A stretch of DNA of 43,772 bases. Origin: Helicobacter cetorum (GTDB taxonomy: Bacteria > Campylobacterota > Campylobacteria > Campylobacterales > BB28). The position numbers and the translations under genes were made by a program. Positions 1 to 43,772 of the stretch are shown here, in pieces. The notes beneath the pieces were generated by a model. That model ran no database searches. It saw only the letters and a program-made list of their open reading frames with translations, and was not told the origin of the DNA. The stretch covers positions 1-43,772 of the forward strand of contig DZAZ01000008.1 of assembly GCA_022729755.1 (NCBI GenBank), read 5' to 3'. The first letter of the stretch is position 1. Every line of letters starts with the position of its first letter.

Positions 1-272
1 TACCAGTTGGCTTTTTATGGGCATTATTAAATCTATCAGTAAATTCTTTGCCGTTGTTTGTCAGCACTTTTTTTATCTCAAACGGATAAAATTTTATCAT
101 ATTTTCCAAAAAAGCATTCGCGATTTTGCCATTTTACAACTGTCGATACCGTAATATTAAACTTTTCTGTCAACTCAACTTATGTCAAGTTTTCAAGATT
201 ATCGTAAATTCACTTCCTAATCACATAATTCTTGATATTATAGTGAGGGATGTGATACTTTTTTTCTATCAT
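1..272 (-). pseudogene. Decayed IS481/rve-type transposase remnant, cut by the window edge
   Basis: Reading the minus strand from an ATG at 272-270 gives MIEKKYHIPHYNIKNYVIRK, then a stop (210-212), IYDNLENLT, another stop (180-182), and a helix-turn-helix-like stretch VELTEKFNITVSTVVKWQNR. Close to position 120 the meaningful frame changes and continues as AFLENMIKFYPFEIKK and then NNGKEFTDRFNNAHKKPTG, which is the integrase-core signature of IS481-family transposases. In intact relatives these two parts are separated by well over 100 residues carrying the first catalytic Asp, so an internal deletion is inferred. The second catalytic Asp of the usual T-D-N-G motif reads as Asn (T-N-N-G). Two stops, a frame change, a deletion and a lost catalytic residue all say it is dead. 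Its ATG abuts the ccdA stop codon. The rest lies beyond the window. Confidence 0.8.
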
Positions 273-998
273 TTAAAACCCACTTTTAAACATTCCTATG
301 CCTATTAAAATTAATAAAACACCTCCAATTATTTCGATAGCTCTAAAATATCTTTTTATCTTAATAAATAGTGCTAAAGCTTTACTTGTTAGAATTGCTG
401 AAAGTAAAAATGGAATTGCCAAGCCCAGTGCATAAATAATCATTAATGTTAAACTTTTAATCTCTTCTTGAGCACCCATTGAAATGATTGCCGTAAAGAT
501 GGGACCAACACAAGGTGTCCAACCAAGTGCAAATGAAACTCCAAGTAAAAATGGTGAAATTGTATGTAAAATTTTAGCCCAACAACTATCTTGTTTTTTA
601 TCTAAAGCTCCAAAATCTGCTCTAGCTTCATAATTTAAAAATTTTATGCTAATAATTCCCATTAAATGAAGTCCAAAAATAATAATTATCGTTCCTGCCA
701 AATATTTAACCCACTCATAAGCAAAAACATCTTCTATTAAATTTGCCATTGAAGCACCTAAAAGTATAAATATCACACTAAAACCCGCGATAAATAAAAG
801 CGAAGCTTCGATAACTTTTACTCTACTTTTGAGAGTTAAATTCTCATCGGTCAATTGTTTGATTGAAAGCCCTGAAACATACGATAAATAAGCTGGTATC
901 AAAGCCAAAACACAAGGACTAAAAAAAGTCAAAACTCCTGCCAAAAAACTAGCGATATAAGGTGCATTTTTAAATAGTGCAATTAATGTATCTTCCAT
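273..998 (-). CDS. ccdA: CcdA/DsbD-type thiol:disulfide membrane protein (cytochrome c biogenesis)
   Basis: Integral membrane protein of 241 residues with about six hydrophobic segments. It carries the two conserved half-motifs of the CcdA family: FFSPCVLALIP (Cys29) and GWTPCVGP (Cys163). In this family the two cysteines form an intramembrane disulfide that passes reducing power from cytoplasmic thioredoxin to periplasmic partners, usually for haem attachment to c-type cytochromes. An extra Cys139 lies in the loop before the second half. The ATG has an AGGAG ribosome binding site. It sits 14 bases behind the addA-like gene on the same strand and is probably co-transcribed. No periplasmic thioredoxin or other cytochrome c assembly gene is nearby, so the recipient of the electrons cannot be named. 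The stop codon directly touches the transposase remnant. Confidence 0.88.
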   Translation of the reverse strand: MEDTLIALFKNAPYIASFLAGVLTFFSPCVLALIPAYLSYVSGLSIKQLTDENLTLKSRVKVIEASLLFIAGFSVIFILLGASMANLIEDVFAYEWVKYLAGTIIIIFGLHLMGIISIKFLNYEARADFGALDKKQDSCWAKILHTISPFLLGVSFALGWTPCVGPIFTAIISMGAQEEIKSLTLMIIYALGLAIPFLLSAILTSKALALFIKIKRYFRAIEIIGGVLLILIGIGMFKSGF

Positions 999-1012
999 AT
1001 TTCTCCTTTTAG

Positions 1013-3742
1013 TTAAATCTCTTTTATTTTGATATTATACTCATTTACAAAAATTAAATATCCATAAATATTCTCTATGTTTTTAATAGATTTTAAAGCT
1101 TTTTTATACTCTATTACTTGCTCTTCGTAAGCTAGTGAATTTTCACTTGAAGTTTTATAATCTATTATGTAAATTGCACTCTCTTTTTCCACCATTAAAT
1201 CGAGCCTTTTAAGCTCTTTTTTATAAGAAAATGGCAACTCTTTATAAATTTTGCCACCAATTAAATTTTTAAATTTTTCGTGTTCAATTGTGTTTTTTAC
1301 TATTTTATAAATTGTTTCTATTTTTTCATTTAAATAAACACCAAATTTATTATTAGTCTTCTCTTTTGCTAAATCAAGCGAATTTACATCAAAATCTATT
1401 AAATTTTCAAACATATAGTGAGTTGCTAATCCAAACTTCATAGCTTCAATATCATTTGGTTGATATTGTTGCTCTTCGTTTATAATATCGCTTTGTCTTC
1501 CGTAATTTTGTAAATTAATTTCAAAAGCTTTTTTTGATATTTCAATCTCTTTTTCTTGTTCATAAATCAAAAGTTCACCAAAAGTTTTACTTTCTAAATT
1601 TAAAATATTAAATTCACTCTTTTCTTTTGCAATAATAAAAAGCGAATCTTCTGCCCTTGTAAGTGCCACATAAAGGGTATTTAGAGTATCTATTATTTTT
1701 TCTTTTTCCTCTTTTTCAATAACTTTCATATAATCATCATCCACACTAGAGCGATACTTAAATTTATATTTAATACTTTTTAATTTCACATTTTCATAAT
1801 CGAACATAATTAAATTTTTATCGTAATTTTTACCCCCCATTCTATCCATAACTATTAAGTGTTTAAACTCCAAACCTTTCGATTTATGAATAGTCATCAC
1901 TGTAATACCATTTTTTATTTTTGTAGCCATCGATGCACCTAAAACATCAATTTCATAAACAAACTCATTTAAATCTTTGTATTTAAATGAAACTTCAATG
2001 AATTTTAAAATATTCTCATCAAAAATACCGTAATCATCTGCAATTTGTTTAACTATTTCAATAGGCTTTACAAGTAAATTATAATTTGTAAAAGTTAACT
2101 CTTCAGATGGATTTTTGCCAATTAGTGCTAAAAAGTTAGATTTATAAATATTCTCTTTAAAATATAAATATTTTATAAAATTTATAATAGCCATTACACT
2201 TGCTTGATTTTTTAATTTTGAAGTGGTTTCAGTCACGATTTTCACCCCATCTATATTATCTTCCAAAAACTCTTTAATAGTTAAAATATCACTATTTTTA
2301 AAAGCAAGTATCGTGATATCTGTCTCTTTTACTCCAGTTAAAAGCAATTTTTTAACTACATATTTAAGTGATTGAAGATACTCTTCACTTTTAACAATTT
2401 CTACATAACCACCTTTATTTAGCTCTAAATTTGCTTTTTGGTCTTGATAATTTTCTATTTTATTTTTAAAAACTTCATTTATAAAATTTACAATTACTTC
2501 CTTACTTCGGTAATTTGTATTTAAATTTTCAACTCCAAAATCATATTTTTTTATCAAAAAATCAAACAATTCTCGTCTTCCTCCACGAAATCGATAAATT
2601 GATTGTTTTGTATCTCCAACATAAAAAAATGTTCGCTCTTCACTCGCTCTAATCTCTTCGATAATTGGCTCAAGTATTTTAAATTGAACCACACTTGTAT
2701 CTTGAAACTCATCAATTAAAATGTGCGAAATTTGGCTATCCAATCTAAAATATAAAAATTGATTTTCGATTTTACCTCGCAATAAATCATAAGTTAAATT
2801 TGTAACATCATCAAAACTTAACTCATTTTTTGAAAATTTATAATTTAATCTATGTTTTTTAAAAATTTCATATATATCAAATAATCTTTTAAGAGTTTCA
2901 TTCTCATTTGCAATAAAATACTCTTTTAATAAGCTTTTTAAATTAATGAAAACTTCCTCTATTTCGTCATTTTGCAACTCTTTTTTCTTAAAATCTCCAT
3001 ACTCTCTTAAACTATTTTTGCTTAACCAAGTTTCTGATTTTTTAAAAAACTCTTTAATATTATTAAATTCAAGTGCATTAAAACCTCTATTAGAAATTTT
3101 TGGATGATTTTGATAAAAATCTTTAATTTTAAAAGCTTCAGATAAAACTCTCTCTTGCAAATTTTCAATTGAATTCATCGCTTCAAAACGAACTTTTGGA
3201 AGTTCTTTATCTTTTTGATAAAAAAGCTCAAATAAATGAAAAAGTTCTCGCAAACCCTTCTCTTGATGATGCGAAAACTCTATTACAGATTTAAGCTCAT
3301 CTTCGTTAAGTGATTTTAAAAATACTCGTTTAATAAATTCTCGTCTATCATCTTTAATCGAAAAATCGTTATTAATCCCAACATACCAACAAAAATTTCT
3401 TAAAACTTTATTTAAAAATTTATCAATAGTCATAATTTTTATATCACTAATTAAAAAATTCTTAAAAAGTAACTCTTTTTTTTCTAATAACTCTTTTTGA
3501 GGTTTATTTAAATTTTTTGAAATTCTCTCTAAATAATTTCTATACTTATCTTCATTTTTATCTAAATTTTTAATGACATCAAAAATCCTCATTTTCATCT
3601 CATTACTAGCTTTATTTGTAAAAGTAAGAGTTAAAATCTCTTCACTTTTTGCCCCCATAAAAAGCAAGGAAATATATCTAATAACTAAATTAAAAGTTTT
3701 ACCACTTCCAGCGCTAGCTTTTAGAGCTAAAAACCTATCCAT
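1013..3742 (-). CDS. addA: AddA/RecB-like UvrD-family helicase-nuclease (double-strand break repair)
   Basis: A 909-residue superfamily 1A helicase with a C-terminal nuclease, the form found in Campylobacterota where AddAB replaces RecBCD. Visible motifs in order: Walker A ASAGSGKT (residues 9-16), motif Ia TLTFTNKASNEM, motif II ILIDEFQDTS, motif III VGDTKQSIYRFRGG, motif IV NTNYRS, motif V MTIHKSKGLEF, motif VI LYVALTRAEDS. Near the end, IYIIDYKTS matches the RecB/AddA nuclease motif with its catalytic Asp and Lys. The expected role is processing of DNA ends to load RecA. The start ATG has GGGAG upstream, 9 bases after hepT. In Campylobacter addB normally lies beside addA; here that place holds the mntA-hepT module and no addB is in the window. 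A solo RecB-like helicase is the alternative reading. Confidence 0.87.
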   Translation of the reverse strand: MDRFLALKASAGSGKTFNLVIRYISLLFMGAKSEEILTLTFTNKASNEMKMRIFDVIKNLDKNEDKYRNYLERISKNLNKPQKELLEKKELLFKNFLISDIKIMTIDKFLNKVLRNFCWYVGINNDFSIKDDRREFIKRVFLKSLNEDELKSVIEFSHHQEKGLRELFHLFELFYQKDKELPKVRFEAMNSIENLQERVLSEAFKIKDFYQNHPKISNRGFNALEFNNIKEFFKKSETWLSKNSLREYGDFKKKELQNDEIEEVFINLKSLLKEYFIANENETLKRLFDIYEIFKKHRLNYKFSKNELSFDDVTNLTYDLLRGKIENQFLYFRLDSQISHILIDEFQDTSVVQFKILEPIIEEIRASEERTFFYVGDTKQSIYRFRGGRRELFDFLIKKYDFGVENLNTNYRSKEVIVNFINEVFKNKIENYQDQKANLELNKGGYVEIVKSEEYLQSLKYVVKKLLLTGVKETDITILAFKNSDILTIKEFLEDNIDGVKIVTETTSKLKNQASVMAIINFIKYLYFKENIYKSNFLALIGKNPSEELTFTNYNLLVKPIEIVKQIADDYGIFDENILKFIEVSFKYKDLNEFVYEIDVLGASMATKIKNGITVMTIHKSKGLEFKHLIVMDRMGGKNYDKNLIMFDYENVKLKSIKYKFKYRSSVDDDYMKVIEKEEKEKIIDTLNTLYVALTRAEDSLFIIAKEKSEFNILNLESKTFGELLIYEQEKEIEISKKAFEINLQNYGRQSDIINEEQQYQPNDIEAMKFGLATHYMFENLIDFDVNSLDLAKEKTNNKFGVYLNEKIETIYKIVKNTIEHEKFKNLIGGKIYKELPFSYKKELKRLDLMVEKESAIYIIDYKTSSENSLAYEEQVIEYKKALKSIKNIENIYGYLIFVNEYNIKIKEI

Positions 3743-3751
3743 AAAACTCCC

Positions 3752-4177
3752 TTATTTTTCCAAATCATAAATAACATCTATTACAAAACTCAAATGTCTA
3801 TTTTCATCTGTAAAATCTGCTATTAACTCATTTTTTAATTCTTTTTCTATCATTTTTATTTTAGAAATTACTATATGTTTTAACTTATTTAGCTTATTTT
3901 GTGCTATATCAAAAACCTCTTCTTCATCTATGCCAAAATATTGATGAATTAAAACATTTCTAAAATTTACTATCTCTCTTTTACTTTTATCAAATAATCC
4001 AGTATCTATTAAGTTTTTTGTTGCTTCACCTATAATTTCAAACTCTCTTACCACACTATCCCAAGCCATATAGTTATATTTAAGCTCACTAGCATCATTA
4101 AAGTTTTTACAAGTTTCTTCTATTTTTGCAATAGCTATCAAAATATCAAATAAAAATAGCTCCTTTACTCTAGGCAT
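3752..4177 (-). CDS. hepT: HepT-like HEPN ribonuclease toxin of a MntA/HepT module (DUF86)
   Basis: All-helical protein of 141 residues with the HEPN nuclease motif R-x4-H-x-Y as RNVLIHQY (Arg73, His78, Tyr80). In characterised MntA/HepT pairs this motif is the RNase active site and the Tyr is the residue that the partner nucleotidyltransferase modifies with AMP to silence the toxin. The ATG lies inside the end of mntA with an 8-base overlap, so translation is likely coupled. Downstream, addA starts after 9 bases. The length is usual for DUF86 proteins and the active site is complete, so it looks functional. Toxin activity is inferred from the family. Confidence 0.88.
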   Translation of the reverse strand: MPRVKELFLFDILIAIAKIEETCKNFNDASELKYNYMAWDSVVREFEIIGEATKNLIDTGLFDKSKREIVNFRNVLIHQYFGIDEEEVFDIAQNKLNKLKHIVISKIKMIEKELKNELIADFTDENRHLSFVIDVIYDLEK

Positions 4178-4460
4178 AAATCATCTCTTTTTCAACTCTT
4201 TTTTTTAAAAAATTTCTCATAGTATCAAAATATCCAATATCTACACTTTTTTGAAATTGCTCTTCTAAATAATATTTTGCTCTTACACGATTAAAATAAT
4301 CTTTTTTATCTATTTCTATGATTGCTAAATCTATATCGCTATCCTCTCTTGCTTCATCTTTTGCATAGCTTCCAAAGAGTGCTACTTTTTTGATACCAAA
4401 TCTATCATAAAGCTCTTTTTGATGTTCTCTTAAAAAGTCTAATATCTCGATTTTTGTCAC
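4170..4460 (-). CDS. mntA: MntA-like minimal nucleotidyltransferase, antitoxin of HepT
   Basis: A 96-residue minimal nucleotidyltransferase with the signature GS-x10-D-x-D: Gly30-Ser31 in LFGSYAKDEA, then Asp42 and Asp44 in SDIDLAI. A third acidic position is present near the end in KSVDIGYFD. In the characterised MntA/HepT systems the enzyme attaches AMP units to the Tyr of the HEPN toxin. It precedes hepT and overlaps it by 8 bases, the standard order. The start is GTG, preceded by AGGA at suitable spacing. The pair sits between mqo and the addA-like gene, all on one strand with gaps of about 20 bases or less, so it may depend on read-through from the upstream genes. Confidence 0.88.
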   Translation of the reverse strand: MTKIEILDFLREHQKELYDRFGIKKVALFGSYAKDEAREDSDIDLAIIEIDKKDYFNRVRAKYYLEEQFQKSVDIGYFDTMRNFLKKRVEKEMIYA

Positions 4461-4480
4461 TCTTTTTTCCTAAGTTTTTT

Positions 4481-5854
4481 TTATTTTTTCTCTGGCAATC
4501 TACAAAAACTATCGCTATCGGCTATCAACTCTTCTATTAATCTAACTGCATCGTATTTGCATTTTAAATATTTTGCGATGATTTCAACATCTATTTTTGC
4601 ATTACCTAAACAACTTGTAGCACCAGGAGATGGTGTCATATTAAAATTAAGTCCACGACCAGTTTGGATACTAGCTTCGCCTAAGATTAATCTTTTAGCT
4701 ATTTTATCAATCACTTGAGGTCTAAGTCCTCCTGCATTTTTTGCATAAGTCAAGTCTGAATATTTAAGTGAAGGAATGATTTTTCTAGCATTTAATAAAA
4801 ATAAATACTTACCTAAAATTGGAGCTTCGTATAAAATATTTATAAAAATATATTTCATAATATCACTATTTTTAAATAAACTCCACAAAACTTCAGCCAC
4901 ATTTTTATCAAAACTAAAACTTTCTAAAAACTCAAAAAAAGTTCCACTTGCAAATCGCTCAAGCCTCATCATTGGAAGTGCTGTTGGTCCAAAACGCATC
5001 TTATCATCAAACATTATATCAGGGTCACCGTGAACCGCTGCAAAAGGTAATTTTTCATTTTGAATTGTATAAACTTTGCTTTTTAATAATTCAAGTGGAG
5101 CATAATAAAAACTTCCAGCTATTGGCAATGCTGAATATTTTAAACCATAGCCCATTTTATGAGCTAAATATAAACTGTGAGCTCCAGCATTTACAACTAC
5201 AAATTTAGCAAATAAATTCCCTTTATCTGTTTTAATAGTGTAAATTCCGTCATCATTTCGCTTCATATCTTCAACTTTTGTATTTAAGTGAACATCGCAC
5301 TCTTTATCTGTGTTTTTTTTAGCATTTTGTACAAAAGAGTTTGCAAGTTTTCCAAAATCTATTGCTGAATATTGCTCATCTGTTCCCATTGCTACGATAG
5401 GCTCATTTCTAATTTTACCATCTACATAAACCAAACTTGGCTCAATTTTAGCTAAATCTTCCTCTTCTAAAATCCTCATATATGGATAAAGTGGACTAAA
5501 CTCTTTCGCTCTAGCTCTAATATAAGCCACTTCTAACTTTCCAACACCTAAAGCCATTTTAGGCACTTTTGTTAAAATATCATCAAGATAACCATATTTT
5601 TTACAATATTTAACAACCATATTTGCTGTAACTTTAACTTTTTTTGCTTTTTCAAAAGTGTAATTTGTCTCAATATCACCACAATGCAAAGTTTGGCTAT
5701 TTCCATAAGCATTTGAATTAATAGGAGCGATTTTATCGTACTTTTCAACTAAAGCAATTTTTGATAAATCTGTGTATTCAGCTAATTCATAAAATAAAGC
5801 TGTGCCAGAAATCCCCCCACCTACGATTAAAACATCATAAATATTCTTAGACAT
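4481..5854 (-). CDS. mqo: FAD-dependent malate:quinone oxidoreductase, Campylobacterota type
   Basis: Membrane-associated flavoenzyme of about 457 residues that oxidises malate to oxaloacetate and passes electrons to quinone. The N-terminus has the Rossmann FAD-binding motif VLIVGGGISGTALFYEL. Further on are NSQTLHCGDIETNYT and, near the end, GRGLNFNMTPSPGATSCL, both typical of the Campylobacter/Helicobacter Mqo branch as I remember it. I place the start at the ATG (5854), giving MSKNIYDVL, because GGGAG lies just upstream. A GTG 12 bases earlier would put that GGGAG inside the coding region. The ATG falls inside the end of nikL, giving a short overlap. It works with citrate synthase, also encoded in this window, in the TCA cycle. 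Confidence 0.87.
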   Translation of the reverse strand: MSKNIYDVLIVGGGISGTALFYELAEYTDLSKIALVEKYDKIAPINSNAYGNSQTLHCGDIETNYTFEKAKKVKVTANMVVKYCKKYGYLDDILTKVPKMALGVGKLEVAYIRARAKEFSPLYPYMRILEEEDLAKIEPSLVYVDGKIRNEPIVAMGTDEQYSAIDFGKLANSFVQNAKKNTDKECDVHLNTKVEDMKRNDDGIYTIKTDKGNLFAKFVVVNAGAHSLYLAHKMGYGLKYSALPIAGSFYYAPLELLKSKVYTIQNEKLPFAAVHGDPDIMFDDKMRFGPTALPMMRLERFASGTFFEFLESFSFDKNVAEVLWSLFKNSDIMKYIFINILYEAPILGKYLFLLNARKIIPSLKYSDLTYAKNAGGLRPQVIDKIAKRLILGEASIQTGRGLNFNMTPSPGATSCLGNAKIDVEIIAKYLKCKYDAVRLIEELIADSDSFCRLPEKK

Positions 5855-6275
5855 AAACTCTCCCACGATTTTTGATAAGTATTAAAATTCCAAATATTCC
5901 AAAAATATAACCAATGCCACAAACTATTTTGTCTAAATAAGATTGATTTTTTTCTACATTTTTTTGTATTTCTATATTGTCTTGATTTTTTGAAATTAAA
6001 ACTCTTGCTTGATGACCTACCCCTGCATCTACAACAACTTCAAAAGGCTCACTTAAATTAAGCTCTTTTTCAAATTTTCCATCCCCATTAAGTTTATCTT
6101 TAAAAACTTCTTTTTCATTTTGATAAATTTTAAATTCACACTCAATACAAGCATTTGAATTTGCAAAAAAACTCTCTAAATGTAAAATTTTATTTTCATA
6201 ATATCCAAATAGATTAACTTTATGTGCAAATAAAAAAAGAGGAAAAAGAGTTAAAAATACTAAAACTCTTTTCAT
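5847..6275 (-). CDS. Small exported single-pass membrane protein, NikL-like
   Basis: A 142-residue protein with an N-terminal signal peptide (MKRVLVFLTLFPLFLFA, then HKVN), a periplasmic beta-rich stretch, and one transmembrane helix near the C-terminus (GIGYIFGIFGILILI) before a short basic tail. It contains a CxxC (NACIEC). Its position behind a DUF4198 gene and its layout match NikL, an accessory part of some nickel ECF-type transporters; this is a context call rather than a strong sequence match. The chosen ATG (6275) overlaps the upstream stop as ATGA, which beats a TTG 15 bases earlier. If cleaved after FA, the mature protein starts with His. No NikM, NikQ or NikO gene is in the window. 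Confidence 0.6.
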   Translation of the reverse strand: MKRVLVFLTLFPLFLFAHKVNLFGYYENKILHLESFFANSNACIECEFKIYQNEKEVFKDKLNGDGKFEKELNLSEPFEVVVDAGVGHQARVLISKNQDNIEIQKNVEKNQSYLDKIVCGIGYIFGIFGILILIKNRGRVYV

Positions 6276-7000
6276 TTTACATTTATCCAAAATACTGCAC
6301 CAAGCTCAACCTCATACTCTTTATCTTTATGTTTTAGCTTTGTTTCATCAACTAAAAGTGCTGAAAATCCCCACCAACCTTGCCACGGAAATACAAAATT
6401 AAATACTCCATTTGCATCGCTTTTAATCACAAAATTTTCAAATATTTCGCTTGGCATTTTTTGTTTATCTTTATTTAAATATTCAACCTCAATCTCTGCA
6501 TTTGCTACTGGTTTAGCATTTTGCAATACAACCCCACTAAAAGCCATACCTTTAAAGATAGTATAAGGTCTAGTTAGAGCAAGTATTTCAGCATCTAAGC
6601 CTAATGGTTTATCCCAATTCTCTTTTGCGTATCCATTTATTACTGTTTTTGCGATATGTTTTATGAATTTATTTTCAGCCTCTTCAAAATATGGCTTATT
6701 TATAAACACAAATTGATAATCATTTGGAGATTTAATTTTATATTCAAGCTTCCAATTTTTATTATCTTTTTTTAACTCATTTGTTAAATCAAACTCTTTA
6801 TTATCCACATAAACTTTTGCAACTTCTGGCTTATCTTCGCTTATAATATCACCATTAAATGGATGAGAAAAACTTGAGTTTAAAGTTATATTTTGAGGTG
6901 GATTTTTTTCTACAATATCCACATTTGAAGTTAAAACTTGAAAGTGTGCAAATGCACCTTGAGTTAGCATAGTTGCTAATAAAATAGAGCTAAATTTCAC
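6272..7000 (-). CDS. Periplasmic DUF4198-family protein, NikK-like metal-uptake accessory
   Basis: A 242-residue exported protein. The N-terminus is a signal peptide (MKFSSILLATMLTQGAFA, then HFQ), and the body is beta-rich with the layout of DUF4198 proteins, including GVFNFVFPWQGWWGFSALL near the end. In this family, called NikK when linked to nickel transporters, the His just after the cleavage site is conserved and thought to help bind metal. Other His residues are present (SSFSHPFNG, KFIKHIAK). The start is GTG with AAGGAG upstream. It is the first gene of a minus-strand run with nikL-like and mqo. A TATAAT box within the inverted repeat at 7023-7052 is a plausible promoter. Transport of nickel or another metal is inferred, since the transporter core is absent here. 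Confidence 0.65.
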   Translation of the reverse strand: MKFSSILLATMLTQGAFAHFQVLTSNVDIVEKNPPQNITLNSSFSHPFNGDIISEDKPEVAKVYVDNKEFDLTNELKKDNKNWKLEYKIKSPNDYQFVFINKPYFEEAENKFIKHIAKTVINGYAKENWDKPLGLDAEILALTRPYTIFKGMAFSGVVLQNAKPVANAEIEVEYLNKDKQKMPSEIFENFVIKSDANGVFNFVFPWQGWWGFSALLVDETKLKHKDKEYEVELGAVFWINVK

Positions 7001-7022
7001 AAAAACTCCTTGTATAATAGAC

Positions 7023-7052
7023 TAAGATAAGTTACAATTATAGCTTATCTTA
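7023..7052. promoter_or_regulatory. 30-bp inverted repeat, probable operator over the nikK-like promoter
   Basis: Perfect arms TAAGATAAG (7023-7031) and CTTATCTTA (7044-7052) flank a 12-base centre that is itself mostly symmetric (four of six pairs). On the minus strand the centre contains TATAAT, a canonical -10 box facing the nikK-like gene, whose GTG lies about 25-40 bases on. The repeat lies between divergent promoters and could also affect the diguanylate cyclase. The form is that of a site for a dimeric repressor. Which one (NikR, Fur or another) cannot be told from the sequence. Confidence 0.6.
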
Positions 7053-7082
7053 ATGAAATTTTTATTTTAAAGGGGAGTTTTT

Positions 7083-7907
7083 ATGTCTAAAACTATGAAT
7101 GATATTGAAAGAATTGCTTTAATTTCTCTTAAGATTGCCACAAAAAGCGATGTTCCTACTACTCCCAAAATATATAAAAGAATTTTTGAAGAAGTTTGTA
7201 AAAGTGAGGGTTGCGATGTTGAAGAGATTTGCAATGATGAAGCAACTAAGAAAATAATTGATGAGTCTATTTTAAAACTTGATACTTTAATGAAAGAGTT
7301 AAAAAGTGGCTTAAATCAACTTCAAAACTCAACTCAAAAAGCTTATGATGCTATTTTAAATCAAAATTTAGAAACTATTAAAACTTCGCAAGAAGATGTA
7401 AAAAAACTTCAAGATAGATTAAAAGAGCTTGAAAAAGAGCTTTACACCGATAGTTTAACTTCAGTTCATAATAGAAAATATTTAGATGAAAAAGTTTTAG
7501 ATATCAATGGAAAATTTAAAAATAGTGGTTTTATGGCAATTGTAGATTTAGATAAATTTAAATTTATAAATGATACTTATGGACATTCAGTTGGAGATAA
7601 AGTATTAAAAATTATTTCAAGTAAACTCACATATTTAGGGAATTTGGACATAATTAGATATGGTGGAGATGAATTTATTATCTTATTAAAAAGTGAAATT
7701 ATAGATAAGTCATTAGATAAATTTTTATCAGATAAACTTATGAAACTACAAAAAGAGTTAACAGAGAAAGCATTTTCTCATCAAAATAAATTTTTTCACG
7801 TGCTTTTTTCTTTTGGAATATCAGAGTTCAAAAAAGGGGATAATTTTGAGAAAATATTAGACAAAGTTGATAGTTTTATGTATAAAAATAAAGAAGATGA
7901 GAAATAG
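7083..7907 (+). CDS. Cytoplasmic diguanylate cyclase (GGDEF domain)
   Basis: A 274-residue soluble protein. Residues 1-90 are helical with no recognised sensor, 95-120 look like a coiled coil, and 121-270 form a GGDEF domain with intact landmarks: DSLTSVHNR, DLDKFKFINDTYGHSVGD and the active site RYGGDEF (194-198). It should make cyclic di-GMP from two GTP. The Arg-x-x-Asp inhibitory site normally just before GGDEF is not seen, so product inhibition may be absent. No membrane segment is present. The ATG has AGGGGAG upstream. The radical SAM gene follows after 2 bases, so the two are probably one operon. It diverges from the nikK-like gene across the palindrome at 7023-7052. Confidence 0.9.
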   Translation: MSKTMNDIERIALISLKIATKSDVPTTPKIYKRIFEEVCKSEGCDVEEICNDEATKKIIDESILKLDTLMKELKSGLNQLQNSTQKAYDAILNQNLETIKTSQEDVKKLQDRLKELEKELYTDSLTSVHNRKYLDEKVLDINGKFKNSGFMAIVDLDKFKFINDTYGHSVGDKVLKIISSKLTYLGNLDIIRYGGDEFIILLKSEIIDKSLDKFLSDKLMKLQKELTEKAFSHQNKFFHVLFSFGISEFKKGDNFEKILDKVDSFMYKNKEDEK

Positions 7908-7909
7908 TT

Positions 7910-8785
7910 TTGTTTAAAAAAATTTATGTAGAAATTACAAATATTTGCAATTTAAATTGCTCTTTTTGTCCTCCAAAATCCCTAAAAAACGAGATAATGT
8001 CGCTCTTACTTTTTGAAAAAATTAATCAAGAGGCAAAAAATTACACTAAAGAGTTAGCTTATCATATCGTAGGTGATGCACTTGTTTTATCAAATTTAAG
8101 TGAATATTTAGATATAAGTTTAAAATATAATTTAAAAGTGAATTTAACCACTTCAGCAAATGAGTTAAACGAGCAAAACTTCAATAATTTAACTCATTTA
8201 GCAATAAAACAAATCAATTTTTCGATTAATAGTTTTAATGCAAATTCGCACAAAAAAAGCTTAGATGAGTATTTAAAACCTATTTTGGAATTTTGCAATT
8301 TTGCATTAAAAAAAGAGAGAACTTTTTTTATAAATTTGAGAGTTTGGAATTTTGATGAAGAGAAAAGTGCAAAAGAGTTCAATTTAAAACTTTTTGATAA
8401 ATTAAATAAATATTTTAATATTAATTTAAATATTGATGAAATTTATAAATTAAAGCCCAAAAATCTTAGAGTTGCAAATAAAATTTTTATAAATTTTGAT
8501 GAGTATTTTAAATGGCCAAATATTAACGATAAAATCATTTCAAATAGTGGCTTTTGCTATGGTTTAAACTCTCATTTTGGAATTTTAGCAAATGGCGATG
8601 TTGTGCCTTGTTGTCTGGATAAAGATGGAATTATTAATCTTGGAAATGTGAAAAATTCAACTTTAAGTGAAATTTTAAATTCAAAAAGAGTAAAAGAGAT
8701 ACAAAATGGCTTTAAAAACTCTATTTTGATTGAGCCACTTTGCCAAAGATGTACTTATAAAGAGAGATTTGCAATTACAAAATAA
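7910..8785 (+). CDS. Radical SAM protein with SPASM-like C-terminal cysteines
   Basis: A 291-residue radical SAM enzyme. CNLNCSFC (Cys13, Cys17, Cys20) is the Cx3Cx2C motif that binds the SAM-cleaving 4Fe-4S cluster. The C-terminal third has more cysteines in a SPASM-like order: GFCYGLNSHFGILANGDVVP followed by CC, then LCQRC, which would hold an auxiliary cluster. SPASM enzymes modify peptides, proteins or small molecules; no precursor peptide is visible, so the substrate is unknown. The only sensible start is a TTG two bases after the GGDEF stop; an in-frame TGA lies just upstream. The last 31 bases overlap the 3' end of the converging histidine kinase. Confidence 0.85.
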   Translation: MFKKIYVEITNICNLNCSFCPPKSLKNEIMSLLLFEKINQEAKNYTKELAYHIVGDALVLSNLSEYLDISLKYNLKVNLTTSANELNEQNFNNLTHLAIKQINFSINSFNANSHKKSLDEYLKPILEFCNFALKKERTFFINLRVWNFDEEKSAKEFNLKLFDKLNKYFNINLNIDEIYKLKPKNLRVANKIFINFDEYFKWPNINDKIISNSGFCYGLNSHFGILANGDVVPCCLDKDGIINLGNVKNSTLSEILNSKRVKEIQNGFKNSILIEPLCQRCTYKERFAITK

Positions 8786-9999
8786 TTTTTTGAATTTTCA
8801 TTAAAATACTCAAATTTAAATGAGTGCAATTTTATAATTTCATTTACGATATAAAGCCCTAAACCAAACCCCTTTTGGTTGATTTCATTTAATTCTCCCT
8901 TAAAAAATGGTTCGATATATTTGCTAAAATCATCTTTTAAAGGTTCACCTTTTGTAATAAAAAATAATTTATTATTTTCTAATTTTATCTCTATAAATTT
9001 ATCACTTGAGTATTTAATTCCATTATCGATTAAATTTTTAAAAACTAGTGAAAATAGCTTAAAATCGACCTTCAACTCTTCATTTTTAAAATTATGTTTT
9101 ATCAAAGATTTATCAATATAAAGCAGTTCAGTTGCATATTTTAAAACATCGATTAATTTATACTCTTTTAAATTTAATTGAATATTATTTGAGCTAAGTC
9201 GCTCAATTTCGCTCATTTCATTGATTAAAACTTCAAGTCTATTAAAAATATTTTTTAACATTTCTTTATTATTTTTATCATTTATAAACTCTATACAAAT
9301 TTTACCTTTTGTTATTGGAGTTTTAAGCTCGTGCATAATATTTCTTAAGAATAGTTTTCTTGCATCTCTTAAGTTTTTTATCTTTTCAACAGCATTGTGA
9401 AACTCATTTGCTACAAGTGAAATTTCATCAAATTTATCGCTTTTTGTATTGATATCTAAATTTCCCTCACCAAACTTTTTTATTTCACACTCAAGCCTTT
9501 TAAGTGGCAATAAACTTCTCTTTAATGCCAAATATACAAAAGTAAAAATACTTAAAATCGATAAATAGATAAAAAATGAATAGTAAAAGTGATTCTCCTC
9601 TTTTGAATCATCTCTTAAAAGCATTTGAAAATCAATCTCATTTACATAAAAATATTTTTCATTTTTATAAGTTAATATTTGAAGTCCTTTTTGAACGATT
9701 TGTATAAAATGCTCATTTAGTGTTAAATTTATTTTAGATTCGATTATATCTTGCAAAATTGGATGTGGATTTTTTACAACTTTTAAACCTTTATTATCCA
9801 AAACTTCTATTAATCTATCAAAATCTTTATGTTTCCTAAAAGATTTTATAGCTTTTGAAATTTCTCTACTTTTAATCATATCAATGAAATCTTCTCTAGC
9901 ATTTAATTGCATCACAAAATAGATAAATAAAGCCGTTACAAAACTAATAGCTAATATAAAAATAATATTTAATTTTAAAAAAATAGATTCTTGGTTCAT
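8755..9999 (-). CDS. Membrane sensor histidine kinase, ArsS-like
   Basis: A 414-residue sensor kinase: transmembrane helix at about 11-31, periplasmic region 32-138, second helix 139-160, HAMP-like linker to about 210, phospho-acceptor box FLRNIMHELKTPITKGK (His223), and an ATPase domain with NLIDNGIKYS and GFGLGLYIV. The H-box wording is typical of the Campylobacterota ArsS family, which in Helicobacter senses acid. The periplasmic part is too variable to say what this one senses. It follows its response regulator with a gap of 5 bases. The 3' end overlaps the radical SAM gene on the other strand. Confidence 0.87.
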   Translation of the reverse strand: MNQESIFLKLNIIFILAISFVTALFIYFVMQLNAREDFIDMIKSREISKAIKSFRKHKDFDRLIEVLDNKGLKVVKNPHPILQDIIESKINLTLNEHFIQIVQKGLQILTYKNEKYFYVNEIDFQMLLRDDSKEENHFYYSFFIYLSILSIFTFVYLALKRSLLPLKRLECEIKKFGEGNLDINTKSDKFDEISLVANEFHNAVEKIKNLRDARKLFLRNIMHELKTPITKGKICIEFINDKNNKEMLKNIFNRLEVLINEMSEIERLSSNNIQLNLKEYKLIDVLKYATELLYIDKSLIKHNFKNEELKVDFKLFSLVFKNLIDNGIKYSSDKFIEIKLENNKLFFITKGEPLKDDFSKYIEPFFKGELNEINQKGFGLGLYIVNEIIKLHSFKFEYFNENSKNYFVIANLSL

Positions 10000-10004
10000 T
10001 TTAT

Positions 10005-10667
10005 TTAGCCTAAAAATTTATAACCTATTCCACGAATAGATTTAATATATTTTGGAGATTTTGGATTATCGTTTAATTTATGCCTAATTCTACTTATTAT
10101 CACATCTATACTTCTATCTGAACTATCCCATTTTATCGCTTCTACATTATTTGCTATAAATTCTCTTGAAATTACCATCTCTTTTTTTTCAATAAAAAGC
10201 TTTAATATCTCATATTCAGCTTGAGTTAAATCTAAAACTTCATTGTTTTTAAAGATTTGCATTTTGTCGTGATTGATACTAAATTCACTACTATTTGAGT
10301 TAATACTAGCATAACGTCTAAGCACACTTTTTACTCTTGCTACTAATTCTCGCGGTTCATAAGGCTTTGGTAAATAATCATCAGCTCCAAGTTCAAGCCC
10401 CATAACTTTATCACTTAAATCACTTCTTGCACTTGAGATTATTATTGGAATATTACATTTTAGACGAATTTTTTTACACACATCAAGCCCATCCATTTCT
10501 GGCAAAGATAAATCAAGTATGATTAAATCATATTTCTCAATTTCAAGTGAATTTAATGCCGAGCTAGGTTTTGTAAAACCTATAATAGTAATTCCATATT
10601 GTTCTAAATATTTTTTTAAAAGTAGTGTTATCTCTTCATCATCTTCTATCATTAAAATTTTTATCAT
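10005..10667 (-). CDS. OmpR-family response regulator, ArsR-like, partner of the adjacent kinase
   Basis: A 220-residue two-domain regulator. The receiver (1-120) has the acidic pair EDD (8-10), the phospho-acceptor Asp52 in ILDLSLPEMDG and the Lys of YLPKPYEP. Residues 130-220 are a winged helix with RSIDVIISRIRHKL and IRGIGYKF, typical of OmpR/PhoB DNA-binding domains. It should be phosphorylated by the kinase encoded 5 bases downstream. It is the first gene of the pair and its promoter must lie in 10668-10790, shared with the divergent tRNA-Phe. By family resemblance it is like Helicobacter ArsR; target genes are unknown. Confidence 0.88.
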   Translation of the reverse strand: MIKILMIEDDEEITLLLKKYLEQYGITIIGFTKPSSALNSLEIEKYDLIILDLSLPEMDGLDVCKKIRLKCNIPIIISSARSDLSDKVMGLELGADDYLPKPYEPRELVARVKSVLRRYASINSNSSEFSINHDKMQIFKNNEVLDLTQAEYEILKLFIEKKEMVISREFIANNVEAIKWDSSDRSIDVIISRIRHKLNDNPKSPKYIKSIRGIGYKFLG

Positions 10668-10766
10668 TTAAACTCCAAAACCCCATTTTTTAGCATTTTA
10701 GCACAAAATAAAAAAAGTTATGATTAAAATAAGCACTTTTTAAGCTTTTTTTAATAATTACATTTG

Positions 10767-10772
10767 TATACT
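10767..10772 (+). promoter_or_regulatory. -10 box of the tRNA-Phe gene
   Basis: TATACT lies 20 bases before the mature 5' end of tRNA-Phe and follows a T-rich run, the usual form of sigma-70 promoters in Campylobacterota, which lack a strong -35 box. No start site was measured. Confidence 0.5.
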
Positions 10773-10791
10773 TCCACTTCACAAAATCAAC

Positions 10792-10867
<76 letters not shown>

Positions 10868-10926
10868 CTTTCAAACTTCATCAAAAAAATAAAAATCCCT
10901 TATAAATTTAAAAGAAAAGAATTAAA

Positions 10927-13122
10927 ATGGAAAATTTTGTACAAAAAATTTGGAGTAATTCGATTAAAAGTAAGTTAATAATTTCTTTTGCTTTAATTTA
11001 TTTTATTATAATAACTGTTTTTATATTTACTTTAGTAAATAAACAAAATGAATTTTTGTATAATGAAGCTTTAGATAAAACATTAAATAGAACTCAAATG
11101 TTGGCTAGTAATTCTATTAGTTGGGTTTTAGCAAATGATTATATTGGATTAGAAGAAGTTATACAATCAATTCTAGTTTATAAAGATTTGGAGTTTGCGA
11201 TGATTATTGACCCTCAAGGTAAAATTATAGCCCACAGTGATTGCACATTTACGGGTAAATATTTAGCAGATAAGCTAAGCTTAAGCATATTTAAAGAACC
11301 ATTAAAAAAACATATTTTGCTAAATAATGATAAATTTATCGATGTAGCCATACCAATTATGAGAGATAAACAATTTATAGCTTTTGCAAGAGTTAAATTA
11401 AATCAAAGTGAAAGAATTAAAAGTATTCAAATAGTTATTAATCAGGGGGTATTTTATATGATTTTATCGATGTTAATCGCTATTTTAGTTGCATACCTTA
11501 TGGGAAGTGCTTTAACTAAAAAATTATATAAATTAATTAAATTAACTGATGAGGTTAGAAGTGGTAAAAGAGTTATTCAAATCGATGATTTGGGAAGTGA
11601 TGAAATTGGAAAGTTAGCATTTGCATTTAATAAAATGCTTCAAGAATTAAATGAAAGTGAACAAGAGTTAAAGGTTGCAAATGAGAGTTTAGAGTTAAAA
11701 GTAAAAGAGCGAACAATTGAGCTTTTAAAAGCAAAAGATAAAGCTGAAAGTGCAAATCGTGCAAAAAGTATCTTTTTAGCAAATATGTCTCACGAACTTA
11801 GAACTCCACTTAATGCGATTTTAGGCTTTTCTCAAATAATGGTAAATGACTCAAAAGTAACTGAAACTCAAAGAGAAAATTTAAATATTATTGAACGAAG
11901 TGGTTCTCATTTACTTTCACTTATTAATGATGTTTTGGATATGTCAAAAATCGAAGCTGGAAGAATGGAACTTCAAGAAGAGAGTGTAAATTTATATCAA
12001 CTTTTAATAGAAATTTCACAAATGATGAAAGTTAGGGCTGAGAGTAAAGATTTATCTTTTACAATGGAATTTCACAGCGATTTAATAGAATTTGTAAAAG
12101 TGGATATTGGAAAACTTAGACAAATACTTATAAATATTATTGGAAATGCGATTAAATATACAAATGACGGCGGGGTTTCATTTAGAGTTGAAAGCCATGA
12201 AGAAAAAAATAGCGAAACTTATAATATTATTTTTGAAGTTGAAGATAGTGGAAGAGGAATGAGTGAGAGTGAAATTAAAAATATATTTGACCCGTTTGTA
12301 CAAGTTGGAAGTAGCAAAGGTGTAACCGAAGGAACTGGACTTGGATTAGCAATTACTCATAATTTTATTAAATTAATGAATGGTGGAATTGATGTAGAAA
12401 GTAAATTAAATGTGGGTACACTTTTTAAATTTTGGCTTACATTAAATCCTGCAAACCCTACTGAAATTAAAAGAGTAGAAAAGAGAAAAGTTGTTGGATT
12501 AATTAATAAAGATAGAATTTATCGTATTTTAGTTGTAGAAGACCAAAAAGAGAATAGGTTACTGCTAAAAAGCATATTAACTCCTATTGGATTTGAAGTG
12601 TATGAGGCTAATAATGGGCAAGAAGGAGTAAAAGAATTTGCCAGAATTAAGCCTGATTTTGTTTGGATGGATATTAGAATGCCAATTATGAATGGCTATG
12701 AAGCTACTAAAAAAATTAGAAAAAATGATAAAATTACTCCGATAGTAGCACTAACTGCAAGTGCTTTTCAAGAACAAAAAGTAGAGATTTTAGAGGCTGG
12801 TTGTAATGAATTAATTCATAAACCATACAGACAAGAGGAAATTTTTGAAACAATTAGTAAATTTTTGGGAATTGAATTTATTTACGAAGATATTAATAAT
12901 AAAGAAAATGGAAGTTTAATAACTAGATTAAGCACAAAAGATATTAATAAAATCCCAAAAGATTTAAAAGAAGAATTAATTGATAATTTAATAAATTTGG
13001 ATACAGAAAAGATTATAGCTATAATAGAAAAAATAAATAATATTGACTCTAAAGTTGCTGGTTCAATTATAAAACTAGCGGAAAATTATGAGTATGATAA
13101 ACTTTTAGAAATATTAGAATAA
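10927..13122 (+). CDS. Hybrid sensor histidine kinase with C-terminal receiver
   Basis: A 731-residue membrane kinase. Helices at about 15-37 and 173-196 enclose a periplasmic sensor of about 135 residues. HAMP follows (197-245), then a coiled-coil linker, HisKA with FLANMSHELRTPLN (His289), an ATPase domain with IIGNAIKYT and GTGLGLAI, and a receiver (about 532-650) with Asp582 in WMDIRMPIMNG. The last 60 residues are helical and look like the tail of multistep relay kinases, but I see no phosphotransfer His there. A second receiver-kinase gene starts 22 bases downstream, suggesting they act together. Signal and output are unknown. The ATG follows an A-rich leader with only a weak ribosome binding site. 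Confidence 0.9.
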   Translation: MENFVQKIWSNSIKSKLIISFALIYFIIITVFIFTLVNKQNEFLYNEALDKTLNRTQMLASNSISWVLANDYIGLEEVIQSILVYKDLEFAMIIDPQGKIIAHSDCTFTGKYLADKLSLSIFKEPLKKHILLNNDKFIDVAIPIMRDKQFIAFARVKLNQSERIKSIQIVINQGVFYMILSMLIAILVAYLMGSALTKKLYKLIKLTDEVRSGKRVIQIDDLGSDEIGKLAFAFNKMLQELNESEQELKVANESLELKVKERTIELLKAKDKAESANRAKSIFLANMSHELRTPLNAILGFSQIMVNDSKVTETQRENLNIIERSGSHLLSLINDVLDMSKIEAGRMELQEESVNLYQLLIEISQMMKVRAESKDLSFTMEFHSDLIEFVKVDIGKLRQILINIIGNAIKYTNDGGVSFRVESHEEKNSETYNIIFEVEDSGRGMSESEIKNIFDPFVQVGSSKGVTEGTGLGLAITHNFIKLMNGGIDVESKLNVGTLFKFWLTLNPANPTEIKRVEKRKVVGLINKDRIYRILVVEDQKENRLLLKSILTPIGFEVYEANNGQEGVKEFARIKPDFVWMDIRMPIMNGYEATKKIRKNDKITPIVALTASAFQEQKVEILEAGCNELIHKPYRQEEIFETISKFLGIEFIYEDINNKENGSLITRLSTKDINKIPKDLKEELIDNLINLDTEKIIAIIEKINNIDSKVAGSIIKLAENYEYDKLLEILE

Positions 13123-13144
13123 AAAGAGTAAAAGTGGTAGGTGA

Positions 13145-14302
13145 ATGATGGAAAATACAAAATTTGATATTTTAATTGTAGATGATATTTCAGCTAATTT
13201 AAAGCTATTAAGTTCAATTTTAGAAGCAAATAGTTATAGAGTGAGACCAACTTCAAATGGAGCTTTAGCACTTCGTTCAGTGAAATCTAAACTTCCTGAT
13301 TTGATTTTACTTGATATTAAAATGCCTGAAATGGATGGGTATGAAGTGTGCAAAAAATTAAAAGAAGAAAAAGAGAGTAGAGATATTCCGATAATTTTTA
13401 TTAGTGCAATGGATGATATAAAAGATAAAATGGAAGCTTTTAGAGTTGGTGGAGTTGATTACATTACAAAGCCATTTCATAGTGATGAAGTTTTAGCTAG
13501 AGTTAAAACTCACCTGAAAATAACTAGTCTGCGAAAAAAATTACAAACTCAAAATAAAATTTTAAGAGATGTAATAAAAAGACAACACGAACAAGAAGAG
13601 ATAATGATTGAACAATCTAAAATGGTTGCAGTTGGTGAAATGATTCGCTCAATTGCTCATCAATGGAGGCAACCATTAAATGTTATTGCACTTTATATTC
13701 AAAGCATTCAAGAGAGTTTTGAATATGGCGATTTGACAAAAGAGTTTATGGATGAAATTGTTGAAAACTCTATGAAACAACTTAGTTATATGTCTGAAAC
13801 AATTGATGATTTTAGAGATTATTTTAAACCAAATGATAGAAAAGAGAAATTCTCAATCTTAGAAACAATCAAAAAAACTCTCTCGCTAATCACTCCTCAA
13901 TTTGAAGCAAATAATATTGATGTTAAATTAAACGGCGATGATATCGTAACTTTTGGCTATCCAAATAGTTTTAGACAAATGATATTAAATTTAATCAATA
14001 ACTCAAAAGATGCAATTTTAGTACTTCAACAAAAAAATATAACATTTAAAGGTTATATTAAAATTGAGTTAAAAGATAGCGAAAAAGAGTATAAAATTAT
14101 AGTAAGTGACAACGGTGGGGGAATAGATAAAGAGATTATGCAAAAGATTTTTGAACCATATTTTACAACTAAATTTCAAAATCAAGGCACAGGAATTGGG
14201 CTTTATATGATAAAAGAGATAATAGAACGACACTACAGTGGCACAATAAAAGTATCAAATGGCGAAGATGGTGCAATTTTTGAGATTACAATACCGAAGT
14301 GA
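13145..14302 (+). CDS. Receiver-histidine kinase fusion (cytoplasmic)
   Basis: A 385-residue soluble protein with the reverse of the usual order: receiver first (6-125, Asp57 in LLDIKMPEMDG, Lys in YITKPFHS), a coiled-coil linker (125-160), then a kinase core with the unusual H-box SIAHQWRQPLN (His172) and an ATPase domain (NLINNSKDA, GTGIGLYMIKEI). The HQWRQPLN type of H-box is very common among Arcobacter and Sulfurimonas sensor kinases. Without a sensor domain it is likely fed by another kinase, probably the hybrid kinase just upstream. Two ATGs stand side by side; the first is given. It converges with the aldolase gene, 20 bases apart. Confidence 0.9.
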   Translation: MMENTKFDILIVDDISANLKLLSSILEANSYRVRPTSNGALALRSVKSKLPDLILLDIKMPEMDGYEVCKKLKEEKESRDIPIIFISAMDDIKDKMEAFRVGGVDYITKPFHSDEVLARVKTHLKITSLRKKLQTQNKILRDVIKRQHEQEEIMIEQSKMVAVGEMIRSIAHQWRQPLNVIALYIQSIQESFEYGDLTKEFMDEIVENSMKQLSYMSETIDDFRDYFKPNDRKEKFSILETIKKTLSLITPQFEANNIDVKLNGDDIVTFGYPNSFRQMILNLINNSKDAILVLQQKNITFKGYIKIELKDSEKEYKIIVSDNGGGIDKEIMQKIFEPYFTTKFQNQGTGIGLYMIKEIIERHYSGTIKVSNGEDGAIFEITIPK

Positions 14303-14322
14303 TTGAGGAAAAAAGAAAATAA

Positions 14323-16263
14323 TTAAATAACTCTCTCATTTCCTCCATCTATTGGAAGTTGAGCTCCTGTGATTTTACCAAAAAGTTCTCCAGCCATTTC
14401 ACAAGTTAATTTTGCAACTTCACTTGAGCTAACTTCAACTTTTAAAAGATTTCTTCTTTTATAATCATCCACACTAAGTCCATAATGTTCGGCTCGTTTT
14501 TTAATCACCTCTTCACTCCAAACTCCAGTATCAAAAACAGCATCAGGATGAAGCACATTTACTCTTATTGTAGGAGCTAATTCCATAGCGGCAATTCTAG
14601 CAAGTTGAGTAACTCCAGCTTTTGCAACCGAATAAGCACTAGCACCAACTCCTGGGGCAGGAACATTTTTGGAAGCGATGAAAATAACAGCAGGATTTAT
14701 GCCTAATTTTAAATAAGGAATTGCAAAAGTTAGCAAATTTTGATGACTTGTGAGATTTATCTCTAAGCTTTTTTGCCAAACATCACTATCCATCTCTTCA
14801 ATATTCATACTTGGAGGAAAAATTCCAGCATTATTAACTAAAATATCAATTCCTCCAAACTCTCTCACACATTTCTCAACAGCCATTTTTAACTCATCTT
14901 TTTTAGTCACATCGCAAGTTAGCCCTAAAATCTCTTTTTTATTAAATAAATTTTCTATTTTTGGATTAATATCAAGTGCAACTACACAAGCTCCTCGTTT
15001 AAAAAGCTCCTCAACACAAGCTTTTCCAATTCCACTTGCACCCCCACTTACGATTGCGATTTTACCTTGAAGTGGTGGAGTGTTTTCAACTTTTTTTAGT
15101 TTTGCTTGTTCAAGTTCCCAATACTCCATTTTAAATATTTCAGCCTCACTAAGTGCTTCATAACCACCTAAACTCTCGGCAATTTCAATCGCTTTAATTG
15201 TATGATTTTTAATATCTTCTATTATCAAAGCTTCTTTTAAATTTACTCCAAAAGCTAAAGTTCCCATATTTTTCCAAACTCCCCACCTTGGAGCTAAATC
15301 AAGACAAGTTAAACTTCCATCATTATTTCTATCAAAGTAATTTTTATACTCTTTTGCAAAATTTTTCACATCGCTGTGAGTTTGTATAATGGCTGCATCT
15401 TTTTTTGTTCTAATGACATGGTCAGGAGTTAGAGGACCTTTTGTTGCGATTTTATCCACATTTTCTAAAGTCGCAAAAGGATTTGTGTCAAGCCTCGTTA
15501 TCATCGCTGAACCTTTAGCTAAACTGACCTCTTTTCTAATTTTAGCTAATTCTATCAAGTCAATCTTAGGCTCATTTTTGGGATAATTTGTTTTAATATT
15601 TTTCACATACTCTTCGGCCATATTTACGATATTTATCATTTTTTCATAACTTTTTTTTGCATCATCATCAAATGTAAAAACTCCGTGATTTAGTAAAATT
15701 ATGGCTTCAATTTGGCTTAAATCTACATCTTTTATTCGCTTATAAACTTCAACTGCTAAGATAAACCCAGGCATCACATAAGGAATAATTAGCACTTTAT
15801 CGCCATAAATTTCTCTTATTTTTGCTTCGCCATTATTTGTATTTGTAATCGCAACCACAATATCAGAATGAGTATGCTCAACATATTTAAATGGGATAAT
15901 CGCATGAAGAATAGCTTCAATTGAGGGATTTGGAGCATAAGGATTGGTCATTGCAACTCGTTGATACTTCACCATATCGCTATCGCTTAAATGCTCTAAC
16001 TTTGCCATTTTAAGTAGCATTTCCATTTTAACAGGAGCAAAACCTTCTGCTTTTATAGTTGCTAAATCCCAACCACTTCCTTTTACAAATAAAACTTCTT
16101 CAGCTTCTCCAAAAAGATTAGTAATTGTATCTTTTACTGAAGTATTTCCTCCACCGTGCAAAACAAGGCTATCTTCAGCCCCTAAAAGCCTTGAAGTATA
16201 AACTCTAAGCTCAAGTGGAGTTTTGTAATTTTTTGCTTCAGTATCATTCCATAAACTTTTCAT
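14323..16263 (-). CDS. Bifunctional class II aldolase / short-chain dehydrogenase
   Basis: A 646-residue fusion. The N-terminal half (about 15-240) is a class II aldolase of the rhamnulose-phosphate/fuculose-phosphate type, with zinc ligands in VEHTHSD (His130, His132) and NHGVF (His193). From about 395 is a short-chain dehydrogenase with the nucleotide motif SGGASGIGKA, NNAGIFPP, and catalytic Ser and Tyr-x3-Lys (FIASKNV, SAYSVAKAG). Relatives are annotated as rhamnulose-1-phosphate aldolase/lactaldehyde dehydrogenase fusions. No rhamnose isomerase, kinase or sugar transporter is nearby, so the true substrate is open. It starts 5 bases after the biotin carboxylase stop, with an AAGGA inside the end of that gene, so the two are coupled. 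Confidence 0.82.
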   Translation of the reverse strand: MKSLWNDTEAKNYKTPLELRVYTSRLLGAEDSLVLHGGGNTSVKDTITNLFGEAEEVLFVKGSGWDLATIKAEGFAPVKMEMLLKMAKLEHLSDSDMVKYQRVAMTNPYAPNPSIEAILHAIIPFKYVEHTHSDIVVAITNTNNGEAKIREIYGDKVLIIPYVMPGFILAVEVYKRIKDVDLSQIEAIILLNHGVFTFDDDAKKSYEKMINIVNMAEEYVKNIKTNYPKNEPKIDLIELAKIRKEVSLAKGSAMITRLDTNPFATLENVDKIATKGPLTPDHVIRTKKDAAIIQTHSDVKNFAKEYKNYFDRNNDGSLTCLDLAPRWGVWKNMGTLAFGVNLKEALIIEDIKNHTIKAIEIAESLGGYEALSEAEIFKMEYWELEQAKLKKVENTPPLQGKIAIVSGGASGIGKACVEELFKRGACVVALDINPKIENLFNKKEILGLTCDVTKKDELKMAVEKCVREFGGIDILVNNAGIFPPSMNIEEMDSDVWQKSLEINLTSHQNLLTFAIPYLKLGINPAVIFIASKNVPAPGVGASAYSVAKAGVTQLARIAAMELAPTIRVNVLHPDAVFDTGVWSEEVIKKRAEHYGLSVDDYKRRNLLKVEVSSSEVAKLTCEMAGELFGKITGAQLPIDGGNERVI

Positions 16264-16268
16264 AATTT

Positions 16269-17720
16269 TTAATTCCTTACATTTAAATTATTCTTCTTAA
16301 TATTTTCAATTAATTGGGCTATTTGTTTCATTCTATTTTCTTCAGTTTCAATTGAGTGAATTGCATCGAGATTAAAATTTTGCAACTTTTTATCAAGATA
16401 ACCCGTATCAAGATTACCATTTATGAAATCAGCATCTCTTACAATTTGTCGATGAAGTGGAATATTTGTTGGAATTCCTTCAACATAAAATTCATCCAAT
16501 GCTCGTCTTGCTTTTTTAACAGCACCATCCCAATCTAGCGCCCAAACTATCAATTTTCCAACCATTGAGTCATAATTTGCTGGAATTTTATAGCCTGAAT
16601 ATACACTTGTATCAAGCCTAACTCCTGGTCCACCAGGAGCTAAATAACTTGTAATTTTGCCAACTGAAGGCATAAAGTTTTTCTTAGGGTCCTCGGCATT
16701 TATTCTAAATTCAATTGCATAACCTCTAAATTTTATCTCTTCTTGTAAAAATTTTAGTTTATCCCCTTCGGCAATTTCTATCATTCGCTGAATAATATCA
16801 ATACCTGAAATTATCTCTGTAACTGGGTGTTCTACTTGAACCCTTGTATTCATCTCAATAAAGTAAAAAGTATCGTTCTCATCGACCAAAAATTCAATAG
16901 TTCCAACACTTTCATAGCCTAATTTGAACATTGCTTTAGTTGAAACTCTATATAACTCTTTTCTTGTCTCTTCGTTAAGTCTAGGTGAAGGTGCTATTTC
17001 GATAACTTTTTGATGTCTTCTTTGAATAGAACAATCTCTATCACCTAAATGCACGACATTGCCATATTTATCAGCTACTATTTGAATTTCAATGTGTCTA
17101 GGATTTTGTACATATTTTTCGATAAATACTTCACCTCTTTTAAAAAATTTCATAGATTCTTCAGTTGCAGAATTAAAAGCCTCTCTAAAATCTTTTTCTT
17201 CTTTTACAATTCTCATACCTCTTCCACCACCACCAAAAGCTGCCTTTATAATAACAGGAAAGCCTATTTCACGGGCAATTTTTTCACCTTCAGCGATGTC
17301 AGTAATTGGCTCATCTGTTCCTTCTAAAACTGGAACTCCTATATTTCTCATAGCAACTTTTGAAGCCATTTTATCGCCAAATAAAGCAATATGTTCAGGT
17401 TTTGGACCAATAAAAATAATACCATTTTCACCACAAGCTTTTGCAAAATCAGCATTTTCTGATAAAAAGCCATATCCTGGATGAATTGCATCACAATTTG
17501 CTTTTATAGCTAATGCAATTATTTTATCATAATCTAAATATGCCTTAATCGGGTCGCCCATAATAGGATAACACTCATCTGCCTTTCTAACCCAAACACC
17601 CTCAATATCTACTTCTGAAAAGATGGCAACACTTATAATATCAAGTTCTTTACAAGCCCTAACTATTCTTAGTGCTATTTCACCTCTATTTGCGATTAAA
17701 ACTTTTTTGATTTTTTTCAT
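16269..17720 (-). CDS. Biotin carboxylase subunit (pyruvate carboxylase subunit A / AccC type)
   Basis: A 483-residue ATP-grasp enzyme that carboxylates biotin on a carrier protein using bicarbonate and ATP. It has the full family set: KVLIANRGEIALRIVRACKE, HPGYGFLSENA, the glycine-rich loop AFGGGGRGM, DRDCSIQRRHQK and EMNTRVQVEH. Two related proteins exist in Campylobacterota: AccC (about 445-450 residues) and PycA (about 480). The length and phrases such as MGDPIKAYLDYDKI and VLEGTDEP favour PycA, which would make oxaloacetate to feed the TCA cycle, but the sequence alone does not settle it. Neither a carboxyltransferase subunit nor a biotin carrier gene is adjacent. Instead it is followed by the aldolase/dehydrogenase fusion after 5 bases. 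It diverges from the gene at 17857 across 136 bases. Confidence 0.88.
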   Translation of the reverse strand: MKKIKKVLIANRGEIALRIVRACKELDIISVAIFSEVDIEGVWVRKADECYPIMGDPIKAYLDYDKIIALAIKANCDAIHPGYGFLSENADFAKACGENGIIFIGPKPEHIALFGDKMASKVAMRNIGVPVLEGTDEPITDIAEGEKIAREIGFPVIIKAAFGGGGRGMRIVKEEKDFREAFNSATEESMKFFKRGEVFIEKYVQNPRHIEIQIVADKYGNVVHLGDRDCSIQRRHQKVIEIAPSPRLNEETRKELYRVSTKAMFKLGYESVGTIEFLVDENDTFYFIEMNTRVQVEHPVTEIISGIDIIQRMIEIAEGDKLKFLQEEIKFRGYAIEFRINAEDPKKNFMPSVGKITSYLAPGGPGVRLDTSVYSGYKIPANYDSMVGKLIVWALDWDGAVKKARRALDEFYVEGIPTNIPLHRQIVRDADFINGNLDTGYLDKKLQNFNLDAIHSIETEENRMKQIAQLIENIKKNNLNVRN

Positions 17721-17856
17721 TGTACCACTCCATTTTGATTAAAAAAATTTTGACATTTTACTATTTTTTTTAATTTTTTAGTTGTCTAAAAGCAATAAAA
17801 AATATTTAAAAGGATAAAATAAGATTAAATTTTGAATAAAATATGAAAGGGAAGTT

Positions 17857-18744
17857 ATGGAAATTGAAAAATTCGAGAAGTTTGAGAAAAAAAATATTCC
17901 AATTCATTGGATGATTGTAGCGATTTTGACGGTGGTTTTAGTTTTGCAAACTATAGTATTTTTTATCTATTCTAATTATGATGGGATTGATAATTCAACT
18001 TTAAAAAAAGAGTATGTCAAAATTAACGAAGTTTCATTTGATATGTTAAATAATGATGCTAAAGTTAAGTATGTTCAAAAAGATGAATTTAATACACTAG
18101 AGGAGCGTTATGGTAGTTTAAAAGAGGAAAATTTGCAACTTTTAAAAAAACTTGATGAAAAAACAAAACAAGAACAAAGTCTTTTAAATACTAAAACTGA
18201 AGTTAAAGAGGTTAAAAAAGACGAAGCAATAAAAGAGGACATCAAAAAAGGTGATGATAAATTTAGAGTACTTGAAAAAGAGAACTATAATTTAAAAGTT
18301 GAGAATGCTAAATTAACAAAAGAGATAAAAACATTAAAATCTCCATCATCAAGTCAGGCTAATAATAAATCTAAAAAACCTACTTTTAATACAGATGATA
18401 CGAACTATTATGAAGTTAATGGCTTAAAACAAGTTGGTTTTATTAGTTGTAAAGATATGAATTCAGGGGCATATAATATTACAAAAGAGTGTAGAGATAG
18501 TGTTGAAGCTTATCTTAAAACTATGCCACAAGATGGTATTTATGAAGTCGTAGCAATGCTAGGTAAAGATGATAAAAAAGTACTAAATTCAGATTTAGCA
18601 GTTATAGGACTTGGAAAATATAGAGTGGCTGAAGCTAAATGGTTGCTTACAAAAGCTTTAGGAGAAAATGTAAAAATAAAATTAGTCTCATACGATGCTA
18701 ATACAAACGATAGTAGAGGCTTTGTGATTAAGGTTTATAAATAA
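17857..18744 (+). CDS. Membrane-anchored coiled-coil protein with OmpA-like C-terminus
   Basis: A 295-residue protein I cannot name. Residues 1-16 are charged and cytoplasmic, 17-38 are one transmembrane helix, and 75-165 are a Lys/Glu-rich coiled coil. A Ser/Asn linker (165-185) leads to a compact C-terminal domain. That domain has GLGKYRVAEAKWLLTKALGE followed by KIKLVSYDA and SRGFVIKVY, the spacing of OmpA-family peptidoglycan-binding domains, but divergent. Two cysteines (198, 212) could form a disulfide if the domain is periplasmic. The ATG has AAGGGAAG upstream. Its TAA overlaps the ATG of the next gene by one base. A role in the cell envelope is inferred from layout only. Confidence 0.7.
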   Translation: MEIEKFEKFEKKNIPIHWMIVAILTVVLVLQTIVFFIYSNYDGIDNSTLKKEYVKINEVSFDMLNNDAKVKYVQKDEFNTLEERYGSLKEENLQLLKKLDEKTKQEQSLLNTKTEVKEVKKDEAIKEDIKKGDDKFRVLEKENYNLKVENAKLTKEIKTLKSPSSSQANNKSKKPTFNTDDTNYYEVNGLKQVGFISCKDMNSGAYNITKECRDSVEAYLKTMPQDGIYEVVAMLGKDDKKVLNSDLAVIGLGKYRVAEAKWLLTKALGENVKIKLVSYDANTNDSRGFVIKVYK

Positions 18745-19023
18745 TGATAAAGCATATTGTTATTTTTAAAGTTAAAGACGAAGATAAAAAAGCAAATCTC
18801 TTAAAAGCAAAAGAGATTATCGGAGCATTAAAATATAAAATTCCTCAAATAGTTCATATTGAGGTTGGAATTGATTTTGCAATAGATACAAATCCTAGCG
18901 ATTTTGTAATTTATTCAGAGTTTAATTCAAAAGAAGATTTAGAAATTTATGCAAAGCATAGTGAACATATTGAGGTAGTTGAATTTATAAAAACTATCGC
19001 AATTGAGCGAAGAGTTGTCGATT

Positions 19024-19034
<11 letters not shown>
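18744..19034 (+). CDS. Dabb-family (stress-responsive alpha/beta barrel) protein
   Basis: A 96-residue protein with the Dabb pattern: N-terminal strand MIKHIVIFKVK, a helix, a strand around VHIEVGIDF, then DFVIYSEFNSKEDLEIYAKH, which matches the family core (strand, then Y-x-x-H), and an ending like FIKTIAIERRVVDYE. Dabb proteins are small dimers, mostly of unknown function. It starts in a TAATG overlap with the upstream gene and its end overlaps the start of mobA, so the three genes are likely translated together. Confidence 0.85.
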
Positions 19035-19970
<936 letters not shown>

Positions 19971-20014
19971 TTATCTTGTCAATTTCATAATTCTATCTAA
20001 AATAAAACTATAAG

Positions 20015-21298
20015 TTATTTAATATTAAAAGCTTTTTCTCCGTGTGCTGATTCATCTAATCCAATATTTTCCTCAACTCCACTAACTCTAGCACCACCTG
20101 TTAATAATGAAGATATTTTAAATACAACTGCCGTCATAACAGCACTGAATACTATCGTAACAACAACAGCTTTAATTTGTATAAGTACTTGTTCAGGATT
20201 TCCATATAATAATCCTTTACCGATACTATTTATCTCTGGATTTGCAAATATTCCCGTAGCAATCGCACCCCAAATTCCTGCTAATCCGTGTATTCCAAAT
20301 ACATCTAACGAATCATCGTATTTAAATCTTTTCTTTAACATATGCACACCAAATAAACCTATAAGACCAGCAACACCACCTATAACTAAAGAACCACTAA
20401 CATCAACAAACCCAGCGGCTGGAGTGATTGCAACAAGACCAGCAACTGCACCTGAAGCTAAACCTACAAGAGTGAATTTTTTAAATACAACATATTCAGC
20501 TATCACCCAACTTATAGCCCCAATTGCTGCCGCTATGTTTGTTACTAAAAGTGCATTTGCCGCAATTCCATCAGCACCCAATTGACTACCAGCATTAAAT
20601 CCAAACCAACCAAACCATAAAAGTACTGCACCAAGCACAGTTAAAGCAACACTTGAAGGAAAAATTGCCTTTGTATAATCAGCTCTTTTACCAAGCATTA
20701 TAGCCATAACCAAACCAGCAACACCAGCATTAATATGTACAACAGTACCACCCGCAAAATCTAGGGCACCATCTTTTGCTAAAAATCCTCCGCCCCATAC
20801 CCAGTGGGCAACAGGAGCATACACTAAAGTTATCCAAATTATACTAAACACCATCCAAGTAGAAAATTTTAATCTATCAATAACAGCTCCACTAGTTAGT
20901 GAAATTGTAATTGCAGCAAATGTCATTTGAAAAGCCACAAAAAGCAGTGTTGGTATACCACCTGTACTCCAAATATCATCTACTTTTATGCCACTAAGCA
21001 TCACATTATCAAGATTTCCTATAATACCTTGCACATCTGTTCCAAAGCTTAATGAATAAGCCCAAAGAACCCACACAATACTAGCAATACTAAATCCCGC
21101 AAAACTCATAGCCATTGTATTTAAAAGGTTTTTATTTCTAGTCAAACCTCCATAAAACAAAGCAAGTCCAGCTGGTGTCATAAGCATAACAAGAGCTGTC
21201 GCTACAATAACCCAAGCTGTATTTCCAGTATCTAATTTTGGAGCTTCTTCAGCAAATAAAGCAGAAGTAAGTCCAATCGTCAAAAACAAGTGTTTCAT
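20015..21298 (-). CDS. amtB: Ammonium transporter AmtB
   Basis: A 427-residue Amt/Mep channel with a cleavable signal peptide (ending in LFAEEAP) and about eleven membrane helices. The twin pore histidines are visible in APVAHWVWGGG and DVFGIHGLAGIWG, and the phenylalanine-gate region and TNIAAAIGAISW are family-typical. It brings ammonium in when it is scarce. The ATG has AAAAGGAG upstream. A perfect 14-bp palindrome (21326-21339) lies 28 bases before the start and may control amtB-glnK. Confidence 0.95.
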   Translation of the reverse strand: MKHLFLTIGLTSALFAEEAPKLDTGNTAWVIVATALVMLMTPAGLALFYGGLTRNKNLLNTMAMSFAGFSIASIVWVLWAYSLSFGTDVQGIIGNLDNVMLSGIKVDDIWSTGGIPTLLFVAFQMTFAAITISLTSGAVIDRLKFSTWMVFSIIWITLVYAPVAHWVWGGGFLAKDGALDFAGGTVVHINAGVAGLVMAIMLGKRADYTKAIFPSSVALTVLGAVLLWFGWFGFNAGSQLGADGIAANALLVTNIAAAIGAISWVIAEYVVFKKFTLVGLASGAVAGLVAITPAAGFVDVSGSLVIGGVAGLIGLFGVHMLKKRFKYDDSLDVFGIHGLAGIWGAIATGIFANPEINSIGKGLLYGNPEQVLIQIKAVVVTIVFSAVMTAVVFKISSLLTGGARVSGVEENIGLDESAHGEKAFNIK

Positions 21299-21325
21299 CG
21301 TTTACTCCTTTTTTTTAGTTCGGTC

Positions 21326-21339
21326 ATATAGTACTATAT
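21326..21339. promoter_or_regulatory. Perfect 14-bp palindrome upstream of amtB
   Basis: ATATAGTACTATAT is fully symmetric and sits 28 bases before the amtB start, where the -10 region of an amtB promoter would be expected on the minus strand (TATAGT or similar). AT-rich palindromes can arise by chance, but a GTAC-centred one here is suggestive of an operator for nitrogen control. The regulator is unknown. Confidence 0.4.
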
Positions 21340-21438
21340 TTTCTACAAAATAAAAAAAACTAAGTGCTTAATTTTTAAACATAAAAAAATAAATTTATCG
21401 AGGTCAAGGCTTTTGGATAAAAAAATAAAAATAAATGC

Positions 21439-21444
21439 TACAAT
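21439..21444 (+). promoter_or_regulatory. -10 box of citrate synthase gene
   Basis: TACAAT preceded by an A/T-rich tract, 33 bases before the ATG at 21477. It fits the Campylobacterota sigma-70 -10 pattern. Called from sequence form and position only. Confidence 0.45.
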
Positions 21445-21476
21445 AAGGAGATATTAATTAAAAAAAGGGGTTCGTG

Positions 21477-22751
21477 ATGAAAAATAGTCTAACTTTGATT
21501 GATAATAGAACTGGTAAACAGATTGAACTTGACATTTTAACTCCAACTATTGGGGATAGTGTAGTTGATATAAAAAACCTTTATAAAGAACTTGGGCTTT
21601 TTACTTATGATGTTGGTTTCTCATCAACTGCAAGTTGTAGCTCAAAAATTACTTATATCGATGGAAATAAGGGTGAATTATTATATCGAGGTTATCCAAT
21701 TGAAGAGTTAGCTGAAAATAAGAATTATTTAGATGTTTGTTATTTAATTTTGAATGGTGAATTACCACTTAAAAGTGAATACGATAAGATGAATAGTTTT
21801 ATTAAAGATAACTATTTAATTCACGAAGGACTTAAAAATTTATTTGAAGCTTTTCAAGATGGAGCCCATCCTATGGCGACTTTAAGTTCAGCAGTTGCTG
21901 GGCTTTCAAGTTATCATTTTGAGCATTTAGATATAGAAAATGAGGCTGAATTTTTGGAAATGGCTTATAAAATAATAGCTAAAATTCCAACTATTGCATC
22001 ATATAGTTATCGTCATTCTCGTGGTCTTCCACTGATTTACCCTGATATGGATAGATATTTTACTAAAAACTTTTTATATATGATGAGAGCAAATCCAAAT
22101 GGAAAAGCTAATGTTGATGAGCTTGAAATGAAAGCACTTGATACGATTTTTTCACTTCACGCTGACCACGAACAAAATGCTTCAACTTCGACAGTTAGAG
22201 CCGTTGCCTCAACAGGAGCTCACCCTTATGCAGCAATTGCAGCTGGAATAGGAGCATTATGGGGAAGAGCTCACGGTGGGGCAAATGAGTCGGTTATTTC
22301 TCAACTTGAGTTGATAGGTAAAGTTGAAAATGTAGAAAAGTTTATAAAAAGAGTGAAAGACCCAAATGATACCTTTAAATTAATGGGTTTTGGACATAGA
22401 GTTTATAAAAGTTTTGACCCACGAGCAAAAGTGCTAAAAAAATTAAGAGATGAACTTAAAGATAAAATAGGAATTGATAGTCACGCTTTAGAAGTTGCCG
22501 ATAAAATCGAAGAGATAGCATTGAATGATGAGTATTTTATCAAAAGAAATCTCTATCCAAATATTGATTTTTATTCAGGTACTATTCTTAGCGCACTTAA
22601 AATTCCAAAAGATATGTTTACACCGATATTTGTCATTGGTAGAACTGTTGGATGGATTGCACAATGGATTGAACTTAAAAAAGATAAAGAGACAAAAATA
22701 GCAAGACCAAGACAACTTTATATAGGTAAAAAGAAGAGACACATAAAATAA
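21477..22751 (+). CDS. gltA: Citrate synthase (type II)
   Basis: A 424-residue citrate synthase, condensing acetyl-CoA and oxaloacetate. The N-terminal beta domain is present (LTLIDNRTGKQIELDILTPT), and so are the active-site regions: HADHEQNASTSTVR, RAHGGANE and GFGHRVYKSFDPR, with the catalytic His residues. It ends in the usual IARPRQLYIG. A GTG stands directly before the ATG; I use the ATG at 21477, 6 bases after the AAAAGGGG ribosome binding site. It is transcribed away from amtB and ends at a hairpin (22750-22769). Together with mqo it supports an oxidative TCA entry. Confidence 0.95.
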   Translation: MKNSLTLIDNRTGKQIELDILTPTIGDSVVDIKNLYKELGLFTYDVGFSSTASCSSKITYIDGNKGELLYRGYPIEELAENKNYLDVCYLILNGELPLKSEYDKMNSFIKDNYLIHEGLKNLFEAFQDGAHPMATLSSAVAGLSSYHFEHLDIENEAEFLEMAYKIIAKIPTIASYSYRHSRGLPLIYPDMDRYFTKNFLYMMRANPNGKANVDELEMKALDTIFSLHADHEQNASTSTVRAVASTGAHPYAAIAAGIGALWGRAHGGANESVISQLELIGKVENVEKFIKRVKDPNDTFKLMGFGHRVYKSFDPRAKVLKKLRDELKDKIGIDSHALEVADKIEEIALNDEYFIKRNLYPNIDFYSGTILSALKIPKDMFTPIFVIGRTVGWIAQWIELKKDKETKIARPRQLYIGKKKRHIK

Positions 22752-22769
22752 AAAGTTTTTAAACTTTTT
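22750..22769. terminator. Bidirectional terminator-like hairpin after gltA
   Basis: AAAAAGTTT and AAACTTTTT form a 9-bp perfect stem around TT, starting in the gltA stop codon. T-rich sequence follows on one side and A-rich on the other, so it could end gltA and the converging cheY-like gene. The stem is AT-only apart from one G-C pair, so its strength is uncertain. Confidence 0.45.
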
Positions 22770-22780
22770 GCTTTATTAAA

Positions 22781-23143
22781 TTAATTTAGCACTTCGTTGA
22801 TTTTTTCTTTAAGTATAGCTAAACTATCAAACGGTTTCATAAGATAGCTGTCAGCCCCATTTTTGTGTGTTTGAAGTACTTTATCTAATGTTGAATAAGC
22901 AGTCATCATAATAACTTTTACGGAAGTCTTTTTCTCTTTTATTTTATGTAAAACTTCAATACCGTCCATTTGTGGCATTGTAATATCAAGCAAAACAACA
23001 TCTATATCACTAGATAAAATATGATTTAAGCCTGAAATTGGGTTAGAAAAAGTTTCAATATTAAATCCACCCATTCTTTTTAAAAAAATCTCAAGCATAT
23101 TTAAAATTTGAACCTCATCATCTATAATTACTATTTTAATCAT
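22781..23143 (-). CDS. Single-domain CheY-like response regulator
   Basis: A 120-residue stand-alone receiver. It has the acidic pair IDDE (8-10), phospho-acceptor Asp53 in LLDITMPQMDG, the Thr of MMTAYS and the Lys of YLMKPFD. There is no output domain. The ATG touches the stop of the CZB chemoreceptor gene (TAA then ATG without a gap), so the two are co-translated and probably work together. It may act as a diffusible CheY or as a phosphate sink. Its pairing with a receptor instead of a kinase is notable. Confidence 0.88.
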   Translation of the reverse strand: MIKIVIIDDEVQILNMLEIFLKRMGGFNIETFSNPISGLNHILSSDIDVVLLDITMPQMDGIEVLHKIKEKKTSVKVIMMTAYSTLDKVLQTHKNGADSYLMKPFDSLAILKEKINEVLN

Positions 23144-24490
23144 TTAACTCCTTGTAGTAAATTTACCAGCTCTCTCAAAGAGTTTAGTAGCTGCTTCTCT
23201 CATCATTTCTTCAGATTTTTCGACAACCATTTCATCTAAAAACTTAAATACATCTTTACTTGCCTCTTCTATTTTAACTATTTTACCTTTCACATGTGCT
23301 AAATCACAAGTCTTTTTATCTTCTAAGCACATTTTTGCCAGTTGGTTTGCTTCATTATGCACGATTGAATGGGGGCTATCAAGCTTTTTATAAGCATTAG
23401 TATTATGAAATTGCTCTTTTCCAACTCCACTATTATACCATTTACCAAGTCTACACTCTTGATGAGAAAGTGCATTAAATTCACTTTTTTGCCCAAAAAC
23501 TAGCCCATAAACATTATTTTTATAAATAATATGGTCAATTTTAGCTAAATTTACAAAGATTTGATTACTAACATTCATAACTTCATAAACAGCTCTATTT
23601 GAATTTTTTTGAAAAATTGTAATTTTATCTTTTAAATCATCTATCGTATCTTTTGTTATTAATGCTATTGAATTGGCGTGAGTGGTATTTTCTTTTACAT
23701 CTATTGCATCTTGTTGCATAGTTTTTACTACGACTGAAATATCTTTTGTAGCTTTTTGAGTTCTTTCAGCCAAATTCCTAACCTCATCGGCTACAACTGC
23801 AAATCCTCTTCCGTGTTCTCCTGCACGAGCTGCTTCAATTGCCGCATTTAGTGCTAAGAGATTTGTTTGGTCAGCAATATCTTCGATAAGCAAAAGTACA
23901 TTTGAAATTTCATCACTTCTTTTTGCTAAATTTTCTGTTGTATCTACTGCATTTGACATATTTTTATATAAATTATCCATATCATTTACAATTTTTTTAG
24001 TTAACTTTAAGCCTTCAGTTGAATTTGTCGCTGTATCTCTTGCACCTTCAATCATATCTTTTAACTCTTCAAGCATATTTGTAAAAGTTACTTGAGATTC
24101 GCTAAGTGCGGTTTTAAGTGAAGATTGATTTAATTCTAAAATATTCTCATCTTTATCATCATTTTCAAATACACTTCTTTTATTCAAAGCAAAAATAGTT
24201 GCACCATTTGATAAAGTTTTTGCTTTTAAATTTGCATGACAATAGTTTATAACAACACTTTTATTATTTATATTTTTAAGTAACTCTCTTTTAGCTTCAT
24301 CAATATCTTTTAAGATATTTGCTTTTTCATTCTTAAAAATAACTTCACCTTTTTGTATTACAATACACATATCTTCATTTGAAAATGTGGCAATCTCTTT
24401 ATATAATTCTTTCTCTTTATGTGCTTTTTCTAACTCTTGTCTTAAGTTTTCAATCTCTTTTTTTAACTCATTTGACTTTGAAAAAAACAT
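23144..24490 (-). CDS. Cytoplasmic methyl-accepting chemotaxis protein with CZB zinc domain
   Basis: A 448-residue chemoreceptor with no membrane helix. Order: coiled coil (4-35), PAS-like region (about 38-105), signalling hairpin with the conserved tip [20 protein letters not shown] (about 207-226), and a C-terminal CZB (chemoreceptor zinc-binding) domain. All four zinc ligands of CZB can be pointed to: His320 in KIDHIIYK, Cys346 in [10 protein letters not shown], His374 and His378 in [12 protein letters not shown] receptors in Helicobacter (TlpD) and E. coli (DgcZ) respond to zinc or oxidants such as hypochlorite at the Cys. It is followed without a gap by a CheY-like gene. Confidence 0.92.
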
Positions 24491-24566
24491 TCACTTACCC
24501 CTCTTTTTTTATTTTTTTGTAATAGAATTGTAACTATGTTTTATAAAAAATAAAATGAATTAATTG

Positions 24567-24572
24567 TATAAT
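24567..24572 (+). promoter_or_regulatory. -10 box of sapC-family gene
   Basis: A canonical TATAAT in AATTGTATAATCC, 28 bases before the ATG at 24600, with AAGGAT as ribosome binding site between them. Confidence 0.55.
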
Positions 24573-24599
24573 CCTAAAAACTTAAAATAAGGATAATTT

Positions 24600-25295
24600 A
24601 TGATAGAAAAAATGTATAAAAAAGCTAGACTTTTAAACAAAGAGACAGATAAAGAGTTAAAAATTTCTCCTTTAACAAATTACAAACACGCAAAGAAATT
24701 ACACTCTATTCCAATTGGTATGGGTGAAATTGGCGAAGCTTCAAAACACTATCCAATATTTTTTATGAGAGATGTTCAAGGTGTAATTCCGTTTGTAATT
24801 TTAGGCTTAAAAGAGGGTGAAAATAAATTCATAAGCAATACGGGAGAGTGGAAAAAAGGTAAATATATTCCTGCATTAATTAGGGCTTATCCTTTTGTAT
24901 TATCAAGACAAAATGATGAGAATGCAAATTTAAATGTTGCAATTGATGATGATTACGAGGGAATTGATAAAAAAGATGGAAATAGAATTTTTGATGATGA
25001 GAGTAATCCAACAGATTTTGGAAAACAAGTTATAAATTATCTTCAAGAGTTATACTCAATGCTAGAGAGTACAAAAAAAGTAGCAAAACTTTTAGATGAG
25101 GTTGAACTTTTACAACAAATTGATGCAACTGTTGAACAAAATGGACAAAAGTTTGTGCTTTCAGGATTACTTCAAGTAGATGTAGAAAAATTAAATAAAT
25201 TAAGTGATGAAATGATTTTAAAATTGGCTAAAAGTGGTATTTTAAATTTAATTTATGCACACTTAAACTCAAAAAGTAATTTCCAAAGTTTTTAA
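24600..25295 (+). CDS. SapC-family protein
   Basis: A 231-residue soluble protein resembling the SapC family, named after a protein of the Campylobacter fetus S-layer (sap) region. Family-like phrases are HYPIFFMRDVQGVIPFVILG, GEWKKGKYIPALIRAYPFVL and, near the end, LSGLLQVDVEKLNKLSDE. There is no signal peptide or membrane helix. The molecular function of the family is not established; a link to S-layer export or gene order near surface genes is the only hint. It has its own promoter (24567-24572) and ends within a strong hairpin (25291-25320), so it is likely a single-gene transcript. Confidence 0.78.
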   Translation: MIEKMYKKARLLNKETDKELKISPLTNYKHAKKLHSIPIGMGEIGEASKHYPIFFMRDVQGVIPFVILGLKEGENKFISNTGEWKKGKYIPALIRAYPFVLSRQNDENANLNVAIDDDYEGIDKKDGNRIFDDESNPTDFGKQVINYLQELYSMLESTKKVAKLLDEVELLQQIDATVEQNGQKFVLSGLLQVDVEKLNKLSDEMILKLAKSGILNLIYAHLNSKSNFQSF

Positions 25296-25320
25296 GAAAA
25301 AAAATAAATTTTTTCTTAAA
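25291..25320 (+). terminator. Perfect 12-bp hairpin overlapping the sapC stop
   Basis: TTTAAGAAAAAA and TTTTTTCTTAAA pair perfectly around the 6-base loop AATAAA. The stop codon of the SapC gene lies in the left arm, and the right arm is T-rich and followed by TTTCTC. It looks like a transcription terminator, possibly working in both directions because of the A/T tracts. Confidence 0.6.
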
Positions 25321-25376
25321 TTTCTCTCAAAAATTAAATTAAAAAAACTTCCATAAAAACTTAACAGAGGTAAATT

Positions 25377-26687
25377 ATGAGTAATGGCTTAAGCCAGAGT
25401 AAAATTTTACAATATGATAGAAAAAGAATTGAAAAAATATTAGAAGTTAATTCAATCACCCCAACGAAAAGTGTTGAAGAGTGTTTGAATGAGTATTTTA
25501 ATTTAATTAAAGCTGAAATCGCCAAATATTCCCCAACATTAAGTCAAGACAAAACAAAAAGTTTATACTACTCTAAAATGAAAAGATTTATTTTCACAGC
25601 TTATAATAATTTATTTGAAATGGATAGCAAATTTTTTGATGATAATTTGAGACAATTAAGGCGGGACCTTTTTGGACTTGAAAAAGTCGATGAACACGTT
25701 AGAGGCATTTTACTTGGTATTCAAAACACTTATGACAATATATTTTTAAAGAAACAAAAAGATTATATTTTGGTTGAAAAATATTTAGCTTTATCTCAAG
25801 CCAGACTTTCGGCATTGAGTACCAATGAGAGAGCATTAAAAGCTTTGATGTTTGAAAAAGAAAAAAAGATGAATGAACATTCAAAACTTAGCTTAAAATA
25901 TAAAGAAGCTGAAGATGAACTTAAAAAAGTGAGACGACAATATGCAGATTTAACTCACGAACTTTATGCAATAAAAAATGAAACTCAAACACTTGCACAC
26001 CTAAAGATTGAGTTTGAAAAAAATAGTTATGAAATATTTTTAGAAATTTTAAAAGAGAAAGTAAAAATTTTAGAGAATGGACTTTTAAATATTTTAAATC
26101 ATAAAGCTTACACACTTGATTTTGATTTATGGAGTAAAGCAAAAAAGTCTGAAAATATTAGACAATTTTTTAAAGTAGCAAAAATTGATGGTGGATTTAG
26201 CTCAAAGACTTACTTAAAATATTTTTTAAAAAATTTAGATGAAACAAAATCTAGCGAAATACAAGATGAGTTAAGAGAAATCTTAAAATATCTTGAAAAA
26301 ATAACACAAAAAGATATACTATTAATAGTAAAAAGCGAAGAAGAGATTGAACATTATAAATATTTAATAGAATTAGCTGATAAAGATTATGTAGTAAAAG
26401 GCTTTCATAGAGCTTTTAGTGCTTTAACGAATGCACATCAAAAAGATTTCGATTTAATTTTAATTGATTATGAATTAAACGATATGAGTGCAGTTGAATT
26501 TTTAAAAGATTTTAAATATGAATTACCTCACAAAGTGAAAAAAACGAAATTTGCAATTTTGGTAGATTCTACGACTAAAGATATTGTTTTAAAATTTGCA
26601 AAATTAGGAGTAAAGCCTTATTTTATTAGCAAAACTTTAAACGATGAAGAGTTTGAAGAGAAAGTTTTATCTATTTTTAGAGAATGA
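25377..26687 (+). CDS. Unrecognised coiled-coil protein with degenerate receiver-like C-terminus
   Basis: A 436-residue soluble protein I do not recognise. Residues 1-135 are helical and contain LRQLRRDLFGLEKVDEHVRG, 140-215 are a strong coiled coil, and 216-310 are helical. Residues 312-436 fold like a response-regulator receiver by pattern: strand DILLIV, then KSEEE in place of the acidic pair, Asp364 in LILIDYELND, a strand FAILVDSTT and Lys419 in YFISKTL. The Asp and Lys are kept but the acidic pocket is altered, so phosphorylation is doubtful. A partner-binding pseudo-receiver is the likeliest reading. It has no operon partner: a terminator precedes it and the next gene converges. Start ATG with AGAGGT upstream. 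Confidence 0.7.
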   Translation: MSNGLSQSKILQYDRKRIEKILEVNSITPTKSVEECLNEYFNLIKAEIAKYSPTLSQDKTKSLYYSKMKRFIFTAYNNLFEMDSKFFDDNLRQLRRDLFGLEKVDEHVRGILLGIQNTYDNIFLKKQKDYILVEKYLALSQARLSALSTNERALKALMFEKEKKMNEHSKLSLKYKEAEDELKKVRRQYADLTHELYAIKNETQTLAHLKIEFEKNSYEIFLEILKEKVKILENGLLNILNHKAYTLDFDLWSKAKKSENIRQFFKVAKIDGGFSSKTYLKYFLKNLDETKSSEIQDELREILKYLEKITQKDILLIVKSEEEIEHYKYLIELADKDYVVKGFHRAFSALTNAHQKDFDLILIDYELNDMSAVEFLKDFKYELPHKVKKTKFAILVDSTTKDIVLKFAKLGVKPYFISKTLNDEEFEEKVLSIFRE

Positions 26688-26691
26688 AACT

Positions 26692-26737
26692 TTTAACTTT
26701 ATCCAAGAATGTGTATGTGGATAAGAAAGAGGTTAAA
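26692..26737. terminator. Interrupted inverted repeat between converging genes
   Basis: TTATCCA (26699-26705) and TGGATAA (26718-26724) form a 7-bp stem with a 12-base loop, and outer arms TTTAAC (26692-26697) and GTTAAA (26732-26737) can extend it. It lies exactly between two converging stop codons. It may act as a bidirectional terminator, though no clean T-run follows. Confidence 0.35.
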
Positions 26738-27878
26738 TATTTTTAGATGAAAGAGTATTTAAAATAGTTATAACTTCATTCATTTTATTTTTAACTTCAC
26801 TAATATCTTTTACTAATCCATTGATTTCTTTAGCATTTGAATTCATTCGCTCACTACTAGAGTGAATTGATTGCACTACGACATTAATTGAAGCATTTGT
26901 TTCACTTAAACTTTTTTGAGTTCGTTCGGCTAATTGTCTAACCTCATCAGCTACAACGGCAAAACCTCGTCCGTGTTCTCCAGCACGAGCAGCTTCAATT
27001 GCGGCATTTAGTGCTAAAAGATTTGTTTGGTCGGCAATATCACCAATTACTGTTAAAATAGTTTTGATTTGTTCTGCACTTGTGGTTAATTCCGTTAAAT
27101 TATGTGCTAACTCATTCTCTTGTTCACTTGCACGATTGATTTTACTTGTAACTCCATCTACAATTTTATCTAAATCTTTGAAAGTTGTCTCTTTTAGTGT
27201 ATTTACAGCATTTGATAACTCTTTTGCACTCTCTCTTATACTGTTTGCACTCTCTTTATTTTTGATATCCATTTCAAAAAGTGCATCACCCAAAGAGTTT
27301 ATGCCAAGTAAAAGTTCGCCCATCATTCCCTCAACACCATTATTATCAGTTTTTTTAGAAAAATTTCCACTTTTATATGAATTTAAGTTATCTATTGAAA
27401 TAGATAATAATTTTTGCATATTATTTAACATACTATTTATAGTTTTTGTTAAAACTTTGATTTGTGGAGATGAACCTCTTGTTGTTATTTTATATCTTAT
27501 ATAACCTTTTGAAACTCTACTTGCTACAAGTACAACTTCACCCACAACTTTCATATCTTCAAGCGAATTTTTAGAGTAAAGTTCTGTTGCACTATTTAAA
27601 CTATTTGCTAACTTTTCAGTATCATCTCCACTCACTATATTAAGAGGTTTTAACTCATTTCTTTTTGCATCTAAAAGTTCAACAAACTTATCCATTTGTG
27701 AAACTATGATTTCATTTGAGCCAGAGTGAAGTTTAAAAAATAAAATTGATAAAACCCAAACTATCAAAATAATGCCAGAGATAATATAACTATTTTCTAT
27801 AAAATGAGGTGCAATCATTGCTATTAAGAATAAAATTGAAACTATTACTATTTTTAAACTTTTTGTTATATTGTTCAT
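26733..27878 (-). CDS. Chemoreceptor lacking a periplasmic domain, CetA-like (energy taxis)
   Basis: A 381-residue methyl-accepting protein. Two adjacent hydrophobic helices (about 8-26 and 31-48) form a membrane hairpin with only a few residues between, so there is no periplasmic sensor. HAMP-like helices follow, then the signalling domain with [20 protein letters not shown]. This layout, and the PAS protein encoded just upstream (9-base gap), match Campylobacter CetA/CetB, where the PAS protein senses redox state through FAD and CetA passes the signal to CheA. The call rests on architecture and gene pairing. The protein is shorter than CetA of C. jejuni (about 460 residues). Confidence 0.8.
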
Positions 27879-27887
27879 ATAAATTCC

Positions 27888-28271
27888 CTATTTTAGTGTT
27901 TTATAAAGCTTTTCAGCTTCACTTATTTCTTCACGACTTGCCATTCTTCTACATGACATATATCCACCTTTCCCACTATCTGCATCAGGCATAGGATACA
28001 CAGTTGCAAATACCCAATAAAAATCCCCTCTTTTAGTTTTATTTTTTACATAACCAGTCCATATTTTCCCACTTTTAACTGTGTCCCATAAAGATTTAAA
28101 AGCAATACTAGGCATATCTGGATGTCTTACAATATTGTGAGGTTTCCCTAACAACTCTTCTAACTTAAAACCTGCTATTTCGCAAAAATCTTCATTTGCA
28201 AAAGTTATAACTCCACTTTTATTAGTTTCTGAAACTAAAAATGAATCTTTATCTAAAATAATTTCAGCCAT
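27888..28271 (-). CDS. PAS-domain redox sensor, CetB/Aer-like
   Basis: A 127-residue single PAS domain. GVITFANEDFCEIAGFKLEE and KPHNIVRHPDMP are typical of Aer-type PAS domains that bind FAD, and the conserved aromatic end YWVFATVYP is present. It lacks any output domain or membrane helix, so it must act through a partner, almost certainly the receptor encoded 9 bases downstream. Energy taxis towards favourable redox conditions is the expected role from Campylobacter CetB and E. coli Aer. FAD binding itself is inferred. Confidence 0.84.
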   Translation of the reverse strand: MAEIILDKDSFLVSETNKSGVITFANEDFCEIAGFKLEELLGKPHNIVRHPDMPSIAFKSLWDTVKSGKIWTGYVKNKTKRGDFYWVFATVYPMPDADSGKGGYMSCRRMASREEISEAEKLYKTLK

Positions 28272-28293
28272 TTAATCCTCTTTATTAGTTTTA

Positions 28294-28626
28294 TCAAATA
28301 ATTCCTGCTTGACCCAAAATATCATCAAGTTCTTTCTCTTTCTTTTTAGCTTGTACTTTTAGATAAGCTGCCTCTTTTTCATCTTTACTTTGTGGCTCTT
28401 CTATTAAGCCAATTTTTATTTTTCGTTCTCTTTCTAATTTTTCATAATACTCATCACTCTTTTTACCAAAAACTATATCCATTTCACTTTGAGAAAAATC
28501 ACCAGTTTTTCTAAGTGCAATTTCAAGTGCATCTACATCATCAGTTCTCAAATTTTTAGCACTTACACACATTGCTATTTTTGTATAAATTACTTTTTTT
28601 ACACTATCAAGCTCTTTTTGTGTCAC
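28294..28626 (-). CDS. Small conserved-looking protein of unknown function
   Basis: A 110-residue soluble, highly charged, mostly helical protein. I do not recognise a domain. It ends in a Lys/Glu-rich helix and DDILGQAGII. The start is GTG, overlapping the cmoA stop by one base (TAGTG), with AAGGTGG upstream. The PAS gene follows 22 bases later. Its place between cmoA and the taxis pair suggests one transcript but does not show a function. Confidence 0.6.
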   Translation of the reverse strand: MTQKELDSVKKVIYTKIAMCVSAKNLRTDDVDALEIALRKTGDFSQSEMDIVFGKKSDEYYEKLERERKIKIGLIEEPQSKDEKEAAYLKVQAKKKEKELDDILGQAGII

Positions 28627-29342
28627 TATTCCACCTTTCTAGCAATAAATACTGCAAAATTCACCCATTTAAAAATACTTTCAACATATTTAAAACCAAC
28701 TCTTTTTAAAAGTTTAATATTCTCTTTTTCAGTATATGGAATTAAAACATTCTCAAGTGCTTCTCTTTTTTGAACTATTTCAAACTCACTATAACCTTGA
28801 TTTTTCTTAAATTCAAGATACTTATCAATCAATTGTTTGTTTAAAAGTTTATCTTCACTTACAACTTTTTCACTGAATATAAATATACCATTTTCTCTTA
28901 AAGAAACAAATATTTTTTTGAGCAATTCTTCCCTATAAATTGGTCTAATAAATTGCAAAGTGTAGTTTGAAACTATAACATTTGAATTTTCAAATGGAAT
29001 TTTTAAAATATCACCATCTTTTAATTTTATATTTGCACCATAAACTTTTACTTTTTTATTTGCTTGTTCTAACATCGCTTTTGAATTATCAATTCCTATT
29101 AAATTTAATTTATGCTCACTTTTTCTATAAATTTCAAGTAAAGTTGAAGCAGTTGAGCAACCTAAATCCAAAATAGTATCATTTTCTTTTGAATTTTTTA
29201 TAGCAAAATCTACCGTTAAACCCAGCATTTCATTATAAAATGGTACAGAACGACTTAACATATCATCAAATACACTTGCTACCTCTTCATCAAATTCAAA
29301 TTGCTTTTTAATTTTTTTATCAAAAACTTTATCTTTATTCAA
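28626..29342 (-). CDS. cmoA: Carboxy-S-adenosyl-L-methionine synthase CmoA
   Basis: A 238-residue SAM-fold enzyme that makes carboxy-SAM from SAM and prephenate; CmoB then uses it to modify U34 of several tRNAs. CmoA hallmarks are [20 protein letters not shown] near the start, the nucleotide motif [11 protein letters not shown] and [11 protein letters not shown]. Start is TTG with AAGGA at good spacing; no ATG gives a full N-terminus. CmoB is not in the window. It heads a minus-strand run with the small unknown gene and the CetB/CetA-like pair. Confidence 0.9.
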
Positions 29343-29421
29343 AATTATTTCCTTAAAAATATATAACTTAAGAAAAAAATGATATGATTTTTCAACTTAA
29401 AAACTACATTGGAGTTGATTT

Positions 29422-30108
29422 TTGGAGGATATAAATAAGTATAAAAATTTTACAATTTTATATGTTGAAGATAATGAACAAATTAGGAGACAAACTATTT
29501 ATATATTAAAAAAGTTTTTTAATAGTGTTTATGAAGCTAAAGATGGTAATTCTGGCTTAGAACTATATAAAAAATATAAGCCAAATATTGTTTTAACTGA
29601 TATTCATATGCCTGAACTTGGGGGTATGGAAATGGTTAAAGTAATTAGACAAAATGATAAAAATACAAAAATCATCGTACTTAGTGCTTATAGTGATAAA
29701 AAGTTTTTATTTGATGCAATTGAATTTGGAGTTGTAAGTTATATTGAAAAGCCATTGAATATTGATTTATTATTAAAAGCTTTTGATAAATCACTTTTTC
29801 AAATGCAAGAGGTATTGATAGAGTTAAATGATGAGTTTAGTTTTGATTTATCTAAACATTTACTTTTTAAAAATAAAGAAATTATTAAAATTACACAAAA
29901 AGAGATACATATTTTATTTATTTTATGTAGCAATAAAAATTCGATTGTTTCATATGAAGAGATACAAAATTATGTTTGGAAAAATAGCTTTGTAAGTGGT
30001 TCTACTCTAAGAACTACTATTAAATCCTTAAGAAAAAAATTACCATTAAATTCACTCCAAAATATTTCAGGTGTTGGATATAAAATAGTGACTAAAGAGT
30101 ATTTTTAA
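29422..30108 (+). CDS. OmpR-type response regulator
   Basis: A 228-residue regulator. Receiver 10-125 with VEDNE, Asp60 in LTDIHMPELGG, the Ser of LSAYS and Lys of YIEKPLN. Residues 135-228 form a winged helix (ITQKEIHILFIL, STLRTTIKSLRKKL, ISGVGYKIV). There is no kinase gene beside it, so its partner is unknown. The start is TTG after GGAG; a TATGAT box at 29383-29388 could be its promoter. Its last 17 bases overlap the end of the converging asnB-like gene. Confidence 0.87.
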   Translation: MEDINKYKNFTILYVEDNEQIRRQTIYILKKFFNSVYEAKDGNSGLELYKKYKPNIVLTDIHMPELGGMEMVKVIRQNDKNTKIIVLSAYSDKKFLFDAIEFGVVSYIEKPLNIDLLLKAFDKSLFQMQEVLIELNDEFSFDLSKHLLFKNKEIIKITQKEIHILFILCSNKNSIVSYEEIQNYVWKNSFVSGSTLRTTIKSLRKKLPLNSLQNISGVGYKIVTKEYF

Positions 30109-31813
30109 AATACTCCCTTGCCCATAACTCTAAATTTATCCATTGCCATATAAAAAATGAGTTTATCTTATCTCCTTTTTTATAATTATTAAATAACTTT
30201 TTAGCTATATCTACATCAATCCAACCTCTATCTTTAAAACTTTGTGAATTTAAGATTTCAATTATTAACGGTTCAAATTTAGTAGCTATCCATTCATTTT
30301 GTGGTGTTTGAATTGAACGTTTTTTTGCAAAAGCAACTTCTTTTGGTATATATTTGCTAGAAAATTCTCTAAGTATTAACTTTGTATTTTCAGCATCTAT
30401 TAATAAATTTGTTGGAAGTGAATAAGCAAACTCAACTAATCTATAATCCAAAAATGGAACTCTAAGCTCTTTTGAGTGCATCATAGACATTCTATCATTA
30501 AATCTCAATGCTCTTGGTACTTTTGTATAAAGTAAATCTGTCATAGCACTATTTTTAACATTTTCATTAAAATAATCTATTTTTGGAATTTGATAAGTTA
30601 AAATATTATCTAACTCCCTTGAAATTCCTTCTATTTTAGAATTTTGAGTTCCATCAATTGAGATTCCATCAAAAGTTAAAGAGTTATTTTTATATTTTTC
30701 ATATCCTAAAAAAATTTCATCAATTCCATTTCCATCTAATAAAACAGTTACACCATATTTATTTGCAAGTTCATATAAATAATAATATCCAATCACGGCG
30801 ATTCCACCAAAAGGTTCAGCTTGAATTTTTACAACATCATAAAGCTTTGAAAAAATATCTTCAAAAGTTAAATCTATAAAATGTTGAGAAAATCCAACTC
30901 TCTCAACTGCTTTTTCAATCCAAGCTTTTTCGCTAAAACCATTATATTCTTGAGTAAAAGTATGTAAATTTAATTTATATTTTTTTACTAAAGATAATAA
31001 TAGTGAAGAATCAAGTCCACCTGAAATATTTAATCCAACATTTACATCAGAAATTAAATGTTTATCAATTAAATCTAAAAACAATTCATCCAATTTATTA
31101 AATATTTCCTTTTTACTTAAACTGTTCTCAATTATATTATTTTCTATAAAATACCATCTATCAATTTTGTAATTAAATGAATCTAAATTAAAATTTAAAT
31201 AACACCCTGATTCTAATCGTTTTACATCTTCAAAAAAAGTGTATTCACCAAAATCATAATTTCCAGTTGTTAAATAAGTTTTAATTGTTTTTTTATCTTC
31301 TTTTATATTTTTTAAAAATATTAAAATAGGAGGAATTTCACTTGCAAAAATAAATTTATTTTTATTAAAAGTGTAATAAAGTTGTTTTATTCCAAATCTA
31401 TCCCTTGCAATAAAAACTATATTATTAATTTTATCAAATATAGCAAAAGCAAACATACCATTTAGCATACTTAACATATTTTTACCATATTTAATAAACA
31501 GTGCCAACAAAATTTCTGTATCACTATTTGTTTTGAACTCATACTCTATACACTTAGTTTTTAACTCTTTAAAATTAAAAATTTCACCGTTAAATATTAT
31601 CTCATAATTAGAACAATTTGAGACCATAGGTTGATTTGCACTATCACTTAAATCTATAATTTTTAATCTTGTATGTGCTAAAAACATTTTTTTTTGATTA
31701 TAAAAATTTATTTTTTGAAAATCTGGGCCTCTATGATAAATTTTATTTAAAGCTAAATTGCAATTATTTATATCAAAAGCTTCTTTTGAAGCTCCCCCTA
31801 ATATTCCACACAT
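30092..31813 (-). CDS. asnB: AsnB-like glutamine-dependent amidotransferase in the glycan cluster
   Basis: A 573-residue protein with both asparagine synthetase B domains. The N-terminal glutaminase has catalytic Cys2 (MCGILGG), YHRGPD and FNGEIFN. The synthetase domain has the ATP-binding loop ISGGLDSSLLL (264-270 core) and, later, MSMMHSKELRVPFLD. Class B synthetases make Asn from Asp, but in surface-polysaccharide loci close relatives amidate sugar carboxylates. Being the last gene of a nine-gene nonulosonic acid cluster, 3 bases after the SGNH gene, it may well have such a role. A housekeeping Asn synthetase cannot be excluded. Confidence 0.85.
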   Translation of the reverse strand: MCGILGGASKEAFDINNCNLALNKIYHRGPDFQKINFYNQKKMFLAHTRLKIIDLSDSANQPMVSNCSNYEIIFNGEIFNFKELKTKCIEYEFKTNSDTEILLALFIKYGKNMLSMLNGMFAFAIFDKINNIVFIARDRFGIKQLYYTFNKNKFIFASEIPPILIFLKNIKEDKKTIKTYLTTGNYDFGEYTFFEDVKRLESGCYLNFNLDSFNYKIDRWYFIENNIIENSLSKKEIFNKLDELFLDLIDKHLISDVNVGLNISGGLDSSLLLSLVKKYKLNLHTFTQEYNGFSEKAWIEKAVERVGFSQHFIDLTFEDIFSKLYDVVKIQAEPFGGIAVIGYYYLYELANKYGVTVLLDGNGIDEIFLGYEKYKNNSLTFDGISIDGTQNSKIEGISRELDNILTYQIPKIDYFNENVKNSAMTDLLYTKVPRALRFNDRMSMMHSKELRVPFLDYRLVEFAYSLPTNLLIDAENTKLILREFSSKYIPKEVAFAKKRSIQTPQNEWIATKFEPLIIEILNSQSFKDRGWIDVDIAKKLFNNYKKGDKINSFFIWQWINLELWAREYFKNTL

Positions 31814-31816
31814 TAA

Positions 31817-32824
31817 CTATTCCTTGGTATTGCATATTTTTTTATAAATTTCCATTTTAGTTTCAAAATTTTCTTTTGTAACAAAAAATTCATTATTTTT
31901 ATTCAACAATATATCAACAATATACTTCGTGGCATCTTTTGAAATATGAGTTGGATTTGTAAAAAATTCAGGTTTATTTGAAACATCAGGTATAAATGCT
32001 AAATCATAAAAACCACTAATATTAGTTAAAAATTCATTTCTTAAAGAAACTGTTAAATTATAATCCATTTTATTAAGATACTCTTGCATAAAAGTAGATG
32101 TAAAATATGTCACTTCTATATTATTTTTTTTAGAAAATTCATCAATTTTTGACAAATAATTCAGCATTTGTATTGAAAATTCTTGTCCATTTTTGATACT
32201 ATTCTTACTTTGTCTTGCGATATCTTTTAAGTTATTATCAAAATTTGTAATGTCTTTTTCTTTATACATTGCAAAACCATTTTCACTAACATAACTATTA
32301 AAATTTAAAAATACATTATTTAAAACCATTGTAACAGAGGCAAATAGCTTATCTATTGAAAATAATTTCAAATAATTAAGAATAAATTCATAATTAGAGT
32401 TTAAATCCATTACAAATCTATTTTCATAAACACTATTATTATCACTAAAACATTGAAAATCAATTAAATAATATATTTTATTAATATTCTCTATTTGCTT
32501 TTTAGATAAAGTATTCAAAAAATTATAAACACTAATAGGATGACCATAAATTGGGTATATATTTAATACATTATCATTTAATAATTCTGAATCTATTTTT
32601 CTTGACCTTGAAGTTCCAAAAACTAAACTATATTTGTCGCTATTTAATTTTTCAAGTAAAACTTTCGTACTTAATTGTGTTTGTTCAAATTTATAATTAT
32701 TAATACCATCAATTTTAATTAAATTAGTTTCATAATATGGATCTAAAATAATAACGATTAGAAAAATGAATACGGCAACAATGGATGTAAAAACAAAAAA
32801 ATTATATACAAATTTTTTTCCCAT
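31817..32824 (-). CDS. Membrane-anchored SGNH-hydrolase-like partner of the MBOAT protein
   Basis: A 335-residue protein with one N-terminal membrane helix (about 8-27) and a periplasmic body. FGTSRSRKID (Ser72) resembles the nucleophile block of SGNH proteins. Near the end, TNPTHIS offers the His (293), with Asn where the usual D-x-x-H motif has Asp. Such proteins accompany MBOAT acyltransferases (AlgJ, DltD and PatB-type partners) and move the acyl group to the final polymer. It starts 8 bases after the MBOAT gene. The role in O-acylation of a surface glycan is inferred from pairing. Confidence 0.65.
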   Translation of the reverse strand: MGKKFVYNFFVFTSIVAVFIFLIVIILDPYYETNLIKIDGINNYKFEQTQLSTKVLLEKLNSDKYSLVFGTSRSRKIDSELLNDNVLNIYPIYGHPISVYNFLNTLSKKQIENINKIYYLIDFQCFSDNNSVYENRFVMDLNSNYEFILNYLKLFSIDKLFASVTMVLNNVFLNFNSYVSENGFAMYKEKDITNFDNNLKDIARQSKNSIKNGQEFSIQMLNYLSKIDEFSKKNNIEVTYFTSTFMQEYLNKMDYNLTVSLRNEFLTNISGFYDLAFIPDVSNKPEFFTNPTHISKDATKYIVDILLNKNNEFFVTKENFETKMEIYKKICNTKE

Positions 32825-32832
32825 AAAAAACC

Positions 32833-34275
32833 TTAAAAATTAAAATATAAAAATTCACTATGTTTTTTTAGTTCAAAAATTGCATATAAAAACATTAAAG
32901 CTATTATAAAAGACTTCTTTCTTTCAGATAAATTATATCTAATAAAATAATCTTTATTGGGCAAAAAAGTTAAAATAAACCCAAATAAAACCCATATAAC
33001 TATAATATGAAAGTTCCCAAAAACTTGCCCAAATCCACTAAAAACTATACCATATTCTTTTAAAAAAAATAATTGTTTTTCTAAAGAAATAGGAAATGAT
33101 AAAATTGTAAATCCAAACATAGCTTTTAATATTCCTATAGCTTCCTGCAAATCTTTCGCTCTAAAAAACACCCACGAAACATTAATAAAGTTAAAAGTGA
33201 TAAACCAAGCTAAAAATCTATTCATCTTGAAACCTAATTCACTCCAAATTCGATGAATGACAATGGCAATTCCGTGTATTACTCCCCAAATAACAAACAT
33301 CCAACTAGCTCCGTGCCAAAGTCCACCTATCAAAAAAACACTAAAAAGATTTAAATAATTTCTATATTTTCCAATACGATTTCCACCAAGAGGAATATAA
33401 ATATAATCTTTTAAGAATCTACTTAAAGTTATATGCCATCTTCTCCAAAAATCTTGAATATCTAATGATTTGTATGGAGAATTAAAATTTATTGGTAATT
33501 TAATATTAAATAAAAGAGATGTACCAATCGCCATATCAGTATAACCACTAAAATCAAAATAAATTTGAAATGTATAACTAAGACTTGTTACCCATCCTTC
33601 CATAAAATTTAAAATATTTGCATTATCAAATCCATTTGTTGCCCATATTGCAAAAGTATCAGCAATCACAATTTTTTTAAATAATCCAATTGAAAATATA
33701 AACATACCTAAAGCTATATTTTTATAATTTTTAACTAAATTATTAACTCTACTAAATTGAGGCATCATTTCTTTATGATGAACAATTGGTCCAGCAATTA
33801 ATTGAGGGAAAAATGTAACAAAAAGTGCATAATTTAAAAAATCATACTCTTTTGTTTCTCCTCTATAACTATCAACTAAATAGGCAATTTGTTGAAAAGT
33901 AAAAAAACTAATTGCTAAAGGGAGAGTTAAATGGAGTAAATCCATTTGTGTATTTAATGTGTAATTCATATTTTTTATAAAAAAGTCTACATATTTAAAA
34001 TACCCCAATAATATTATATTAGCTAAAATTCCAATTGAAAGTATATATTTATTATTAATTTTTTTATTAAAGCTATTTCCAATTGTATAATTAAACATCA
34101 TAGAAGCTAATATTAAAGGTAAATAAATAGGATTCCACCAACTATAAAAAAATAAAGAAGAGAATACTAAAAATGACTTTCCTCCTAAAATCAATCTTTT
34201 TGAGTTTAAATAAAAGTAAATAAAAAATGTTATTGGCAAAAATAAAAATATAAATTCATAAGAGTTAAATAACAT
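32833..34275 (-). CDS. MBOAT-family membrane O-acyltransferase (AlgI-like)
   Basis: A 480-residue protein with about ten or more membrane helices. It has the MBOAT family core: DFSGYTDMAIG, QDFWRRWHITLSRFL, YIPLGG and the catalytic His in GLWHGASW. AlgI-type members take an acyl group, mostly acetyl, from a cytoplasmic donor across the membrane for transfer to a polysaccharide. It overlaps neuC by one base and is followed by its SGNH-like partner. In this cluster the likely target is the nonulosonic acid or the glycan that carries it. Confidence 0.88.
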   Translation of the reverse strand: MLFNSYEFIFLFLPITFFIYFYLNSKRLILGGKSFLVFSSLFFYSWWNPIYLPLILASMMFNYTIGNSFNKKINNKYILSIGILANIILLGYFKYVDFFIKNMNYTLNTQMDLLHLTLPLAISFFTFQQIAYLVDSYRGETKEYDFLNYALFVTFFPQLIAGPIVHHKEMMPQFSRVNNLVKNYKNIALGMFIFSIGLFKKIVIADTFAIWATNGFDNANILNFMEGWVTSLSYTFQIYFDFSGYTDMAIGTSLLFNIKLPINFNSPYKSLDIQDFWRRWHITLSRFLKDYIYIPLGGNRIGKYRNYLNLFSVFLIGGLWHGASWMFVIWGVIHGIAIVIHRIWSELGFKMNRFLAWFITFNFINVSWVFFRAKDLQEAIGILKAMFGFTILSFPISLEKQLFFLKEYGIVFSGFGQVFGNFHIIVIWVLFGFILTFLPNKDYFIRYNLSERKKSFIIALMFLYAIFELKKHSEFLYFNF

Positions 34276-35429
34276 TAGTAAGTGTTCCTTTTTTTTAATA
34301 TATTTAAATCAATTGTAGCTAAAACCTCTGCTATCTTTTCTCCAGCATCACCATAACCAAATATTTTATCTGATTTATATTTTTTATGAGATAATTGTCT
34401 TTTTATTTTTTCTAAAATATCGTGTCTTTCATAAGTTGAAAAAATAACATTTTCACCATGTTCTCTTCCTTCTTGTCTATCACCTATAATTACAGCAGGA
34501 GTTCCTAAAAATGAACACTCCCTAATAAAACTACTAGAATTTCCAACTACGCAAAAAGCATTATTTAAGACTCTTGCATAAATTTCAGGTGAAAAATTTT
34601 TAAAGTATTGAAAATTCTCCTGCATATTAAGTTCTCTAAATTTTCTAATACCACCTGCTACATCATCACTTCCAGCATCTATATTTGGCCAAAGTATTAC
34701 TTTTTGAATATTTTTTAACTCTTTTAGGGCATGTAAACTTTCTGTTATTTGTTCTCTACCTTGTCCATAACTAGTAGTAACAGGATGTTGAGAAAGTAAA
34801 ATATAAGGTTTTTCCCAATCAGTTTGGATTCCAACTCCACTATATTTTAGCATTAACTCATTATCTATATTCAAATTTTCATTTTTTAAAATATCCATTG
34901 CAGGACAACCAAAATTAAAGATATATTTTGGGTCTTCACCCATTTTTATAAGTCTCTTTTTAGATTCTTCAGTTGATGGAAAATGTAAATCGGAAAGTTT
35001 TGTAATAGCATGTCTAACTCTCTCATCAATATTTCCACTAATTTCACCACCTTGAATATGTACAAGTTTAATATTTAAATATGATGCAGCAATTGCTGTT
35101 GCCATAGTTTCAAACCTATCAGCAACAGTTACAACTAAATCTGGTTTTAAATCTTCAAACACATTTGAAAGTTCCATTATTCCAAGACCTGTTGATTTTG
35201 CTTGAGTAGCTAATGTTTCGCCCTCAATAACATAATAAAGTGAACGAATTGGAGAAAAACCATCTTTTTTTAAAACATCTACAGCTTTTCCAAATCTATC
35301 AAGCATCATAGAAGCTCCAACAACTATTTGAAGTTCAATATTTTCTCTTTTTTGAAGTGCTTTTAATAAATATTTAACCCTCCCATAATTTGCTCTACTT
35401 GCAACTACAACACATATTTTTCTTTTCAA
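34275..35429 (-). CDS. neuC: Hydrolysing UDP-sugar 2-epimerase (NeuC/LegG type)
   Basis: A 384-residue enzyme of the UDP-GlcNAc 2-epimerase fold. Hydrolysing members convert UDP-GlcNAc to ManNAc and UDP (NeuC), or UDP-di-N-acetylbacillosamine to its 2-epimer (LegG). Visible marks: VVVASRANYGRVKYLL at the start, TVADRFET, HIQGGEISGNIDERVRHAIT, and GNSSSFIREC near the end. The start is TTG overlapping the neuB stop (TTGA), so the two are coupled. No bacillosamine-type genes are nearby, which leans towards ManNAc as the product, but that is inference. Confidence 0.9.
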   Translation of the reverse strand: MKRKICVVVASRANYGRVKYLLKALQKRENIELQIVVGASMMLDRFGKAVDVLKKDGFSPIRSLYYVIEGETLATQAKSTGLGIMELSNVFEDLKPDLVVTVADRFETMATAIAASYLNIKLVHIQGGEISGNIDERVRHAITKLSDLHFPSTEESKKRLIKMGEDPKYIFNFGCPAMDILKNENLNIDNELMLKYSGVGIQTDWEKPYILLSQHPVTTSYGQGREQITESLHALKELKNIQKVILWPNIDAGSDDVAGGIRKFRELNMQENFQYFKNFSPEIYARVLNNAFCVVGNSSSFIRECSFLGTPAVIIGDRQEGREHGENVIFSTYERHDILEKIKRQLSHKKYKSDKIFGYGDAGEKIAEVLATIDLNILKKRNTY

Positions 35430-36430
35430 TATAAATCCTCTTTATTTAAAAACTCTTGTGCTTTTTTTGAAATTTTTAATTTTTTACCAATAACACTCTT
35501 ATACTCTTTTGTAGAGATTCCACAACCAGAGGGTTTTTTACTTTCTAAATCTTCAAAAGTTATTATATCACCTTCATTTAAATCTCTATTAATAGCCAAA
35601 GATTTTCCAAAAATTTTGTTCATTGTGGCAAATTCTAAATTATTATCTTTATCTATTAGATTTGAGTTTGCTTCATCTATGAATCTAATTCCTTCAACTA
35701 ATTGTTTAATTTCATCAATTTGGAGTGAAGATGTTGCATCTGGGCCAAACATTCGTTTATCAAAAACTGCATGTATCTCTATTAGTGAAGCACCAAGTGC
35801 AACAGCTGAAAGTGAGGCATAAATCATACCAGAATGGTCAGATAAACCTATTTTTTTATTGTATCTCTCTTGCATCTGCTTAATTACATTTAATCCAACT
35901 TTATTTGCAGGAGTTGGATACATAGATGTACATTGAAATAAACTAATACTAACTTTAAAAGATTCTAAAAATTTAACTGCTTCATCTAACTCTTTAAAAC
36001 TACTCATTCCTGAAGAGAGTAAAATTTCTTTTTTTGTTTTAGCAACTTTTTCTAATAATAAAAAATTTTCTACATCGCCTGAACTTATTTTATATCTTTT
36101 AATTCCCATCTCTTCCAATAAATCTACCGCTTCTAGTGAAAATGGTGTACTCATAAATTCAAGCCCCACATCTTCACAATGTTTTTTTATATCTCTCCAC
36201 TGCTCTTTTGTAAACTCCATTCGCTTCCAATAATCAAAACGAGTCTTATCTACATACGAAAAATTTACTCTAAACGGCTCTTTTTCGCTACTTTCGGCCT
36301 TTGCAATATGAGTTTGAAATTTTATTGCATCAATACCAGTCCTTGATAAGGCATCAATGTAAGAGTGTAGTATCCCTAAACTTCCATCGTGTGCTTGAGC
36401 AATTTCTGAAATTATAAAAGTTTTTTCCAA
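35426..36430 (-). CDS. neuB: Nonulosonic acid synthase (NeuB family) with SAF domain
   Basis: A 334-residue enzyme that condenses a 6-carbon amino sugar with phosphoenolpyruvate to form a 9-carbon acid (sialic, legionaminic or related). The barrel domain has SEIAQAHDG, AIKFQTH, STPFSLEAVDLL, KISSGD and GLSDHSG. The last 60 residues form the SAF (antifreeze-like) domain with LAINRDLNEGDIITFEDL. EIAQAHDG replaces the more common E-x-G-x-N-H-x-G, so this is a divergent subtype and the exact product should not be assumed. The start is TTG after GGTGA. It lies between the PhyH and neuC genes. Confidence 0.9.
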   Translation of the reverse strand: MEKTFIISEIAQAHDGSLGILHSYIDALSRTGIDAIKFQTHIAKAESSEKEPFRVNFSYVDKTRFDYWKRMEFTKEQWRDIKKHCEDVGLEFMSTPFSLEAVDLLEEMGIKRYKISSGDVENFLLLEKVAKTKKEILLSSGMSSFKELDEAVKFLESFKVSISLFQCTSMYPTPANKVGLNVIKQMQERYNKKIGLSDHSGMIYASLSAVALGASLIEIHAVFDKRMFGPDATSSLQIDEIKQLVEGIRFIDEANSNLIDKDNNLEFATMNKIFGKSLAINRDLNEGDIITFEDLESKKPSGCGISTKEYKSVIGKKLKISKKAQEFLNKEDLY

Positions 36431-36450
36431 ATTTCACCTTTATTAATAAT

Positions 36451-37503
36451 CTATTTTACTATTTCATAATTTTTTAAAAATATTTTTTGTAATTTACTCA
36501 TTTTATTAACTTCTTTTTCATCTATTAGTTGATTTTTAGATGTTTTATTCCTTTTCTCAAATGATAATCCTCTAAAATTAACTCTTATAGTATCTCTATA
36601 TTTATTCTCTTTATCTCCAAATTTATCCCAATTAGGACCTTTATGAAAACCATTAACATCAACAATTGCAACTGTTGCTTTTTTTCCATAAAAAGTAACC
36701 CAATTTTCTCTTGGATACTCTTTCTCTACCTCTTTATCACTTATCCTTCCATAATTTTCATTAATTCCTAAGTCAAAATTAGTTCTAGGTATGCAAGATT
36801 TCACATCGTGTTTATGAGAATTTGGAACAAATGTTAATGGTCCCCTTTTTCCATCTATATCTATTAAGTGTACAAAAACTTGAATAACATCATGCTCATC
36901 ACTATCTTTATGAAAGTTACTTGCTTCAATTGGTTCATCTTGTGGAAAATTTCTCATTACAAGAGAACTATGTTCTGGAACATATCCTAAATAGTTAGTT
37001 ACAATTTTTAGAATAGATTCATTAAAAAATATTTCTATAACATTTGATATATTTAGTAAAGGATTTTCTATAATGATATTTTGCTCAAATGCTTCAATTT
37101 CTTCATAAGAAAAGCCATCTAATGTAGGAATCCTTCCGTGTGAAACATTATAACCAGCACTGAAATTAATTTTTAAATTTTTAAATAATTTATCAGCTTT
37201 TTCATCTATCAAGTTAATTAATTCATCACTAAAAAAATTATTAATCACTGTATAGCCTTGCTTTTTTAAATTATCTATATGAGTTTGTTCAAACTCGTTT
37301 GGTTCAAAAAGATTAATACTATCTTTAAAAACTTTTCTATTTTCTCTATTTGCTATTTTTTTAGATAAAAATCTTCTAATTTTACATATACAACTATAAA
37401 GTGCTGGAAAACTTCTAATTGTTTTTAAAATTGGGTTTGGTTTACTATTTGGATTATACTTTACAGCACTTTTTAACTCTTGTATTCTCTCTTGACTTAA
37501 CAT
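36451..37503 (-). CDS. PhyH-like Fe(II)/2-oxoglutarate dioxygenase in the glycan cluster
   Basis: A 350-residue protein of the phytanoyl-CoA dioxygenase superfamily. The iron triad is visible: His198-x-Asp200 in NFHKDSD and distal His287 in VNGFHKGP, with Arg303 or Arg307 (YRDTIRVNFR) to hold 2-oxoglutarate. GPLTFVPNSHKHD is a typical family strand-turn. These enzymes hydroxylate many substrates. Its position between the methyltransferase and neuB genes, 20 bases from neuB, points to a modified sugar as substrate. The first 60 residues are basic and not part of the core. ATG with a perfect GGAGGAA upstream. Confidence 0.83.
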   Translation of the reverse strand: MLSQERIQELKSAVKYNPNSKPNPILKTIRSFPALYSCICKIRRFLSKKIANRENRKVFKDSINLFEPNEFEQTHIDNLKKQGYTVINNFFSDELINLIDEKADKLFKNLKINFSAGYNVSHGRIPTLDGFSYEEIEAFEQNIIIENPLLNISNVIEIFFNESILKIVTNYLGYVPEHSSLVMRNFPQDEPIEASNFHKDSDEHDVIQVFVHLIDIDGKRGPLTFVPNSHKHDVKSCIPRTNFDLGINENYGRISDKEVEKEYPRENWVTFYGKKATVAIVDVNGFHKGPNWDKFGDKENKYRDTIRVNFRGLSFEKRNKTSKNQLIDEKEVNKMSKLQKIFLKNYEIVK

Positions 37504-38547
37504 TTATTCCTCCTTTTTTAATAGGATATGAATTTCTGAAGAAGTTTCTTTTTTATCTAACTGAAGTTGTAATGTATCAATTAAGGGTAAAAATTTTTTA
37601 TCAAAATTATTTAATGTATTTAAAGGTTGATTATTTTTTTCCATCATCACTCTTAAACTTCTATATAAATCGTGAATATCTGAACTAAACCACCATTCAG
37701 CTTTAATTTTAAAATTATACATATTTGCCAAATAATTTAGAGATTCTTTTGTATAAAGATGAGTGTGACCACCATATAAAACTCTCTCAAAAACATCAGG
37801 AAAAGCTAGTTGAAAATATGTACTTAAATTAAATAAAGGTACAGCTAAATAGAAATACTTAATATTTTTATTTTCATTTATAGCTTCAAAAAAAGAAGTT
37901 GGAGATTGTAAATGTTCTAATACCATAATTGCTGATAGCACATCAACTTTTGCATTTTTTATATAATTTATAGTATCATTTAACTCAATAGCTTTTAATT
38001 TATTAGTTTTTAAAATTTCATTTCCAATATCTACTTGACTTTTAGAAACTTCAATTCCTTCAACTTTCTCAATATTAAATTCTTTATACATAGCATATAC
38101 AAGATGACCTACTCCACATCCAACATCTAAAAATGAACTCTTTTGTATATTTACATTATCTTCTTTCAAAGATTCCAATAAAAAATTAACTTTAGGTGCA
38201 TAAACATTTTTAACTTTATTTAAATAGCTTTCTATATCTATTCTTTGATACTCTCTTCTATAATCATTTGGATTATCTTTTGTGTAATTAAACTCCAAAA
38301 ACTCATCTGTATCTTCAAATCCACCATTTAAATGTCCACAAGTTTTACATTGATAATACTCTATTCCTTGTCTTATCAAAGAGATTTCATTTAAATTACT
38401 ATTACATATTTTACAATTTAATCTTTTGGGTTGACATTTATAAAAATTTATTGACTTTTTTTCTTCTTTTACTAATTTATCATTTTGTTCTGAAAAATAA
38501 CTTTTAATAGCTAAAATATCTCCTATACTTTTTCCATATTTTTTCAT
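37504..38547 (-). CDS. Zinc-ribbon SAM-dependent methyltransferase
   Basis: A 347-residue protein. Residues 45-70 hold two CxxC pairs (CKIC at 45-48, CKTC at 67-70) forming a zinc ribbon, followed by a class I methyltransferase with SAM-binding motif FLDVGCGVGHL (139-149), IEVSKSQVD and VLEHLQSP. Zinc-ribbon plus methyltransferase is the layout of many sugar-methylating enzymes in polysaccharide loci. It overlaps neuA by 4 bases (ATGA) and its stop lies directly next to the PhyH start, so it is fully embedded in the cluster. Substrate unknown; a sugar or glycan is inferred. Confidence 0.82.
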   Translation of the reverse strand: MKKYGKSIGDILAIKSYFSEQNDKLVKEEKKSINFYKCQPKRLNCKICNSNLNEISLIRQGIEYYQCKTCGHLNGGFEDTDEFLEFNYTKDNPNDYRREYQRIDIESYLNKVKNVYAPKVNFLLESLKEDNVNIQKSSFLDVGCGVGHLVYAMYKEFNIEKVEGIEVSKSQVDIGNEILKTNKLKAIELNDTINYIKNAKVDVLSAIMVLEHLQSPTSFFEAINENKNIKYFYLAVPLFNLSTYFQLAFPDVFERVLYGGHTHLYTKESLNYLANMYNFKIKAEWWFSSDIHDLYRSLRVMMEKNNQPLNTLNNFDKKFLPLIDTLQLQLDKKETSSEIHILLKKEE

Positions 38548-39239
38548 TTTTGACCTTGTAATAACTTTTTTGCTTTTTTGAAATCTTCAATAGTATCAAT
38601 ATTTACACTTTTTTCTTTTGGCATTACAAAAGGAAGTGTTTTTTCAGTCATAAGTGATTCACTTTTTAAAAATAGTTCAGTTTTTATCATATAAATAGCG
38701 CCATTTGCTAAATAAGCTTTTGGTAAATCTTGCCTTCTTGTAAATGGATACTTGTCATTTATGGCTCCTTGTAAGTAGCCATCTGAATTTACAATATAAG
38801 CTTTTAATATTTCAATATCAGGTGAAACAACAGAAATTAAAGCATTTGCATCTTGTTCTAAAAAAAACTTAACTGCATTATCAATATCATTACTATCTCT
38901 ACAAGGAGATGTTGGCTGTAAAATTACAACTATATCAAAATTTTTACCTTTAGATGATAATTCATTTAAAACTTGAGTTATTACAGGCATCGTTGAAGCT
39001 TTGTCAGTTGCTAACTCTTTCGGTCTATTTATAATTTCAGCACCAAATTTTTTTGAAATTTCTAAAATCTCTTTATCTTCACTTGAAACTATCGTTGTAT
39101 CAATTAAATTAGAATTAAGTGAAGCTTCTATTGTATAAGCTATTAAGGGTTTTCCATTTAAATCTTTAATATTTTTTCTTGGAACTCCTTTTGAGCCTCC
39201 TCTTGCAGGAATTATTGCTAAAATTTTATATTTTTTCAT
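38544..39239 (-). CDS. neuA: CMP-nonulosonic acid synthetase (NeuA family)
   Basis: A 231-residue cytidylyltransferase that activates a 9-carbon acid with CTP. The signature IIPARGGSKGVPRKNIKDLN is at the N-terminus. LQPTSPCRDSNDIDNA and the YPFTRRQDLP region match the family. I use the second ATG (39239), which gives MKKYKILAIIPARGG, the usual family start. An ATG 12 bases upstream is possible. Either way the start lies inside the end of the glycosyltransferase gene, so the two are coupled. With NeuC and NeuB it completes the route from a UDP-sugar to a CMP-activated acid. Confidence 0.9.
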   Translation of the reverse strand: MKKYKILAIIPARGGSKGVPRKNIKDLNGKPLIAYTIEASLNSNLIDTTIVSSEDKEILEISKKFGAEIINRPKELATDKASTMPVITQVLNELSSKGKNFDIVVILQPTSPCRDSNDIDNAVKFFLEQDANALISVVSPDIEILKAYIVNSDGYLQGAINDKYPFTRRQDLPKAYLANGAIYMIKTELFLKSESLMTEKTLPFVMPKEKSVNIDTIEDFKKAKKLLQGQK

Positions 39240-40668
39240 AACTATCTTCATTTTTTTGTAATTCTAAAATTTTCTCTAATCCAATGGATATGTGTTTTTC
39301 AAATTTATCATATAGCGGAAATCCACGTTGATAGAAGAAATTTATCATTTTATTGTTTTCTTCCTCTTTCTCTTCATTTGAAATTTCAAAATTTAAAAAA
39401 TCTTCAATTTCATAAAATATATTTACCATATTATTTAATGATTTAATTAGCTTTGAATCTGTGTATATATAATCGTTTGTTAATAAAAAATATTTTTTAC
39501 CAAATGCTACAGCTTCAAATAAAGTTGTACCACCAAAACCTATTATTAACTCTGATTTTTGTATTAAATCTTTGCCACTAATACTACTATTCAAAAGTAT
39601 AACATTATTTAATGATAGAATTTTTTTATAAAATGAAATTCCTCTCATACCATATCCAAGAGGATGCTCTTTTACCACTAAAATATATCCTAGTGGCAAA
39701 GATTTAGAAATATTAAAGATAATTTCTAATTGATTCATAAAATATGGTGCTCTTGAAGACGTTGAGGCTTCTGGTTGAATTTGAAGTGGAAAATAGAATA
39801 TTTTTAATCCATATTTTATATTATTAGTTTCAATAAATTTTTTAGCAAATAATAAAATAAATCTATTATATGCTCTATTTAGGTTTGCAAATAATTTATT
39901 GCAAATTGAAGGTTTATCAATATTAAGAAACTTCCTTATTTTTTGATTTTTATTTTCATAACCAAATAACATAAATTTTAACATATTAGCATTAAGAATA
40001 TTGGGAGATATTATTCCTAAAAAACCTTTTTTAACATCTTTTCGTTTTTTTGTATACTCTTTAAAATGTGCTTTATTATCATAATTTTTTATATGTTCTT
40101 TTTTAGAATCCTCAATTACCTCTTTTTTAGTAATATAATTATTTAAAGGAGTACATCCTAAACCTTCATTGATATAGCAAGTTTGATTATCAACTATCCA
40201 ATGTGGATGAAAAGCTAAACATTTTTTATTAAAATGTTCAGAAAGTAAATATCCAAGTGTAGAAATAAAATTATCTGCATAGCCTCCAAAAACTATTTTT
40301 GTATTTGGGATATATTGTTCAATAAATAAAGTATAACTCTTAATAAAAAACATCATATCATCATAAGATAAACTTTTATTTCCCAAAGTTTTTTCAATTC
40401 CAAAATAGTAATTAGATATAAATCTTTCCGTTACAATGGCTCTCATAAAATTCACATTTTTATATTTATTTTGAAATTCATGTATTGAATAACTTTCTAT
40501 ATAACCAAAGTTTTTTTCAAGAAAATTTTCATAAGATTCTGAATTTAAAATATTACTTTTTCTATAAGTTAATATTTTATACTTAATATTTCTATTTAAA
40601 TGTTTGGCTACTTCACTCAAAGTATTATCTAATGAATAAGAAAAATTTGAAATAAATAAAATATCCAT
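39226..40668 (-). CDS. Capsule-type (Kdo/sialyl-like) GT-B glycosyltransferase, tentative
   Basis: A 480-residue cytoplasmic protein. Its C-terminal half resembles the Capsule_synth group (KpsS/LipB-like): FYFPLQIQPEAST (about 291-303), VVKEHPLG and IIGFGGTTLFEAVAFGKK, a nucleotide-sugar binding pattern of GT-B enzymes. The N-terminal half is poorly conserved. It heads the cluster, just before neuA, so it is the best candidate to transfer the CMP-activated sugar or to build the acceptor. Start: ATG at 40668 with GGAG 10 bases upstream; a TTG 15 bases earlier contains that GGAG. No other sialyltransferase family is visible in the cluster. Confidence 0.65.
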   Translation of the reverse strand: MDILFISNFSYSLDNTLSEVAKHLNRNIKYKILTYRKSNILNSESYENFLEKNFGYIESYSIHEFQNKYKNVNFMRAIVTERFISNYYFGIEKTLGNKSLSYDDMMFFIKSYTLFIEQYIPNTKIVFGGYADNFISTLGYLLSEHFNKKCLAFHPHWIVDNQTCYINEGLGCTPLNNYITKKEVIEDSKKEHIKNYDNKAHFKEYTKKRKDVKKGFLGIISPNILNANMLKFMLFGYENKNQKIRKFLNIDKPSICNKLFANLNRAYNRFILLFAKKFIETNNIKYGLKIFYFPLQIQPEASTSSRAPYFMNQLEIIFNISKSLPLGYILVVKEHPLGYGMRGISFYKKILSLNNVILLNSSISGKDLIQKSELIIGFGGTTLFEAVAFGKKYFLLTNDYIYTDSKLIKSLNNMVNIFYEIEDFLNFEISNEEKEEENNKMINFFYQRGFPLYDKFEKHISIGLEKILELQKNEDSYEKI

Positions 40669-40710
40669 CAAGTAAATCTCCAAAAAAATTTAAAAAAAGA
40701 GTATCAAAAT

Positions 40711-41319
40711 TTAACTTAAATATCGATACTCCCTAATCTTTGCCTTTAAATCCTTAGCATTCCATAAATCGCTTATAATAGCCACCATATCGGCACCTGC
40801 TTCAATCAACTCTTTTGCATTTATAGAGCTTATCCCACCTATTGCACAAATTGGAATACTCAATTTCTCTTTTGCATTCATCAAAACTTCTTTATCTACT
40901 ATTTTTGCATTTGGTTTTGTAGTTGAGTTAAAAAATGAGCCAAAAGCCACATAATTAGCCCCTTCTTCTTGCATTTTATGGGCATATTCTACATCGCCAT
41001 AACAAGAGACACCTATGATTTTATCTTTGCCTAAAATTTTTCTTGCATCTTTTAATTTTATATCATCTTTGCCTATATGCAATCCATCAGCCCAGATTTT
41101 AGCCACTAAATTAACCCTATCATCAATTATTAATTTTGCATCGTAATCTTTACATAAGTTTAAAATATCTTTCGCAATCGCTTCAAGTTCGCCATCACTT
41201 AGAGTTTTATCTCTAAGTTGAACAATTTTTACTCCAGCTTCAAGTGTATCTCTTAAAATAGATAATATGTTTGAATATGGAGTTAATTTTTCATCGGTAA
41301 TTGCATATAAGCCTCTCAT
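40711..41319 (-). CDS. thiE: Thiamine phosphate synthase ThiE
   Basis: A 202-residue TIM-barrel enzyme joining the pyrimidine and thiazole parts of thiamine. Family marks are GLYAITDE, VQLRDKTLSDGE, LIIDDRVNLV, GLHIGKDD, GVSCYG, YVAFGSFFNSTTKPNA and AIGGISSINA. It starts 2 bases after the purL stop, so it is part of that operon. No TPP riboswitch was seen before it, which fits expression from the purL promoter. The pairing may relate to the purine pathway intermediate AIR, which feeds the thiamine pyrimidine. Confidence 0.93.
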   Translation of the reverse strand: MRGLYAITDEKLTPYSNILSILRDTLEAGVKIVQLRDKTLSDGELEAIAKDILNLCKDYDAKLIIDDRVNLVAKIWADGLHIGKDDIKLKDARKILGKDKIIGVSCYGDVEYAHKMQEEGANYVAFGSFFNSTTKPNAKIVDKEVLMNAKEKLSIPICAIGGISSINAKELIEAGADMVAIISDLWNAKDLKAKIREYRYLS

Positions 41320-41321
41320 TT

Positions 41322-43511
41322 TTATAAATCTTTCTCTACAATCTTTGCAAAAGTATTGAAATAAATATCTTTTAATTTTGAAATTTCCATCTCAACTTCA
41401 TCAACCACAAATTTATCTTTGCAAACTTCACCGATTTTAACTACTTCAATATCAATTCTTTGAGCTAGTTTTTCAAATGCTTCACCATCTTCAACTTCCA
41501 CAATTGCTCGGCTTAAACTTTCACTAAAAATATTTTGAGCTAAATTTGTTTCAACTTTTAGCCCAAAATTACTAATCGCACACATTTTAGCTAAAGCAAT
41601 CGCAACTCCACCAACATTCACATCTTTTGCACTTTCAATCAAACATTTAGCATTAGCCTCTTGTAATAATTTCCAAAGTTTAAGTTCTCTTTTATATTTA
41701 ATTTTTGGCATTTTTCCTGCGATTTGATTATAAAGAGCTTTTAAATATAAACTTCCGCCAAATTCACTTCTAGTTTTGCCAATTAAATAGAGTGAATTTC
41801 CCTCTTTTTTGAGCTTAGAATTTATTATTTTTTTAGGCTCATCAATACGTCCAACCATCGCAATTGATGGGGTTGGATAAATGCTAACTCCATTTGTTTC
41901 ATTATAAAGCGATACGTTTCCACTCACAACAGGAGTATTTAAAGTTTCACAAGCTTTTTTTATCCCCTCACACGACTTTGCAAATTGCCACATAACTTCA
42001 GGGTTTTGTGGATTTCCAAAGTTTAGACAATCTGTAATTGCAAGTGGAATTGCGCCTTTTACTGCTACATTTCTACCACTTTCCATTACAGCTGCGGCAC
42101 TTCCTTTTTTAGGGTTAATGTAGCAAAATCTAACATTACAATCAGAACTAATAGCAAGAGCTTTGCCGTTTTCTTTAATTCTAATCACACTGGCGTCAAG
42201 GCTTCCTCCAGCTTGATTTGTGTTTATTTGTACCATTGAGTCATACTGCTCATAAATCCAGGCTTTATCTACAACTTCTATATGAGAAAATAATCTTTCA
42301 AATGCTTCTTGATTTGAAATTTCTTTATCTAAAGTTATATTTTTAATATTTTCTAAATATTTTGGTTTTTGAATTGCTCGTTCTAGTACAGGTGCTTCTT
42401 CGCTAACTGGTGCAACAGGCACATTTGCAACCAATTCTCCGTGCCAAAAAAGCTCCATAACTCCCGTATCAGTCACTTCTCCAACAACTGCAACATCAAG
42501 CTCATACTTTTGAAAAATCTCAATTACTTTCTCTTCGTACCCTTTTTTTGCACAAATTAACATTCTCTCTTGAGATTCGCTTAGCATCAGTTCATATGGA
42601 ACCATTGCTTCTTCTCTCATCGGGACTTTGTCAAGGTGCATCTTCATCCCGCTTCCACTTCTTCCAGCCATCTCAAAACTACTCGAAGTTAGCCCAGCAG
42701 CTCCCATATCTTGAATACCAACAATATAATCAGTTTTAAATAGCTCCAAACAAGCCTCTAATAAAAGCTTTTCAGTAAAAGGGTCGCCAACTTGTACCGT
42801 TGGACGAAGTTTTTTTGACTCTTCGCTAAAGCTATCACTACTCATAACAGCACCACCAAGCCCATCTCTTCCCGTTTTACTTCCAACATAAATTACAGGA
42901 TTGCCGATACCTTCAGCCTTTCCATAAAAAATTTCATCGCTTTTAGCAATTCCAAGTGAAAAAGCATTTACTAAAATATTGCCCTCATAACAATCTTCAA
43001 ATGTAGTCTCTCCTCCAATTGTTGGAACTCCCATACAATTGCCATATCCTCCAATTCCACTTACAACACCTTTTAGTAAATATCTGTGTTTAGCTCCAAC
43101 TTTATCATCACGGCTAATATCAGCAAATCGGATTGAGTTTAAATTTGCGATTGGTCTAGCACCCATTGTAAAGACATCTCTAAGTATTCCACCAACTCCT
43201 GTAGCTGCTCCTTGATATGGCTCGATGAAACTAGGATGATTGTGACTTTCCATCTTAAATACTGCAGCCATTCCACCGCCAATATCGATTACTCCAGCAT
43301 TTTCACCAGGTCCTTGAATTACCCACGTGGCTTTTGTTGGAAATCCTCTTAAATATTTTTTGCTTGATTTGTAGCTACAATGCTCACTCCACATTGCCGA
43401 AAATATGCCTATTTCTACTAAATTTGGCTCTCTTTTTAAAATCTCTTTAATATGTTCATAATCTTGCTCACTTAACTTATGAGAAGCTAAAATTTTATTT
43501 AAATCTTGCAT
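41322..43511 (-). CDS. purL: Phosphoribosylformylglycinamidine synthase subunit PurL
   Basis: A 729-residue small-type PurL that makes FGAM from FGAR with ATP, with ammonia supplied by PurQ. Motifs: [56 protein letters not shown] and [10 protein letters not shown]. The length matches PurL of the three-part PurLQS type. I use the ATG at 43511 because GGAGAG lies 5 bases before it; a TTG directly upstream is less likely. PurQ and PurS are not in the window. It heads the run purL-thiE and then the glycan genes. Confidence 0.95.
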
Positions 43512-43533
43512 CAAACTCTCCTTTATTTTTGAA

Positions 43534-43539
43534 ATTATA
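43534..43539 (-). promoter_or_regulatory. -10 box of purL
   Basis: On the minus strand this reads TATAAT, preceded by a long A/T-rich tract and followed by the purL ATG 23 bases on. It fits the sigma-70 pattern of the group. Confidence 0.5.
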
Positions 43540-43690
43540 ACTTAAAAAAATTAAATTTATACATAATTATTTTATAATTATCTTATAATATTTAGTTATA
43601 TATTTAATATTAATATTTTTTTATTTTGACCAATAAATTTTAAATTAACTAAAAGTTTCATATTATTTAGCATATTAGTTAACTCATACC

Positions 43691-43707
43691 AAATCTTCCT
43701 AAGATTT
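43691..43707. repeat. Short perfect hairpin before the right-edge gene
   Basis: AAATCTT and AAGATTT pair perfectly around CCT, 15 bases before the ATG at 43723. It could be an operator or an mRNA hairpin near the ribosome binding site of the truncated gene. No T-run follows, so a terminator is less likely. The rest of 43540-43690 is A/T-rich with no gene seen. Confidence 0.3.
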
Positions 43708-43722
43708 AGGTGTAATGTTATT

Positions 43723-43772
43723 ATGATAAGTAGAAATGTAAAAATAGACATAGTAGAAAGTTTAGAGGTGTT
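43723..43772 (+). CDS. Start of a plus-strand gene, truncated by the window edge (tentative)
   Basis: An ATG at 43723 opens a frame MISRNVKIDIVESLEV that runs off the window. The wording resembles the N-terminus of AAA-type ATPases with a DUF4143 C-terminus, which often begin M-I-x-R-x-I then I-x-x-S-L. Sixteen residues are far too few to be sure, and the ribosome binding site is weak. Confidence 0.3.
   Translation, partial: MISRNVKIDIVESLEV

Follow-up and report, generated by a model that had tools for sequence, protein, structure and literature searches.

What does an operon make that combines genes for a nonulosonic acid (NulO) with genes for a dioxygenase, a methyltransferase, an amidotransferase and an O-acyltransferase? 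We addressed this question in a window of 43,772 nucleotides from Helicobacter cetorum (contig DZAZ01000008.1), the whole stretch of DNA that was analyzed, in which an earlier note had described nine packed genes on the minus strand. All nine are present at 30092-40668, with junctions between neighbors of −26 to +20 bp. In transcription order these are −26 bp between the genes for the glycosyltransferase (GT) and NeuA, −4 bp between neuA and the methyltransferase gene, 0 bp between the latter and the PhyH-type dioxygenase gene, +20 bp between this and neuB, −4 bp between neuB and neuC, −1 bp between neuC and the MBOAT gene, and +8 and +3 bp on either side of the SGNH-like gene that separates it from asnB. 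The GT gene starts at 40668, as placed earlier, with an ATG preceded by GGAG; an alternative TTG lies at 40683. A scan for a promoter of the operon gave matches no commoner than in shuffled sequences. Directly upstream on the same strand are thiE and purL, which the earlier note did not mention, and between thiE and the GT gene (40669..40735, minus strand) is a hairpin (MFE −16.4 kcal/mol, z −2.6) followed by T runs, which is a possible terminator of the purL-thiE unit.

Homologues of all nine genes are present in a congener (G001), the only other genome of the genus examined, and the full combination was found in no further genome. Best identities range from 71 to 90%, and pN/pS values of 0.13-0.39 for the closest pairs indicate purifying selection. 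Gene order is largely kept, with PhyH-neuB-neuC-MBOAT, GT-neuA-(extra methyltransferase)-zinc-ribbon methyltransferase and DltD-like-AsnB as conserved neighborhoods, but about 19 kb are inserted between the genes for the zinc-ribbon methyltransferase and PhyH. Both genomes are draft assemblies; that of the window (G000) is 88% complete and the congener copy lies on two contigs, while the congener thiE is on a different contig with different neighbors. We do not propose that the two species exchanged the cluster recently by horizontal transfer, as its identities of 71-90% broadly overlap the 54-84% of orthologues outside it, a range that NeuB and NeuC slightly exceed. The gene families and this conservation bear out the earlier reading of one operon for NeuC, NeuB, NeuA, a transferase and five further proteins, and the earlier note's requirement that the tailoring genes be conserved with neuBCA in relatives holds in one congener. 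Hence, the operon is real, conserved and rare, and consists of parts of known kinds in a rare combination.

NeuC (34275..35429, minus strand), of the hydrolyzing UDP-sugar 2-epimerase type, scored 379 bits with TIGR03568, above the cut-off of 235.9. It is 90% identical to its congener homologue and 50% identical to those of both genome G252 and Rhizobium sp. WL3. As to UDP-GlcNAc or UDP-diNAcBac as substrate, the scores of solved relatives hardly differ, with 222.7 bits for GNE (4zht) and 213.5 bits for a diNAcBac-type enzyme (5xvs). NeuB sequences in general serve as predictors of the sialic-like sugar of a bacterium. The NeuB of the operon (35426..36430, minus strand; PF03102) scored below the cut-offs of both the NnaB model (TIGR03569, 300 bits against 399.65) and the PseI model (TIGR03586, 221 bits against 340.25). 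With the NeuB proteins of the congener, G252 (63% identity) and Rhizobium sp. WL3 (40% identity) it forms a clade of four members with support of 100/99, and the G252 and WL3 proteins also remain below the NnaB cut-off (311 and 346 bits); a second NeuB of the window's genome reaches 521 bits. All four clade members have lysine at the position of Arg314 in the SAF domain of nmNeuB, a contact to the N-acetyl group, while arginine is present in 35 of 36 other NeuB sequences. NeuB also has glycine in place of the phenylalanine of the PseI motif KIASF; glycine here is typical of Neu and Leg synthases and phenylalanine of Pse synthases (PMC7371886). The low score and this glycine led us to reject NeuB as a pseudaminic acid synthase PseI, and the NnaB score and separate clade to reject it as a plain sialic acid synthase. 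Judged by its sequence, NeuB belongs to a rare, divergent clade of nonulosonic acid synthases.

NeuA (38544..39251, minus strand), a cytidylyltransferase with a CTP_transf_3 domain and the motif RGGSKG, is 76-77% identical to its congener homologue and scored best with the PseF model (189 bits), yet below the cut-off of 205.7. The operon thus has the same three enzyme types as the NeuCBA systems of Neisseria meningitidis and Campylobacter jejuni, and its NeuB keeps the catalytic residues equivalent to nmNeuB K53, K129, S154, S213, H215, H236 and D247, but NeuB differs in NnaB score, the lysine at Arg314 and its own clade, and NeuA in fitting PseF best, if under the cut-off. A search for DegT proteins in the genome identified one strong LegC-like aminotransferase on another contig (387.7 bits, cut-off 420), a finding compatible with a Leg-type substrate. 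Of the earlier claim that NeuC, NeuB and NeuA make a CMP-activated nine-carbon acid, the trio itself stands, with a NeuB that the cut-off and clade set apart from plain sialic acid synthases. NeuB and NeuC proteins from this clade, accompanied by NeuA, also exist apart from the tailoring set: in G252 they lie in a lipooligosaccharide (LOS)-type core locus with heptosyltransferase- and ligase-like genes, and PhyH, zinc-ribbon methyltransferase, MBOAT, AsnB and DltD-like genes were not found nearby. The plasmid-borne NulO cluster of Rhizobium sp. WL3 has an N-acetyl sugar amidotransferase, a methyltransferase and acyltransferases of its own, and the stretches examined contained no PhyH, zinc-ribbon methyltransferase homologue, MBOAT or DltD-like gene.

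How might the sugar be attached? The first gene (39226..40668, minus strand) encodes a KpsC/Capsule_synth-like GT-B protein of 480 amino acids, counted from the ATG. Neither it nor the SGNH-like protein gave a Pfam match above cut-off in an HMM search, and both were placed by other evidence. A structure predicted for the GT from a two-sequence alignment was useless (pLDDT 33), and the protein was therefore placed by profile. The profile of its homologues reaches KpsC (E 3.4e-9), which is a β-Kdo transferase and thus uses a CMP-ulosonate. Homologues sit in pse clusters in records of Klebsiella, Mesorhizobium, Mariluticola and A. baumannii, and another adjoins a PseI-type NeuB in the window's own genome (G000:C14). 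The protein contains a KEHP motif and is 74% identical to its congener orthologue. The neighborhoods of its homologues and the profile make it a candidate CMP-nonulosonate transferase. It is likewise a candidate to work like the BFO_1060 transferase family (NF046086), presumably from Tannerella forsythia, although its score is under the cut-off of that family (E 6e-9, 35.5 bits against 200). Flagellin of Campylobacterota is commonly decorated with Pse or Leg, and the cluster could be a flagellin glycosylation island whose NulO is linked to flagellin itself while still in the cytoplasm, in the manner of the Maf enzymes of Campylobacter; indeed, some 15 kb separate the cluster from a flagellin gene in the congener. 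However, the operon lacks a Maf gene, there is no flagellar gene near it within the window and the GT resembles polysaccharide CMP-ulosonate transferases, which together with the acyltransferase pair described below makes this explanation very improbable.

Three of the extra genes encode candidates for tailoring in the cytoplasm. PhyH (36451..37503, minus strand), an Fe(II)/2-oxoglutarate dioxygenase by family, passes PF05721 with 28.4 bits (cut-off 22) and has H198, D200, H287, R303 and R307, all identical in the congener. In 399 genomes of the order, strong matches occur in this genus alone, and narrow patterns applied to 84,980 genomes retrieved only the congener's own record; no relatives were found in viral contigs or plasmids, and comparison with solved structures was little informative. 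A limited literature search, in which absence proves little, found no report on dioxygenases with nonulosonic, pseudaminic or sialic acids. The methyltransferase (37504..38547, minus strand) is a class I SAM enzyme (Methyltransf_23) with a DVGCG motif and a zinc ribbon of two CxxC pairs at residues 45 and 67; it is 81% identical to its congener homologue, and its matches to solved structures extend over the SAM fold only. AsnB (30092..31813, minus strand), a glutamine amidotransferase 78-79% identical to that of the congener, passes TIGR01536 (377.7 bits, cut-off 267.1), matches solved AsnB 1ct9 (E 2e-37) and has Cys2 (MCGILG) and the PP-loop SGGLDS at 264. The targets given for all three below are inferred.

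The remaining two genes encode an acyltransferase and its partner. The MBOAT protein (32833..34275, minus strand; PF03062) matches solved DltB (6bug, E 2.5e-28), has the catalytic histidine in a WHG at 320 and ends in FLYFNF, which fits the FXYXXF acyl-shuttle motif shown to be functional in PatA/PatB and DltX (PMC12148441). The predicted model of the membrane-anchored SGNH-like partner (31817..32824, minus strand) is of low confidence (pLDDT 60), with DltD (6pfx, E 8e-4) as best fold match. The protein is 71% identical to its congener homologue, and in four homologues S72 and H293 are invariant while the usual Asp of DxxH is Asn (N290) in all of them. By sequence and this model, the two appear to be an O-acyltransferase pair like DltB/DltD, predicted to act on an exported glycan in the periplasm; such a pair would miss a sugar on flagellin exported via the type III channel. 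The likeness to DltB-DltD and PatA-PatB comprises the MBOAT core with WHG, FXYXXF and a DltD-like partner whose lack of the DxxH Asp is a difference from both. Unlike in DltB-DltD systems, there is no adjoining DltA/DltC carrier gene, and acyl-CoA is therefore the expected donor. The homologue profile, the FXYXXF motif and the matches to solved structures have strengthened the earlier calls of GT-B, MBOAT/SGNH pair and AsnB.

The earlier note knew of no characterized pathway with this exact set, a statement to be set beside the O-glycan cluster of T. forsythia, the closest known locus in so far as the accessible parts of the publications describe it. There, pseBCFHGI, gtfS, mtfJOY, asnB and wecBC are clustered, mutants were used to test the transferase and the methyltransferases, and the methyl groups are carried by ManNAcCONH2 and Gal and not by the NulO (PMC6120980, PMC6388019). 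Both loci combine NulO synthesis, a NulO transferase (here by homology, with a weak match to the BFO_1060 family), a methyltransferase and asnB. According to the same parts of these sources, T. forsythia uses a Pse or Leg pathway and has a Wzx flippase, several GTs and wecBC, whereas our operon has the NeuCBA trio and lacks Wzx, a Pse/Leg pathway and wecBC; PhyH and MBOAT-SGNH genes, present in our operon, were not seen in those descriptions.

The position of these methyl groups, as far as described, raises the question whether the extra enzymes act on the NulO at all. It is possible, if on the unlikely side, that the operon makes a plain NulO and that PhyH, the methyltransferase, AsnB and the MBOAT-SGNH pair decorate sugars that accompany it in the glycan and are made by genes elsewhere. 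Consistent with this, MBOAT-SGNH pairs work on exported polymers, same-clade NeuB/NeuC in G252 have no such tailoring genes around them, and the congener genes are embedded among heptose-type, transketolase, epimerase and radical SAM genes. On the other hand, the window's operon contains no sugar-making gene beyond NeuCBA, PhyH adjoins neuB in both species and the whole set is common to both. We favor, with some reserve, an operon for a surface glycan that is responsible for synthesis, tailoring and attachment of a single NulO. In favor of this proposal are the conservation in the congener, the surroundings and profile of the GT homologues, the shuttle motif of the MBOAT protein, the G252 locus with its heptosyltransferase- and ligase-like genes, and the common clustering of NulO genes, methyltransferases and asnB in T. 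forsythia. Points against it are the restriction of the full set to two draft genomes, with a split copy in the congener, the low-confidence SGNH model with Asn for the usual Asp, the lack of a flippase, polymerase or ligase, the other sugar genes of the congener operon, which suggest different residues as possible targets of AsnB, methyltransferases and acyltransferases, and the residue changes in NeuB, which make its substrate uncertain.

What we observed are the genes and their order, their homologies and signature residues, how far the congener conserves them, and the clade of NeuB; substrates, order of tailoring, acceptor and product of the proposed single-NulO pathway we infer as follows. 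Acting on a UDP-HexNAc, NeuC would yield ManNAc or a related sugar by hydrolysis and epimerization, NeuB would condense this with phosphoenolpyruvate and NeuA would convert the NulO to the CMP-sugar. In the cytoplasm, PhyH would add a hydroxyl, the zinc-ribbon enzyme would methylate, perhaps on the oxygen added by PhyH, and AsnB would convert a carboxylate to a carboxamide, C1 of the NulO being the obvious carboxylate made by the operon. The KpsC-like GT would transfer the NulO to an acceptor in the cytoplasm, for which LOS core and a lipid-linked glycan are the likeliest candidates; the nine genes, with no flippase, polymerase or ligase among them, do not reveal it. After export, MBOAT would take acyl from acyl-CoA onto the tyrosine at its C-terminus, and in the periplasm the DltD-like protein would pass the acyl group on to a hydroxyl of the glycan. 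Of the earlier picture of a tailored sialic-type residue, the tailoring enzymes with their signature residues are present, but the idea that one sugar carries all four decorations needs qualifying, as the MBOAT-SGNH pair should act on the exported glycan in the periplasm and the targets of the other three are putative.

We think it unlikely that the clade makes a NulO that, given the lysine for Arg314, is neither Neu5Ac, Leg nor Pse, and that PhyH, methyltransferase and AsnB render it hydroxylated, methylated and C1-amidated in this genus; if so, the product would be a nine-carbon sugar that has lost its negative charge. The set is small, with nine genes, and the enzymes are amenable to one-by-one testing. 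The operon is a lead to a 2-oxoglutarate hydroxylase with sialic-like sugars as possible substrates and, with a well-supported NeuB clade, a changed substrate-contact residue and a hydroxylase, methyltransferase and amidotransferase in two genomes, a lead to an undescribed sugar.

The nine genes that an earlier note had described as a close-set minus-strand group are indeed contiguous, running on the minus strand from 40668 to 30092 with junctions of -26 to +20 bp, in the order glycosyltransferase (GT), neuA, zinc-ribbon methyltransferase, PhyH, neuB, neuC, MBOAT, SGNH/DltD-like partner and AsnB. Upstream on the same strand lie thiE (40711-41319) and purL (41322-43514), and a hairpin followed by T runs separates thiE from the GT gene (-16.4 kcal/mol, z -2.6, better than shuffled sequences). 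The GT ORF starts with ATG at 40668, preceded by GGAG, and a response regulator gene lies downstream of the operon in convergent orientation; a promoter scan was uninformative. Family matches were obtained for AsnB, MBOAT, NeuC, NeuB, PhyH, the methyltransferase and the cytidylyltransferase, and signature residues were intact in AsnB (Cys2 and SGGLDS), PhyH (H198/D200/H287 and two arginines), the zinc-ribbon methyltransferase (two CxxC pairs and DVGCG) and NeuA (RGGSKG). Elsewhere in the window (3752-4460), two adjacent small genes, by eye HEPN-like (RNVLIH) and MNT nucleotidyltransferase-like (GSYAKDEAREDSDIDL), may form a HEPN-MNT toxin-antitoxin pair.

The comparison with relatives proposed in that note showed the set largely in order, apart from an insertion. 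G001 (cluster contig JADGEE010000007, 'Campylobacteraceae bacterium isolate BB28'), the only congener among the genomes compared, has homologues of all nine genes, with identities of 74% (GT), 76% (NeuA), 81% (zinc-ribbon methyltransferase), 75% (PhyH), 86% (NeuB), 90% (NeuC) and 78% (AsnB). These values broadly overlap the range of other orthologue pairs of the two genomes (54-84%), and pN/pS was 0.13-0.39 across the nine window/G001 pairs compared. The MBOAT gene 3' of neuC runs into the contig end, with 74% identity over 97 residues. Another contig opens with AsnB and a distant DltD-like gene (29%); we infer that these two contig ends adjoin. More similar MBOAT (77%) and DltD-like (71%) copies sit within about 19 kb of other genes inserted between the zinc-ribbon methyltransferase and PhyH genes. 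The inserted genes encode a heptose-type kinase/cytidylyltransferase, phosphatase and isomerase, radical SAM proteins, an epimerase, a split transketolase, one GT and two MBOAT/DltD-like pairs. The genomic site is also unlike that of the window, the G001 GT gene adjoining a clpA-like gene and thiE lying elsewhere.

Two MBOAT genes of G001 (L005:4533-5981 and L005:7020-8471) share codons 41-360 without a single nucleotide difference and then diverge sharply in the C-terminal part, just before the partner gene; the contig break holds a third copy. The pattern suggests gene conversion of a common core, with interchangeable ends and partners. A large sugar block (L012:1-2580, L005:3574-20000 and L027:2826-14397) lies within and beside the conserved operon of G001. 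It includes several genes for radical SAM proteins, of which two have B12-binding domains, together with split transketolase pairs, epimerases and heptose-type genes, and we regard it as a separate, unusual sugar pathway.

Strong matches to the PhyH profile were present only in the window's own genome and G001 among 399 genomes of the order. The next best NeuB in 200 genomes of the order was 36% identical, and the NeuC search gave one further genome (G252, 50%) of 299 in the order, again the sole further genome among 397 of the phylum. The G252 locus carries NeuB (63%), NeuC and NeuA (36%) beside heptosyltransferase-like genes, kinases and a ligase-like gene, and looks like an LOS core locus; PhyH, zinc-ribbon methyltransferase, MBOAT and AsnB were absent within the 20 kb read. 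The best plasmid relative came from Rhizobium sp. WL3 (NeuB 39-40%, NeuC 50%). Genes for a PhyH protein and a zinc-ribbon methyltransferase (L006:7465-8316 and L006:10547-11500) also occur in a second operon of the window's genome, on contig C57, with radical SAM and aminotransferase genes alongside; this hints that PhyH-type hydroxylase and methyltransferase travel together.

The window NeuB scored below both equivalog cut-offs, NnaB and PseI. In a tree of 40 NeuB sequences it formed one clade with those of G001, G252 and WL3 (support 100/99), separate from PseI and the common Campylobacterota NeuB, with long branches that make the relative position unsure. The catalytic residues of N. meningitidis NeuB are retained, and the Gly of the KIxSG motif is present; Gly at this place has been reported for the Neu and Leg pathways, with Phe in the Pse pathway (PMC7371886). 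The position of Arg314 of the N. meningitidis enzyme is Lys in all four clade members and Arg in 35 of the 36 others. Two more NeuB genes lie on other contigs of the same genome (L028:3236-5555 and L029:7609-8613), one PseI-type, adjoining a homologue of the window GT, and one canonical NnaB-type, so the window NeuB is a third, different synthase.

The GT matched BFO_1060-type glycosyltransferases (NF046086) weakly. Its plasmid homologues lie within pseudaminic acid clusters (Klebsiella, Mesorhizobium, Mariluticola and A. baumannii records), either directly beside pseI or within a few genes of it. A profile from GT homologues matches KpsC structures (E 3e-9), and Pfam Capsule_synth is matched at E up to 0.1 by six of its seven members, the window GT reaching only 0.09. 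Judged by these neighbourhoods and the KpsC match, the GT is best read as a putative CMP-nonulosonate transferase. The MBOAT protein resembles DltB structures (E 2.5e-28) and carries WHG at 320; its last residues, FLYFNF, fit the FXYXXF acyl-shuttle motif known from PatA and DltX (PMC12148441). Its partner has a hydrophobic N-terminal helix, and the predicted structure, of low confidence (pLDDT 60), gave DltD as first match; Ser72 and His293 do not vary among four homologues, and Asn replaces the Asp of DxxH. Since the operon encodes neither DltA nor DltC, acyl-CoA would be the likely donor.

The chain from NeuC through NeuB and NeuA to the GT is well supported as a nonulosonic acid (NulO) route. 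PhyH, the methyltransferase and AsnB would act on the operon's own NulO, because PhyH adjoins neuB in both species and the window operon is without other sugar genes, and, for AsnB, because its chemistry turns a carboxylate into an amide. Speaking against modification of this NulO by the three enzymes, reports on Tannerella forsythia place methyl groups on other sugars and not on the NulO, and tentatively tie asnB to the acetamidino group of Pse (PMC6120980, PMC6388019). As acceptor of the operon's NulO, LOS or a lipid-linked glycan fits better than flagellin, in view of the likeness of the GT to KpsC, the predicted acylation in the periplasm and the G252 locus. The operon is real, conserved and rare; its component parts are of known kinds, and within the collections searched both their combination and the NeuB clade are new.

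Follow-up and report, generated by a model that had tools for sequence, protein, structure and literature searches.

A PhyH-family oxygenase gene associated with nonulosonic acid synthesis genes in Helicobacter cetorum: a candidate sugar-tailoring hydroxylase

What does a gene for a Fe(II)/2-oxoglutarate oxygenase do among the genes for a sialic-type sugar in Helicobacter cetorum? The window, that is, the whole stretch of DNA analysed here, comprises 43,772 nucleotides (contig DZAZ01000008.1). A sequence-only reading had described a PhyH protein with an intact His-x-Asp...His triad at residues 198, 200 and 287, encoded between a methyltransferase and neuB. Both points were confirmed: the three residues occur at those positions, and the gene lies 0 bp from the methyltransferase and 20 bp from neuB. 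The genes of the locus and the codons of the predicted active site are the following.

39226..40683, minus strand: putative glycosyltransferase (NF046086, 35.5 bits, below the cut-off of 200)
38544..39251, minus strand: neuA, CMP-nonulosonate synthetase, 235 aa (PF02348, 101 bits; nearest structure the CMP-Neu5Ac synthetase 6ifd)
37504..38547, minus strand: class I SAM methyltransferase with an N-terminal CxxC...CxxC (PF13489, 51.8 bits; sister-species island copy 81% identical)
36451..37503, minus strand: PhyH-family Fe(II)/2-oxoglutarate oxygenase, 350 aa (PF05721, 28.4 bits; AlphaFold pTM 0.81; Foldseek E 6e-9)
36910..36912, minus strand: codon of H198, iron ligand of the HxD motif (invariant in alignments A8 and A10)
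36904..36906, minus strand: codon of D200, iron ligand of the HxD motif (invariant in A8 and A10)
36643..36645, minus strand: codon of H287, distal iron ligand (invariant in A8 and A10)
36595..36597, minus strand: codon of R303, the expected 2-oxoglutarate-binding arginine (invariant in A8)
35426..36430, minus strand: neuB, nonulosonic acid synthase, 334 aa (PF03102, 233 bits; nearest structures SiaC/NeuB)
34275..35429, minus strand: neuC, hydrolysing UDP-sugar 2-epimerase, 384 aa (TIGR03568, 379 bits, cut-off 235.9)
32833..34275, minus strand: MBOAT O-acyltransferase (PF03062, 131.6 bits)
31817..32824, minus strand: DltD/AlgX-like (SGNH-like) MBOAT partner, assigned by position only (no Pfam match)
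30092..31813, minus strand: asparagine-synthase-like amidotransferase, end of the gene run (TIGR01536, 377.7 bits)

The minus-strand order is thus glycosyltransferase-like gene, neuA, methyltransferase, PhyH, neuB, neuC, MBOAT, DltD/AlgX-like and asnB-like, and from 40683 down to 30092 neighbouring genes overlap or are separated by no more than 20 bp. No terminator-like site was seen between PhyH and its neighbours. Promoter- and terminator-like matches were no commoner than in shuffled sequences, so nothing argues for separate transcription, and we infer that the run is read as one transcript. The DltD/AlgX-like gene has a 71% identical copy adjoining an MBOAT gene in the sister species. The glycosyltransferase has a relative that adjoins neuB on another contig of the same genome (C14; phmmer score of 44.8 bits to the C14 protein), and two more NeuB genes are found elsewhere in that genome. 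The asnB-like amidotransferases of O-antigen loci have been proposed to amidate sugar carboxylates, and the enzyme encoded at 30092..31813 could do the same.

The three families of the sialic acid branch (NeuC, NeuB and NeuA) were all present in the gene run, each above its family cut-off (TIGR03568, PF03102 and PF02348). NeuB scored 300 bits against the N-acetylneuraminate equivalog TIGR03569, below its cut-off of 399.65, so the product need not be N-acetylneuraminate itself; NeuA, a good family match, also fell short of its own equivalog cut-off. A legionaminic acid pathway was considered and rejected, as the best LegB (TIGR04180) scores in the two genomes of the genus were 150 and 153 bits against a cut-off of 475. 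Since NeuC matched its equivalog, no LegB was found and the nearest solved structures of NeuC are human GNE and the hydrolysing NeuC/LegG enzymes, the simplest reading of these sequences would be that NeuC and NeuB convert UDP-GlcNAc to a Neu5Ac-like acid.

The PhyH ORF has an ATG start with a good ribosome-binding site (AAAAAAGGAGGAATAA) in front of it. Purifying selection acts on the gene, and a chance ORF can be dismissed, since the copy in the sister species shows 75% identity and a dN/dS of about 0.29. The Pfam-A scan (E 0.01) returned PF05721 alone, over residues 80-288 and with 28.4 bits, where the gathering cut-off is 22; the sequence family of KdoO, a sugar oxygenase compared below, was not matched (we take this family to be PF11004). 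No Rieske family was found by the Pfam scan in the PhyH protein and nine neighbouring proteins, the animal hydroxylase CMAH being a Rieske iron-sulphur enzyme with a metallo-lactamase-like domain. NCBIfam assigned no narrower family, its sole match being ectoine hydroxylase (EctD), an identity that we have rejected (TIGR02408, 19.2 bits against an equivalog cut-off of 336.5). The triad was invariant across the alignments with distant relatives, and together with R303 also in A8, which holds the protein with its viral and plasmid relatives.

The protein was modelled with AlphaFold. A run with 2 sequences gave a pLDDT of 36 and was discarded in favour of a model built with 23 homologues, which showed the PhyH fold (pLDDT 75.7, pTM 0.81). 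Foldseek returned 304 PDB matches at E <= 0.001 with PhyH-type oxygenases on top (proline hydroxylase H11, AsqJ, ColD, SnoK, GriE and EctD, E from 6e-9), so that AlphaFold and Foldseek agree on the double-stranded beta-helix of the PhyH family. None of these matches is sugar-nucleotide specific, so the substrate cannot be read from the fold. Structure prediction, which the sequence-only reading had suggested as a check, thus supported the enzyme class but did not reveal what the enzyme acts on.

We have then compared the locus with that of the sister species, a Campylobacteraceae MAG (G001, contig JADGEE010000007.1), in which the PhyH gene directly precedes neuB and neuC. The neuA, methyltransferase and glycosyltransferase genes lie on the same contig at ~22 kb, separated from PhyH by inserted genes of the heptose and radical-SAM types. 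This displacement indicates that PhyH-neuB-neuC is the unit that stays together. Between the two species, dN/dS was 0.29 for PhyH, 0.12 for neuB and 0.10 for neuC. The sister-species island also carries two tandem MBOAT and DltD/AlgX-like pairs adjoining PhyH (L006:3574-8471), where the window has one pair, and the MBOATs of the tandem pairs share long near-identical stretches.

Close homologues were confined to the sister species. A scan of the genome collection returned this species alone, the 399 genomes of the order gave only it and weak matches at 1e-3, and no close homologue was found at 1e-3 in 397 genomes of the phylum or, by direct search, in phages or plasmids. More distant relatives were recovered by a motif-based scan of viral contigs (L038 and L039), followed by two scans that gave 13 and 37 loci. 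Viral PhyH proteins were clustered at 80% identity and groups with usable flanks were kept; the NeuB and NeuA profiles were built from bacterial proteins only. NeuB was encoded within 6.2 kb of PhyH in 13 of the 21 non-redundant viral groups, a NeuA-like gene was present at up to a similar distance (about 6 kb) in 6 more, and 2 had neither. None of the four control groups had a NeuB or NeuA-like neighbour. The corresponding Fisher p values (0.04 for NeuB alone, 0.001 for NeuB or NeuA) are indicative only, as the control comprises just four groups, the flank on one side is shorter than 2 kb in most control loci and the groups are not phylogenetically independent. In viral loci with a NeuA-labelled cytidylyltransferase and no NeuB, the former could act on another sugar.

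Across the loci, PhyH often touches NeuB, NeuA or a sialyltransferase-like gene. In L039 and L071, NeuB shares one base with PhyH, and a sialyltransferase-like gene and then NeuA come after the pair; in L039 the gene after PhyH has a weak match to the sialyltransferase CST-I, with the NeuA-like gene next. NeuC had no match in any viral PhyH locus scanned. An FkbM-type methyltransferase gene directly follows PhyH in three viral loci (L042, L043 and L048).

Two further observations were made on the viral contigs. NeuB, NeuA and a sialyltransferase-like protein with a GxGPS motif occur together and without a NeuC match in L071:7183-11922, L041, L042, L043, L045, L050, L056, L057, L062 and L067-L070, which suggests that these viruses synthesise nonulosonic acids from precursors of the host and attach them. 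Metallo-beta-lactamase-fold proteins of 443 residues (PF13483) recur in viral NeuB-NeuA-PhyH clusters (L041:3074-4405, L045:3283-4614 and L067:2988-4319); they are presumably similar to the metallo-lactamase-like part of the animal enzyme CMAH.

A comparable arrangement was found in bacteria. On plasmid pTK1 of Sphingobium sp. TKS, the genes of a complete pseudaminic acid pathway (pseB, pseC, pseF, pseG, pseH and pseI) are followed by an acyltransferase gene and then by a PhyH gene of the same broad family. The profile search of Campylobacterota gave 12 PhyH places in 10 genomes, or 7 places once the window locus, the sister locus and three places grouping with ectoine hydroxylase are left out. 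NeuB was encoded within 8 kb at 3 of these 7 (chance ~2e-4, from NeuB counts per genome). In genome G260, a further PhyH gene lies close to NeuA and NeuC, with NeuB 10 kb away, and the NeuA-like protein of G386 scores closer to Kdo cytidylyltransferases. PhyH relatives without nonulosonate genes were also found (L007, L034, L035, L080, L103 and L104), that of L035 adjoining glycosyltransferases.

Some of the bacterial loci are of separate interest. The PhyH-like protein of a Mesorhizobium sp. 131-3-5 plasmid (L103:5503-6477) is encoded just upstream of nodS, nodA and nodC and has relatives on other rhizobial plasmids, which raises the question of a part in Nod factor chemistry. The window genome (G000) encodes a second, distant PhyH on contig C57 (L007:9865-10716), where a methyltransferase, a radical SAM protein and a protein like class III aminotransferases are also encoded. 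In the tree this PhyH neighbours L105 and L106, whose genes are found close to NeuB or NeuA/NeuC. In genome G295, a protein of 650 residues with a PhyH-like part (L107:7734-9686) adjoins two NeuA-like and two NeuB genes.

Among the search profiles, A3 matched EctD strongly through row L004, itself ectoine-hydroxylase-like (128.7 bits to PhyH, grouping with L109 and L110), and profile A4 was used in its place. With the sister species set aside, phmmer matched the window protein best to PhyH proteins of viral nonulosonate clusters (L067, L041 and L042, 52-54 bits), compared with 22 for ectoine hydroxylase and 25 for another viral PhyH (L040). The identity to relatives outside the sister species was 14-29%, and function therefore need not be common to all of them. 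In the tree, the window protein and its sister formed a pair on a long branch whose place was not resolved, a clade with the viral group being allowed (p-AU 0.453). The PhyH proteins of Sphingobium and of G386 and G260 fell elsewhere, so it seems that several PhyH lineages acquired or kept a link with nonulosonate genes. A phylogeny placing the protein with enzymes of another pathway would have spoken against the sequence-only reading; the nearest relatives outside the genus were instead those of nonulosonate clusters, with the tree leaving the place open.

Taken together, these data support, with a probability of about 0.58, the view that the window PhyH is a tailoring hydroxylase of the nonulosonic acid made by NeuC, NeuB and NeuA. 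The protein would be a cytoplasmic Fe(II)/2-oxoglutarate oxygenase holding iron through H198, D200 and H287 and 2-oxoglutarate through R303, and would convert one O2 to succinate, CO2 and a hydroxylated sugar. Its substrate would most likely be the free, CMP-activated or lipid-/glycan-linked nonulosonic acid rather than ManNAc. The adjacent methyltransferase, a possible O-methylation partner, may cap the new hydroxyl, and the modified sugar would then be transferred and further decorated through MBOAT acylation and asnB-type amidation. The FkbM-type gene after PhyH in three viral loci and the different methyltransferase gene before PhyH in the window are suggestive only of hydroxylation followed by O-methylation. 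We infer the activity, substrate, stage and position alike; for the position, the 3-deoxy carbon, by analogy with KdoO, is a tentative choice, the N-acyl group coming next. That bacteria and phages have a non-Rieske route to N-glycolyl-type sialic acid, with PhyH hydroxylating a nonulosonic acid made de novo, or its CMP form, at the N-acyl group, we consider unlikely.

The neighbourhood alone would leave the substrate as the sugar or as something to which the sugar is attached. PhyH could accordingly oxidise another component of the same surface glycan (another sugar, an N-acyl or O-acyl group, or the lipid carrier) and share one glycan island with neuB, a possibility to which we give some weight. 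The island does hold glycosyltransferase, MBOAT and asnB-like genes, and related PhyH genes occur in islands without NeuB (L080 and L007, besides L035 by its glycosyltransferases and L103 by the nod genes). However, the linkage is specifically to NeuB/NeuA across phages, the Sphingobium plasmid and Campylobacterota, with the genes often touching, and PhyH-neuB-neuC stayed together while the rest of the sister-species island changed.

The sequence-only reading had proposed oxidation of a sialic-type sugar or its precursor. The sugar itself is the best-supported reading, given the recurrence of PhyH with NeuB/NeuA in phages, the Sphingobium plasmid and Campylobacterota, but the precursor part fares less well. 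Hydroxylation of ManNAc, or of another 2-acetamido sugar, before NeuB is quite improbable: although the hydrolysing epimerase NeuC of the gene run should release ManNAc or a similar sugar, the viral PhyH loci scanned gave no NeuC match, and the Sphingobium pathway is pseudaminic (PseBCFGHI) and starts from different precursors. The molecule common to the clusters is therefore the nine-carbon acid and not ManNAc. Least probable of all, in our view, is that PhyH has nothing to do with the sugar, being either a common lipid- or CoA-acting member of the family or a passenger gene. The family is indeed broad, the nearest structures are those of enzymes for amino acids and natural products, and the searches gave no close relative of characterised function; tight gene packing, linkage in the sister species, purifying selection and the recurrent neighbourhood all stand against a sugar-unrelated role.

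Although PhyH is a known enzyme family, that phages and bacteria alike associate it with the synthesis of nonulosonic acids appears to be unreported, as the open-access papers searched contained no report of such a link. If confirmed biochemically, the window PhyH would be a new kind of sialic acid tailoring enzyme. Oxygen-dependent tailoring enzymes for sialic-acid-type sugars would then be widespread in bacteria and phages, hydroxylated or O-methylated nonulosonic acids would be explained, and a second enzyme class would stand beside the animal one. It would also suggest that phages carry their own sugar-tailoring chemistry, make it testable whether bacteria produce Neu5Gc-like sugars, and offer a tool for making modified sialic acids.

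The gene run compares with known systems at several levels. It shares NeuC, NeuB and NeuA with the NeuBCA/PseI/LegI nonulosonic acid clusters, in which the known tailoring genes encode acetyl-, formyl- and methyltransferases. With the PhyH oxygenases H11, GriE, EctD and SnoK, the window protein has in common the fold, the HxD...H motif and the 2-oxoglutarate arginine, at 11-18% identity (best Foldseek E 6e-9 to 2e-8); we take their substrates, partly from entry titles, to be amino acids, ectoine and polyketide glycosides. Animal CMAH hydroxylates sialic acid at the CMP stage (PMC6724515); the same type of reaction is proposed for the window PhyH, but the enzyme class differs. The sequence-only reading had held that direct oxidation of a sialic-type sugar in bacteria would be uncommon, a view to be qualified by a precedent on a related sugar, KdoO, the 2-oxoglutarate oxygenase of Yersinia and Burkholderia that oxidises the 3-deoxy position of Kdo (PMC8533242). 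KdoO acts after transfer of the sugar to lipid A, and the window PhyH lacks a match to its family; like KdoO, the window PhyH would use Fe(II), 2-oxoglutarate and O2 on a bacterial 3-deoxy-2-ulosonic acid in the tailoring of a surface glycan.
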